64,000 nucleotides of DNA, taken from Catenaria anguillulae PL171. Its lineage: Eukaryota; Blastocladiomycota; Blastocladiomycetes; Blastocladiales; Catenariaceae. Positions 1-64,000 of this stretch are shown piece after piece. How positions within the stretch are numbered: position 1 is the stretch's first letter; every line of letters starts with the position of its first letter. The DNA is taken from the NCBI GenBank assembly GCA_002102555.1, contig MCFL01000015.1, positions 186,001 to 250,000 on the forward strand, given 5' to 3'. The position numbers were made by a program, and so were the translations under genes. Under the pieces are notes generated by a model. The model was not told the origin of the DNA and made no database searches. It saw nothing but the letters and a program-made list of their open reading frames with translations.

Positions 1-289
1 CTTCAGTCGCACCTTGGTCTTTCCGCGGTCTTGTTTGTCGTCTCGTGTGGGGCCGCTGCCATACTGCACCGCCTCGTTGTTCCAGTCTCCCCTCCGCCCG
101 CACACAGCCGGTCATTCTTTCCTTTCAGGCAACCGCCGTCCTCTGTTACTCCTTCCCTGCTGTCACGCCCTTGTCACCGACGCGCTCACTGCAACCTCCA
201 CCCGCGTTCTGTGATCACCCTGCCAACGACCTTGGCCTGTCGCCAGCCTACAAAACCGACCAAGGCGTCCGATTTTCATCACCAGCACC
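1..289 (+). promoter_or_regulatory. 5' flank of the methyltransferase gene
   Basis: This stretch holds only short overlapping frames with no recognisable protein. It is pyrimidine-rich and runs straight into the methyltransferase start, so it is most likely promoter and 5' leader. No TATA box or other specific element stands out. Confidence 0.4.
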
Positions 290-1222
290 ATGAACGCTGA
301 CGCCGCCTCCTACCTCGCCGCTGCCAACGGCCACTCATCCAAGCCCGATTCGGCCACGACCAACGGAGCACCCAAGCTGTGGTCGGCGTCGGAAATCGTG
401 GCCTATTACGCCGAATTCGCACAATCCTACGACACGGACATTGAAGCCGACCACCGGTCGTACCCTGCGCCGTTCATCATTGGCAGCTGGATTCTCGAGC
501 ACTTGCGCAAGTTTCCTCCTGAAGCGATCAGTGACACGCAAAGTGTCGCTGGTGGAGAGTTGCGCATTTTAGATCTCGGGTGCGGGACAGGCCAATCGTC
601 GCGTGTTTTTTTTGAGTCGCTCAAGGCGACGGGTGGGTCTCTGGAGATCGTGCATGGAGGCAGCGCCCACGTGGATCATGCCCAGTCAAAGAAGAACGGG
701 ACCAGCGATCATGCAAGCTCAAAGACAGTGCCTGTCAAGGTGCACGGAATTGACGCAACCCCCGCGGTATGCAAACATTCTAGCTTACATTGCACCGACA
801 CACCCATCTGACATCTAGACCATCATGTGCAGATGCTCGACCGCGCACGCGCTCTACCTTTTGCCTCCCTGACCTGCGCCAACATCGAGCAACCTCTACC
901 CTACCCGGTGCACTATTTCCACGCCATTGTGTGCGTGGGTGTCATGGACTTTATTCACGACCCTGTCTCGCTGTTGCACCAACTGCGCAACGTGACGGCC
1001 GACGGCGCACTGCTGGGCCTTACTATGCCTGAAAAGCAAAGCGGTGCTGGTGGGGAGGACGAGTTGAACGGGTGGACGCGCGGGCAAATGGACGAGCTGA
1101 TCCGACGCGGTGGGTGGTGGGTCGAGCGGCATGAGCGCGTGCTTGGGTATGTGGATTCGCAGTTGGGCAAGCCCGTTTGGTATCATGCGTGGTTGATGGT
1201 CAGGAAGCCGCATGTGGAATAG
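290..1222 (+). CDS. SAM-dependent methyltransferase, METTL27/WBSCR27-like
   Basis: Two exons (290-766 and 833-1222) joined by a 66-nt GT-AG intron give a 288-residue protein. The glycine-rich SAM-binding motif I reads ILDLGCGTGQSS near residues 90-100. It is followed by an acidic second strand ending GIDATPAML, a VGVMDFIHD segment that fits motif IV, and a C-terminal strand typical of class I methyltransferases. The N-terminal YYAEFAQSYDTD plus motif I pattern resembles the WBSCR27/METTL27 group, whose substrate is not settled. No signal peptide is seen, so it is probably cytosolic. The start ATG sits just after a CACC context. The substrate cannot be told from sequence. Confidence 0.8.
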
Positions 1223-1639
1223 GGGGGACGAGAGTTTGTGTTGACATGTTTATCTTTTGTGAGTTTCTCGTGCGGTCCACACGACTTGGACGATTTTTCC
1301 ATGCAAGTCATGTTTCTCGATCGGCTTGGATTGTGACATGGCCTTATGACTGGGGTGTCGTGTCATTTCTCGCTTTGGTATTCGTAAATCGATGCTGCTG
1401 GCATTTTTTCTCCATGTCATTGGCTCGGTTTGGCTTGAGACGCGTTGACTGCAGTGTTGTAGTCGAGGTGTTTGCACCTCTTTTTTTTTTTTGGCCTGTC
1501 GCGCGTCGTGGCATTTTCTTCATCACTGACTCAACTTCAAGTCTCCACGACTGCAACAACCTAGATTCTGCGACGCTTCACGGAGGGTAGCCTGTAACAA
1601 TGACAGACCACGTTTTGAGTTCTATAGACCTGAATGGCG

Positions 1640-1645
1640 TATAAA
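1640..1645 (+). promoter_or_regulatory. TATA-like box upstream of ARF1 gene
   Basis: A TATAAA hexamer lies about 120 bp upstream of the ARF1 start codon, in a pyrimidine-rich leader. Position and sequence fit a core promoter. No experimental support is available. Confidence 0.35.
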
Positions 1646-1735
1646 GAGCGACCCCAACCCAGACATCTCTCCCATAGTTTCGGCTCATCATCATCCGACA
1701 CCGACCGTTCACTCCAATCAATCCAATTCATCTAA

Positions 1736-2458
<723 letters not shown>

Positions 2459-2721
2459 CGCACCACGAGGAAGGAGGATAAGCTCTCTCGGAGATTGTGT
2501 TTGGTGCATGTATTTACATACTACATGTTTTTCGATTTCGTTCCTTGGTCTGTGGGAATCCAGCACGTGTCCTGACCGACGGACTGCCGCCGATCTGCAA
2601 GTCAACGGTCATGATTCCTTTCCATCCGAGAAAAGCAAGACTGACTTGCAGGATGACAGCAATCCTCGCGCTCCCCAGTCTCCCGTCCCGGACGCAAGAA
2701 AGCAGTACATTTGCCGCAACC

Positions 2722-4927
2722 ATGACCCTGCTTCGCCACCAATCGACCTCTTCCGTGGCCCTTGTCGGGGGGACCGGCAGGAAGTCATGGCCGCTTGGAC
2801 GTGTTTTGATCACATTCACTGCTGCCCTCACACTGCTCTCGCTCGCCCTGGCCGCCGCCGCCGCGCAGTCGCAACAACAGCAGCCTCCCGAAGCCCTTTT
2901 TGTCAGCCCGCTCAAGATCGGCAGTCCGCGCGCCAAGAATGTACGCATCGAACACGCTGTCTGCCCTACAACCTGTTATCCGTTTGGCAGTTTGGCAGAA
3001 GTGATCACAGTTTCTCACCACCTGCGACACCTCATTTGTATCTGCTTCGCTAGGTGTTGCCCGACTTCCGCTGTTCAAAGCCCATGCGCTCGCAGCCTCG
3101 GTTCCCGACCCTCAACACCACGTCACGGTCCACGATCGATTATGGCGGGCAACTCAAGCTTTCCGTCCCTCAGGCGCTCTTTACAAGCGACTTTGATTAC
3201 ATTTCATCCCGCAAGCAACAAAAATCCGCGGGCGTGTCTCCCATTGTCCCGGTTTCTCTTCGCCCAACCCTGCTGTCTGAATTCTGTGCCGAACTTCCGT
3301 TCCTGCTCCGTCTCGGATCCACCAAGGACGCGATTGCAGATGCCGAAAGGGTCTTCAAGAACGCCAATCAGGGCTGCTCGGTGCTCTCGGCCATGTTCAA
3401 CGCGCGCAATCAGGCATACGCCAATCCTCGCCCGGCCTCGACCTCGACGCCGCCGATCGACGGCCCAAGCAACTCGTTTGAGGTGACGCTGCGTTCTATC
3501 AAGCACATTATTGCCACGTTCAAGGACAATGGGTCGCTGATCAAGGAGCCCACAAAGGGCACAAAGTCGCCGCCGTCCATTGCCGCCATGCGCGAGCTGC
3601 CCATGACCATGAGCCCGTTTGCCGATGCGCGTGCCGTGGATACGTTTGCTGTTGTGGAAGCCGTGCAAAAGGCTGTGCAGGAGCAAGTCAAGCAGATCAC
3701 CAAGCGCGACGGCGGGGCCGAGATCCTCAAGGCGCTTGCTGCGGTCGAAGCGTTTGCCATTCTTGGGGTTGGCGATGCAAAATTGAGTCAAGACATCGGC
3801 AAGCAAGGCGTGGTCGTGTTTGCCAAGACTTTGGCAAAGTTTGCCACCATCGTATGCTGCGATTGCTCTGTAGTTCTTGCTGTGTGTTGCCATCAAATCT
3901 CACTTGTTCAACCTTGCCCGCGCAGATTGAATCCACCATGGTCAGCCAACGCAACGTCAGGGCCAAGAAGAACTACCCCTGGAGCAAGTCACCTGCATTC
4001 AATGTCACCTCGGTCGTGCAGCTCAACAAGGTGGATGGCGACAACTTTGCAAAGATCTTTTCCGAGGCTCCAGCTGGCCACATTTCGTTTGATGTGGCCC
4101 TGTTCACGAACCCCATCAAGTCGGTTGTCAAAGATTTGCTTGCCCCGAGCAACCAGATCTACTCGGCAGGTGACGTCCAAAAGTGCAAGCTGGTCAAGCC
4201 CAAGATTGCCGTCATGATCAATGGAAAGCCGTGGTTCTCTGGGTCATTGGTCAAGAATCCTGGGACGCCGATTGAGCCGCAGAGCGGAAAAAACGCGGTC
4301 ATGTACACGGTCAACTGGTTTTTGCCTGCCAACGCAAACGGTACCGCCACAATCTCCACTCTTCATTGTTGCCTGATTCTGATGAGACACTGACCTCCTG
4401 TTTATTTCACAGCGACTTCCGTGCACCCGACCCGCAAAGCCCTGTCTGCCGCCGTCAAGTCCCGAGACCCAGTCCGCATGACGTTTGAAGTGACGGCCAG
4501 TGCCAGCGAGGTCGGAACCGTTGGTTGCCCCAACCTGCCCACCTTACCCGTGACCATCTCGACCGCGTACGCGTGCAACGACGACTTCAAGACCGCACAG
4601 CAAAAGCTTGCGTCGGCGAGCCAAGCAGACGCATTTGAGGACGATGCCTTGGACTTTTCATTCACGGACGAGTCGGACGCGTCGTTCGAGGACGACATGT
4701 GGGCCGATTACTCGGTTGGCGATGAGGGCATTTGGGACGATGGCATGGATGAGGATGGCGTTGAGGACTCGGTCGACTTTGCGTTGGGCGACGACCTCGT
4801 GTGGGATGAGAATGGGTTGGATGAGGAGGCGGACTTTGCGTTGGCGGATGCCGAGGCCGCCGCCGATGAGATGTTTTCGGCCGGTGAGGAGGCGTTTGCC
4901 GATGATGCTTTGTTTGATGAGTACTAG
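2722..4927 (+). CDS. Unknown signal-anchored protein with acidic C-terminus
   Basis: Four exons (2722-2940, 3054-3851, 3926-4340, 4413-4927) give a 648-residue protein. The start is the last of two in-frame ATGs. It places a hydrophobic segment (about residues 29-47) after a basic N-terminus, which fits a signal peptide or signal anchor. A Gln run and a large, probably extracytoplasmic body with few cysteines follow. The last 100 residues are extremely rich in Asp, Glu, Trp and Phe, with repeats of the DEADFALADAE type. I do not recognise a family. The next gene also ends in an acidic tail. Splice phases all agree, so the gene itself is well supported while its function is unknown. Confidence 0.7.
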
Positions 4928-5385
4928 GACCATACGGTCATGGTGGAATTTGGAAAGTGGTTACGGTGAGTGTTTTTGCAAAGCGGGGGCGTACTTTGAC
5001 ATTTCTGTGCTGGATGTGGCACTTGCTCCATAATTGTTCCTGGATTTCAATTGATTCTTTTTCTGATGCCGCAATCCATTAAGAACCTCGCTCGCTGCTG
5101 TTCCTCAAATGAGAGTCCAACGTGTATTTCGCCGTGCCACTAAGTGCACATAAGACCAACGCGTTCTTCGTTCCCACAACTGAGGTGACTTTCAGCTCGT
5201 TGGAAGCGGTGAGTCGCTTTCTGCAATACGTGGCCTTTTGATTCATGGTGGCTCCTACATAATGGTCAAGCGACCCGCTCGGCCCGAGTATTGACATTGA
5301 TCAAGCTCTCCTTTGCCAAGATCACACACCACAAACTAAGCTCTCTCGTCGAAACCAAAGCCGTCACACCACCTCGTCGAGCACC

Positions 5386-6591
5386 ATGTCTGCCCAAGCT
5401 GTCTGCATCGGCCTCGGCTACAACACAAACGCAAATGCCGATGACGACCTTCCCGGGACCATCCAGGACGCCCAAACCATGGCGACCGTGGCGACCAACA
5501 ACGGGTTCGAGGCCTCAACCTTGACGGACGTGGACGAGCCCGTCAACCGCGAGCAGATTCTCGACTCGCTGCGCAGCATGGTGGAAAATGCCCAGCCTGG
5601 CGACAACCTCTGTTTCATGTTCAGCGGGCATGGTGGGAATGCGTCAAGCGGCGATCCGAACGAGGTGGACGGCGTGGACGAGTTCATTGTGGATTCGTAC
5701 GGCAACCCGATTTACGACAATGAGATCAGGGATATTTTAACAGGGCTTCCTGCTGGTGCCAACATGGTACGTCCATTCTCGGTCAACTTTTGCTTTGACG
5801 GGCCGACCACTGACTCACTTGAATATCAATAGACGATGGCTTTCGACAATTGTCGCTCTGGTACCATTGCCGATCTCGATACGGCCGGCATTGAAGGCAA
5901 CGTCGTGTGCATCTCTGCTTCGCTCGACAACGAAAACTCGCTTGCCGGCGAAAACGGGTCGCTCTTCACCAATGCGCTGGCTGAGGTCATGGCCGAGCAT
6001 CCCGATGCGTCGTGGCAAGAAATCAAGGACATGATTGATGCACGAGTGGGCGACCTCGGGCAGACGGTGCAGCTGTCGAGTACGGACCCGGCCTGTACGT
6101 GTTATGGAGTTGTGTGAGTGTGCTCAGGGCCTGATGACTGACCTTGCCTATGTGCATGGGTACTAGTGCTTGATGAGCCGCCGTTTGGCGTCTCGCCTGA
6201 TCCCGAAAAGCTCATGCCTCTCATGCTCCAAGATCAAGCAACCTGTCCCGATGACGGTGACGCCCGACATGACAAGGACATTCAAGAGGAAGACACGCAA
6301 GTCGACCAGGTGGATCTGATCCAAGAGCTTGACCAAGTGATCCAGGATCCGTTTTTTCAAGACGTGCTAGACACTGCAACGACCGTCGCAAATGTGGACG
6401 ACACAGTGGGCGGGTTGATTAACGACACGATAGCTTCCGGTTTGGATCCGAACGCTGAGCCGTCGGCTTTGGAAATCGCTTGGAACGAGGCGGTTGGCAA
6501 CCGCGGCCAGTTGGATCTCTCGTCGGCCGTCATGCCCGAGGATTGTGCGGGGGAGTGCGACGGATGCAATGATGGGCTGATGATTATGTGA
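5386..6591 (+). CDS. Caspase-like (peptidase C14 / metacaspase-type) protein
   Basis: Three exons (5386-5766, 5833-6094, 6167-6591) give 355 residues. The N-terminal 240 residues carry a caspase-hemoglobinase fold: a first strand AVCIGLGYN, the catalytic His in FMFSGHGGN, the DEFIVDSYG segment, and the catalytic Cys in MAFDNCRSGT, close to the D-x-C-[HR]-S-G pattern of metacaspases. This predicts a cytosolic cysteine protease, which in metacaspases cleaves after Arg/Lys. No N-terminal proline-rich prodomain is present. The third exon adds an acidic, Asp/Gln-rich tail of about 140 residues that ends in a Cys-rich patch (CAGECDGCND). That tail is not part of the standard domain. The donor at 6095 was chosen because only it keeps the exon 3 frame open. 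Confidence 0.75.
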
Positions 6592-6796
6592 TCTGGCCTC
6601 ATTCATGTTTGCCCAAGAGTCCCTCGCAGTGGGTGTTGTTTGATTTCGCTTTGTATGCCCTCATTCCTATGTACATTTCATGACTTTGATTCATAAATTC
6701 AGTGGCCAAGTTCCCAATTCTGCTGTTTTGCGAGCTCGTTATGGCTCTTTTGTTGCCGGAAGACTGGCGAGCGGTGCCGAATCGAAATCTGAAGTG

Positions 6797-6944
6797 TATC
6801 CTCACCTAGTAATTTGCTTCGCCGTCCGTGGAGAGAGTGATATGCGCCTCACGTGGCGCTCAGACCTTCATTTGTCCATGTAACTTACTAAATAAATCAA
6901 TACAAAACAAAACGAAAAAGAGAGCCATCATGCAACCCTGCCTC
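6797..6944. repeat. Left inverted terminal repeat of DIRS-like element
   Basis: The repeat begins TATCCTCAC and ends CAACCCTGCCTC. Its reverse complement is found at 8578-8716 with scattered substitutions and small indels, including an extra 8-9 nt near the outer end here. A shared core holds GATATGCGCC and CACGTGGCGC. Confidence 0.8.
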
Positions 6945-8483
6945 AAGAGAAAGCGAGCCCACCAGACCGGAGTCACCACCACCATCTCCCGCACCCGGTC
7001 GTGGCGAAGGCGCGCCAACACCTGTGGGATCAGCCAAGGTGGAGGGAACGCGTAGCCGCCCTCGAGTGGCCATGTCGACTGCGAAAACACGTCTGTGCCG
7101 GCGGCAAATGAATCGTGCCACCGAGAATAGAACCAAGGGCACTTCGGTGTCCGACGAGGCGAATAAGTCGAGTGAGCGAGCGTCCCACGCGCGCTCCATC
7201 CAGCGGAATGCTGGCATTGTCATGCCGTAGTCGTGGTTGTCGAAGAGACGAGAAGCCGCAGCTGCACTGCTGTTGTCCACACCAGCTATATGTTGCGCAC
7301 CCAGGTTGATGTGCTTGGCCATGCACACCGCCCATATCCGCTTGGCCAGAAGATCCAGATCCAGCAACGCATGACCGCCCTGCCGACGGACATATGCCAC
7401 CGTGGTTGTGTTGTCCGAACGCAGCAAAACTGACTTGCCCGCCCAAGCGTCTGCGTTCAACGTCACCGCGTGCAAAACCGCGCCGAGCTCGCGCCAGTTC
7501 GAGGACCGCCCGTCGGCCATGGAGCCCCAGCGGCCTTGCTGCATGTTGGATCCGTGAACGGCGCCCCAGCCCACACCCGATGCGTCGGTGTACACCGTCA
7601 CGTCCGGGGGCTTCGGAATCAACGCTTGGCCGTTCCACCCGGACAGCGCCGACGCCCACCACTGAAGCTCGGTCTGGGCGGACGGCGAGATCGGTACGGG
7701 ACGCTCCCAGGACAGCGTCGTGCGAAGTGCGAAGTGCAGGTTGCGCTGCAAGAAGCGTTGGTTGATTGATGCCGGCAGACCTGCTGGGGCCACGGCGTTG
7801 ACCGTTCCAAGGAAGCGTGCGAGAGACCTTGCCGAGGCCGACTTGGCGTTCAAGAGGCTGCGAGCCTCCCGCCCAATGTACTTGAACGTGGTCCGCGGAA
7901 CCCGCAAGAGCATCCTCCGCGTGTTGATCTCGAAGCCCAGGAAGTCGATCACTTGCGTTGGATCCAGCACGGACTTGGACATGATGAGCGTGAAGCCCAA
8001 TTCGGCGAGGTGAGCAACCACTTGATTCGCTGCCGAGCGCGCTGCCTCCGCTGAATCCGCCAAAACCAAGATGTCGTCCAGGTACCAAACCAGACGAATG
8101 CCGCGAGCAACCAGGGGGCGAAGTGCAGCCGACATGACGCGCGTGAAGATCTGTGGAGCAGGGCTCATGCTAAAGAAAAGTGTCCGCCACTGGAAAGTCA
8201 CGCCTTCCCAAGTGAAGCTGAAGAAGTGGCGAAACATTTCGTTCAACAGCACGGCAAAGTAGGCATCCTTGGCGTCGATCTTGCATGCGAAGTCGCCCTT
8301 GCGCACCATTGACCGAGCCGTATGAATGCTCGACATTTTGAACTTGTCGTGTGCAAGGAACTGGTTGATCCACCTCGCGTCGAAGCAGACCCGCCTCTTG
8401 CCCGACGGTTGGGTCACAACAAAGGGGTTCATAAACGAGTGAGGATCCATCGTTGACGGCGGCGGTGGCACGGTGCGAGACAA
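6897..8483 (-). pseudogene. Reverse transcriptase-RNase H remnant of the DIRS-like element
   Basis: A frame of about 528 residues carries RT motifs (CFDARWINQF, KIDAKDAYF, the catalytic box WYLDDILVLA) followed by RNase H (VYTDASGVGWG, WRELGAVLHA, LRSDNTTTVAYV). The RT is 5'-truncated, with an in-frame TGA just upstream near 8545. Near 7067 homology moves to another frame, where a typical DIRS C-terminal YAFPPPWLIP motif continues until the terminal repeat. Loss of the N-terminus, the frame break and the absent recombinase make an active protein unlikely. Confidence 0.75.
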
Positions 8484-8577
8484 AGGCGAGACGGCAAGGG
8501 GAACGGGTCCAGGAAAGATTGCGAAGAGTTTGATGGCAGGCTCTCAAGCAGTTACAACTCGGTCAGAGCTTTTGAAA

Positions 8578-8716
8578 GAGGCAGGGTTGCATGATGGCTC
8601 TCTTTTCGTTTTGTTTTGTATTGATTTAGTAAGTTTTTTACATGGACAAATAAAGGTCTGAGCGCCACGTGAGGCGCATATCACTCTCCCCACGGACGAC
8701 GAAGCAAGTGAGGATA
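8578..8716. repeat. Right inverted terminal repeat of DIRS-like element
   Basis: Mirror copy of 6797-6944, starting GAGGCAGGGTTGC and ending GTGAGGATA. The divergence between the two copies suggests the element is not brand new. Confidence 0.8.
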
Positions 8717-8909
8717 CCCGCTACATGCCACCGTGACATGAAAATCGAATTGTGTGACTACTGCATGAAAAGGGGAGACTATGTCACACATATGGCAAAG
8801 AATTGATTCAACCAGGCCAAATCTGCCAGGACAAACACGGGACACTGCGGCAAAAACAGGGCAGACCAACTCAAGCGACGCAAGTGCGAATCATCAATAA
8901 TGACGTGTT
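8717..8909. other. Gap between retroelement and membrane-protein gene
   Basis: No gene or repeat seen. This is probably the 3' flank of the minus-strand gene that follows. Confidence 0.4.
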
Positions 8910-9844
8910 TCACTTTCCACTGTCGCCGCTACTCTTGATTGTGATTGAGGTCGAATGCCCCGAGCTTGAAAAGCTCTGGTCAATAACCGATAGATTCTTT
9001 ATGGGAGATCCAGCCAACGGAGAGCAAACAGCAGTCGAAGGTCGCCTACCTGGCGAACCAGGACCTTCAAGTTCTCTCGCCGTCCTGCTGTCCACTGCAT
9101 CTCTTGCGTCATTGTTCCCAGCGCTCGGAGCAAATCTCTGGTCCAGAATGGACCGAATAAAGAGGCGCTCAGCTGCATTCGCGACGAGCCGCGGTTTTGC
9201 CACGAGCTGAAAGTAGACGAGGAAGATGGTGCATGAAACGGCAAAGAGAATGACAGACCACCCACATGGTTTGCGATTCACGAGTCCGAATGGAGCCAAG
9301 ATGCCAACGATCACAACAATGACCAGCGCAATGACTGCGCCGGGTTCACCAGCAGGTGATGAGCAAGGCCGGTCAAGACTGTTCATGCTGTAGCGGAGCT
9401 TGAGAAGTGATGCGAGCTGGATCGCATGACTGAGGTTTGCAAAACATGTCGACACGCCAAGTCCAGTCACGTCGCTGAATCCTTGAGCAGGGGATGACGA
9501 TGACTGCCACATGCTTTTTGAGCCAACAGACCAACCTGCTCCAGAATCCAGTTAAACAGGTAGGCCAGAACGGCCGACGTCAGGACCGCTCGAGCCGGTG
9601 TACGATCCGCAACGTGCAGTGTCGGGCGACTCATGTTGGACGCAGTGGAAACATTCGATACACTAGCGGTAGAGCTAGGCGCTGATTCAAAAGATACGGT
9701 GGAATTGGAGCTTTTGGAATTGATTGGAATCGCTTTCGCAAAGACTGGCCGCCGGTGAGCTATTGTTTGGCGTGCTGAATGCAATTTCCTGTCCGTCAGC
9801 TTCCGTCTAATGTAGTGTTTATCAATGGCCTGGGAGAGAGGCAA
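8910..9844 (-). CDS. Hypothetical multi-pass membrane protein
   Basis: Two minus-strand frames, 9844-9467 and 9512-8910, appear to belong together. The first is Ser/Thr-rich and ends in a hydrophobic stretch (VLTSAVLAYLFNWIL). The second adds hydrophobic helices (AVIALVIVVIVGILAPFGLV and VILFAVSCTIFLVYF) and a polar tail. The frames can be joined by a very short intron or, more simply, by one missing base in the A-run near 9513. A small upstream exon starting near 9882 is possible, because 9844 is not an ATG and a CCCAG acceptor lies next to it. No family is recognised. The gene sits immediately beside the retroelement. Confidence 0.4.
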
Positions 9845-9887
9845 GTTGTGGTCAAGATCAGTAAGTTACAGTGAGGTTCATTTTGCA

Positions 9888-10269
9888 CCGGCTAGTACTC
9901 GTGACACATATTCGCAGCAGGACGCAGGGGTGTAGGGATAACTTGTACTCTTGGAAACTGGTTCAAGAGCGGGGGAATCGATGAAAATGCAGCACCTGGC
10001 CCTGGAAAGTGGGACCGAAGTTTTGACCGCATCGCCGTGGTAACGCACCAAGTCGTGTACTGTAACCACGATTTGAGCTTGGCTCCCAAATCTAGTGCCC
10101 CCAAATGGTGACAGTAGACAGGGGATCCTCTTGGTTAGCAGTTTTCCATCAATTGAAGGAGTCTACTGGTTTCGAGCAAGACAACATGAAATCATTACAT
10201 CATTCATGGAATCATCGAGAGACATGTTGAGTCGCCAACCTTTCGGCACTCGATGCAAACCAATGTACA
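9888..10269. other. Intergenic stretch
   Basis: Short spurious frames only. It probably contains the promoter of the ARF-like gene that starts at 10270. Confidence 0.4.
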
Positions 10270-11025
10270 ATGGGGCAGTCGCTGTCTTCCCTTTGTGATT
10301 TCGGAGAAACGGAGCGCCGAATTCTCATGGTCGGTTTGGATGGATCTGGTTCGCCCCCCCCCCCCCCCATTCAAATCTCGACCCAAATCGAATGCGTACC
10401 GTCTCACACCATTGTACAGGCAAAACGACCATCTTGAACCGGATTCGAGGTGGGGCCACCTTTCATGACGTCGAGACGACAAACGGTTCGCTTCGCCTCG
10501 CCATCAAGTCTGCATCTTTAGCTATCGTTCCGTTGAGCTCACGATCACGTTTCCTTTCAAGGCTTCAACTTGGAAACGGTGGACGTGAACGGGGCAACAT
10601 TGACCATCTGGGACATTGGGGGAAAGTGCCTCCCTCTGTACTATCATTGTACGTACGCTTGACATATTCAACAAGCGGGGGCGCCATACATACTCACTGG
10701 TGACATGACCTCAGACTACCAGGACGCGCACGCTTTCGTCTTCGTCATTGACTCGAGCGACGAGATGCGCATGAAGCAGGTGAGCATGGAGCTCACCCAT
10801 GTCCTCAAGGCGTCGAGAGTCAACCGACCGGTTCTCATTCTTGCCAACAAGCAAGAATTACCAATGGCGATGCCAGCGACCAAGGTGCGTGAGCAACTCA
10901 CCCAAGCATTGCCCGAGCTACTCAGAGAGCCGGATCGCCAGTGGATTGTGCAAGGGACAAGTGGAGCGAACGGATCCGGGCTGGATGTCGGAATGGACTG
11001 GTTGGTCAATGCATTGGGTAATTGA
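10270..11025 (+). CDS. Divergent ARF-family GTPase with altered G3 and G4 motifs
   Basis: Four exons (10270-10348, 10420-10485, 10562-10648, 10715-11025) give 180 residues, the usual ARF length. Gly2 is present (MGQSLSS) and the P-loop is good (GLDGSGKTT). Other motifs depart from ARF1: switch I reads TTNGFNLET instead of PTIGFNVET, the catalytic Gln of G3 is Lys (WDIGGK), and guanine-specificity NKQD is NKQE. The C-terminal GTSGANGSGLD matches the G5 region. The first intron splits the same P-loop glycine codon as in ARF1 at 1.8 kb, so this is an ARF-derived paralogue, probably impaired in hydrolysis. All splice phases agree, so it does not look like a pseudogene. Confidence 0.8.
10354..10368. 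repeat. Poly-C tract in intron 1 of the ARF-like gene
   Basis: Fifteen consecutive C lie within the first intron, six bases after the donor. The length is likely variable. Confidence 0.9.
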
Positions 11026-11155
11026 AGAGCTCTGTTTGAAGCAAGGTGAGCCGATAAGATCGGCCGAGTGTAGCAAGTCGAAGGATACATGACTGGCCGG
11101 GGTGGCGCATGGCGATCCAAGTGTATGTACACGAAAAGAGATGGACCCACTCGAA

Positions 11156-11858
11156 TCAATACATTTTACCGTTCTTGGCATCCAGCGAAACGGCAAAGAA
11201 CTTTTGCAGCACATCCGTCTCGTTATCCATGGTCCAAGCATGTTGCACAATCCGATTCGCTTCACGCACCATCACCTCACGCTGCTCGTCGCGAACACCC
11301 TTGTTTGTGTAGCCCATGCGCTTGAGTACATACTGGAAAAGTGCGACAGAGTACTTGTTAGTCGTAAGGCTAATGCCTGGATGGCTTGCGTGACCGAACC
11401 TTGTAATCTTCGGCACACTTCCAGAATCGAGTTGACTGCGTTTGGCAAAGCTTTGCGCGCTCGGCTATGGACCCGTTATAGATGCAATCGAGCATGTCGG
11501 CTTGAAGTTCGGCGCAGGCCGTCATGATGACCTTGCCCATTTCCGGGAGACGAGAAGGGGTGTAGGGTCGCTGCAGTTCCTGGGCAAATGCGGCGCGAGT
11601 TTGCTGGAGCCGCTCGGCAGCGGTGGGTTGCTGCGGCGTTGGATCGGCGGAAGAGGCAGGAGCGGAAGTGCCTTCTGTGCTTGAAGATGGTGTCGGTGGG
11701 GCATTGGTTGACTGAGAAGGCGCGGCCAACGGGGCTGGGTCTGGGTCCACAAGTGACCGCTCCACTGTCGACTGCTGGGGAGGGTGAAGGATCCAAGCCG
11801 GCGGAGTTGGGTTGATGCCGGATTTTGCGGAATTGGATGAAGAAGCGGGATTGCTCAT
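11156..11858 (-). CDS. Twin CX9C (CHCH-type) mitochondrial intermembrane-space protein
   Basis: Two exons (11858-11400 and 11332-11156) give 211 residues. After a low-complexity Pro/Ser/Thr N-terminus of about 90 residues comes a helical region with CAELQADMLDC and CQTQSTRFWKC. These are two exact CX9C pairs separated by 12 residues, the spacing of twin-CX9C proteins oxidised by Mia40 in the mitochondrial intermembrane space. A basic C-terminal helix follows. Members include respiratory-complex assembly factors, and I cannot say which orthologue this is. The long N-terminal extension is unusual for the family. In-frame sequence continues upstream to 12077, so the ATG at 11858 is a choice. Confidence 0.65.
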
Positions 11859-12326
11859 TGTCAACGATGCATAGGATACGGTCGAGGAGTCGATGCTGAT
11901 TCGATAATCCAATGTACATTGCCCGAAATTGCAATGCCAACCTTCAATCGATACTTCGCTTTTCATTGATGATCCGGACAGTGACTTGACAGTGACCGGA
12001 TGGATCGGCAACTTGAGGTGAGCATAGGCCGCCGATCCGCCGATCCAAACGAGCGGCACGAAAGATTTCGAATCCATTCGGCGGCAACCACAACCAATCT
12101 ACCATTGACCAATTGACGAGCCGCCGAAAAGAACTGTGTGCATCTCCCCATGTATGTACAGCAATGAATCCTGCAGCCCAACAGACCGGCAGACCGCCAC
12201 CCTCGGCCTCTCGGTCTGTCGCCAACGACATTGCCCATGCCCATTCATTGACCTTGGAGCGGCCCCTTGCTTTCCGTGTACTTACAGAACACCTAATTTC
12301 ATTTCGACATCCACCATCTTACCATC

Positions 12327-12566
12327 ATGGGCGCTGTTCCTCGCACTCCCTTCCCGCGCTACGTCTACTCGCCAATGGGCGGTTGGTGGTCCCAACCCAA
12401 GAACTGGAAGTCCAACACGGCAGTCGTTGCTGGTGGCCTCGTCTTGATTACCTCGCTCATCTGGAAGTTTTCAAACGACAAGCAAAAGGAGATGCACGAG
12501 TACTATGGTCACAAGAAGACAGTAGCCGCCCCTGCCTCCGCATCCCCGTTTTCTTCTCACCACTGA
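12327..12566 (+). CDS. Small single-pass mitochondrial-type membrane protein
   Basis: A 79-residue single-exon frame begins after a good ATCATGG start. It has a short N-terminal motif (RYVYSPMGGWWSQPKNWKSN), one transmembrane helix (AVVAGGLVLITSLIWKF) and a basic, polar tail. The SP-x-GGW...P-x-NW pattern is one I associate with small conserved fungal mitochondrial inner-membrane proteins, possibly accessory subunits of complex I. That link is from memory and not certain. The size, Kozak context and single clean helix argue that the gene is real. Confidence 0.55.
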   Translation: MGAVPRTPFPRYVYSPMGGWWSQPKNWKSNTAVVAGGLVLITSLIWKFSNDKQKEMHEYYGHKKTVAAPASASPFSSHH

Positions 12567-13459
12567 ATCAAGTCTGTCGTGAGCGGGGCTGAAGGCGAGC
12601 GTTGGTACGCAGCTTGGCTTACCGACCTTGCACCGTTGCCACGATTGGTGTACTCAGCCTTACTTTGCTGCGTGTGTAGTCGTTTTCTTTTGCCGATTTC
12701 CCTTGTTGTGTCGCCACTCGCCGTCGAGGGCGCCCCAATTGTTTTCCACTCGATACATGATTGAGACATTCGTTGTTTGAACCGGGATCACATCTTTGGT
12801 TGCCCTTATTCATCGAGCTCGTTATGCCTTGTCGCTCTCTAAACATTCAACTCGTACCGGACCTGGCCTTGGACAGCATTCAGGCTTTTTCTCAATCAAT
12901 TTCTTGATTCGTCAATCCACATTAGCAAGAGCTTCACAACGCTTTTGTACTGTGTGAACTGCGACAAATCACGAAGGTAAAGCGCGTAGTCTATGTTGGC
13001 CAGCTGCCACCGTTTGTCTCACGCCATGACGAGCTTGTGAACGAGCTGCATTGTTGTTAAAGCGAAGCAAACCGTCTCAGGCTTGAGATCTTGTCGCAAT
13101 GTGCTACAATAGAACATGCTTTAGATTGATGTTGTCGCTGGGAGGCGTTCAGCTCGAGCCCTGGTAAATCGCGTCAACGAGACCCCTGAGATCCCCGTCT
13201 CGGTCAAAGAGCGACATGCGGAAGCGAAAGAGCGAAAGAGTAGGGAATCAGGGGGAAATGCCCTACCTTGTCCGTCATGACTTTCAGTAAGAATAGCATG
13301 TCCTCCCTTGGGTATGGCCATATCGACACAGACTGTTTCTTCAACCGTCTTCGAGCCGTGAAACATATTGCTCCTTGGGACGCGCCGATTAGGACATGTA
13401 TCTCACGCGTCAGTCCGTCTGCCTCGACCATCGACGTCACACCTCCTCATCCGTCTCAC
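12567..13459. other. Intergenic region before UbiA gene
   Basis: About 890 bp without a credible gene. The frame of the UbiA gene stays open back to 13268, so part of this may be 5' coding or leader sequence. Nothing else is seen. Confidence 0.4.
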
Positions 13460-14953
13460 ATGTCAACCCGGCCCGCACCCGTCAGCGTTCCCGGTCCCAG
13501 CCTCCCACGGCGTGCCGCCGTCGCCTCGCTCAAGGAACGCAGCCAAATCCTCCAAGCACTCACCAACCACCAACGGATCGAGTCCTGGGGAGCGCTCGCG
13601 CCACTTGCCCGCGCCGCCTTGCATGCACAAGCCGACCTTGCCTGGCTCGCCAAAGTACTCTGGCTGTTTACGAAAACCGACATCCACAACCTTGTGTTGC
13701 CTGGGTGCACCATGAATCTCGTCATTCACTCTCTGTACGCGTCAGCGTCGCAGCTCGCATGGTATCATATTGGCATGTCCATGGTCAAGTCATTCATTTG
13801 GGGATACCTGGGCCTGCTCGTGATTGATGTGACCAACCAGTTGATGGGTATGGACGAGGACAAGTTGAACAAGCCGTTTCGGCCGCTGCCGGCCGGCCTG
13901 ATTACTGTCCGCGGGGCCATGCGGCTGGCTGTACTGTCCACGTTTGCATTTGTGTATGTGGCAAACAAGATGGGCGTGATTTGGTGTGCGCTCTCGTTTG
14001 TTGCAGCCACCTCGACGTACAATTTCACTGGCACGGACCGCAACTGGCTGGGCAAAAACTTGTGCAATGCGTGGGGTTACGGCTGCTACTTTGCGGCGGG
14101 CGGGTGGATTGCGTGGTGGGACATCGCCAAGAGTGTTGGACTTGAGAATGTGGTCGTCTTGGACGACGTGGCATTGACGGTGCGCTGCCTGGTCGCCCTA
14201 CACGCGGTGACCATCCTGGCCACCATCACTATCCAAGACTTGCGCGACGTGGACGGAGACTTGCAATCGAGGCGCTTGACGCAAAACTTGGACATGGGCG
14301 AATGGATTTCGCGCGTGCAGATTGCCGTGTGCATGGCAGCAGCTACAGCATTGGGAGCGACCCGAGCGTGGAAGATTGTTGGGTATTACACCTTGCAAGC
14401 ATTGCGAGTTCCCGTCCCGGAAACGGTGCCGAAATGGCAGGATTTGGCCCAGTGGTCATTTGCGTCGGTCGCGTACTATTCCGTGCTCGCATTGCTTGTC
14501 GTTTGGGTCGGGTTTCGAGTCTTGCGCGACTGTCCTGCTTACACGATCGAGGCCGTGTATACGCCTGTGGTTGCCGGCTCTCTCACTTTGTACGATCCGT
14601 ATCGGGAGCCCGTTTGCGTGTCCAAGTGGACCGACTTGTTGAAGGCGTCGGCGAGATTGAAGGTGAAACCGCCAATCACAGTACAAGATGGCGGTGGGAA
14701 TGACCGACTTGGTGGTGGGAATAAGGCCAAAAGAAACAAGAAGAGCTTGAACGACTCTGGTATTGGTAACGGCGATGGGGCAAACAATTGCAAAATGCAG
14801 CATCGCCGGTCATCGGCGTCGTGGGGCATTGACACGGATCTACTCTCCAAGTGGGAGCACATGCTCAAGAGGGCCCAGTATGAGCGAGACGATTTGTCGT
14901 TCAAGCTTTACATCGTGTGGCTATACCTCTACATTTACACGGCTGTGTTTTGA
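13460..14953 (+). CDS. UbiA-family prenyltransferase-like integral membrane protein
   Basis: A single exon gives 497 residues from the chosen ATG at 13460, with upstream in-frame ATGs at 13268 and later. Multiple hydrophobic helices surround two Asp-rich motifs: DVTNQLMGMDEDKLNKPFRP near residue 125 and QDLRDVDGD near residue 260. These correspond to the two diphosphate/Mg2+-binding motifs of UbiA aromatic prenyltransferases, and NKPFRPLPAG is typical of fungal family members. The substrate is unknown. A polar Gly/Asn/Lys-rich insert precedes a final hydrophobic segment, which is unusual. No mitochondrial presequence is evident, so a CoQ COQ2 role is less likely than a secondary or ER-membrane function. 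Confidence 0.75.
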   Translation: MSTRPAPVSVPGPSLPRRAAVASLKERSQILQALTNHQRIESWGALAPLARAALHAQADLAWLAKVLWLFTKTDIHNLVLPGCTMNLVIHSLYASASQLAWYHIGMSMVKSFIWGYLGLLVIDVTNQLMGMDEDKLNKPFRPLPAGLITVRGAMRLAVLSTFAFVYVANKMGVIWCALSFVAATSTYNFTGTDRNWLGKNLCNAWGYGCYFAAGGWIAWWDIAKSVGLENVVVLDDVALTVRCLVALHAVTILATITIQDLRDVDGDLQSRRLTQNLDMGEWISRVQIAVCMAAATALGATRAWKIVGYYTLQALRVPVPETVPKWQDLAQWSFASVAYYSVLALLVVWVGFRVLRDCPAYTIEAVYTPVVAGSLTLYDPYREPVCVSKWTDLLKASARLKVKPPITVQDGGGNDRLGGGNKAKRNKKSLNDSGIGNGDGANNCKMQHRRSSASWGIDTDLLSKWEHMLKRAQYERDDLSFKLYIVWLYLYIYTAVF

Positions 14954-15254
14954 GGAATGGGTCGACTCTCTTTTTTTGTTTTCGTGTTGTTATACGTAGA
15001 AACTTTACTTCAGATCTTTTGATTCTCATTCCGAATCATTTTTCTTCTCTTCGTGGGCGACCGTCATTCCGCCACGAGGGGGGCGTTTCAATGAGCGAAC
15101 CGAGTGGAAAGAATGGTCCGTTCTCTCAGCAAAACTGGAATAAGCAGTGACACGCCAACAAGTGTATCGTCCTATGAACTACGCGCTAATCGAGAAGCCC
15201 AAGGGAGCAGAATGGATTGAAAGTCAAACAAGAACAAAGTGAACAAAAAACTGT

Positions 15255-15267
15255 GGGGGGGGGGGGG
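15255..15267. repeat. Poly-G tract
   Basis: Thirteen consecutive G lie in the 3' flank shared by the convergent UbiA and MFS genes. Probably a variable-length homopolymer. Confidence 0.9.
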
Positions 15268-15311
15268 TAACTATGAGTATGATACAATAGAGGGATACAA
15301 GAGGCACTGCC

Positions 15312-17070
15312 TTACACGAATGCGTTCTCAATGGCGTCCTTATTCTTGCGCGACTCCTCGTCGTCGGTCGGCACACGCTCCTTTTGCAGCTGAATCTCGA
15401 GCGCAACGAGGTCGTCATCGGAATCGATCTCCTTGGGGTTGAACGCCCACGAGCCCTTGGGAATAAGAGTAGCGAGAATGACAATAACTCCGGACACCGA
15501 CATTACAATGCCAGCTGTCCAAAACATTGCTTGCTGCGTCGGAAGGAGCGCCTCGGGGTACGGGATCTTCTTGGCGTTGCCATACTTGTTGAGCAAGTCG
15601 CGCACATACGAGTCTTGCAAGTCACCAATGAACTTGTTGGCAATGGCAAAGATGATGATGTAGGCAACGTAGAGGAACGACATGACGGAACCCAGGGGCG
15701 ACACGGAGGTTTCGGAATCCTCAATCTTGGCGAGCTTGCCCTGGACGTACGCGACCAAAGACACATCACCGGCAGCCCATCCGAACGATACGGGGACCAT
15801 CAAGGCAAAGATCATGTACACGAACGCCTCGACATTCTCGAACGGGTCGGCCAAGGGCAAGATCCAAACAAAGAGCATGGTGATGGCGTCAAGGCGCAAC
15901 CACGGGATGGGCGTCGGAATGGCGTTGGAAAAGAGCAAGACAAAGAGCGCGCCACAAAGCTCACCAAGGTTGGATCCGGCGACCATGATCTGCTGGTACG
16001 AACCCTTGCCAAGAGCAAAGTTGGCATAGTGCGAGAAGAGCACGTTTTCCAAGTAGCGGTGGAGCACGAGCGGGAACGTGTAAGCGAGGAGCAGCCACAC
16101 AAGCGACCGGTTGAAGCACACAAGCTTGAGACCAATCCAAACCGAGTAGAAGAAGGACTTGAAGATGGACACGAGCTCAGGAACAAAGCCGCGCGACTGG
16201 TAGTTGGCGCCAGCGACCTTGTCCGACTCAACCTCCATGCGGTACCAGATCAAGGCCGCAAGCGTAAAGGCAATGGGGATGAGCGCGAGCGAGTAACCGT
16301 AGTTGAAGTATCCGATCCAGTAGCGGGAGAGGAGGGCGCCCGAGGTACCGGCAATTTCGTAAAGAATGTGGACGGTACTGTCCATTTGCTTGAGCTTGGT
16401 GGGTTCAGCTGTTGCCAATGAGTCGAGAAGGTGAGTGGTCAGAAAGGGAACAACCAAATCGCACAAGACCAAGTGCGGTACGCCGCGACGAGGAACAATG
16501 ATGAAAAAAGTGAATTGCACGTACAGCCAACAATGTCCCTTGGGATGACCCTGCGCACCAGCTCGATGATGCCGTGGAAGATACCGACAATCGGGAACAA
16601 GACGGCAACAACCATAGGCGACCACTCGCCAGCCTTGTACTTCTTCTCGTCACCGAGCGTGCCGTCACGGCCACCACCGTTGATGCCCTCGAGGATGGGA
16701 ATGATGGCGACAATGAGACCAAACGTGAGAATGGACGTGGCGAGCACCTTGGATGTTGGCCAGCGTTTGATGAGCGGGGAAACGAGGAGAGAGCCAATAG
16801 ACTGCGCGGCGTAGTTGATGGAAACCACGGTTGCCCACATGGCGGCCGGGTTGTTCTTGACACGGGTCAGGACTAGGGAGGACATGCACCCGCTGAGTGT
16901 CTCCAGGCTGTGGGACAAGATGAAAGGAACAACGTCAGCGAACAGTAGAGGACCTGTTGGACACTTTTGAGGCCGACATACGCAAACTTGTAGCACATTA
17001 AGCCTAAGGAATAAACGACGAGATTCTTCTTCTCGACGGCCGTAAAGCCGTTGAAAACTTTGGAGGACAT
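15312..17070 (-). CDS. Major facilitator superfamily-type transporter
   Basis: Three exons (17070-16982, 16907-16525, 16408-15312) give 522 residues. About 10-12 hydrophobic helices are visible, with a loop RWPTSK after helix 2 and a charged central loop (YRMEVESDK). The second half is strongly hydrophobic and contains PVSFGWAAGDVSLVAYVQ. A charged cytosolic tail follows (DSDDDLVALE). The organisation fits an MFS permease, and the substrate cannot be assigned. The first donor (GTATGT) was chosen because it alone joins in phase 2 and gives a normal 74-nt intron. The gene converges on the UbiA gene across about 360 bp. Confidence 0.7.
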
Positions 17071-18451
17071 GGCGATGTTGGTTGGGTGGAAACGAGTGCA
17101 CGTGGGAACGATGGCAGCCAAGCGAAAGAGCGGTCAAGATGGAACAAAGGGAACTTGGAGCTTCGGGTCCTGTTTTGCAATACGGCCGCTTGGTGTGACG
17201 GGGAAGGCGAGCAGGGGGTCCGGGTGCTCTTTGTAGGTTGAGGGTCGGTGAGAGAAAGTGAGAGGAGCCCATTTTGGAAAGCGTCATCGAGCATGCATGG
17301 AACACTTGACTGGAAAGCAGCCACCGCATGATTGCACACGACTGGAACACTTTGCAACATGAGGGCGGCGGAACCAGAAAACGTGCGAGTGCTGTTGCTC
17401 ATGCACCAGCCGCCTGAATGGTCTGATTAGCCTCGCTTGCATCACGCCTGAACCAACTTGGGCACGAAAACGTTTTTTGACCCCGGATCGCTTGGCGCAG
17501 GATCGTAACATATTGGCCACGTTTTTCGAGCCACGGCCGTCAGGCCAGGTGCACGTGCTGAGAGGACCAGGGGACACATCATGCGATGCTCATGCATCCT
17601 TCATGCTCTGGCCATGAGTGCAACCTCTGTAGCGCCAGCCGTGGCCGACGTCCATGCCCCGGTTCATCACCTTGGAAGGAAAACGTGCGCCGAGCTGCCC
17701 ACGGGACTGCCAGTGCACGTGGGAAGGCAGCACACTCACCAGCGAATACGCAGGCTGCTGTGCTGTGCCTGGGTGCGACGATTCACAACTGTCTGGCCGG
17801 GCTACTGGCAAACAAAGGAACGATAAAGCTTGCCGGTCCATTGTTCTTGACCATGAGGGCCGGACCAGGTGACGGCGTCCATGGCATGCGTCATGTATGT
17901 GGGCCAGCGACCACGTAGTGGCAACCTAGTTAGAACAGGAAAACAAAACGTTTTGAACGCGGGCAGCATGTTGTTTCTCGGGGCAATGCCGATGGTTGCT
18001 ACCTACCTGTCTCGCTATGGGCTCTCTACCAGATTGAGTTGACAGCGAGACGAGGTGGATGTCTCACCTCCGAATCGTAAATATGTCTCAAACCCCTGGA
18101 CCAATATGACTCATGTGCATGAGGACCGTCCCCTGCAGCTTGGGCCGGAAAGTCACAAGATTTAGTTAATGATGTTTAACATTGCATTATGGACCTGCAT
18201 GACGCACTGACCGCGCTGAACATGAGGAGGGCGAGACAACGTGTAATTAAGCCCCATCGGCACATTATTCTGCAAAGGAGACCATCGGTCGCCAGCAATG
18301 TACTCTGTGCATTTGCCCAATACATGCACAGAAGACTTGACTTTCCTTTCAGTGGCCGCCGCCGTTGAATTGCCACCTGGAACCCGCCATCACGAACCTG
18401 AACCGCTTCCGCGTCAGTCACGTCCCAGCGAATCAACAAGCAGAAGCAACA
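17071..18451. other. Long intergenic region
   Basis: About 1.4 kb between the divergent MFS and BRK1-like genes. Frames up to 110 codons occur but have no domain, hydrophobic pattern or good start context. Direct repeats or RNA genes were not seen. Confidence 0.45.
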
Positions 18452-19502
18452 ATGCCCGTGCCTTCGGCCGCAGTGGACGAGGCCATCCGCCAAAGGCGCC
18501 TGGTCGACGACTTGGCTGCGTCCATTGACAAGTTGACGCTGTTTGTCAACACTTTTGGTATTTCCATCTCATTGCCAGATCTACGTGTCCAAGTGTGCAC
18601 ACTAGGGGCCCTGACGTCAATATCCTGGATCGTGTCGACTTGAATAGAATCACAACTCAAGAACAAGCTGGCCGTCGTCAACGCCCGCACGTACCAGCTT
18701 GAGCGCCAAGTCGGCTTTCTCGACCGCCGTGTATGTATATTGTCTATCGCACTTCCAAGCCAGGCTAAAAAGGACACGCGTCCTCACCGTTCCCACACAA
18801 TGCTCACAGATGCAAGCAGTCACAACCGACCCACAAGACAAGTTTGCCTCGACTCTCGACAACCCCGGCAACACACACGGCGGCGGAACCGACACGGTCC
18901 ACGGTTCCCTGGGCGACCTGCTCTCGCCCACCGCGCACTTGGCACCCGCGTCACACATGTTGTCGTCCACGTCCTCATCCACCATTCCAATCCTCAATGC
19001 GCCGCCAACCACGCACGCCACGTCGGTGTCGGTGTCGCCCATGGTTCCTGCGTCGCCGCCAGCAATCACGTCGCTCGACAGCCCACCCGCCGCGTCATCG
19101 GCCGCACACTATCCGCTGGCCATTCCTGTTGTCGATCCGAGCATGCGCGATGTGGGCGGTGCCCCGGGCATGGATTCGCCCGCGTCGTTTGTGGACGCAG
19201 TGCAAAGCGTAGCAATGTCACCTGGTCCGCCGCCCATGGCATCGTTGCCGCGGCCACCCTTGGGCGATGTTGCGCCTCCACCGCCGCCGCCGCCGCCGCC
19301 GCCCGTGATGATGGCCATGGGTGGGGACGATATGCCACTGCTTCCTCCTCCACCTCTGCCGCCGCCGCCCATGATGGACTTGCCCGATGAGTTGCCATTG
19401 CCTCCGCCACCGCCACCGCCGCCCATCTTTTTGGATGCCGGGCAAGGGATGGATGCCCAATTGCCGTTGCCGCCGCCTCCACCTCCGCCGCCGGGTTTTT
19501 GA
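18452..19502 (+). CDS. BRK1/CCDC53-like coiled-coil protein with polyproline tail
   Basis: Three exons (18452-18557, 18648-18730, 18810-19502) give 293 residues. Residues 15-70 form a short coiled coil in the BRK1 (HSPC300) pattern: SIDKLTLFVNTF, then LKNKLAVVNARTYQLERQV, then FLDRRMQAV. The first intron falls in the middle of this unit. BRK1 is the smallest subunit of the SCAR/WAVE complex; the WASH subunit CCDC53 shares the fold and is the main alternative. Unlike BRK1 of about 75 residues, this protein continues into a Ser/Pro region and then four polyproline blocks of 5-9 prolines that could bind profilin or SH3 domains. It ends PPGF with no WH2 or acidic segment. CYFIP, another SCAR subunit, is encoded at 38.6 kb. 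Confidence 0.6.
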
Positions 19503-19852
19503 ATGCGAGAGAGTTCGCTTTGTCAAGTATGACAATACTTGAAGTACCACGTTTGTTTTTTCCGATGTTGTGGATGCGATTGGCTGCGTTACTCGATAAG
19601 CACAGGGATGAAGGGTAAAAAAAAAAACAGTCTATGATATTTAATCTCTGAACTTGAACTACTCCTTATCGGTGATGGGCTGGAAACTTCAAAAAAAAAT
19701 GTGTGATGGACAAAAGAAACGGGAAAGCGAAAAGAAACAAGACCGGGGAAGCATGGACACACAGAACTCACGGCGAGCATGGCGATGGTACAAAATGAAC
19801 GGAAAATGAGAGGGTACGTATGCGAACAAAGAATCACTCAATCTCGTGACGA
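19503..19852. other. Convergent 3' flank
   Basis: About 350 bp between the stop codons of two convergent genes. It contains A-runs and no credible gene. Confidence 0.4.
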
Positions 19853-21166
19853 TTACTTTTGCCTGCGAGCCAAACTGGCACCACGTTCCACCTGCACGGC
19901 AATCTCTGGCGGCACCTCAAATGCGCGGTCATCGCCCTGGCCCAAAACCTTGACGGGCGGTTCAGAGTCCAAGGCACGCGACAGGCTGGATTTGGGCAAG
20001 GTGCCAGATGCTTCGACGGCGCGCGGCAACGACACGTAATACGTCGGTTGCTGCTGTTGCTGCTGCTCCATGACCACTGCCGCCGCCGCCGCCTCGACCA
20101 TCTGCTTTTGCTGCCTGGCAATCAAATCGCGCTCCAGGGCCACCAACGCATCGTCGCCCACCTCTGGTTGCAGCACACACAAGGGGAACACGCCCTCGGT
20201 GACATTGGTGAGGGGCAAATCCCCAGGTCCGACGCGATACCCGAGCCCCCAACCGTCGGAAAACACCAAAGTCACAACAATGCGGTCGCCAATGGAAACA
20301 GCAAGCTCGTCGTGCGAGTGCGAGATGAATGGCTGGCGTGCGGTGCGTGCGCCGTGAATGTATGGGTGAGCGTGCCAGGCTTGCGCAAAGGCTTCGAGTC
20401 CAGGAGCAGGCCAGCCAGTGGGGTCCGAGGGGATGGGCGAGGGCAAGGTGGGTGGGGTCAGGACCAGCGAGGGGGTGGCGTTGGGGACGGCCAGAAGGGA
20501 GGACGAGGTGGTGGTGGTGGCAGAGGAGAGGACGGGCAGGTGGGGCGGCGGGGTGGATGTGGGGAGAATCGGGCCTGACCCGTCGGCAGCCGCTGAAAGG
20601 TTGGCGGGGGATGGGGCAGCAATGGGCTGTTGTTGCTGGAGCGGATCAGTGGTGGTGGAGGTGTTGGGGGGAGGGGAGGGAGGGAGGATCGGGAGCTCGA
20701 GCGGGGCGTTGAAGGTTGGTTGCTGTGGCGGGTAAGGGGTGATGGCCGGCGGGTAGATTTGGGGCTGGTCGACGGGGGAGGCGGGGGCAGAGACGGCCTG
20801 CTGGAGCTGCTGGTAAGACTGGACGACGGCGGGGATGTCTTGTTGTTGTTGTTGTTGTTGTTGTTGTTGCTGCTGCTGTTGAGTTTCGGTTGTAGGCGGT
20901 GGCGTTACGGTCGAAGTGGCGGCAGAGGGCATGGGCATGGGCATGGGGATGACGACCGAGGCGGGCTTTTCGACAGTGACGGGGGATTGGTGGTGTTGAG
21001 GATGTTGAGGTTGAGGTATATGCTGCTCCGGATCCTTTGCGGTTGGCCGGTCCGAAAGCGAATCCGAAGAGGACGACGGCTGGCGACGAAAGTAGAAAAA
21101 GTAGGCGAGGAAGGCCAGGACGGCGGCCGCGACGAGCAGGCCCACCAGAGTGCCGAGAGCGCCCAT
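19853..21166 (-). CDS. Membrane-anchored SH3-domain protein with polyQ and Pro-rich linker
   Basis: A single exon gives 437 residues. Residues 5-27 are one hydrophobic helix followed by RRQ, giving an N-in or signal-anchor topology with the rest cytosolic. A long linker rich in Pro, Ser, Thr and Gln includes a 14-residue Gln run and many PPxP motifs. Around residues 290-350 an SH3-type fold is visible: DELAVSIGDRIVV, then FSDGWGLGYR, then EGVFPLCVL. These match the DEL, DGW and G-x-FP signatures of SH3 domains. A Gln/Ala-rich region and a basic C-terminus follow. Membrane-tethered SH3 proteins are known scaffolds of fungal cortical actin and polarity. The gene is head to head with NCA2, 288 bp apart. 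Confidence 0.65.
   Translation of the reverse strand: MGALGTLVGLLVAAAVLAFLAYFFYFRRQPSSSSDSLSDRPTAKDPEQHIPQPQHPQHHQSPVTVEKPASVVIPMPMPMPSAATSTVTPPPTTETQQQQQQQQQQQQQQDIPAVVQSYQQLQQAVSAPASPVDQPQIYPPAITPYPPQQPTFNAPLELPILPPSPPPNTSTTTDPLQQQQPIAAPSPANLSAAADGSGPILPTSTPPPHLPVLSSATTTTSSSLLAVPNATPSLVLTPPTLPSPIPSDPTGWPAPGLEAFAQAWHAHPYIHGARTARQPFISHSHDELAVSIGDRIVVTLVFSDGWGLGYRVGPGDLPLTNVTEGVFPLCVLQPEVGDDALVALERDLIARQQKQMVEAAAAAVVMEQQQQQQPTYYVSLPRAVEASGTLPKSSLSRALDSEPPVKVLGQGDDRAFEVPPEIAVQVERGASLARRQK
20840..20880. repeat. Coding CAA/CAG trinucleotide repeat (polyQ)
   Basis: On minus this encodes 14 consecutive Gln of the TM-SH3 protein. TTG and CTG units alternate on plus, so the repeat is interrupted. 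Confidence 0.85.
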
Positions 21167-21454
21167 TTTTGATTGGTGATTGCTTTGCTTTGCTTTGGAA
21201 TGTAAAGAAATACGGTATTTGTAGTTGCGTCTCGAGGGATGTTAATATTTTTCAACGTTTTCAATGCCAAGCTTTTAAGTGAAGACTCTGGCGAGTGGCG
21301 ACACTTGTTAGGTCAGTTGCAGTCGGATCGGATCGGCGGCCTGCCTCACCCGCAGCCTCTTATTATTTCCAACGCCAACGTCTTGGGCCAACTGCTGCAC
21401 GATGTTTATCATGTGTGGTGCTACATATATGTAAAGTCCAATCTATTCGTCACC

Positions 21455-21774
21455 ATGGCCATCAACACCTCAACCTTTGTCACGGACACGAACCGCAAAA
21501 TCAACGCCCAGGTCCTCGACCTCTCGGTCCACATTGCCCGCCACCAGCTCCACTCTGCCACTGCGACTGCGACTGCGGCTGCTGCGGCCACCACCACACA
21601 TCCTGTCAACACGGCATGGCGCACAAACCTCGCCAACGCCGTCGACCATCTCCGCCACCAGCTCTCGCTGCTCAGCTCGCTCCCCGCCCACCATGACTCA
21701 CTCCTCCTCGCCACCCTGCTTGCCGAACACTTGCGCGACGCCCTCTCCAACCACTACTCGGTCCTTCCTCCCGG

Positions 21775-21807
<33 letters not shown>

Positions 21808-23763
21808 GAGCACCCTTGACGACCATGATGACACCGGATCCATCTCTCGTTCCGCCGTCGCACAGCGCAACGCGGCCGACCCACACGCTGCCCGTCTCTT
21901 TGCCGAGTTTGAAACCCTCACCTGGTTCCTGCTCGGCAAATCCGCCGCCACCGCCTACACTCACTTGATGCAGTCCATGCTCGACCAAACTCTGGCCGTG
22001 CAGCGCGAGGCTGCCTACTGGCGAGACCTGCACCCGGGCTGGTATTTCGCCATGTCCATGCCGTCGCGCTTCCTCGGCATCTTCAAATCGCGCCATCCGC
22101 TCCGCTCCTTGATTGTGTGGAACCCAAAGACACTGGTCGACCAACTGGCCGCGTTCAAGGTCCTTGGCGCTTCCGGTAACAAGTCGCTGCTGCATTTTCC
22201 TGCACAGCTCGCCGCGCAAGACGTCCAGCACCACATCAAGGCACTCACGGCGGCCCAGCGTGTGTTTGCCAGCCAGTTGGGCAAGTTGTACGATGTCGTG
22301 ATGCACGAAGACGCAAATGAGTTTACTTTGGCCGCGTCGTCGCTCTTGTCGGATCGCGACAATCAGCCGCTCACACAGCTCAAAGTGCACGTGTCGACGC
22401 TGGTGGATACCATGCATCAAGTGCAGCGCCGCACTCAGACACTTGCTGCCACTGCGTCGTCCTCATCGTCCTCCTCCTCTGGTGCCGCCGATGCAGGCTC
22501 ATCGGCCAGCTCGGACATTGATGATTCGGACTCGGAAGACGACCGCCCATTGCTTTCTGCACTCACCACCACATCCTTGCTCCCCTCTGCCTCGCGCACA
22601 TTTACGCAACTCATTGCCATTGCCTCGCACCTGCCCACCCCGCAACTCACGACCCAATCCATCCTCACGCGCCACGCGCGCCCCTCGCGCCTCACGCGCT
22701 ACTGGCTCCCACTCACCTTGACACTCTCGGGCACGTTGCTAGCCGCTCAACAAGTCCAGCTCAACCTGCCCACGCTGCAATCCGCTCTGGTAGCCGCAGC
22801 GCAATTCACACGCAACGCCGTGTCGGACTGGCTCGTGACCCCGCTCGTAGGCATGTACGAAACCATCCGGCACCGCGAACACCGGTTGGCCATCATGGGT
22901 GCACGATCGCTTGCGGCCGACCTCGAGTCGCTCGAGCGCATGGTTGTAGAATATGCACGCACACACGCCAATGTGTCTGCGCAGGACCTCGACGCGTTGC
23001 GTGCGGCCGTCAGGCTGGGCGATTTGGACTTGGTGTTGCGCGACTATGAGCTGGGCGTGCAATCGCCCCTAAAGTCGGCGCTGCTTGGGCCCTTGCTCAC
23101 GCTCATGTTGATTCAAGTGCAAAAGACCAAAGTGGATTTGGAGCTGGCCATGGCCGCGCTCGACAAGTTGCTCAAGGCCAACGAATTGAATTTCGGCTTG
23201 TTGGCCGTGGTCCCTGCCGTGGCCGTGGCCTGGTGGAGCGTGCGCAAGGCGCGCGAGTGGGTCGGCGCGCGCGCCAGTGGTGGGGTCAAGCGCGCACGCG
23301 CCAGGTTTGTCAAGGGCTTGTGGGTTGTGGAAAAAGTGGTTGCCCCGGGATCGGGACAGGTGGTAGGCGACGGGGATCCAGACGAGGGCGAGGCAAGTAT
23401 CAAGTTGGCCAGGGCCGCAGATGCCGGCGCAGCCGCCATGCGTAGGAGGGTGGTGGGCAGAAAGGCTGGCGGCGTGAATGCAAGGACTGAGGCACATGTC
23501 AAGCTTGGGTACATTTTTTCTTTTCCTCGTCCATCACAATGGACAGCGGACTCACTCTCGAGCGTGTTCCCAGGTTGACGCTTATTGAAGTCAACTACCT
23601 CAAGCACCTCGTCTCAAAGATGGGCCTGTCGGCCGAGATTCAGGGCATGTTGCTTTCGGACCTGCGCGACGTGGAGCAGGCGCCAGCGGCGGGGCCAGAG
23701 GTCGGCGTGGCGCTCGAGCGCATTCATCGGTTGGTTGTTCGGTACAACTTGACACATGCCTGA
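21455..23763 (+). CDS. NCA2: NCA2-like mitochondrial protein (nuclear control of ATPase 2)
   Basis: Two exons (21455-23508 and 23574-23763) give 747 residues. The N-terminal part is Ala/His-rich with a Gly-Ser repeat (about 21774-21808). The C-terminal half contains hydrophobic helices and the hallmark segment LIQVQKTKVDLELAMAALDK, then LLKANELNFGLLAVVPAV. Exon 2 supplies the conserved C-terminal EVNYLKHLVSKMG plus ERIHRLVVRYN. In yeast NCA2 is a mitochondrial membrane protein that affects expression of Atp6 and Atp8. The ATG at 21455 was preferred to the upstream 21239 start because of its CACCATGG context. The frame is intact across 2 kb, unlike conserved genes after 38 kb. Confidence 0.85.
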
Positions 23764-23890
23764 GGGTGCCGATTTCCGTTATGCCTATTGTAGGCTTAAA
23801 CACTGAATGTATTTTATCCATCATAAATATGTTGGCGGAACAGAAACGTGCATAACACAAGCGCCGGATAAGGGCAGCGCATCATCACTC

Positions 23891-26800
23891 TCAAGACTTG
23901 ACATTCAAACTCAAACCCCTGGGTCTCGGCGCGCCCGCCGCCGTCACGGCCGGCGCACTCAAATACCCGTGCTCCTGTGGACCAATTGACCCGGACTTTT
24001 TCACCGCGGTCGCCATTCCTGCTCCGCCTCCACCTTTGCCCAACTTGCCACTAGCGTCACTCGACGTCCCGCCCCCACTCGTGCTCATACTTGCTGCGCG
24101 CTGCCCGGCACCCAATGCTTGCATTGCCGCTGCCCACCGCCCACGTTCGGTGTGTGAATTGAACTGAATCATAAAGGCATTGGTCGACCCCGATGGCAGT
24201 GAAATGGCGATACAGTTTGGGTAGTCGACCGGGTCCACATCGAGAATGCATGCGCGCACGCGCAGGGCTTGGCCGTGCGGGCTGCCGAGAAGCGGTGCAC
24301 CCGTGGCCGACGTGCCGCCGCCGCCGCCGCCGCCACCCGTGGTGGTGGATGCGCCCGACGCGGTCGACGAGTATGGGAACAGGGTCAGGACGCCTTCGCT
24401 CGTTGAGAGCGTCACTTCGTACCGGGACCAGCGTCGGAACAGGCCAGTCGTCGGCTTGATTGCATAGACGCCGCCAAAGCTTGACTGTATGTCGTGCGAC
24501 GACGAGGGTCAGGGAATTCACCAGAAATCTCAAGTAAATGAACTTGACAAGTATTCCAGTAGGAACGAACCTTGCCAAGTGTGGATCCTTGACCACCAGC
24601 CATGCTGGACGACAATGCACCCGATCCGGCAACCATGGACGAGCCCTCCTCCTCTCCTTCGTTGACTGTCTGAACCATGGATGCAGGCGTGGGCGCGGCA
24701 ACAGATTCTTGGCGGAGGTGAATGACGTGCCGGAAAACTACTCGGTAAATGTTGTGGGGAACGTGAGACAAGGGCCAGTTACGATCGCGTCAGCATCACA
24801 AGCGACGAACCCATGGTGAGAAACAGGATCAAGTTGGCGTAAATGACGCCAATCGCCTTGACGAAATAGACCGTGACCGATTGCGATTCAAAGAGAGCGG
24901 CGAGGGCAAAGGAAATGATCGCGGCCAGCTGTATTTACAAGCCGTCACACAAACAAATCAGTGGAAACATTGACAAACGCTGGTTGAGATTGCTGCGTAC
25001 AATAAGGTTGTGAATCGCAATGGCAATGTACACAGTGTCTTTGAACGAGGTGTGAACTTGCCGGGTCTTCCATGAAATGACGCCAAGGAGGAACAAGAGG
25101 ATGCTGGTCCACGTCCGACACAAGAACAAGTCAGACGTAGTTGCAATTGAACCGAAAGGCAAGAAAGGAGAAAACGCACGCATCCAAACTGGCCGCCGTA
25201 TAAAACAAGCCATCGGCAACACCTTGCCCGCTCCCATCCACACACAAGTCTTGTGCCAGCGACCCGCTCGACAGCACCACGCGCACCGGCTTGTGTCCGC
25301 CTTGGGCATTCATCACGCCCAACAGTACCACCTGCACGACGGGCATCACCATCATGCGCCGCACAAGCGCTACCGTCTTGATCGAGTGGCTCTTTGACAG
25401 AATTCGGTTGTCGTATACCATCCAGATGCGGTACAGCCGGATCCAGATGCTGCTGAGGCAGAGCGAAAAGCCAAGCACAAGTGTCCAGTACTGCGCCGTG
25501 CACGTCGCAGACGTGGGCATGCCTGCGCTGATAATGGGTGTGGCGAGCGAAATACAAAGTCCCACACAGAAAACTGTAATGAATGGCAAGCCAAGGTGCC
25601 GGACACGCCGTGATTTGCGGTAGAATAGAATGATGCACCACGAAACTAGCACTGCCAGCATGAGGAGCCCCGATATCGCTTGAATGACAATAACGCCTGG
25701 CGTCTCGCGCGCTGGAAACAAGACGGTGTACTTTGCTCGGCCATCCGGAATCGTACTGGAACCGTCGAGAAGTTGGATGGGATCTAATGCGCGCAGCTGA
25801 CCGTCTGGCTGTTGACGAAACACAATGGCTTTGGACCCGTTGGCTCGCACATTGTACACGAGATAGGTTCCATTTCGGTCGCCGCTCGGCTCAAATACGG
25901 TGCGCCCAGATACGGTGTCCCGTGGAACTGAGATATAGTCGGCCAGCCCGGGAACATAAGTCTTGTTTCGAATGCTTGCGAGCCCACCGACGCTCGGCCG
26001 TTGCAAAATGTCGAGCCAGGAATGGACAAGAACCTCGGCGCACCCTGCCAAGTGCAGGGCGTATAGGGTCTGAGAAAACACCTGGTCGCCAAACTGCTGT
26101 TGCCACCGCGCTGCCATCGTGTCAAACCGTGGGAATCCCGGGTTAGCTTCAATGGAAGCTACAGCAAGGATCCCATTGTAGTAGACTCGTTCACGCTCCG
26201 TCAGCGAGCCATCACTCGAGGCGGAAAAGGTCAGCGCATTGTCGCCGCCAATCAGCACCCAGTCTCGGCCCAAGTTGGTCTTGGCAGCGGCTTTGGCGAA
26301 CAAAACAAACTCTTTGGTTTGAATCAGTGTGATGAGAATGCGCGACGGGCTCTTGGCGAGCGTTTGGACGGCAAGGTCATAGTCGGATTGGGTTGCTTTG
26401 TTGGTCGCTGGAACGGTGACCGTGACATGTGTTTGGATGTTGCCAAGGGCTTGAGCCGTTTCACGAAAGGCGGCAAGGACTACATATTTGCACAACAGCA
26501 TGTTACTCCTACGAGGACTTACAGTATTGGAATGCGGACAAGTATGAGTTCGCGACGTACCAGACAGTCCAAAGGCATCCTCAGCAACGAGAACGTTGAC
26601 CAATGCCCAATTCCAACGCTTGCAGAGATGGGCCAGGAAGGCTCCTTGACCAGCTGTCATGGAGTGAATTTGCACGGCGGCGTTAGCATGTACCCATGTT
26701 GATTGTTCACGAACGGATGAAGAGACCATCGGACGCAATCAGTCGAAAGTACAGAGGGTAAATGGACTTGTTGGAGAGATCGGTCGCTGTTGCTGCACCA

Positions 26801-27459
26801 CCACACATTGGAACCCCAAATGCATTTGTCGCTGTTCCATGTGACGATGGGTGTGTACTTAGTCGAAACAATCACAAGGCAGTCATGGACTGCGGTGACG
26901 CAACGCACTCAGGGCCGCGGCAATCGAATTGGTAGACGTCCTGGGAAACGGACAAATAGATCCAAGTTAGAGATCAAGTTGACGACTCGGAAAACAGTGA
27001 TTTGCTTTCTGGTTGGCGTTATATACTTACCACTCCCCGATTAGACCAAGCGCCCCTTGTTGCTGAGCATGAATCGCCGATGTTGCGGTCTGCCGAAGAC
27101 CAAACCCACTGTCAAAATGTCTCAGGTTGAATCGATATCCAGCAGGTTGGGCGACGTTTTCGTTCAAGTCTGAGGTCACAAAGTCCAAAATCTTGAGGGT
27201 ATTGTTGAGCATTGAGACATAACCGTCCACTGAAATCAAAATGGGATGGTTATCATGTCAGCAATAGTCCATCGATCCTACCAGTTAAGCATTGTTTACG
27301 GAGTTCAGGGGGCATACATTTGACGGCCTGCAAACTTGCAGCAGAGGGAAGGATGACTCCCAACGTCAGGTTTACTGGTGCTAGCTGCGCATTCGTTCCA
27401 ATAACTCGCAGAACCAAGACTAGGATGACCGAAAGGGTTACGGTGCGAGAAACTCGCAT
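23891..27459 (-). CDS. Class C (GABA-B-like) GPCR with C-terminal PH domain
   Basis: Ten exons, from 27459-27282, 27229-27031, 26940-26909, 26831-26727, 26653-26561, 26479-25180, 25103-25001, 24928-24811 and 24737-24571 to 24484-23891, join in consistent phases to 962 residues. A signal peptide (residues 1-24) precedes a periplasmic-binding-type ligand domain (about 25-455) with GLIGEWTSTNS, VPMCGGAATATDLSNKS, YPLYFRLIASD and a FAKAAAKTNLGRDWVLIGGD segment. Seven helices (about 465-710) follow in the class C manner, with SWKTRQVHTSFKDTVYIAIA after helix 5. The tail ends in a PH domain (about 766-885): GGVYAIKPTTGLFRRWSRYE, then an inserted Gly run, then FMIQFNSHTERGRWAAAMQ with the conserved Trp. 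GABA-B-like receptors are known from zoosporic fungi and amoebae. A PH tail would tether it to phosphoinositides or Gbeta-gamma. Confidence 0.8.
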
Positions 27460-28097
27460 GATGTCGAAAGAGAAGAGCATTGCACCCAGTGATTCTACTG
27501 TCTTAGTTGGTTCATGCACTCGATTTATCAGAAAACCCTGGGCATCAATTTGCCTCCGACCGGGGGAAACAACTTGGCGGTTTGTGTGCGTGTTCGCAGC
27601 AAAGTCCCTCTTGTTCGCGGCCCTCGGCGATGAAAATGAAAGGTCAAGTAAGTAAGTAGCAGAACAGCATCGCTTTGCCACGACTCATTGCATGAAAGAG
27701 GAAGAAAAATATTACTTAGATTTCTGGTCAGACGCTTTGACCTGGGGGCATTCGCTGGCTCATGACGTTATCAGTAGTCCCGTTGCCGATTCGCTGTCAT
27801 GAAGTATGCGTTGATGTGTCACACGAGTGCGCTGCAGACACATACCCATTTTGTTTGAATTGAATCGATGCATCAAGCATGGCCAGCCGTTCTCCCAGAT
27901 CACGAGCAGCTTCTTTGACCGTTCTACGTGACATCGCATTGCGAAGGGGCCTTGAATGGCATTGCACAACGAGCGTCGGGTATGAAACACAGTGCAGCCA
28001 TGCCAAGTCGGCTTTTCATCGCGCCTGTTTCACAATCACGGTTTGTCTCGGTTTACAATCGCATGCACATCATGTCTCATGGCGACTGTGTTGACTC
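27460..28097. other. Intergenic region between GPCR and PIMT-A duplication
   Basis: About 640 bp, the divergent promoter side of the GPCR gene. No credible gene or repeat was seen. Confidence 0.4.
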
Positions 28098-29389
28098 CAT
28101 TCTGACTCGATGAGGGCTGAAGCCACAAACCGCAGTGGGCATTGGGCCACTATCAAGGTAAGTAGCATAGAAGAGCGATTCCTCAGATGCATCGTATCGC
28201 TCTACCGATGGAATCGCGCACGAAACGGACTTCTTTGTTGGGCATTTTGACTCATTTCAGATTCTTCCTCGGATCTGGTGCGGTATGGGCTGGTCTTGTC
28301 TCACCTCCTCAGGCTGCTCTTTGGCTCCAACTTGAAGCGATCACGACAAGCCAGATGGCGGCATGTTGCAGAGGGTTGTCTGCCGACCACCAAACTTGTA
28401 ATCAATAAGCGAGGAATTGGCAGAAAATGGCATAAAAGACGAGCCCGACCCGCCCAATTCTTCAACGACTGAACGATATCCAATTCAGCATCCTTCTTCC
28501 CATCAACACAACACAGTCCCTCACTTCTGCCCACCACGCATTCACCATGTCCACTACCATCACTCCTACTCCCGCTGCCGCTTCTGCGGCCACTCCCACC
28601 AAGTACACCCCCTTCATTGGCTCGTCCAACGACGATCTCATTGAGCACATTGCCAGTACGGATTCCCTCGTGATCGCTTTGGAATTGCACAAAGTCTGAA
28701 TCTCGCATCTGTCTGTCTCATCCGTCCACAGCTACTCGTGGCATCGTCACGTCCGAACGCATCAAGCAGGTCATGAAGTCTGTCGACCGCGCCTTCTTTG
28801 CGCCGGGGACCGACCCGTCCATTGCCTACATTGACGCACCCAAGCAAATCGGGTACGGCGCAACCATCTCTGCCCCGCACGTCCACGGCCACACTCTGCA
28901 GCTCCTCGAGTCGTACCTGCACCCTGGTGCACGCGCCCTTGACATTGGCTGCGGCTCGGGCATTGTGGTGGCCTACATGTCGCAGCTCGTGGGCGAGTCT
29001 GGCCGCGTTGTCGGCATCGAGCACATTCCCGAGCTTGCTCAGCTCGCCCAAGACAACCTCAACAAGTGGGACGCCACCTTGCTCGCATCCGACTCGGAGC
29101 GTGTTGTCGTGTACGCAGGCGATGGCCGCTTGGGCGATGCTGCCCGCGGTCCGTACCAGGCGATTTGTGTCGGAGCAGCTGCGCCCGAGGTTCCGCAAGT
29201 GTTGGTGGACCAGCTTGCATCCCCCGGCCGCATGATTGTGCCCGTTGGGCAGTCGGGTCCCGGTCTCATGCAAGAGCTGATCCAAGTCGACAAAGATGCC
29301 AGTGGCAATGTGACCGAGACGGTGTTGCGCGTGGTCAAGTTTGTGCCCTTGACTGACAAGGATGAGCAAATTGCAAGCGCCGTGGCCTA
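28098..29389. repeat. Segmental duplication, copy A (inverted copy at 58484-59775)
   Basis: About 1.29 kb matches the reverse complement of 58484-59775. Homology starts at ATTCTGACTCGATGAGG, about 450 bp upstream of the PIMT start, and stops within the stop codon (CCTAG here, CCTGA in copy B). Coding parts are almost identical, while the upstream part carries more substitutions and small indels. Confidence 0.9.
28431..28440 (+). promoter_or_regulatory. TATA-like element of PIMT copy A
   Basis: CATAAAAGAC lies about 110 bp upstream of the start codon. The same element and spacing are kept in copy B (about 59441-59450 on minus), while nearby bases differ. That suggests it is functional. Confidence 0.4.
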
Positions 29390-29390
29390 G
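28547..29390 (+). CDS. PCMT1: Protein-L-isoaspartate O-methyltransferase, copy A
   Basis: Two exons (28547-28655, 28732-29390) give 255 residues. The enzyme methylates L-isoaspartyl residues in damaged proteins using SAM and starts their repair. Family signatures are complete: DRAFF near residue 60, YIDAPKQIGYGATISAPHVH (substrate loop), the SAM motif LDIGCGSGIV, VVGIEHIPEL, and DGRLG with AICVGAAAPEVP. The C-terminal VPVGQSGPGLMQ is also conserved. No targeting peptide is seen, so it is cytosolic. Residues 1-25 are a Thr/Ala/Pro-rich extension. A near-identical inverted paralogue lies at 58.5-59.3 kb. Confidence 0.93.
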
Positions 29391-29714
29391 GCCGATTGGC
29401 ACTAGGACCAGTCGAAGTTGTTATGTATTCAAACACGACTGATTTGGGTGTGCTTTCCATTTTGTTATCCTCATTGTCTTGCATCAATTTCTCTTTCCCA
29501 TGATCACGGTTGCAGCTGGGCTGCTTTGGCGCCGGTTTATTGTTGCATTCATTCACAACCCAATACATTGTAGCAATCGTTCTTCTCAACTAGGTGCTGT
29601 ATCTTGCACTTGACGTATGCGAACGCCGATGTCCACGAGTATCTTCAAGTTTGGGGCTCTGCCAGGGATCTGTACGCCCCATGTTATCATTCGATTTTAA
29701 AAGTGACTCCCGTG
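29391..29714. other. Intergenic gap
   Basis: PIMT-A 3' flank and chitinase 5' flank. No gene seen. Confidence 0.4.
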
Positions 29715-31415
29715 ATGAAGCGACTCAACGCATGCCGCATTCGAACGACGCAGGTGTTCGCTCTGGCCGCCTGCCTCGTCGCCGTCCTCACGGCGCCCTG
29801 GGCCGTCCAAACCGCCGCGTACGTGGTGGTGGTGAGATCTGGCATCTCACATCTCACACGAACGCGAGCAGCCAACTGCACGATGCACAGGATGTTTTTC
29901 CGTCAAGCTAAAGTGTCTATTTGCCCCTCAATGCCACCTCAATAGCTACTCCAAGCAAGCACCGCCAGCCGATACTGACCACAACTCGGTATTCTTTGAT
30001 TCCCCAAACCATCACCGCAACCACCTTCACCAGCACCCGCTCCTTCCTCCCAAGCAACGCCACCGTGACCGCCAAGGCCCAGCCATGACCCAAGAAAAGC
30101 GCCTCATTGCCTACTACACCTCCTGGTGCCAATACCCGCCGCGCAACTATTCGCCCCTCGACATCCCGGTCGAACTGATTACGCACATCAATTATGCATT
30201 TGCCAACATTGTCGACGGCCGCGTTGCCTTAGGCGATTCTTGGGGCGACGTTGAAAAGCCGCACCAGGTCGACCACAAGGGCGAGCAAATCACGTTGCTG
30301 GGCAACTTTGGCGTGTTGAATGACCCGCGGAGTCCGCTGCGCAAACGCAATCCGGCGTTGAAGACGCTCATTAGCGTGGGCGGATGGACGTGGTCCAAGG
30401 ACTTTTCCATGGTTGCACGCACTGCCCAGGCGAGGAACGTCTTTGTACAGTCGGCCGTTGAGTTTGTCGTCAAGCATGGATTTGATGGGATTGATTTGGA
30501 TTGGGAGTGGCCGGGGGTCGAGCGGGAGGGCGTTCCAGCACACCCGGACGACGGCAAGAACTATACATTGCTGCTCGAGGCGCTGAGGCACGCTTTGGAC
30601 GAGGAGAAGCGTCGGGCGGGCAGGAACAATGTCTACTTGTTGACGGTGGCGACTGGAGCGAGTGAGGCGGCGATTGCGCAATTGGATATGAGGGGATTGG
30701 CTAGGACTTGTGATTGGGTCAATGTCATGACCTATGTACGATGCGGCGCAAGTTTCGTGATGCGCAGGGACAAGACTCGTGACTCTCGGGCTCAATCTGA
30801 CCGGCTCCCAACGATTGAATCTGCACAGGATAACGCGGGCATCTGGTCGTCCAAAACGGATCATCATGCAAGTGTTCCATTTGCGCTCTCGTCCATTGAC
30901 GGTACGCCTGCCATGTTTGACCCCGATTGGTCATGGTGAGCACCGCGCTGATTATATTGATTGCCGACTTCAAAGGATATGTCCGCCGTGGCCTCCCAGC
31001 CTCCCAGGTTACCCACGGCATCCCGTTTTACGCTCGCTCCTTTGCTCATGTCCACCATCTTCCAGCATCGCACCACCCTGCACCCCGTCCTGGGCTGTCC
31101 TTCCAAGGCGCTGGTAGCGGCACGCATGAAGCCGGTGTGGTTGATTTCGACGACATTCAAGCCAAGTACGCAGCGCCTGCTGGGTCTTACCATCATGCGT
31201 TCGACTCGGATGCAGGCGCATCAACGTGGTGGTGTGCAGACAAGAAGGAGTGGATGTCTGGCGAGAGCGAACAGTCGGCTGAAACAAAGGGGAGGTTGGT
31301 CGTGGAAAGGGGATTCGCAGGTGCCTTTTGGTGGGAGCAAAGCATGGACAAGCAGGCCAGGCTGGTCAAGGCGATTCGCAGGGGAATCAAGCGAGCTGGC
31401 AAGCAGCAAGATTGA
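29715..31415 (+). CDS. Secreted GH18 chitinase-like protein
   Basis: Four exons (29715-29818, 29946-30735, 30829-30901, 30976-31415) give 468 residues. Exon 1 encodes a signal peptide (residues 1-35, core VFALAACLVAVL). A His/Pro/Asn-rich linker of about 45 residues leads to the TIM barrel, which begins KRLIAYYTSWC. The GH18 active-site motif is intact as GFDGIDLDWEWPG (DxxDxDxE), preceded by the SVGGW strand motif. Exon 4 contains the GIPFYARSF strand and the closing GFAGAFWWEQSMD. It should hydrolyse chitin or related GlcNAc polymers at the cell surface or outside. Donor 29819 (GTACGT) was chosen because it is the only phase-2 site. Confidence 0.85.
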
Positions 31416-32130
31416 AGCAGGTTCAGAGATGGATCGAGCGCGATGTGCTTGGAGACGCATCACGTGTTGCTGGAATGCAATTCCCCTTTTCGCCCAAGTT
31501 TCGGTCTGTGACTGAGTGCTTTGAGCGCAGTGTATATTCATCCCTTTGTCCACCGAGTGTACCCGCCTTGGTCTCCTTTCCGTCCTGTGTCACCTCGCCA
31601 TTTCCCATGTTCACACATGTATTCTCTGTCATCGCCCCTCAGATGCTATGTTATTCCTCATATTGTCAATTCCCCGTTTCTTTATCGCGGGGTTTGCTCT
31701 TGTGCCCAATGATGCAAGGAAAAATTCGATTAGTCTTCCTGACTGGCAGTGCCATTGATGTACAACATGCTTCTTTCTCCTGAGGTCACAACATCTTGCT
31801 ATTTGTTTTTCTCGCTGAGAGCACTCCTTTGCGACCAAGGCCCCCGATAACGAGGCAGCCAGCTTGAACTGGGCCGAGGCAACGGTTTTTGCGATTATCT
31901 GCAACCCCTGTCCGTGCTTGCTGACCCACTTTTTTGCGACCGCCATCGCCATCGAGTAACGATTTACGTGAATGCCTCCACGGAGCCAGCCGACCAAAAC
32001 CACGATCAGTCAGCAATCGTCGCGCAGCCTGCTTAAATCCAACATGACCACCCTCGCGCTTCCGCAACGCTCTACATGTCGTGAAGAACTCTATGCATTC
32101 AAGCCGTTCCTTGCAATTCGTGCACAAACC
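31416..32130. other. Intergenic region
   Basis: About 700 bp between two plus-strand genes. The lipase frame is open back to an alternative ATG at 32044. Nothing else is seen. Confidence 0.4.
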
Positions 32131-33866
32131 ATGTCATCGACACTTCCCAAAGCGACTTCTGCGCCCGTTCCGGGCGATTGGCCGCCATCAGCACCAACAT
32201 CCAGCGGCCTGTCAAAGTCCCCGTCCACCATTTCTGAAACGTCGACCACAACCGCCACAGGCGGCGCATACGAAAGCTCGGATGAATTTGCTGCCGTACT
32301 GCAAACCATTCACGAGCGCGATGGAAGTGCCGTCCACCCAGATCCAATGGATCCACCAAAATTGGAGATTGTGACGCGAAGGCAAGGGTTTTTGGATGAA
32401 GCAGATGGGAGAATCAGCAAGCATGTCCAGGCGCAAGAGCGGGTGGGCGAAGGAGTGCATTTGTTGGTGGTGAGTCATGGGTACGGGTCCCCAACGCTGA
32501 GCGTAAATTGAACGGGCGAGGACGACGACTGACGAATGGTGTTGGCTGTCGCTCGTGCCAACGCAAAAAAGTTTGTACGGAAATTCAAGCCATGTCCGAT
32601 TTGTGGTGGATACCATGGCCGACAAGCACCCAGATCTCGTCGTGGTACATATGTTGAGTGTGAGTTGCCGTTGGTTGAGACTGAGCTTTCCGCACTCACG
32701 TTTCGCATTCACATTTCACTACGCAGCTCAACTGCTCGTCGTATGGTGTCACACTGACCTTGGACGGAATCGACGTTTGTGGCGAGCGAATGATTCGCGA
32801 GGTGAGTCGCGCTTGTTGTCAACACGCCATGCCGCTGCATCGCCGACTGACGAACCGACATTGCACAACCAGATCATGGAATTCAAGCGCCAGTGCCACA
32901 TTCGCAAGATTTCGTTCCTCGGGTATTCGCTCGGTGGCCTCATTATCCGCTATGCCGCAGGCCGACTGCTTCAGTCTGGCTTTTTCGACGCCATTGAGCC
33001 CATGGTCCGTCCTCTACCCTCATTCCCACACATTGGCCGGTTTTCACCCCACTTGTCCTGACTTACGGGTAATAAATCGTATGCAGAACTTTATCACCAT
33101 GGCAACGCCACACCTTGGCATCATTTCGCAACGTGCCTACGTCACCTCGCTGATTCTGTTCCGCACAGGCCTCCAAGGCACGCTCAACGACACGGAATAC
33201 AGTGCCCCGCTGCTGTGGGTGCTGACCGACCCCAACATGCCCTTCATGCAAGCCCTCAAACTGTTTCCGCACATATACATTGCCGCCAACGTGGTCGGCG
33301 ACCGCACGGTCCCATACCTGACGGCATCGGCCCAGCTCGTCAACCCGTACGACACGTGCCCGCCCGTGCCGTTGGATCCATCCAATCCCGTGATTGTCAG
33401 ACCCGCGAGCGATCCTCCGCCTGCGAAAAGGGGCATGGAGGCCTTGAAAGCACAGGCCGAAACCGCCGCACGTATGACTGTGTTCTTGGCCGTCATTGTT
33501 CCGATTCTCGTTGTCGCATGGACCGTGCTCGGACCCGTGGGCGTGTATCAAGCACGTCAGGCACAAGCGCGGCATGCAAAGAGTGATATCAAGCACGCGG
33601 GCGTGGAGCTGAGCGCCGAGGACCGGCGCAAGTTGGAGGCGTTGGCCTTGGAGGTCAAGACGTTGCCCGGCGCGCAAGACGAGTGGCAGCGCCGGATTGC
33701 CCAGACGCTTGAGGAAGAGTTGAAGGGAAAGATGACGAGGGTGGATGTTTGGCTGGGCGAGTGGAGGCACACCCATGCCATTATTGTGGTGAGGAAACCG
33801 TCGGTGGCAATGCATCGGGAGGGGATTCCGGCGGTTGAACATATTGCAGGCTTGTTCAAGAGTTGA
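32131..33866 (+). CDS. DUF676-type putative serine esterase/lipase
   Basis: Five exons (32131-32480, 32572-32659, 32727-32801, 32873-33004, 33087-33866) give 474 residues; 32044 is an alternative start. After a Ser/Thr-rich N-terminus the alpha/beta hydrolase begins LLVVSHGLYGNSSHVR, the oxyanion region of the ROG1/FAM135 family. It continues with LTLDGIDVCGERMIRE and the nucleophile elbow SFLGYSLGGLI (GxSxGG). ITMATPHLGI follows, as in the family, and VVGDRTVPY supplies the likely catalytic Asp region. A hydrophobic stretch near residue 345 (VFLAVIVPILVVAWTVL) suggests membrane association. The first intron falls exactly inside the SHGLYG motif. The lipid substrate is unknown. Confidence 0.82.
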
Positions 33867-34095
33867 TGATATGAAGTAGGCATGGTGAACGTCACAGATG
33901 TATGTACATAAACTTGACTCGAGAATGTTAGCATTTATTTACATAGCTGCACTCAGAAGGACTGGTGCAGACAGGAAGCAGGTGGCCATGACGATATGAA
34001 TAATCATTCATTTATAATATCTTCCAATCAATTCACGCAATAATCACAACAAACTCGGCTCGCGCGAGCTGCAAACAAGAAACACAACTGGCGAC

Positions 34096-34796
34096 TTAAT
34101 CCACAATCTCCATGGAATCCTTGTCCTCTTCCTCCTCAGCCGCATCGTCCTCGAGCTCGGGCATTTCTTCGTCATCGCTGTCGTCAATGTCGGGCGTGTC
34201 AATGTTGAACTGGGACATGTCGAATCCGCCGTTGAGGCCCATGCCACTACTCATGTCCATGGTCCCGGGCATGCCCATGCCTTGTTGCTCTTCCTCGTCA
34301 TCCTCATCCTCGTCCTTCCACCGCGCGAAATCCACCTTGAGCCACGAGGGCTTGCGCTTGTCGGCAAGCAAGCGGGGCCACCAGGGCGCGTCGGTATCGG
34401 CCTTGGCCAGCGTCAGGGTTACGAGGCGGGCGCCAATGTGGTAGGATGATTTCTGGTTGAGCAAGGCCATAAGAGAAAAAGAATGCGCGTGAGTGACTGG
34501 ACGGTAACGGGAGATGTGTAGGTTATCCCAGATGTAAGTACCTCGGGGTCAATCGGAGCGTAAAGATCGAGCTCGGCGCGGTACAGCTTTGAGTCGGTGC
34601 CGGTTGCAATGCCCTGGCCCTGTGCCTCGAACACGACCTTGTTCTTGTCAAGCTTGAACTTTGGGTTCTTGCAGTCGTGGACCTCGATCGAGAGCAGGAC
34701 AACGTTGGCACGTTGGGCCCACAGCACGTCCGGGTGGCGGGCAGTGGTGGCGCCGGCTGCGTGGGCGGTGGAGGGGGCAGTGGACGCGGCCATCAT
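34096..34796 (-). CDS. SBA1: Hsp90 co-chaperone p23/Sba1
   Basis: Two exons (34796-34542 and 34452-34096) give 203 residues. The CS/p23 beta-sandwich covers residues 20-130: HPDVLWAQRANVVLLSIEV, FEAQG, LYAPIDPE, and the diagnostic DAPWWPRLLADKRKPSWLKV followed by DFARWKDEDED. The tail is disordered, Met/Gly-rich then acidic, ending MEIVD, as in p23 proteins. p23 binds the N-domains of ATP-bound Hsp90 and stabilises the closed client complex. It is divergent to a DnaJ gene across 683 bp. Confidence 0.92.
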
Positions 34797-35479
34797 GTTT
34801 GTATATGTTGTGAAGGGTGTTGTCCTTACGGAAACAGAAATGGTTGCATGGGAGAGTGGTCGATATAGACGTAGTGCCGCTTGTTAGGAAACAGAACGCT
34901 GACAGCCGGGCTGTGGTTGAGCTTAAATGGGGCCAGCGAGACGCGCGAGACTGCCGAGAAGTTTGCACGGGTTGGTTGTGTGCCGATCCCTTCAAGTTCA
35001 TGCCCACCTGTCAACTCTCAACGGCCAGGCACCCTGAGCCAGGCAAAGCTTGTAACGTACGCCCACGGCCCGCCCATAACAAGCGCCATGGTCAAGACGT
35101 CAAGACGGTCTCCAGACGCTGCCGGCATGCCGGCAATGGGCTGGGCGATGGGAAACTCTTCTCACGAGCTCACGCTTTTGGTGAGACATGTAATCACGTG
35201 CGTGGGGGAGAAGATGCGAGAAGGATCGAGATCAGTCCCAACCCAAACGCGTCGGCTCCGTCTCGCTCGCGTTTTTGGGCGTTTCTGGAGGGAGACACAG
35301 AGTGGGTCAGCCTGAGGTCGCAGGGTACAAAAGCGCCTGAGGGTAGTGGCATGCCTGCCTTCTCTCTCCCGGATCACTTTCTGCCCGCTTCCCCAAACAT
35401 GAAGACTTGATTGCATGCATCATCCTCATTTGCCCAGCACAAGCAACTCTACCAACACCCAACACCATCACCAATCACC
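34797..35479. promoter_or_regulatory. Shared divergent promoter region of p23 and DnaJ
   Basis: 683 bp separate the start codons of two chaperone genes on opposite strands. No coding frame is credible. I looked for perfect heat-shock elements (three alternating GAA/TTC units) and did not see a convincing one. Confidence 0.4.
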
Positions 35480-36666
35480 ATGGGGCGAGACTACTACTCA
35501 ATTCTCGGCGTCTCCAAGACCGCCACAGACGACGACATCCGCAAGGTCCGTCCACACTGCTCCTTTTCATTGCTGCTCACCGTCATCTCTCACCACCCAA
35601 TGACTGTACATAGGCGTATCGCAAGGAAGCCCTCAAATGCCACCCGGACCGCAACCCAAGCGACGACGCCAAGGCCAAATTCCAAGCTCTCTCTGAAGCC
35701 TACGAGGTGCTGTCCGACTCCAACAAGCGCGCCATCTACGACCAGTACGGCGAAGCCGGACTCAAGGGCATGCCACCCGAGGGCGGCGCTGGCCCCGACA
35801 TGGCCGGCGGATTCCCGGGCGGATTTGCTGGCGCGTTCCCGGGCGGCGGCACTTTTCACTTTTCGAGCTCGTCCACAAACGGCATGCCCAGGGGCGCGGG
35901 AGGGTTCCGGCCGTCGGCAGCAGACGATATTTTTCGCCAGTTCTTTTCGCAGTTTGGTGGCGGAATGGGCGACGATGACGATGGCGGGTTTCCATTTGCG
36001 AGCATGGGAGGTATGGGAGGCATGGGCGGGATGCCGCGGGGATTCGGTGGCGGCGCCGCTGGCCGTGGCAGCGGCCACCCGTTTGCAGGCATGGGCGGGA
36101 TGGGCGGGATGGGAGGCATGGGTGGGATGGGAGGCGGCGCCAACGACACCGTCACTAGATCGCTCCCTGTCACGCTCGAGGACCTGTACAAGGGCACCAC
36201 CAAAAAGCTCAAGGTCACACGCAAGTCGCTGTCTGGCGCCTCGTCGGAAAAGATTCTGGAAATCAATATCAAGCCCGGGTGGAAGGCTGGAACAAAGATC
36301 AAGTTCAATGGCGAGGGCGACGACCTCCCCACGGGCGGCAAACAAAACATTGAGTTTGTGCTCGAGGAGAAGCCGCACGCAACGTTCAAGCGCGAGGGCG
36401 ATGATTTGGTCATGACGCTGACCCTGTCACTGGCCGAGGCACTCACTGGATTTTCAAGGACCATCAAGACGCTGGACGAGCGGACGTTGAGGATCAGTTC
36501 CGATGCCGTCACGGATCCCAACAAGGAGATGAAGTATCCGCGGGAAGGCATGCCAATTAGCAAGACGCCTGGGCAACGGGGAAGTCTAGTTGTCCGTTTC
36601 AAGGTCGAGTGGCCTCGCTCGTTGACCGAGAGCCAGAAGCAGGACTTGAAGAAGATTCTCGGTTGA
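35480..36666 (+). CDS. Class II DnaJ/Hsp40 co-chaperone (Sis1/DNAJB-type)
   Basis: Two exons (35480-35545, 35614-36666) give 372 residues. The J domain (residues 1-70) starts [15 protein letters not shown] and has the HPD triad in [11 protein letters not shown] Gly/Met/Phe-rich region with GMGGMGG repeats (about 36001-36140) follows. Two C-terminal beta-sandwich domains are recognisable from [32 protein letters not shown] and [14 protein letters not shown], and the protein ends with the short Sis1-like dimerisation helix. There is no zinc finger, hence class II. It stimulates Hsp70 ATPase and delivers clients. The first intron interrupts helix II of the J domain. Confidence 0.93.
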
Positions 36667-36865
36667 TGATTCAATGTGGATCGTAGCCGCAGTTGTTGTC
36701 TATTTGTTTATACCTCGCCGGGTTTTTTTTTTCCATCCCTTGTACAGTTCATTCGTCATAGTTCTTCATGTGTACCCACTCTCTTTTCAAGAATACAGTA
36801 TCACAGATTTTTGCTTGCTTCAATATCAAGTGCAAAGACAGTATTTCCATAAGCTTGTACAGTGT

Positions 36866-38367
36866 TCAGCCCGCAGCATGCAACGGCGCTATCGCCTCCT
36901 CGTCCTGCTGGTCGGCATCCGAATCAAGCTTCTTGCGTCCGCTTGCCACTGCCGCATCAATCCGCAATCGCAGTTGCGCTTTGACCGTATCGTAAACGCC
37001 AGTAATCTCGTGCTCCTTTTCCATCTCCTCAATGAGCGCCAGAGCCGCTTGCGCATCCGCCGCGGCCAAGTCGACGTACTTGAGGTTGGCGTAGCATTCG
37101 GAACGACCAACGAACGCTCTGAAGAAATTGTGGTGTCAGCATGTATGGCGAAGGCGATAGACCGACAGGATGTGAAAAACGCGTACCGATGGTTTTTTGG
37201 TGTCATGGCAAGCAGTGCAGAGTAGGCATCCACGGCAAGCAGCCATTGGCCATCGGACTGTAGCTTGATGGCCTTTTCTTCGAGCTTGACCGCTTCGGCG
37301 TTGGCGGGTCGCTGACGGCGCCGCGCCTCTTCCATTTGTGCGGCCCACTTTGCTATCCGATCGGGACAGGGTTGGGTCAGGCGCTGCTTGATGAATAGAA
37401 TAAGAAAGAAAGAGGATATCTGTACCATCCTGAGTTTCACGGGCAGCAGATACAAACTGACGCGGAGTAAACTTGATTTGAATCTCGCCGCGTTGGCGAG
37501 GGGTGGGTATCTCGGCTTCTTGTTGGTTGGTGGTTGGGTCGATTTGAGCGGGGATCGGGAGGCCTTGGTCTTGGTGCAGCTTGATTTGCTTGTATTTGGC
37601 ACGGAGCGCGAGGATTTCCTCATCGTCCTCGTCGCTGGATTCGTCATCACAGATGTGACTCTTGGTTGCCAGGGACCGATCTGGACCAGCTGGTTGAGGT
37701 TGATTGTCAATTGAGGGTTGTCCAGTCCCCTGAAGAATTGACCTTTCGGATTTTGCAGTCTCGACCCAGTCGAATACAGCATTCTGCCATTCAAGTCAAT
37801 ACAAGTGCTGTGAGTCGTTGATGCACTTCCTTGCCAAAATCAATCAAGCGAGTGTACCTCTGCTGTCTCCCGCTCAAGCTTCTTTGCGCTCTCCAACTTT
37901 TCCCTCTCTGCCTTTTCCACGTCCATCTGCTGCCTCACCAAATACCTCTGCTTTTCCCACTTTTCCTTTTCCCTCTGCTTCTTTGCCTCGTCCTGCCTCG
38001 CCAAATGCCTGGCCCTCGCATCGTCGCGTCGATCACGCAGTACACGGATGCGCTCTGCCCTGCTCATGCCCTCGGCGCCAGGTGGAACAAATTGGACGGT
38101 GTCCCACTCTGTTCCCGCATTGACCTTGGGCAGGGCAAGCACGAGCGTGCGCTGGTCGTCGTCGATGGTGCACGTGGCATTGGCGTCGTCGATCGGGTGG
38201 GCAAGGTCAAATTCAAAGAGGTGCGGTGCGTTGTATACCTTGACATACAAGTCGTTGGAGTAGACGTCGGCGGTTTTCGAGGTGATGAGCGTGGGCCATG
38301 TCACGGTCAGGTAAACGTGCGAAGGCGTCTGGCGGGTTGCAACGTTGTGGACTTGGATCAGGGGCAT
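36866..38367 (-). CDS. DNAAF4: Axonemal dynein assembly factor DNAAF4 (DYX1C1)
   Basis: Four exons (38367-37858, 37783-37454, 37386-37187, 37118-36866) give about 430 residues. The N-terminal CS domain includes YVKVYNAPHLFEFDL and PIDD. A Lys/Glu/Arg-rich coiled coil, an acidic DDESSDEDDEE patch and the family motif IQIKFTPRQF follow. The C-terminus forms TPR helices (EEKAIKLQSDGQWLLAVDAY, then RSECYANLKYVDLAAADAQA). DNAAF4 acts with Hsp90 and R2TP-type factors in cytoplasmic preassembly of flagellar dynein arms, so the organism should make motile flagella. The exon 2 end is uncertain: conserved-looking residues SAARETQ continue past the chosen donor, but no splice from there keeps the frame. 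A one-base deletion is the alternative. Confidence 0.82.
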
Positions 38368-38623
38368 GGTGTACAGTGCATTGGCTGACGGAATCGTGGA
38401 TGCATGAATGGCATGAGAAAGCGAACATTAAGCAAGGATGGAACGCTTGGCATTGACACCGTGGGAAATGATGGCACTACATAGCCGCGGGTTGGAGATC
38501 TTGTTTTCTAAACACATGCCCTTCGTTTTCCCACGTGCTCATTGCCATGTTTTAACTCTTCTCGATTGGTCGGGTGATGCACATGTCCATGTACACTGGA
38601 TGCAAAGTCAAAGCAAACCAATC
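38368..38623. promoter_or_regulatory. Divergent promoter of DNAAF4 and CYFIP
   Basis: Only 256 bp separate the two start codons on opposite strands, so regulatory sequence must be shared. No specific motif was identified. Confidence 0.4.
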
Positions 38624-41600
38624 ATGTCCACCACTGGAACCTCCTCTCCGCCGCCATCGTCGGCCAGCCTCTCGGCCACCACGGCCCTCGCAGCTGCCGA
38701 CACTCTGATCCGCACCGAGCTCTTTTCGGGGACGCGCACGTCAGCAACCGACGGCCGGTCCATCCAAGTCGAGCGCCCCGCTCTAGGACTAATCGACCTG
38801 CCCATCCACGCCTCTATTGGCGAGGGCGGATACTTTACCCGCGAAGCCGCTTGGATCACGGAACTCGACCGTATTCGCACCCAGGCAGCCTCATTCATCT
38901 CGCTCGTGTACGCGTACCGCGGATGCTTCAAGGCCGTGCCCACATTCAATGGCGCAAGCGGTAGTCCAACAAGTCCCGTGGATGGCAGCAGTTCCGAGCA
39001 GGCAAAGACGGACTACTACCGGCTAGTCGAAAAGATTGTCAAGCCCGAGGTTGCGAAAATGAAGCAACTCATGGAGTTTTACACGAGTGCCGCAACAGCC
39101 CTGTCAAACGTGTGCAAAGACGCTGCCGCCTCGCTCGCTGCCGGCCAACCACCAACCGAATCCTTGCTTGTGGCCATTGCATCCACAATGGACATGCTCA
39201 TGGTCCTCGACTCGCTCAAGAACGTCAAGACATCGCTCAACAACGACTTCACCCTCATCTTTCGCCGATCCCGCTCCATTTCCAAAACCCAGGGCGACGA
39301 CAAGGAAAACCAAATGCTTTACCTGTTTTTGGCCAACAAGGACGTGTTTCTTGGCGAACTCAAGAGCATGGCCGCAAAGGTTCCCAACATGGACGATCTG
39401 CTGTGGGAACTTGCAAGCGCCATGGCCGACCGGCTCGAAAGGGGCCATTGGGCGCATCCCAAGGAAAAGTACGCGCTCGTCAAGGCCGCCGCCTATGCCA
39501 TGGTAATGCTCGACCCCGTCATGTTGCCAAAGGCGCTTGCTGCAAAGCATTGGCGCACGGAACGCATTTCGCGCATGTTTCGCTTGTACCCCGTGCTGCC
39601 CCTGTATGGCGACTTGGCCGTCACAACTGCACAGTTGTTGCAGCGCACCGTTAATCAAAAGTGGGACATGTCGCCGTTGCCGACGTCAAAGGATGGCAAT
39701 GGCGCATTCGGCGCTGGTGGGGCCGCAGCAGCAGAGAGCGGCGAAGACTTGATTCCAATTGCAGAGACACGGGTCCAAGTTTCGGATTACTTGGCAAAGT
39801 TGGGGTTGGCGTTGGCCACTGTACGGAGAACAAAGGCCGACGATATGATTGATGCGCAGTGCAAGGACGTCTTTGACACACTTGTGGAGGGGGTGCAGTT
39901 GTTGAATCATTTGACGACGCTCGTGTTGGAAATGGTTTGGTTTTCCTGCTCCACCTTGAGTTGATTCCCATGCTGACATGACTCACCTCCGCACAATCTG
40001 CATTTGCACCCAATGACAGAATGCATTCAAGTATACCCACCCAACAAATCATTCCTCCAACCCAGACTGTCCCGAGACTGCCCTCAACTACGAAATGGCC
40101 ATCCGCTACAACTACTCCAAGATGAGCGGTTTGCCCTTGCCGAAGTCCTTTCGCTCCTCAAATCTCTCGAAGACAAGCTCCTGCGCGCGCACGTCGAGCT
40201 TGGTCCCGCCACCATCAAACACATTTCCTGCTTCATGAACACGATGCAGCAAATGTCGCTCACCAACATGGTCGCCTACACGACCAAAAAGAAGAAGCCC
40301 ACAATTCTCGCCATGCTCAAGTCGCTTGCTGAGCTTGTGGGGCCCAACATGCACACAAGCCAGTCCATCATGTACATGGCGCACGGCCTTGTCGAGTGGA
40401 TTCTCAAAGCATCGGCCATCAAGCCACCGGATTCATGAAGGACAAGGAGCTCAAGGATTCGCATGTGGCCGAGCTCCAGGCCATGCAGAATCAAATGTTT
40501 TGGATCCAGCAAGTCCATGCATTACCCGTCACGTTGCGCAAGACGGTCGACCTGAGCGAATTGTGGTACAAGGAGTTTTACCTAGAGCTGGCAAAGCAAA
40601 TCCAGTTTCCAATCGAAACGTCCTTGCCGTGGATCCTCATCAATACCATGCTGGACTCGAGCGCCGTGGACTTGACACATTCGCTGTTCCTACCCTTTTC
40701 GATCTACGACGATGCGGCCAACCGGGCGCTCCATGATCTCAAGATGCAGTATTGTATGATGAGATTGAGGCCGAGGCGAACTTGGCATTTGACTTGTTTT
40801 TGTACAAGTACAGTTCCAAGGTATTCAAAGCGTACAAGTGCCATGCGGCGGCAGAGTTGTTTGCCGTGCAGTACAAGGTCAAGCTGGACAAGACGATTGG
40901 ATTGGAGGCGCCATTCCATCACCACGAGTGGATCTTGAGTCATTACAAGACGGTTCATGTGCGTACCCTCTTTATCGCCTTCGCAAGGACCACCGGCGGC
41001 AGTGGGAACATATGTTGACATGTTTGCGCACAGATTCTCGGCCGTTGTATCCCGTTCACCCAAGTCCTCTCGCAAATGCTCAACATGGCCTTTCGTCAAT
41101 CCATGGAAGCCATTCTGTCGCGCTTTGAATCTTCCGACATTACGGGCGTGCTCGAAGTCGACCAGCTCTTGTGCATTCTGCGCCGAACCCACGAACTCCT
41201 CTCTCCACATCTGCCCGCTCTTGACGAATTGACCACATGCTGGCCGAAGTCGACGAAGCTACCGTGGGCCACGGCCGCCTGCTAACACACATTGCTGCCG
41301 AGCTGACACGCGATTTGCGCTCCAGTACTCGTACAATGGCATCACGGACCGGTTCGTGCGCAACCCGATTCCCATGGCCGAGCCGGGCGGCGCCGGCGCG
41401 GGCCGTGCAGCGACCAGGCAGCACAAGCACGAGTATTTGTATGGGACAAAGGCGCTGCATCAGGCATATTCGGCTCAGTTGGCGCCCTACTTGTTGTTTG
41501 TCGGTAAGCATCATTTCGATGCGATTATCAAGGTAGTCGGGAGCAGGTTACCGCTCTTGTTTTCCGAGATTGTGGATGCGTTTGAGGCCAGCGTATGTTT

Positions 41601-42871
41601 GAGACTTCAACTCTTTCGAACTCAGAGAACTCAAGCGTTGACATTATTCTGCTCAGCTTCGCGACAAGCTCACGCCATACTTGTGGGTGCTGAGCAAGGA
41701 GTTTCCAAATAATGTCAAGTTGCCCGGCTTGGATTACGGTGTCGTGGGAACGTTTGAATACTTTCAAGTGATTCTCAAGGCCTTGATTGCCTTCAAAGAT
41801 CTCACGACTGTGTTTCAAACACTTCGTGAGTTGGGCAACTTGTTTCTATGTGTGCGCTTCTTGGAGCAGTCAACCGTATGCCTCTTGTCCGTCCCTTCTC
41901 TTGAGGTAGCCGCATAACTGACGTGGCGATTTATTATTCCGCACACGTCCATGACGTAGGCGTCCTCGGATGTGCTCAACGCCTACCACCTCGCCAAATC
42001 CCGCGACATGGCCCAAGACTTGACCAAACTCTTCAACCTGCCTCCGATCACCGACCCAACCCATGCCCACCTGCTGTCGCCGCGCTCGGGCCATGCCCTG
42101 GCTCTCTGCAGCCAATTTCTCAACACACTTCACTCGATCGTCACCAACCTGTGCCCGCTGTGGTCCGAGGGACTGCCTGCCAGCACTTCGTACGACACAT
42201 CGCGCGAATTGTACCGCGTTGCGAGCTTCTTACAATTCTCGTTTTGCTCGGGGTCCAGCTACACCAAAGGGTTCACGTGCCGCGAAGTGTTTGGCGACAG
42301 TGTCCACTGGGCGCTGGGCCTGCTGCTGAGCTGGACACGGCAAATGGATGTTTTCATTGCGCTCGATTTCACATACCACGTGTGCTATGCAGGCAAAGTG
42401 CTGGGCATTCCCAACGGGCCCATTCCAACATTGCAGTCGGGAGTGGGACAAGGCGGTGGCGGGGCCGCGGGCGCGTTGCATACGAGTTTGGCGGATTTCA
42501 TTCACTTGGGCGAGTACTACAAGAGCGTCATGGTGCACATTGACCGGTACTACCGGTCTGTGGTCGGAAACGAGGTGTTGCAGCGGCAGCGGGATGAGGA
42601 GCTAGCAAGAGTCGCGCAAGAGGCAGAGGCGGCGGGGGCAGACCAGCAGGCGTCGGGGATTATCGGCGGGATGGCTGGATTGACCATCATTACCAGCGCC
42701 GATGGCCAGCAGCAAGGCCCTGCATCGCCTGGGTCGGCGGCGTCGCCGACACATTCGCGCAGTCCGTATGGAGACAAGCGCTTGTCGACCGTGATTGCCG
42801 TGCATGAGATTGTGCCGCCGCAGGATATGCGCAGGAGTACCGTTTATGACAGTACTGGGTTTGCTTCGTGA
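38624..42871 (+). CDS. CYFIP: CYFIP/Sra1/PIR121 subunit of the SCAR/WAVE complex (frame-interrupted assembly)
   Basis: Five exons (38624-39934, 40020-40958, 41034-41592, 41657-41875, 41960-42871) span a protein of about 1,340 residues, close to family size. Exon 1 is intact, with YRGCFKAVPTF and RLYPVLPLYGDL. Later landmarks are DCPETALNYEMAIRYNYSK, ELWYKEFYLELAKQIQFPIE, YDEIEAEANLAFDLF, FESSDITGVLEVDQLL, YNGITDRFVRNPIPM and VFGDSVHWALG. CYFIP binds active Rac1 and holds SCAR/WAVE inactive until signalled, controlling Arp2/3 actin nucleation. Homology changes frame near 40122, 40420, 40747, 41232 and 41300, each time consistent with one missing base. Splice sites are normal. I read these as consensus errors, with pseudogenisation less likely. 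Confidence 0.85.
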
Positions 42872-43303
42872 CGCGAGGCCAGGCACTGGGAAATGGAGCT
42901 CGAGGCGGAGTGTGGGAGGGCGGTTCGAGTTTCCCGTGTAAGTGTTTGTTCCCAATATATGTCACTGATGTGAGTTTTCGTTGTACTTGATGTCAAAAAC
43001 ATTATTAGTCGAGGTTTGCTGTTGAAGCCACATTGATGCTCAAAGGCTCCTCCCGTTCGCATTGATGTTGAGACAATCCAGAGAATGCTCTTCGGGTTTG
43101 TTGCTGTCTGCTAAAATATACCCATCAACATGCAGACGCCTACGAATTTGGGTGCCTATTCCCAGAAGATGTGGTCATGGCAAAAGTTTACCAAACAATA
43201 CAAGTGGATTTGCAAAACTGACACAAACGGCTTGTCCTCGTCATCCTCCCGTCCTCTACCGCTACATTTCATTGTCCCTCCCCGAACCGCTCATCTGCAA
43301 CCC
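42872..43303. other. Convergent 3' intergenic region
   Basis: About 430 bp between the CYFIP and SPX-RING stop codons. No gene seen. Confidence 0.4.
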
Positions 43304-45526
43304 TTACCGAAGCGAAGTGACGGCCCACTCGACATCCTCCCTCGAACACTTTTCCGCAAACTCCCTGCGCTTCTGCTTGACCTCGCTCGGGAACCATGCC
43401 TTCAAATCTTTCCCCAACTTGACATCCTCGGCCTTTGCCAGCTCAGCATTCACATTATGGTAATGAATGCCCGTATCCTCGCGGCACATGGGGCAATGCA
43501 TGGTGGCATAGGGCGAGTGTGGGTCCGAGGGCGATTGCCGCTTGGCGGCAAATGGGTACCGCTGGAGGAACACGCGCGGCGGGAGCGACAGGGATTGTGC
43601 GGGGACAGAGTCGGGAAGGTCACGCGGGTTGGTCGGGATGGCAGCGAGCATGGTCAGATTGTAGGCACAGGGGTAGCAGAGCGAGTGTGAGCATGTGGGC
43701 AGGCGGACGGGTGGGTACATGACGCCCATCTATAAACATCGGACATGTTGTATGTGTGAGTATGGCAAGCTAACCAAAGTGAAAAAATTGACGTACCACA
43801 CGGACATGCATAGGTATCCAGCAACGGCGTCACATGCTCCAACGTTCCCGTCAACTCACTGAGCAATGTGCTTGACAAGTGAGCGCCGCGCTGCAACATG
43901 ACCGTGTGACTCGCGTTGAGCGATCGAGCGCCTCCTTTGAGGAAGCATGGTCCGCTTGGCATGCTTTTTCAGAATCTTGCGCACGGCGGTCGCATTCAGA
44001 TCCACAAATCGGTTGAGCCCAAGCAGCTGAGCATTGAGATGCAAAAACTGCTGATACACGGGCAGACTGCGCTTGTCATGGAATCCGGCGTTGGTGCAAG
44101 ATGCAGGGCGCGGAGTAGCGACGAAAGAGCAGTGGGCTGTTTGCCCGCCGAGGGCGACGACGGAACCAATTGTGCCGTGTGCACTGACAAATTCTCGAAA
44201 TTGAACCCAGGCTGGTCGAGCGCCTGCCCAACGGCGCGCTGGAACTTGTCCAAGTTGGCCGCCACCTCGGCAACTGATTTGGGTTTGCGCGTGATGGTCA
44301 TGAACATGTCTGCGTCGAGCCAGGCCTTGATGATGCCGCGCCACCGTTTGTGGTCCCGGCATGTTGGCTTGGTGAGCTCGGCAATGGCCTTGACCACGTC
44401 GTTGAGCTCGGAATGGAACGAGTCGGCAATGTGCCGTTGTTGAAAGTCGGACACGTTTTGTACGGCCGTCGTCAGGTATTCGAAAAAGTGGGCGTCCGAG
44501 GGAAGAGACACGGTGAGTGCGCTGGGATCAACAAGGCAAAGTATTGGTGAGAATGGGTAATGTCGCAGGGTTGCTCACTCAAAAAAATTTTGGTAGGCAT
44601 GTGTACCCGTCGTCTGTTTGCTGGCAGTGCAAGGGTTTGAGAATAGGCATGAAGCGTTCACGAGCGTCGTCATCGAGGGTAATGACCAGCTTGGACTCAA
44701 AAGCTGGGTGAGGTGCAGATGTGAGCGGGTCGCCAATTTCCGACAGAGGAGTGCTACCCGTGGGCCCAGCCTCTGAGCTTTCTGCTGGTGTCACCTCGAT
44801 GGTCGGAACTCGTTCAAGGGCAATCGGCGGCGGTGGTGGCGACAATGCGCGGTCACAGTCGGGCTCGGCAAGGGCAGTCGTGGACACAATTGCCGCCGAC
44901 TCGTGGGTGGGAACCGTTGGCGAGCATGTCCGGGTCGGTGAGGTAGGCGAAGCAAGAGTTGAATCGAGTGTGGGTGTGTGCGAGGTGACAATGTACGAGA
45001 CCTTGGGTCTGCTTCCTCGCCGGGTGCGTGGAGGCGGCAATAAGGACTCTCCTGCTGAGGAGGATGGCCGTGGTGGCGGCGACCGACTGCGGTCCCGAGC
45101 GTCAGCAGCAGAGGCTGTGTCGTCTGGCTCGCCATCTTCGGCCTCGGACTCTGAAATGACAATGGTAGGGACGGCTTCGGGGTTGCAGCTGGAGCCGGGG
45201 GCGGACCCAGTGCCACTATCGACGTCGGAATCCGAGTCTGCGGCAGGGTTTGCGCTGGGAGGAAGCTTCTGGCCCTTGAGCAGGGCCTTTGCGAGATCCG
45301 AGTGGGTCAGACTGGCCACGGCGTCCTTTGAGATGGGGATGGAGGGGTCGGCCTCGGTGCGCTCGAGGAGCAGCTCGCGGAGGACCTCTGGCGTGAGGCC
45401 GCGGTCGTGCATCTCGCGGACAATGCCCTTGAGGAGCTTCTTCATAGTCTTGTAGGACAGCAGGGCGGCGCGGTAGTCGTCGGGCAGCGACGTGGCCTCG
45501 GTTTCGAGGGTGTGGCCGAATTTCAT
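43304..45526 (-). CDS. SPX-RING E3 ubiquitin ligase-like protein (frame-interrupted)
   Basis: Exons 45526-44607, 44521-43797 and 43729-43304. The N-terminus MKFGHTLETEA plus YKTMKKLLKGI is the first SPX helix pair. A long Ser/Pro/Asp-rich insert (about residues 75-290) separates it from the SPX core: VSLPSDAHFFEYL, then LGLNRFVDLNATAVRKILKKHAK, whose Lys cluster binds inositol polyphosphates. The C-terminus is a RING: PVRLPTCSHSLCYPC and later HCPMCRE. SPX-RING proteins such as plant NLA and fission yeast Pqr1 ubiquitinate phosphate transporters. Frames break near 44100 and 43950-43800. The latter reduces the first RING pair to C-P-C, so one or more missing bases are likely. Confidence 0.72.
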
Positions 45527-46398
45527 GATGGATATTGGACGAGTAAGTGGAGTCTGCCAAAGGAATGGTGCGATGCATGCATTTGTTGCCGGGAGACAGT
45601 GAAGATACAGATAAGTACTTGGGCCAAAGAGCGGAATGAAGTAGGAAGTAAGTACTTACTGTTGAGTGAGCAGTTCACGTTCGAGTCAATGGCTGAAATT
45701 GTCTCTCCTCGTTCACAAATGGACGACTCGAAAAGGGCGAGAATTCCAAGAGAGAAGTCGAAGGTGGCGGCGTACGGAATCCTACTGAAATATTTATTAA
45801 ATGACAGGCGTTGTGTTGGACCCATGCTGGCCAGGTCAAACCGAAAGTATCGGGCAGACCGGCAGAGGCGGGCGGCGCACACTTTTTGGAGTATTTATAA
45901 TTCTTTGACAATCATGGGATCTGTTCCCACTGTCACTGTCACAGCAGCAGTCGGCCGCCGCATGACGAACGGACTTGTCCTCCTGCGCCGTGCGCAGCTC
46001 GAGGATTAAGATTTGGCCCACAGCACGTTGGCGCAACTCGGGCAGTTCTCGAACGGCCGGTCCAGTAATGTACACAGTACGAAGGTTGCGTCCCTATACT
46101 ATTGTGCAAAACTTGCGCAGAAACATTGATCACGAGGCCGCCTTTCCGAGATGCGGCCACTGCTGCTGTGTGGAAATGAAATTAATCACATGAGGCGGAC
46201 ATCTAATCATTCTCATTCGAATGAGTTTCGCGAGCTTTGCGCAATGGATATTTCTGGATGCCGGTCATTGATGGGAACACACACGGACACAATCGACAGG
46301 GGGCAGATGACTCCCTGTTGTGACGCGGCTCGGCCCCTTGAGAGTTGAGACAAGGCACTGTCTCGCACCTCATCCCTCGGCGTGGAGCGCAGGTATAG
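45527..46398. other. Intergenic region upstream of SPX-RING gene
   Basis: About 870 bp containing the 3' flank of the hexosaminidase gene and the promoter of the SPX-RING gene. A plus-strand frame crossing the SPX start (45407-46009) has no family features. Confidence 0.4.
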
Positions 46399-48985
46399 CT
46401 ATCCCGTTCCCAAGGCCCGCATCGGGGTACACGCCCTCGCATACTCTACCACCACCTGCTCACCTGCGCCCAACCACACCTCCAAGCTCGGCACCTCCAA
46501 CTCCTCGAGCCGATCCACGCCCTTTCTCCTCTTGCTCCCTCCTCCTCCCTCCTCGACATCCACCCAATCGGGCAACCCTTCCATCTCCTCGCCACCGCCA
46601 TCGCTCCTGACCTGACTCATCTCGCCCAAGGCGCTGACCAGCTCGCCCACGCGCCACTGGGTCGTCTCCAACCTGGCCCGCAACCCTCCATACCGCAAGT
46701 CGAGCACTTCCCACCCAAACACGCTGAACCGCCGCATCCACACGGACCGATGGATCTTCCACATGCCCACAACTGCGTCCAGCAACTCGTCCATTTGGTC
46801 CTCGGCCAGTTGCTGCAGCTCGCCCAGTTCCGAGTTGAGGTACGCATCCCGGAGTTGTGAACGCAGCGAACATTTCAACGACAGCACGAGTGCATGAAGG
46901 CGTGGCAGTTGCAAGTGCCGGTTGAGCGGGTAGGTCGAATGGTTGCGGGCGACGTGGCAAGTGTGAGCGCGGCGTGGATCGAGGCGTAGGTCGAGGCCAG
47001 TAGCGGCAGTGGCCCGGGGGCGTGCGCAGAGAGATGCCCATACGCCGGGTCTTCCCACAGCAACCATTTGCCGAGATTGGGCGGGAATTGCGGGGCGATC
47101 GCGTCTGGCGCAAGAGCGAGCGATGGGTTGTCGATGCGACTCGCATGGAGCTAAAATTTCGTTTAGTACATTCTGACGTGAGACTCTTGTCCAGTGCGAA
47201 TCAATCAGTAGGGTGTAGAAGGCGTACCCAATCCTCCAACTTGCCACCAAACACACCGGCAAACCAACTCGTCACCTCATTGTGCGGCGGATCCACCACC
47301 TCTTCGCCCTCCTTCTTGTACCCGCAATGGCCATAGTACACGAGCGCCGGCCACACGCTCCACCAATCACACTCGTTTCCATCATCGCCCCACACCGTCG
47401 TCATTACATTGCGAACCCCACTGCCCGGTGCACGTGCCGCGGCCATGGCCGCCTGTGTTACCTGGAACGTAAACGGCAGAGCCGCCCACAGCCGGTTCCA
47501 CGTCCAGATGCCCGTGGCGACCCAAGGCGGCGACCCGAGGTCGCGCGTGTGCACTTGAATCCGCTCAATGTAGTGTGCGGGCGACGTCGAGTAGTAGGAC
47601 CAAAAAACGGACTCGATAGGTGCGGGTGGGGATTCGGTCGTGGGTGAGGTTGCCGTGGAGATGAGTGGGCACAGTGCTGTGGGCGACGTGTAGTAGTTTT
47701 GAAGCGAGACCGTTCCCGAGTCTTGAGCTACACACAAGGGAGAATGATGATGCAAGGAGTGAGCATGGCATCCGAGTGTCGAAAGAAAAGACAATGTGCG
47801 TGGGCGTATGTACTCAAGCAAAACAACATGTCGCTCCACACGAGCGGCTCCTTGCCGAGCGACCGGCATATCTCAACCACGGCTCGCAAGTGATCCACAA
47901 AGATTTGCGCCTTGCTCATGTTGCCTGCCTCTTCTCCAAACACTTGCCGATGCCTGCCCTCGCCCAACCCTTGACATTCGTCCATGCCCACATGCACGCG
48001 ATTGGACCTGAACGGTGCCGAGATGGTGCGAATGGCCTTGGCCAGCAACTCGTACGTGTCCCTGGCATGCACCAGCACCACCTCGCTTGTATCCCTGACG
48101 TGCGCGTACGCGGGCCACTGCAACACCTGGCCCAAATGCCCAAGGTCTGAATGCACGGGATCACCTCGATGCCCAAGTCGGCTGCACATGCATCCACGGC
48201 CTCAAGTCTGCTTGCGTGTATCGCCCGCGATAATGGCCCCAGTAGGGCTCGCCCGCAATCTCGTACGTGTCTTCACAGTAAAGCAGCAGCGTGTTGATGC
48301 CCGTGAGCGCCATGTTGGCCAAAAAGGTTTTAATGGTCGCCAGGTTGGGCACGCCGCCGCGCGAGCAGTCGAGCATCAGGGACATGCGGTCAAATGCCGC
48401 GTTTTCCGTCAAGTTGGCGAGCGTGGGCATGGACCCTGTCGACGAGCAGGTGGCGGCGAGCACGTGGCCCAGGGCTCGGAAGGCGTGGATTGGGTGCCGA
48501 TAGGTGAGAGTCACTTCGTAGGGGGCGTGCGTGGCGTGCAAGTAGGATGAAAAGTTTGTGGCAATGTGGATGTCGGTCGGCGAGTCGTCTGCACATTGGA
48601 CAAAGGACAGGTACAGTGGGATCTTTGGCTGGTTACGGTGCCAGTAGAACCGGTCTTCGCCCTGGGATTGCGATTGCGACTGCGACTGAGCCATGGAGTC
48701 GTCAACGACAAAGTTGGCATAGGGCAGATGTGATTCAATGTGGCGGAGGCCGGACAGCAGGTCTGGGGCGAACGAGGCAGCGATCAGGACGAGGCGCGGA
48801 TCGACTTGAGTGTCGGGCTGCCATCCCGTTGCGCGCCAGGCATCGGTCAGCGAGGGCGTGCTGGTGGTGGTGGTGGTGGTGGTGGTGGTGGTGGTGGCAG
48901 AGGCATTTGGGTTTGGGCTGCTTGGAGGGTTTGTGGCGACCGCGGTCGGGTCCAAGAGAGCGGCGGCGCCGGGGCCGACATTCAT
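46399..48985 (-). CDS. GH20 beta-hexosaminidase, HEXD-like, intracellular type (frame-interrupted)
   Basis: Exons 48985-47814, 47727-47228 and 47150-46399. Start 48985 has ATG context and gives no signal peptide, as for cytosolic/nuclear hexosaminidase D. A Thr run (GGT repeat near 48862-48899 on plus) is followed by the catalytic barrel: LMLDCSRGGVPNLATIKTFL, LLYCEDTYEI, GHYRGRYTQADL, then VIPCIQTLG, and the acid/base pair in RVHVGMDECQGLG (Asp-Glu). WSDMLFCL, VATGIWTWNRLW and TTVWGDDGNECDWW complete the sugar-binding wall. It should release terminal GalNAc or GlcNAc. Three frame changes, near 48195, 48145 and 46950, are each explained by one missing base. Confidence 0.8.
48862..48899. repeat. 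GGT/ACC trinucleotide repeat (poly-Thr in GH20 protein)
   Basis: A run of about 12 TGG/GGT units on plus reads as ACC Thr codons on minus near the N-terminus of the hexosaminidase. It lies in a disordered region. Confidence 0.8.
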
Positions 48986-49372
48986 CGTGACAATGATTGG
49001 CGTTGCGGGTGCGGGTGGGTGCGGTTGCAGCGGTCGGTGTATGGGCGAGCATGAGTCGTGTTGGAGACGGACAGCGAGACAACGCGGCACACAAAGTTGT
49101 GCTGACGGACGGAAGTTCACGTCTGCCGGTGCGTCCGCGGTTTTGACGCCGAGGCGCGTTGGATCGGCGGGCCAGTCCCGACTGCGCTGCCTCAGCCAAC
49201 CAGATCGAGTGAAGCGATTTGGAAGTAGGTACATACGCCAATTGCAAGAAGGAACCTTTCAAGTTCCCTGTAAAGTCATAGGCATCTGGATGTTGTTTCG
49301 ACGTTGAGCAATGCAAATCTGAATGTATTAGTCACCGACTGCACACCGCTCATACCTTCCGCCTTCCTCTCC
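48986..49372. promoter_or_regulatory. Divergent promoter region of GH20 and CHMP3 genes
   Basis: 387 bp between divergent start codons. An in-frame extension of the GH20 frame upstream lacks conserved features and is probably leader sequence. Confidence 0.35.
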
Positions 49373-50232
49373 ATGTCCAAACTCATCAAATCCATGCTCG
49401 GCATCCAAACGCCAGAAGAGCAAGTCAAGAAATGGCGCGCCTCGCTGCGTGCGCAAGACCGCGTCCTCGACCGCCAAATCCGGTCCATTGATGCCGAGGA
49501 GGCCAAGGTCAAACGGTCGCTCAAGGACGCCGCAAAGAAGGGCAACCGACCCGTGTGCACCACCCTTGCAAGGAACTCGTGAGATCTCGTAAAGCCAAGG
49601 AGCGCCTCCACACGTCAAAGGCGCAGCTCAATTCCGTTTCCATGCAGTTGGGCCAGCAGCTGGCCGTGGCAAAAGTCGCAGGCGCATTGGAAAAGAGCAC
49701 AGAGATCATGAAGGCAGTCAATTCGCTCGTCAAGTTGCCAGAAATCAACATGGTGATGCAGGACATGGCCAGGGAAATGATGAAGGCGGGGGTGATTGAA
49801 GAGATGATCGAAGACACGATTTCCGGATTGGATGAGGAGGAAGTCGAAGAGGAGGCAGAGGAGGAAGTCAACAAGATTCTGTTTGAGCTGACAGATGGGC
49901 TTTTGGGGCAAGGCGGACAAGTTGGTGCTGAGCTTCAGGTACGCCTCATGATGCCTGTCTTGGCATCTGCTTCCATCGATTTCCCTCATCCATGTCTGCC
50001 CCTTGTATAGCCAGAAGAGACAGAGGAGGTGGTACAACAAGACCCCGAACTCATCAAGCGACTCGACCAACTGCGCATGCCCACCACAGGATATTGGCCT
50101 GAGTGCTCCTTTGCACCTCCACATTTTTGTAGATATTTCTTTTTCCATCGCCCACATGAACAATTTTTTTTCCTTACGGCGCCCGACTTTGATGCACAGG
50201 AGCAATGGCATAATGAAACAGACAGTATGTAG
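49373..50232 (+). CDS. VPS24: ESCRT-III subunit CHMP3/Vps24
   Basis: Two exons (49373-49938, 50011-50232). The core helices match CHMP3: EEQVKKWRASLRAQDRVLDR, QIRSIDAEEAKVKRSLKDAA, KGNRPVC, then KELVRSRKAKERL, the conserved SVSMQLGQQLAVAKVAGALE and KSTEIMKAVNSLVKLPEI, and MMKAGVIEEMIEDTI. The C-terminus carries a MIM1-type sequence (ELIKRLDQLR) for MIT-domain proteins such as Vps4. CHMP3 caps Snf7 polymers during multivesicular body sorting and membrane scission. Near 49570 the frame changes inside LAKEL, explained by one missing A. Residues after the MIM look non-native and hydrophobic, so the true stop may be earlier, near 50100. Confidence 0.85.
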
Positions 50233-50343
50233 GTATAGTTCTTGACAATTGAGCAAACGAGGGAAACATGAATTAACAAGCAAAGAGAACGATTTCGAAA
50301 GCAAATCATGCGCGCAAGCTGCCAAACGCTCGAGTATCGATCT

Positions 50344-51560
50344 TCAAGCAATGGTCGCATTCCCACCACCGGTTGCGCCAACAACAAATTTGACCACGAC
50401 GGCCCTGTGATCCGTTGTCCATTCACTCTTGGCCTTTCCATACCCCACGCTCACGATACCCTCGTCCACCACATCCCTTGCCCCACTCACCGACACCTGC
50501 GGTCCAAGGACATGAGCCTCGACAGCATGAACACCCGTGCCCTTATGCAACACGAAATCGATCCGATCGGCCACATCTCGCCTTCCGTCCCCCTTGGCCC
50601 GCCATCCTTCCGGCTTGCCATCACCCGCCTGCATGGCCTCGGAAATGGCGGCCCACGTCCACGCAGGATACGCAACAGGGTCGGGATGCACCGCGCGCAG
50701 CGAATCCACAAACCCGGCATCTGCCAACTTGCGCGTCGCAGGCCAAAGCACGGGCATGGGATGATAACCGGCAATGGCCGCCAAGTTTGTCCAGTCCAAA
50801 TGCGACGGCTCGTTAAAGTCGCCCGTCACAAAATGCACAGCACTGTCAGCCGTGACTTGGCGCATGTCGGCAAGCATGGCGTCCACTTGTGGGCCGCGCG
50901 CCTCCATGGCCATTTGCACCGCGTCCTGAGCCGACTTTGCGGGCGGCGCGCCCTCGTACGGAATGTCGGATGGCCGCTCCACTTGGTACGGCCCATAGGG
51001 CTTGTAACCGAAATGCGCATTCCACACCCACACTTCACGATTCGGGCCGACGCCCGGCACGGCCACTTGGACGCCAAACTTTGCTGGCGAGACGCGGACA
51101 ACGGGCAAGCGCGTCAAAATGGCCCATGGGTGCGACACGCCTTGCCGGGCGTCAAGTTACCTTGCACAACGGCGGTCCACTGGTCGTCGCCCGAAACTTC
51201 ACGCAAGGCCGCGGCAACTCTGTGAATCGCCAATTCGCGCCCGCCAAGTTCGCCCTGGTCGATTTCACGCTCGTGATCCAAGTTATCGCGGGCAAGCGTC
51301 GCAACTTCTTGACATCCAACAACATCCGCGTCGGCCTCAATAATGGCCTTTGCCGTCAACTTTGCAAGCACGTCCCTGGACTCAACGCTCGGAATCATGA
51401 CCCCGTTCTTGGTCTCCTTGTCCTTGTCCTTGACCATATCCTGCCTAGCTCCCGCAAACAGCTGTGCCGCAAAACACCCCTCGGTGCCCCACCACATGTT
51501 GAGCGTCATGACGCGCACGGACGCACTAACCGCCGGCCTCAAATCCACGGCGCCCATCAG
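50344..51560 (-). CDS. Endonuclease/exonuclease/phosphatase-fold protein
   Basis: The EEP fold is seen in order: MTLNMWWGTEG (first strand Asn), DADVVGCQEVAT (metal-binding Glu), HPWAILTRLPVV, VWNAHFGYKPYGPYQ, HFVTGDFNEPSHLD (catalytic Asp and Asn), RIDFVLHKG and the final TTDHRAVVVKF (Asp-His). All catalytic positions of the family are present. It could act on a phosphodiester such as a phospholipid, inositol phosphate or nucleic acid. The open frame does not stop upstream but continues into the glycosyltransferase-like region, so this may be the C-terminal part of a larger protein. One missing base near 51125 is needed to join the two frames. Confidence 0.65.
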
Positions 51561-53203
51561 CGTGCGGCGCCGACGGCTCGCGTGCCCTGGCCACGGCGCC
51601 GTTGCCACCGTCGGCCGCACCCACGGGCATTCTCGGCACGCGTGGCAGCATGAGTGTGTCTTGAACAAGCCCATGGCCTGCAACATGTCGCCCAACGAGT
51701 CCTCGTCCTTTGGCGCATCCTGCCTCGTCTCGACCTGTGCTAGCAGCGCGTCCCAGGCGCGTGCCGCGCTGGCGAGGACGCGCCGAAACCCCGGGCGCAA
51801 GTTGACTGGCATGGGGAAGCAGCTGGATCGGACGACGCCTTGGTTGGCCATTGCGCGAGCGTGGCGAATCGGCCCACTTCGTTGCCGTCCACTTTGCCGT
51901 ATTGCGACCAAAAGAATTGAATGTCGCCGCGCGCTTCCGGGAGTGGTGCTGCCGGGTCGGTTGGCAGGATGGATTGCAGCTCGTTGAGGTGCTGGAACAC
52001 GTGCAAAGTTGATAGAAAGACGGGGTCACGCCCAGCGGGCACCTCGTAGTCTGCGTCGTTCCAAAAGCACAGGATGGCCTTTGGGGAAAAGTAGGAGGCG
52101 ATGAAGGGGACGGACGAGTGAAGGTCGCAGAAGACGAGGTCAAAGGCTGAATACATGTGAATGAGCGGTGTGGTGTGTCAGTGTCTCTTATGACATGCAG
52201 AAGGCAAGGAGCAGACCACATGTACCCTCAATGAACGGCAACAGGCACGGCTCATCTTCCCTCGTCACCTCGAAATGCTCCATGATCCATTTTACGTTTT
52301 CTACCTCGATCCGGTCGCACTCGACACTCAAGTCGTAGTTGCCCATGTTGTATACGGCAGGGTGAAACTTCCACACAAACTTGAACCGGCCGGCATCTTG
52401 GAGGTGCTTGAGGTACTCGAGCATGCCACGTTGCTGCAGGACTGTGGTCTCACCCGTCGACGGCGCACACAGGACGGGAATCGGCCCAGTGGGACGGCCA
52501 TTTTGCGACACGGCAGAAGAATCAAGTTTGAATTGGGCGCGGACGTGGTCTTTGGTGTATGGAATGCTGTTTATGAAAGCAAAGCACACTGAGCAATCGA
52601 TCGATCCAAGCAAATGCACCAACTTGAAACCCAATTGGTCAACGTACTTGCCCTTAAAGTACCTCGTGTAGTATACGGGCACCTTGTGGTCGTTTCCCTT
52701 GCACGACATGCATCCGTACATACAATGGCCAATCACGCTGACGCCCCACACCTTATCCTTGATGGCTTTACCCCTGGCCACCTGTTCCGCATCCTGACGC
52801 TTTTCTCCCTCCTTGATCAATTCGTCGCCCACCTCTTCAACGTGGACTTGACGCTCTTGAGCAGATTACGTTGATACTCGCCAAAACAATACGCCATGGA
52901 CGCCGTCAACAAAAACACCACCTTTTTCTCGGGCGGCTCGTCTAAGATACAGCTGATGATGTTCTGCAAGGTAAAGTCGTAGACGCCGAGCTGTGCATTG
53001 GTGTACTCGGGCGATGTCGAGTAGTACTCGATCATCTTGTCGCGGCGGCCATTCCACTTGTAAACAAAGACCTTGGACCCCTTGTACTGCTCGAGAAAAG
53101 GCGCGACGTATTCGACTTGCGAGTACTCGTAGTGGACAGGGACGTAGATGGACACGGAGAAGGCGTCGGCGGCGAGCGGGTGGAACTCTGTATTGGTCGG
53201 CAT
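51561..53203 (-). CDS. Possible GT-B glycosyl/glycerophosphotransferase-like region, fused to or adjacent to EEP gene
   Basis: Exons run from 53203 (or an upstream start as far as 53506) to 52226 and from 52146 downward. Landmarks are FVYKWNGRRDKMIEYYSTSP, YGCMSCKGNDHKVP, FKFVWKFHPAVYN and, after the intron, AFDLVFCDLHSSVPFIASYF followed by FWNDADYE. The His-Pro segment followed by D-L-x-x-C-D-x-x-S-S resembles GT-B enzymes of the CDP-glycerol glycerophosphotransferase type. This is a weak, by-eye resemblance. Frames change near 52850 and 51850, each explained by one missing base. The last frame runs uninterrupted into the EEP domain. Confidence 0.45.
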
Positions 53204-53506
53204 GTTGGGCACCAGGTCGAGTTTGAAGGAGGATGAATGCGTAATCGTTGGGGCAAGGTGCGGCAGGTAGCTCAACGATCGCGAGCTGACGCGTCGGAGT
53301 GTTGTTGCAAGTCCAAGAATGATCAGATGGCGGGAAGTGCGCGGATCGTGCGAAAGCCGTTGGGGTGGACGTGAGCGTGAGAGGACGAGGGGTTGGGGCA
53401 ATACAGAGATGGTGGCTGTATATTGGGACAGAATGCATGCAGTCCGTGTACGAATTATTGCTTGAGCACTAGTACGGATGTTGGGTACGTCGTGGAGCTT
53501 CTGCAT

Positions 53507-54426
53507 GTTTTACAAATGGGCTGACGCGTAATGAGAGTGCGGGCCTCCGATCGACGATCGACGACGAAGAGCAAAGTTCTGGAAGCGCAATGGACGTGAG
53601 GCTGGAGTCAATCATGATCATGATAGCGACTGATTGCCCTGTTGATTAGTACACCACAGCGTTTCCGCAGGTCGACGTCGGCCGCCCCGCCCTGCCGTAC
53701 GCGTCGTACGTACAGCTCGGCACTGTGCAGGTGCGGCCTCGACAAGCCTTCGTGGTTGGGTAAATGGATCAGATGGCAACATCTGCAGCTGCAGTGCTCG
53801 CAGCCGTGCAATGGATGCGGCTGCGTCATTGTCGCCATAGGAGGTCGCCAGCAAAAAAAAGAATGGGAGGGCGAGGATCCATGGGCGATATGAAAGTCGG
53901 CCGGTATGGGAATGGACTTAGCTTGTGTCTCGCACCAAAAAACGTGAGAGCAATGGCAGCAAAGCAACCGCCACATCGACAGTGTTCGTTGTGTTCTTTG
54001 GCCTCGAAACGCTCGAAATTTAAATAGGACCAAGGTGCCCGTCCCCTATCGGCCTCTCTCTCTTCACGTCTCGCACTGTCAAGACCATAGTCACATTTGA
54101 TCCTTACGCAAGCAAGTGCCCGGCATCTGCCAGCCTGTCCTCCTCATCCGCATGTATGTCATCCACTCGCACACCACTCGTCAGCACCCGCCAGAGACTC
54201 GTCACATCCGAACGCGTCCTACGGTCCCAACCAGCCGGCCGTGATCTCACTTGACTGCCGTCATGTCATGGCGACGACCGGCCTGCCTTGGTCCTGAATC
54301 TCCATTCGATCTTTTAACACGCTGACTGACCCACCACTTGGGCTGTGCTGCCCGCGACTTTGCACCATCTCTCTACAGCCCGCCCCTCCGTCGCGCACGC
54401 ACACACTCTTCGCCAAACCACTCGCC
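53507..54426. other. Intergenic region upstream of GPI
   Basis: About 900 bp between divergent genes. An AT-rich AAATTTAAATAGG at about 54015-54027 could be a TATA-like element, 400 bp from the GPI start. No gene seen. Confidence 0.4.
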
Positions 54427-56265
<1,839 letters not shown>

Positions 56266-57213
56266 TGTTTCGTTTCGTTTCATTTCCTCGCGCGTGTCCA
56301 TTCTTTGCACATGTACTAGCCTGTGTCGTAACCGTTTTTGCTTTGCCCTTGTCGTCCCCTCGCGCAGTCTCTTGTCTCAGTTGTGATGATTTACCCAACA
56401 AGACCCGCTCCCGAGTCGGCTGTTGTAGTTTGTTCAAGTTATTGAATGTTTACATGATCCCCAATTTGATTTTTAAGAACCATCCGTCAACGATGGTCCT
56501 CTCATTGGCCAAGGCTCGAAAGCGGCCGCTGCATACCTCAAACGGCGGACAAAACGAAGAAACCGCTAAATTACACAGACGGATTGCCAAGGCGAGCCGT
56601 ACTGCTCATGGACTCCAGTCACATCAATGGGCTCTTCCATCACGTTCAAATTCACGCGAATCAGGGCTGGTGCTTTCAATGCGCCAAGGATATCGGGCGC
56701 TGCCAGAGGACATCGCGTCTTGATCTTTAATCTGTGTGTATTTCTGCCTCACTTGACGGAGTATCGACGCTTCTCGGGATGTATCGCACTCCAGATGTTG
56801 CCTGATTCTTGACCGTGTATCACTTTACGTGTGCAATCATGGGAACAATCAACGCAACGTGCTTGCGTGAGCTTGTACCTGACAATCGGCAACCGCAACG
56901 AGAGGACTGCTATCGCTATCCGTCGCTGTCCATGGGCCATTTGCGCCATATTTGCCATTTTTCGAGGCATCAACGGCATACGACGCCAAACGTTCATGAG
57001 TCCGACGAGCAGGCCATTCACACGGACAATTCCCTATCTGGCCGGGCGGGCATGATATCGCCTGGTGCCGGAGCAGATACCTCCCCTCGATATGGAAATG
57101 GAACTGCATACATAAGTTTGCCACCACCCCAGATCGCTGCTGGATGCCCACTTGATCCCTCCCTAAACCTCTCTTTGCATGCTCGCCTCCAATCGTCCTT
57201 ACACACATCAATC
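56266..57213. other. Intergenic region, possibly with SPRY 5' coding extension
   Basis: About 950 bp. The SPRY-gene frame stays open upstream to 56809 but the extension lacks conserved features. Nothing else is recognised. Confidence 0.4.
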
Positions 57214-58144
57214 ATGTCTCACCAACCAAGCAGTCCGGACGATTGCACATTGGCGCCCTCAAGCAGCCTTGCCTTGCGCGGTGTTCAGGGCGACCCGTCC
57301 ATCAAAATCTCGGACCGCACTGTGCAATTTAACGGGCCTCGGATCCGCAATATTCAGTCCAACGTGGCCATTCCCACGGCAAACTGCTTTGTACTCCCGC
57401 CGCTTCCCACCTACTCCCAGGCAAACCGTGTCCCCGGCGCTCATTCACCGTCCCGCCAATCCACCTGGTATTTTGAGTGCACCATCCTCGATCAACCTCG
57501 TGGACCAGCAAGCCTTGTGTGCGTCGGACTCGCCACGGACGAATTGCCGGGCTACTTGCTTGGGCCGGGGATGGAAATGAGTGGGCACAAGAACATTGGC
57601 GTTGGATACCACTCAACGGGGCGCAAGTACGTGAACGGCGAGTACGAGGCCGAGTACGGGCATGCTTTCGGGGCTGGCGATACGGTGGGCGTCGGGTGGG
57701 ATACGGCTGTGGATAGGGTGTTTTTTACTGTGAATGGTAAGATGCTGGGAACTGCTGCTGCTGGTACGCCCATTAAACTGTCTTTTGGAACCCAACGCCT
57801 GCGTTTCTTGTGCCGACACTGAGCATCTGGAAACAGAATGTCTCTCGCCTGCGACTCCCATGTTTCCGACATTTGGTGGCACACGCGGAGCAGTTCTTTG
57901 CGCCAATTTCGGTACCGAAGCGTTCATGTGGGAGCAAGCAAACCAAGATAACCTAGGATTCTTTATGGATCCGTTGCCAAAGTACTCGGCGACGGATTGC
58001 AGTGACTGCCAAGACTTGTGCGCGTTGGAATCAACCTTGGCCAACCTTGCACTTGATCAGGTCAGCGAGATGGATTTGGTTGATATGACGACGGTTGCTG
58101 AAGTGCCATTGTATGGTGGGTGGTCGAATCCACCCGCCTACTAA
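57214..58144 (+). CDS. SPRY-domain protein
   Basis: Two exons (57214-57763, 57837-58144) give 285 residues. The SPRY domain spans about residues 70-220: STWYFECTIL, VCVGLATDELPGYLLG, HKNIGVGYHSTGRKYVNGE, YGHAFGAGDTVGVGWD, RVFFTVNGKMLGTA, and after the intron MFPTFGGTRGAVLCANFG. The W-Y-F-E start and GDTVGVGWD are typical of the RanBPM/Ssh4/Ear1-like SPRY branch. In fungi Ssh4 and Ear1 recruit the Rsp5 ligase to endosomal cargo. No transmembrane anchor or PPxY is seen here, so this is only a comparison. The C-terminal 65 residues are acidic with two Cys pairs. Upstream in-frame starts exist. Confidence 0.8.
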
Positions 58145-58483
58145 ACGAAATCGAGAGATGATGGTAGCGACCGAGATCTATATGGATTCGTCGTCGGGTT
58201 CGTTCGTGTACATAATTGTGAAGTACGGTAGTTGTCGTTATTGGTTTCAATGTTGTAGTACATACCCAGTTTTCGCTTGCGGTACATCAAGGCACGAGAA
58301 TGGACAAAGCAAGCATCTATTCATCCTTCTTGGATACAAAAGGCAGCCCGGCTGCAACGATGATGGGGACAATGAAAAAGATTGATGAAGAAGATTGATG
58401 CAGAATAACCAATGTCGACGACACACCCAAAAAGTTGCAACAAAGGTGCTCAACCATACACCTGAGCATTTGCTGCAAAGAAA
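58145..58483. other. Convergent 3' flank
   Basis: About 340 bp between the SPRY and PIMT-B stop codons. No gene seen. Confidence 0.4.
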
Positions 58484-59775
58484 ACGCTCAGGCCACGGCG
58501 CTTGCAATTTGCTCATCCTTGTCAGTCAAGGGCACAAACTTGACCACGCGCAACACCGTCTCAGTCACATTGCCACTGGCATCTTTGTCGACTTGGATCA
58601 GGTCTTGCATGAGACCGGGACCCGACTGCCCAACCGGCACAATCATGCGGCCGGGGGATGCAAGCTGGTCCACCAACACTTGCGGAACCTCGGGCGCAGC
58701 TGCTCCGACACAAATCGCCTGGTACGGACCGCGGGCAGCATCGCCCAAGCGGCCATCGCCTGCGTACACGACAACACGCTCCGAGTCGGATGCGAGCAAG
58801 GTGACGTCCCACTTGTTGAGGTTGTCTTGGGCGAGCTGGGCGAGCTCGGGAATGTGCTCGATGCCGACGACGCGGCCAGACTCGCCCACGAGCTGCGACA
58901 TGTAGGCCACCACAATGCCTGACCCGCAGCCAATGTCAAGGGCGCGTGCACCAGGGTGCAGGTACGACTCGAGGAGCTGCAGAGTGTGGCCGTGGACGTG
59001 CGGGGCAGAGATGGTTGCGCCGTAGCCGATTTGCTTGGGTGCGTCAATGTAGGCAATGGACGGGTCGGTCCCCGGCGCAAAGAAGGCGCGGTCGACAGAC
59101 TTCATAACCTGCTTGATGCGTTCGGACGTGACGATGCCACGAGTAGCTGTGGACGGATGAGACAGACAGACGCGAGATTCAGACTTTGTGCGATTCCAAA
59201 GCAATCAAGGGAATCCGTACTGGCAATGTGCTCAATGAGATCGTCGTTGGACGAGCCAATGAAGGGAGTGTACTTGGCGGAAGCGGCCGCAGATGCGGCA
59301 GCGGGAGAAGGAGTGATGGTGGTGGACATGGTGAATGAGTGGTGTCTGGGCAGAAGTGAGGGACTGTGTTGTGTTGATGGGAAGAAGGATGCTGAATTGG
59401 ATATCGTACAGTCGTTGAAGAATTGGGCGGGTCGGGCTCGTCTTTTATGCCATTTTCTGCCAAATCCTCGCTTATTGATTCCAAGTATGGTCGGCAGACA
59501 ACCTCTGCACATGCCGCCATCTGCATGGCTTGTCGTCATCGCTTGGAGCCAAAGAGCAGCCTGAGGTGAGACATCTGAAGACCAGCCCACACCGCACCAG
59601 ATCCGAGGAAGAATCTGAAATGAGTCAAAATGCCCAACAAAGAAGTCCGTTTCGTGCGATTCATCGGTAGAGCGATACGATGCATCTGAGGAATCGCTCT
59701 GCTATGCTACTTACCTTGATAGTGGCCCGATGCCTATACTGCGGTTTGTAGCCGCAACCCTCATCGAGTCAGAAT
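58484..59775. repeat. Segmental duplication, copy B (inverted copy of 28098-29389)
   Basis: Reverse-complement match to copy A across promoter, both exons and the intron of the PIMT gene. Beyond the stop codon and beyond ATTCTGACTCGATGAGG homology is lost, so the duplicated unit is essentially one gene with its promoter. Confidence 0.9.
58488..59329 (-). CDS. PCMT1: Protein-L-isoaspartate O-methyltransferase, copy B
   Basis: Two exons (59329-59221 and 59146-58488), each exactly as long as in copy A, give 255 residues. Same function as copy A: SAM-dependent repair of isoaspartyl damage. All motifs (LDIGCGSGIV, GIEHIPEL, GAAAPEVP) are intact. Differences from copy A seen by eye include PSPAAASAAASAKYTP in place of TPTPAAASAATPTKYTP at the N-terminus, VTLLASD for ATLLASD, and MQDLIQ for MQELIQ. 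The reading frame, splice sites and TATA-like element are all conserved, so both copies look functional. The stop codon is TGA instead of TAG. Confidence 0.93.
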
Positions 59776-60276
59776 GTTGTCACATAGCCTCCAGGTGTGA
59801 GACATACCTTGTTGGCAAATCGCGACTGTGAAACAGGGAATCTTCGGCAATACGCCATTGCCACCAGCTCGGCACGTACTGGTCTTAACGCACTGCGGAA
59901 GGCAGGATACCTCTCCCGTCCTCATCAGCTTAATGAAACGAGCTGATGACACACATCCCGTTACCCCTGCACGATAGACTCTGGCCCTGGCAGGCTTTGG
60001 CTTCTTTGGCGCTACTGTGACTCCTGATGTTTTTGCGAAAAAGGATGAGGTCTTGATCGCCTGGCCGTCACTCGGAACCCTGAGTCGACGTTTTATCTGC
60101 AATCTGCAATATTGTTACAGTGTTCCTCGGTTGATACCAGCACGGCTGCACGAGTTAGGATATGCCGCATTGTCATCAACACATCTCACCAGCAGCGATG
60201 CTGCAAGCTAAGCACCAAGCTAATAATGAAAACATGAACACAAACAGTACAGATATCACTTCAACTCAATGCAATC
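59776..60276. other. Intergenic region
   Basis: About 500 bp between divergent genes. No credible gene, although a minus-strand frame of 113 codons with no domain is present. Confidence 0.4.
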
Positions 60277-61581
60277 ATGTCTGCGACATCGCTATTGCTC
60301 GATCCCGGACTCGCCATCAATTCGGTTCTGGTCTGGTTGCTCGGTGCAATCCTGTTTTCGGCCATGGCGTGGTCACTCTTCCAGCGCGGATTCATTCGCA
60401 ACACATACCTGTCGGATACCTCAAGTTTGCGCTTCATTTTACACCGAACCCGACTGCTTTTCCTTCTGAGCTGCCTCGGCATTGTCGACGCACTCAACAA
60501 TGCGTCATTTCACTATCTCGTCTGGCAATTCAACAAGTATCCTGTAAACTATTTTTGGGTTCACCGATCCATCATTGCTCTCGTGTTCCCATGGCTACTA
60601 CCAATGGGCGTTCTCGCTCTGTCGTACCGATGTGCTTCGGTCATCACTTCAAATCAGCGCTGGCGCGACCGCTACATTTTGTGTGCAACAGCGATTTGTA
60701 TCGTCGCCGGCACCCTCCAAGTCACAAGCGGATTCACCATGATATTGGCCCAGAAGGATCAGGCACCCGCGATTCAAATATCTCCGCTCACACGATGGTT
60801 TACTCCTTGGGGAAACTACAGCCAAATTGTGCTGCCGCTACTCGCAATCATCGGCTCTACATTGTCCATCCAAAAGGTTGCAACTCAAAGGCGAAAGAAC
60901 CATGCCCGAGGCTTGCCTACCATGTTATTAAGCTGGCTTCGACCGAAACAATCCCAGACAGATGCTGGTCAACAACCACCGTCGTGTCCATTGGCAATCG
61001 CCGGCACTCCAATATCGTCAGCCACGACGCACGACTCGTGCACTGCTTCTGCTTCTTTCAACCAAAATGATTCGCATCCAGGGGACGGACCCATCGCTGG
61101 CACTTCGTCGACAAATGTCGCCACGACTAAAGGTAAACTGCTATCGCCGCCAGCGATTCCCACGGTTTCCGTGGCATCTGCTGCTCGAGTGAAGGCAAGC
61201 TACCCTCTGACGCTGTCGTTTCAGGCCCTGAATGTCCTTGTTTTGATCAACTGGACAGCGAGCGGGCTGCTGACTTCCATTCAAATTGCTGGACAAGTAC
61301 GCATTCAGGCATGGCTCAGTGTGCTTGTGGCTGTATCCGTTGCTTCAGAGGCATCCTTTGAGCGACTGACCAAGTACTATAACCGACGGCGAGGAGCAAA
61401 GGCGGCAGCAGCACAGTCAGCTAAGTATCAGGATGCGGATGGAACCGAGTCCATGTTTCGTGGGGTTGCAACAGTCGCAGGGCAAGTGGATGTGGCCGAG
61501 GATGCGATGGTAGGTCGTGCTGATGTGAAAAGTGCGGGTATTGTTAGTATCGTTGAAGAAACAGATTCAAGCTTTTCATAA
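60277..61581 (+). CDS. Orphan seven-transmembrane protein
   Basis: A single exon gives 434 residues. Seven hydrophobic helices are visible: about 14-35, 58-80, 90-113, 127-150, 183-200, 310-332 and 340-358. A hydrophilic Ser/Thr/Pro-rich loop of about 105 residues lies between helices 5 and 6, and a charged tail of about 75 residues follows helix 7. That layout, with a short N-terminus, large third cytoplasmic loop and polar tail, is GPCR-like. However, no DRY, NPxxY or class C/D/E signature is seen, so I leave the family open. There are no introns, unlike the class C receptor at 24-27 kb. Confidence 0.7.
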   Translation: MSATSLLLDPGLAINSVLVWLLGAILFSAMAWSLFQRGFIRNTYLSDTSSLRFILHRTRLLFLLSCLGIVDALNNASFHYLVWQFNKYPVNYFWVHRSIIALVFPWLLPMGVLALSYRCASVITSNQRWRDRYILCATAICIVAGTLQVTSGFTMILAQKDQAPAIQISPLTRWFTPWGNYSQIVLPLLAIIGSTLSIQKVATQRRKNHARGLPTMLLSWLRPKQSQTDAGQQPPSCPLAIAGTPISSATTHDSCTASASFNQNDSHPGDGPIAGTSSTNVATTKGKLLSPPAIPTVSVASAARVKASYPLTLSFQALNVLVLINWTASGLLTSIQIAGQVRIQAWLSVLVAVSVASEASFERLTKYYNRRRGAKAAAAQSAKYQDADGTESMFRGVATVAGQVDVAEDAMVGRADVKSAGIVSIVEETDSSFS

Positions 61582-61863
61582 ACCTGGCTACTGAAAGGTG
61601 GAACATTGTGAGGCTGCTGCGTCTTGTTCATGGAAGGAGGCAAGCGCCTCAAGGCAATGTTTACCACGCAAAGTCAAGAAATGGTGCGCCAAGACAGATA
61701 GAATACATTTGACACCTTTAATGCGTACATGAAGTACCAACGCCGGGGATAGAAAGGTCAAGGATTGAGAAGTGACAAGGTGTCAGACTCAGGATTGTGA
61801 ATGAGAAAGACCTGTGTCATGGACGACAAATGAACTATAATGAACCAAACGCTCATTATGGCC
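61582..61863. other. Convergent 3' flank
   Basis: About 280 bp between convergent genes; nothing seen. Confidence 0.4.
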
Positions 61864-63151
61864 CTACAACTTTGCCTTTTGCCCATCCCTTTCCCCATCC
61901 GGGACAACCTGAACCACCACCTTCCCATAACTCTTGCGCCCGCCCAAGCACTCGAGGGCGGCCTTTGCCGACTCGAGTCCCTTGAATTCTCGAGGAAACA
62001 CGACGGGATTGAGCTTGCCCTCGGCAAATCCTTGCAGCAGCGCCTTCCACACGCGCAGAATCACGGCCGGTTCGGCGACACGATACTGGCCCCAGAACAC
62101 GCCCATGACACTCACATTCTTGAGCAGGATGCGGTTGGTGGTGATGGATTCGGAGCCGCCCGGCGGAAACTTGGCAAACCCAACGACAACCTGCAGTCGG
62201 TCCATGTGGATAAGTGAGTCGAGTGGGCAACGACAATAGAATATCGAAAGAAAGCGTATGTACCAATCGCGCATTCCAGGCCACCACCTTCAAACTCTTG
62301 TCAATCTCGCCCACAGGGTCATAGACAACGTCCACGCCCTTACCCTTTGTAATCTCCTTGACCCGCTGGACCCAATCCTCGGTCTTGTAATTGACCACAT
62401 GATCCGCGCCATTCTGCCTCATCACCTCCAACTTGTCGTCAGACGATGCCGTTGCAATCACCCTCGCGCCAAGCATATGCTTAGCAATCTGGACCGCGGC
62501 CAACCCAACGCCCCCCGCGCCCGCATGCACAAGAACCGTTTCACCGGGTTGCACATTGGCCCTGACCACGAGTCCGGCATATGACGTCGGATACGTCAAA
62601 AAGATGCCTGCCGCTTGGTTCATGGACAGCGTCTTGGGCACGGCAATCACGCCGCGTGCATCGGCAACCACATGTGTTGCGTAGGCACCCACTTGAACCG
62701 CGCCAAACACGCGGTCGCCCACCTGGAGGTGTGTGACTTGTGGGCCAAGTTGCTCGACCACGCCCGAAAATTCAGACCCGGGCGTGAAGGCACCCTTGGG
62801 CCGGTATTGGTATTTGCCTTGGACGAGCAGCAGGTCAAAGAAGTTGCAACCCACGGCGTGGATGCGGATCAGTACTTGGTTAGCGCCCGGCGTGGGTTTC
62901 GGCAGCGCGGTGGGGGTGGTCGGGAACGCGGCCAGGTCCTGAATAAAGCCGGGGAGGTGCAGGGCTTGCATCGTTGTGTGTGAGGTTGTCATGGCTGCGT
63001 GCATTGAAGATGACCGGAAAGCATCCTGGGAGAGGGAGAGGAGGGCGAGGGAGTGCGGGACATGGCACCAGGTGGACAGTGTGGGGCTTCCGATTCCGAG
63101 CTTTCCGAATTCCGACGCGCCGACCGAGGAGAGTGATTTGACGCTTTCCAT
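61864..63151 (-). CDS. NADPH:quinone oxidoreductase-like MDR protein
   Basis: Two exons (63151-62264 and 62190-61864) give 404 residues. Medium-chain dehydrogenase/reductase signatures without the structural zinc loop: VLIRIHAVGCNFFDLLLVQG, GSEFSGVVEQLG, VGDRVFG, the quinone-reductase motif VLVHAGAGGVGLAAVQIAK (nucleotide-binding AxxGGVG), VIATASSDDKLEV, GADHVVNYK and VDVVYDPVG. Exon 2 holds the C-terminal catalytic half ending with YGKVVVQV. It probably reduces quinones or enones with NADPH. The N-terminal 60 residues before MQALHLPGF are Ser-rich and could be a mitochondrial presequence; ATGs at residues 53, 57 and 64 are alternatives. The acceptor at 62191 was chosen because it is the only in-phase AG. 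Confidence 0.88.
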
Positions 63152-63408
63152 GGTGGGCAAACAGACAGATGCTGATGATACTACCCTTCTCCAATTCGTC
63201 GCAGTTCATGTCAAGCTCAGAGCCTGGTTGCAAGCGGAATATGATACATACATACAGATGCGCAATACGCGACGCGGGGCATACCGAGATTAGACACGAC
63301 AGGGAAGGAATGAATGAAGGGTGATACAAGTAAATGGAGACGGAAATGAAATGGGCAACAAATACAACAGCAATTCATCTCGGGTCTCGACATCCAAGCA
63401 AAACGCTT
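63152..63408. other. Intergenic gap
   Basis: About 260 bp between the HPPD stop and the oxidoreductase start on minus. It includes the promoter of the oxidoreductase gene. No motif was identified. Confidence 0.35.
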
Positions 63409-63999
<591 letters not shown>

Positions 64000-64000
64000 G

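Follow-up and report, generated by a model that had tools for sequence, protein, structure and literature searches.

The window analysed here, a 64,000-nucleotide stretch of Catenaria anguillulae PL171 DNA (C57:186001-250000), encodes a class C receptor whose cytoplasmic tail ends in a PH domain, an architecture that we regard as practically certain. This receptor is a member of an expanded family of receptors with built-in PH domains in Catenaria. The architecture, the PH fold of the tail, its recurrence in the genome (41.07 Mb, 457 contigs searched) and its presence in two genera were established by computation. Our full reading is that the protein is a GABA-B-like class C receptor to which a PH domain is covalently joined on the cytoplasmic side, that it belongs to an expanded family in which this fusion is old, and that the PH domain serves as a docking module; we give this statement as a whole a probability of about 0.6. 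The preliminary description of this DNA reported a single receptor. The receptor itself stands, and it turns out to be one of many.

Gene model and domains of the window receptor

The receptor gene lies on the minus strand and was rebuilt from the DNA as ten exons, with GT-AG borders at every intron, consistent phases and no internal stops, in agreement with the ten-exon splicing originally proposed. Exons 1-5 occupy positions 27480-27282 (or to 27300 or 27318), 27229-27031, 26940-26909, 26831-26715 and 26653-26561, and exons 6-10 occupy 26479-25180, 25103-25001, 24928-24811, 24737-24571 and 24484-23891. Three donors of intron 1, at 27281, 27299 and 27317, keep the frame and give products of 973, 967 and 961 residues, respectively, none with an internal stop. 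We prefer the donor at 27317, because the paralogue P0002 appears by eye to lack the extra residues. The start codon may be at 27480 or 27459, and the latter makes each product 7 residues shorter; the length of 962 residues given earlier matches none of the three. Exon 1 (27318-27480, or from 27282 or 27300 with the other donors; minus strand) contains the start and a hydrophobic stretch that resembles a signal peptide by eye, and P0002 likewise has a hydrophobic N-terminal start by eye. The public Catenaria anguillulae PL171 protein P0001 is identical to the rebuilt model from the methionine in exon 2 onward, including the tail. Exon 1 is missing from this public model, which therefore has no signal peptide. 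Another public paralogue model, P0003, is partial and stops short of helix 7 and the tail.

The ligand-binding domain (ANF_receptor, residues 84-424 of the 973-residue model) is encoded by exons 2-6 at 25848-27179 on the minus strand and scores 70.7 bits against a Pfam cut-off of 25.4. The seven-helix domain (7tm_3, residues 474-720) is encoded by exons 6-8 at 24812-25700 on the same strand and scores 104.1 bits against a cut-off of 33.5; the search of the Catenaria genome matched it at C57:211155-211700, which is 25155-25700 of the window. Both scores identify the product as a class C receptor, as had been claimed. The same Pfam search found no NCD3G domain and no catalytic family in the window protein. 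Downstream of helix 7, all on the minus strand, are intron 8 (24738-24810), exon 9 (24571-24737), which encodes the end of helix 7 and a linker rich in Ser, Gly and Glu, and intron 9 (24485-24570), which directly precedes the PH domain. The junctions 24811/24737 and 24571/24484 proposed earlier correspond to introns 24810-24738 and 24570-24485, and P0001 is spliced identically at both. The PH domain, with a Gly-rich insert, comprises the first 128 residues of exon 10 (24101-24484), and a low-complexity C-terminal end, including the stop codon, follows it (23891-24100). On the plus strand, a 790-residue open frame (21206-23578) encodes an NCA2 domain, of ATP synthase regulation (182.8 bits), and its 3' end faces that of the receptor gene, while a protein-L-isoaspartate O-methyltransferase (PCMT, 214.5 bits, 28674-29390) lies upstream of the receptor gene.

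The PH assignment of the tail comes from the alignment of the tail family (A1), PF00169, a profile search of the PDB, AlphaFold models and fold searches. A profile search for all three domains had been suggested; it recovered ANF_receptor and 7tm_3, whereas PH reached only 12.6 bits in the whole window protein and 16.0 bits in the tail alone, below the PF00169 cut-off of 25.1. Cutting out the Gly insert by hand raised the score to 21.7 bits, still below the cut-off. At the level of the family, 10 of the 11 tails match PF00169 at E values up to 10 (best 4.1e-6). A profile of the tails matched 32 PDB sequences at E values up to 10, the best being the PH domain of ORP11 (5e-5), and we take all 32 to be named PH domains or proteins known to carry one. 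The predicted structure of the tail is a seven-stranded barrel closed by a C-terminal helix, with pLDDT values of 71.6, 65.8, 59.4, 54.3 and 41.2 for the five tail models, so that one model, the best, is of fair quality and the others are not. A full-length model of P0004 (with P0002, P0001 and P0003) reached a pLDDT of 42.3 and was left out of the structural reading. The fold-defining Trp and Gly residues, including W117 in the C-terminal helix, are invariant in all 11 tails of A1. These results indicate that the tail family is homologous to PH domains, so that the proposed PH tail is upheld by the family profile and the fold, although the window protein alone stays under the cut-off. In the profile and fold searches, the PH domains of ORP11, PLEKHA3, pleckstrin, ArhGAP27 and Trio share both the fold and the Trp of the C-terminal helix with the receptor tails. 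Those domains belong to soluble or peripheral proteins, unlike the receptor-borne tails described here.

Attachment of the tail and extent of the family

If intron 8 of the window gene is left unspliced, a stop codon follows directly after helix 7, and the join between receptor and tail is thus a predicted one. The public model P0003, moreover, ends ahead of any tail. These points speak for a wrong join, in which the PH exon would be a gene of its own or an optional isoform, a reading that we consider extremely improbable in view of other loci where the two parts are continuous. In the paralogues L015 and L016, a single exon spans the site that intron 8 has in the window gene. One open frame of 483 residues at L024 contains 7tm_3 (108.4 bits) and a tail with PH (16.0 bits), and one of 499 residues at L003 contains 7tm_3 (146 bits) and a tail with PH_21 (16.9 bits) and PH (14.2 bits). 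At L051, an open frame of 430 residues combines a partial 7tm_3 (43.3 bits, cut-off 33.5) with PH at exactly its cut-off (25.1 bits); this frame covers 7tm_3 positions 97-218 only and may contain an unspliced in-frame intron. Equal frame lengths suggest that the seven helices and the tail are likewise in one frame on C2, C361, C62 and C414. The frames shared at L024, L003 and L051 also argue against a separate start for the PH exon, which had been named as a possible objection. With these one-frame loci and tail-bearing gene models in two genera, a separate gene or a mis-joined exon was dropped as the main reading, though an optional isoform may still exist.

Comparison of near-identical copies also bears on the attachment of the tail. 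In the part compared between the window gene and L010 on contig C75, the 1,416 exon bases are free of gaps and four introns have seven gap bases; the pair L021/L022 has gaps in neither exons nor introns and is hence uninformative on splicing. Within the PH part, the window/C75 pair differs by two synonymous and no non-synonymous changes and L021/L022 by four and one, compared with one synonymous and two non-synonymous changes in the L021/L022 linker. The changes in the PH part agree with constraint, in small numbers. Near-identical receptor copies on different contigs (C57/C75, L021/L022 and L018/L033) look like haplotypes or recent duplicates.

When the window tail was searched against its own genome, 38 of the 41 matches followed a same-strand 7tm_3 match at a distance of 250-1059 bases in the 3' direction; they belong to 24 of 121 merged 7tm_3 loci (best 150 of 169 7tm_3 candidates scored); the other three, on C1, C224 and C79, have no upstream 7tm_3 match. 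PF00169, a curated family independent of bias from the window query, gave 53 matches at E values up to 1, which merge into 50. Fifteen of these are no more than 2 kb away on the 3' side of a 7tm_3 locus; counted by strand, such flanks amount to 0.29% of the genome. With three further tail queries, 44 of the 121 7tm_3 loci carry a tail (from the best 150 of 169 candidates), and 4 of 41 merged tails have no 7tm_3 match upstream. After the weakest matches were dropped, this merged count used 22 of 41 matches of the window tail, 38 of 43, 30 of 48 and 26 of 40 of the further queries and all 53 of PF00169. The 44 tailed loci do not equal 44 genes, because the assembly has near-duplicate contigs: the C57 and C75 tails match the window query at 99 and 98%, and the 21 strong tails form 13 clusters at 90% identity.

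A sample of 20 loci (L029-L048) was taken in sorted order, disregarding tails. Eleven score above the best of 78 decoys (48.7), and L038 ties with it. Four exceed 100, three of which (L032, L033 and L039) are profile genes or near-copies. Seven weak tails in this sample are not taken as proven, and the seven helices are poorly placed at several loci; the weak tail of L035 has no Pfam match at all, and L047 scores 21.3 bits for PH. The spliced models elsewhere are rough, with a misplaced in-frame stop in the seven-helix part of L011 and L013 and a skipped piece in L019. Four tailed receptors lie within about 102 kb of C57 (109840-111264, 131153-132633, 166119-167840 and 209894-211700), and two of them share the strand and close sequence of the window gene; this cluster looks like a local expansion. 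The same genome also contains a divergent class C group (L001, L002, L004 and L006) in which a PH tail was undetected.

Catenaria belongs to the Catenariaceae (Blastocladiomycota, Blastocladiales). The same architecture, which it had been suggested to seek in other zoosporic fungi, was found in Blastocladiella emersonii (Blastocladiaceae): P0004 (808 residues) is 41% identical over 93% of the query and carries ANF_receptor, 7tm_3 and a tail with PH (18.3 bits) in the order of the window receptor. In the protein searches, the model tail retrieved P0001 alone, the seven helices plus tail of P0001 retrieved P0001-P0003, and alignment A2 added only P0004; no Allomyces, chytrid or other match appeared among the 7,992-7,997 candidates scored per search, those sharing the most exact words. 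A tree was built from 28 seven-helix rows (16 carrying a strong tail, 7 a weak one and 5 none), with near-copies and loci with poor or short seven-helix parts left out. Tail labels are clustered on it, changing 2, 3 and 2 times against shuffled means of 9.2, 6.5 and 4.8. Four of the five tail-less rows fall into one group (88/88, long branches), and L006 and L002 have long branches. The B. emersonii receptor groups with six Catenaria receptors (97/95) inside an eight-row tailed group (100/99). Since it nests among tailed Catenaria rows, the fusion of the seven helices and the PH domain is probably old and predates the split of Catenaria and Blastocladiella, given descent without transfer. The tree also allows that the fusion may have had a single origin.

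Possible roles of the PH domain

The receptor part of the protein points to ordinary class C signalling. A small ligand would close the extracellular venus-flytrap domain, and the seven helices would then rearrange and pass the signal to a heterotrimeric G protein, the route that other class C receptors use. For the PH domain, our leading mechanism, held tentatively and at somewhat less than even odds, is that of a non-catalytic docking module on a flexible linker. By eye, the linker has 37-51 residues in L024, P0004 and P0001 (about 51 in P0001). Weak binding to phosphoinositides of the inner leaflet, or to a partner at the membrane such as Gbeta-gamma or another signalling protein, may pin the tail, and would be enough because the receptor already keeps the PH domain at the membrane. 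The pinned tail would then place or gate the receptor.

The preliminary description had envisaged a more direct coupling to phosphoinositides or Gbeta-gamma. Phosphoinositide-binding PH domains of the GRP1/Akt type have the signature K-Xn-K/R-X-R in strands 1-2. Its last position, the Arg three residues after the strand-2 Trp, is a headgroup contact in GRP1. The PH fold of the tail, a Lys that ends strand 1 (conserved in 9 of 11 aligned rows), the RRW at strand 2 of the window receptor, P0002, L015 and P0004, and, in 4 of 13 tails, a basic residue two positions beyond the Trp would all suit a specific phosphoinositide or Gbeta-gamma sensor, through which ligand sensing is coupled directly to lipid state or G-protein release. 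The last Arg of the signature, however, is present in only 2 of the 13 tails and absent from that of the window and 10 others. A specific phosphoinositide receptor was not adopted for this reason, the direct coupling is not supported in the form first stated, and we consider such a sensor rather improbable. The basic pocket is thus weakly conserved, yet the Trp and Gly residues that define the fold are invariant, which is what a protein-protein adaptor with no lipid role, for instance in scaffolding, trafficking or flagellar targeting, might look like. Some basic residues are nevertheless kept by the subfamily of the window receptor, and while nothing counts directly against such an adaptor, we think it doubtful, if somewhat less so than the sensor. 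The docking module remains our preferred reading of the PH domain. A bolder proposal, which seems unlikely to us, is that of an undescribed ancient class C superfamily in early-diverging fungi, mostly with a PH domain in cis, in which zoospore sensing would be gated by lipid state or free Gbeta-gamma with no separately recruited effector.

Relation to known receptors

In animal GABA-B receptors, the ANF domain is joined directly to 7tm_3 and the tail is a coiled coil. The window receptor has the ANF-7tm_3 join in common with them and differs in its PH tail. PH domains usually enter GPCR signalling on separate proteins, which are kinases, exchange factors or phospholipases. To our knowledge, a PH domain that is part of the receptor itself, as at dozens of loci of the Catenaria genome and again in a second genus, is a new class C arrangement.

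Like Catenaria, Allomyces macrogynus has a large blastocladiomycete set of class C receptors, with 78 glutamate-family members and an ANF-type ligand domain with 7tm_3; the account, in the parts available, covers N-terminal domains, and the terms 'PH domain', 'pleckstrin' and 'C-terminal' are absent from them (Krishnan 2012, PMC3251606). The GPCR-bigrams (GPCR-PIPK, -INPP, -AC, -PDE and -TKL) resemble the window receptor in that their seven helices carry a cytoplasmic tail with a signalling domain and that they are expanded in zoosporic organisms, but their tails are catalytic and, in the sections available, their seven helices are not described as class C (PMC6033456, PMC5784254). A catalytic accessory domain is part of the GPCR-bigram definition in PMC6033456, and the window receptor, with its PH tail, falls outside it. 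GPCR-PIPKs seem to be absent from fungi, according to the part available of PMC5784254, and the available part of a 2025 survey of choanoflagellates describes kinase fusions (PMC12716839). The available portions of PMC3251606, PMC12716839, PMC6033456, PMC5784254, PMC10445921, PMC6733946 and PMC11878562 make no mention of a PH-tailed class C receptor. PH is missing from the Pfam lists precomputed for P0001, P0002 and P0004, so surveys based on Pfam architectures would miss these receptors.

The find is therefore broader than first noted: a family of PH-tailed class C receptors that is expanded in Catenaria and also occurs in Blastocladiella. It raises the testable question of what role a PH domain plays as a permanent part of a receptor.
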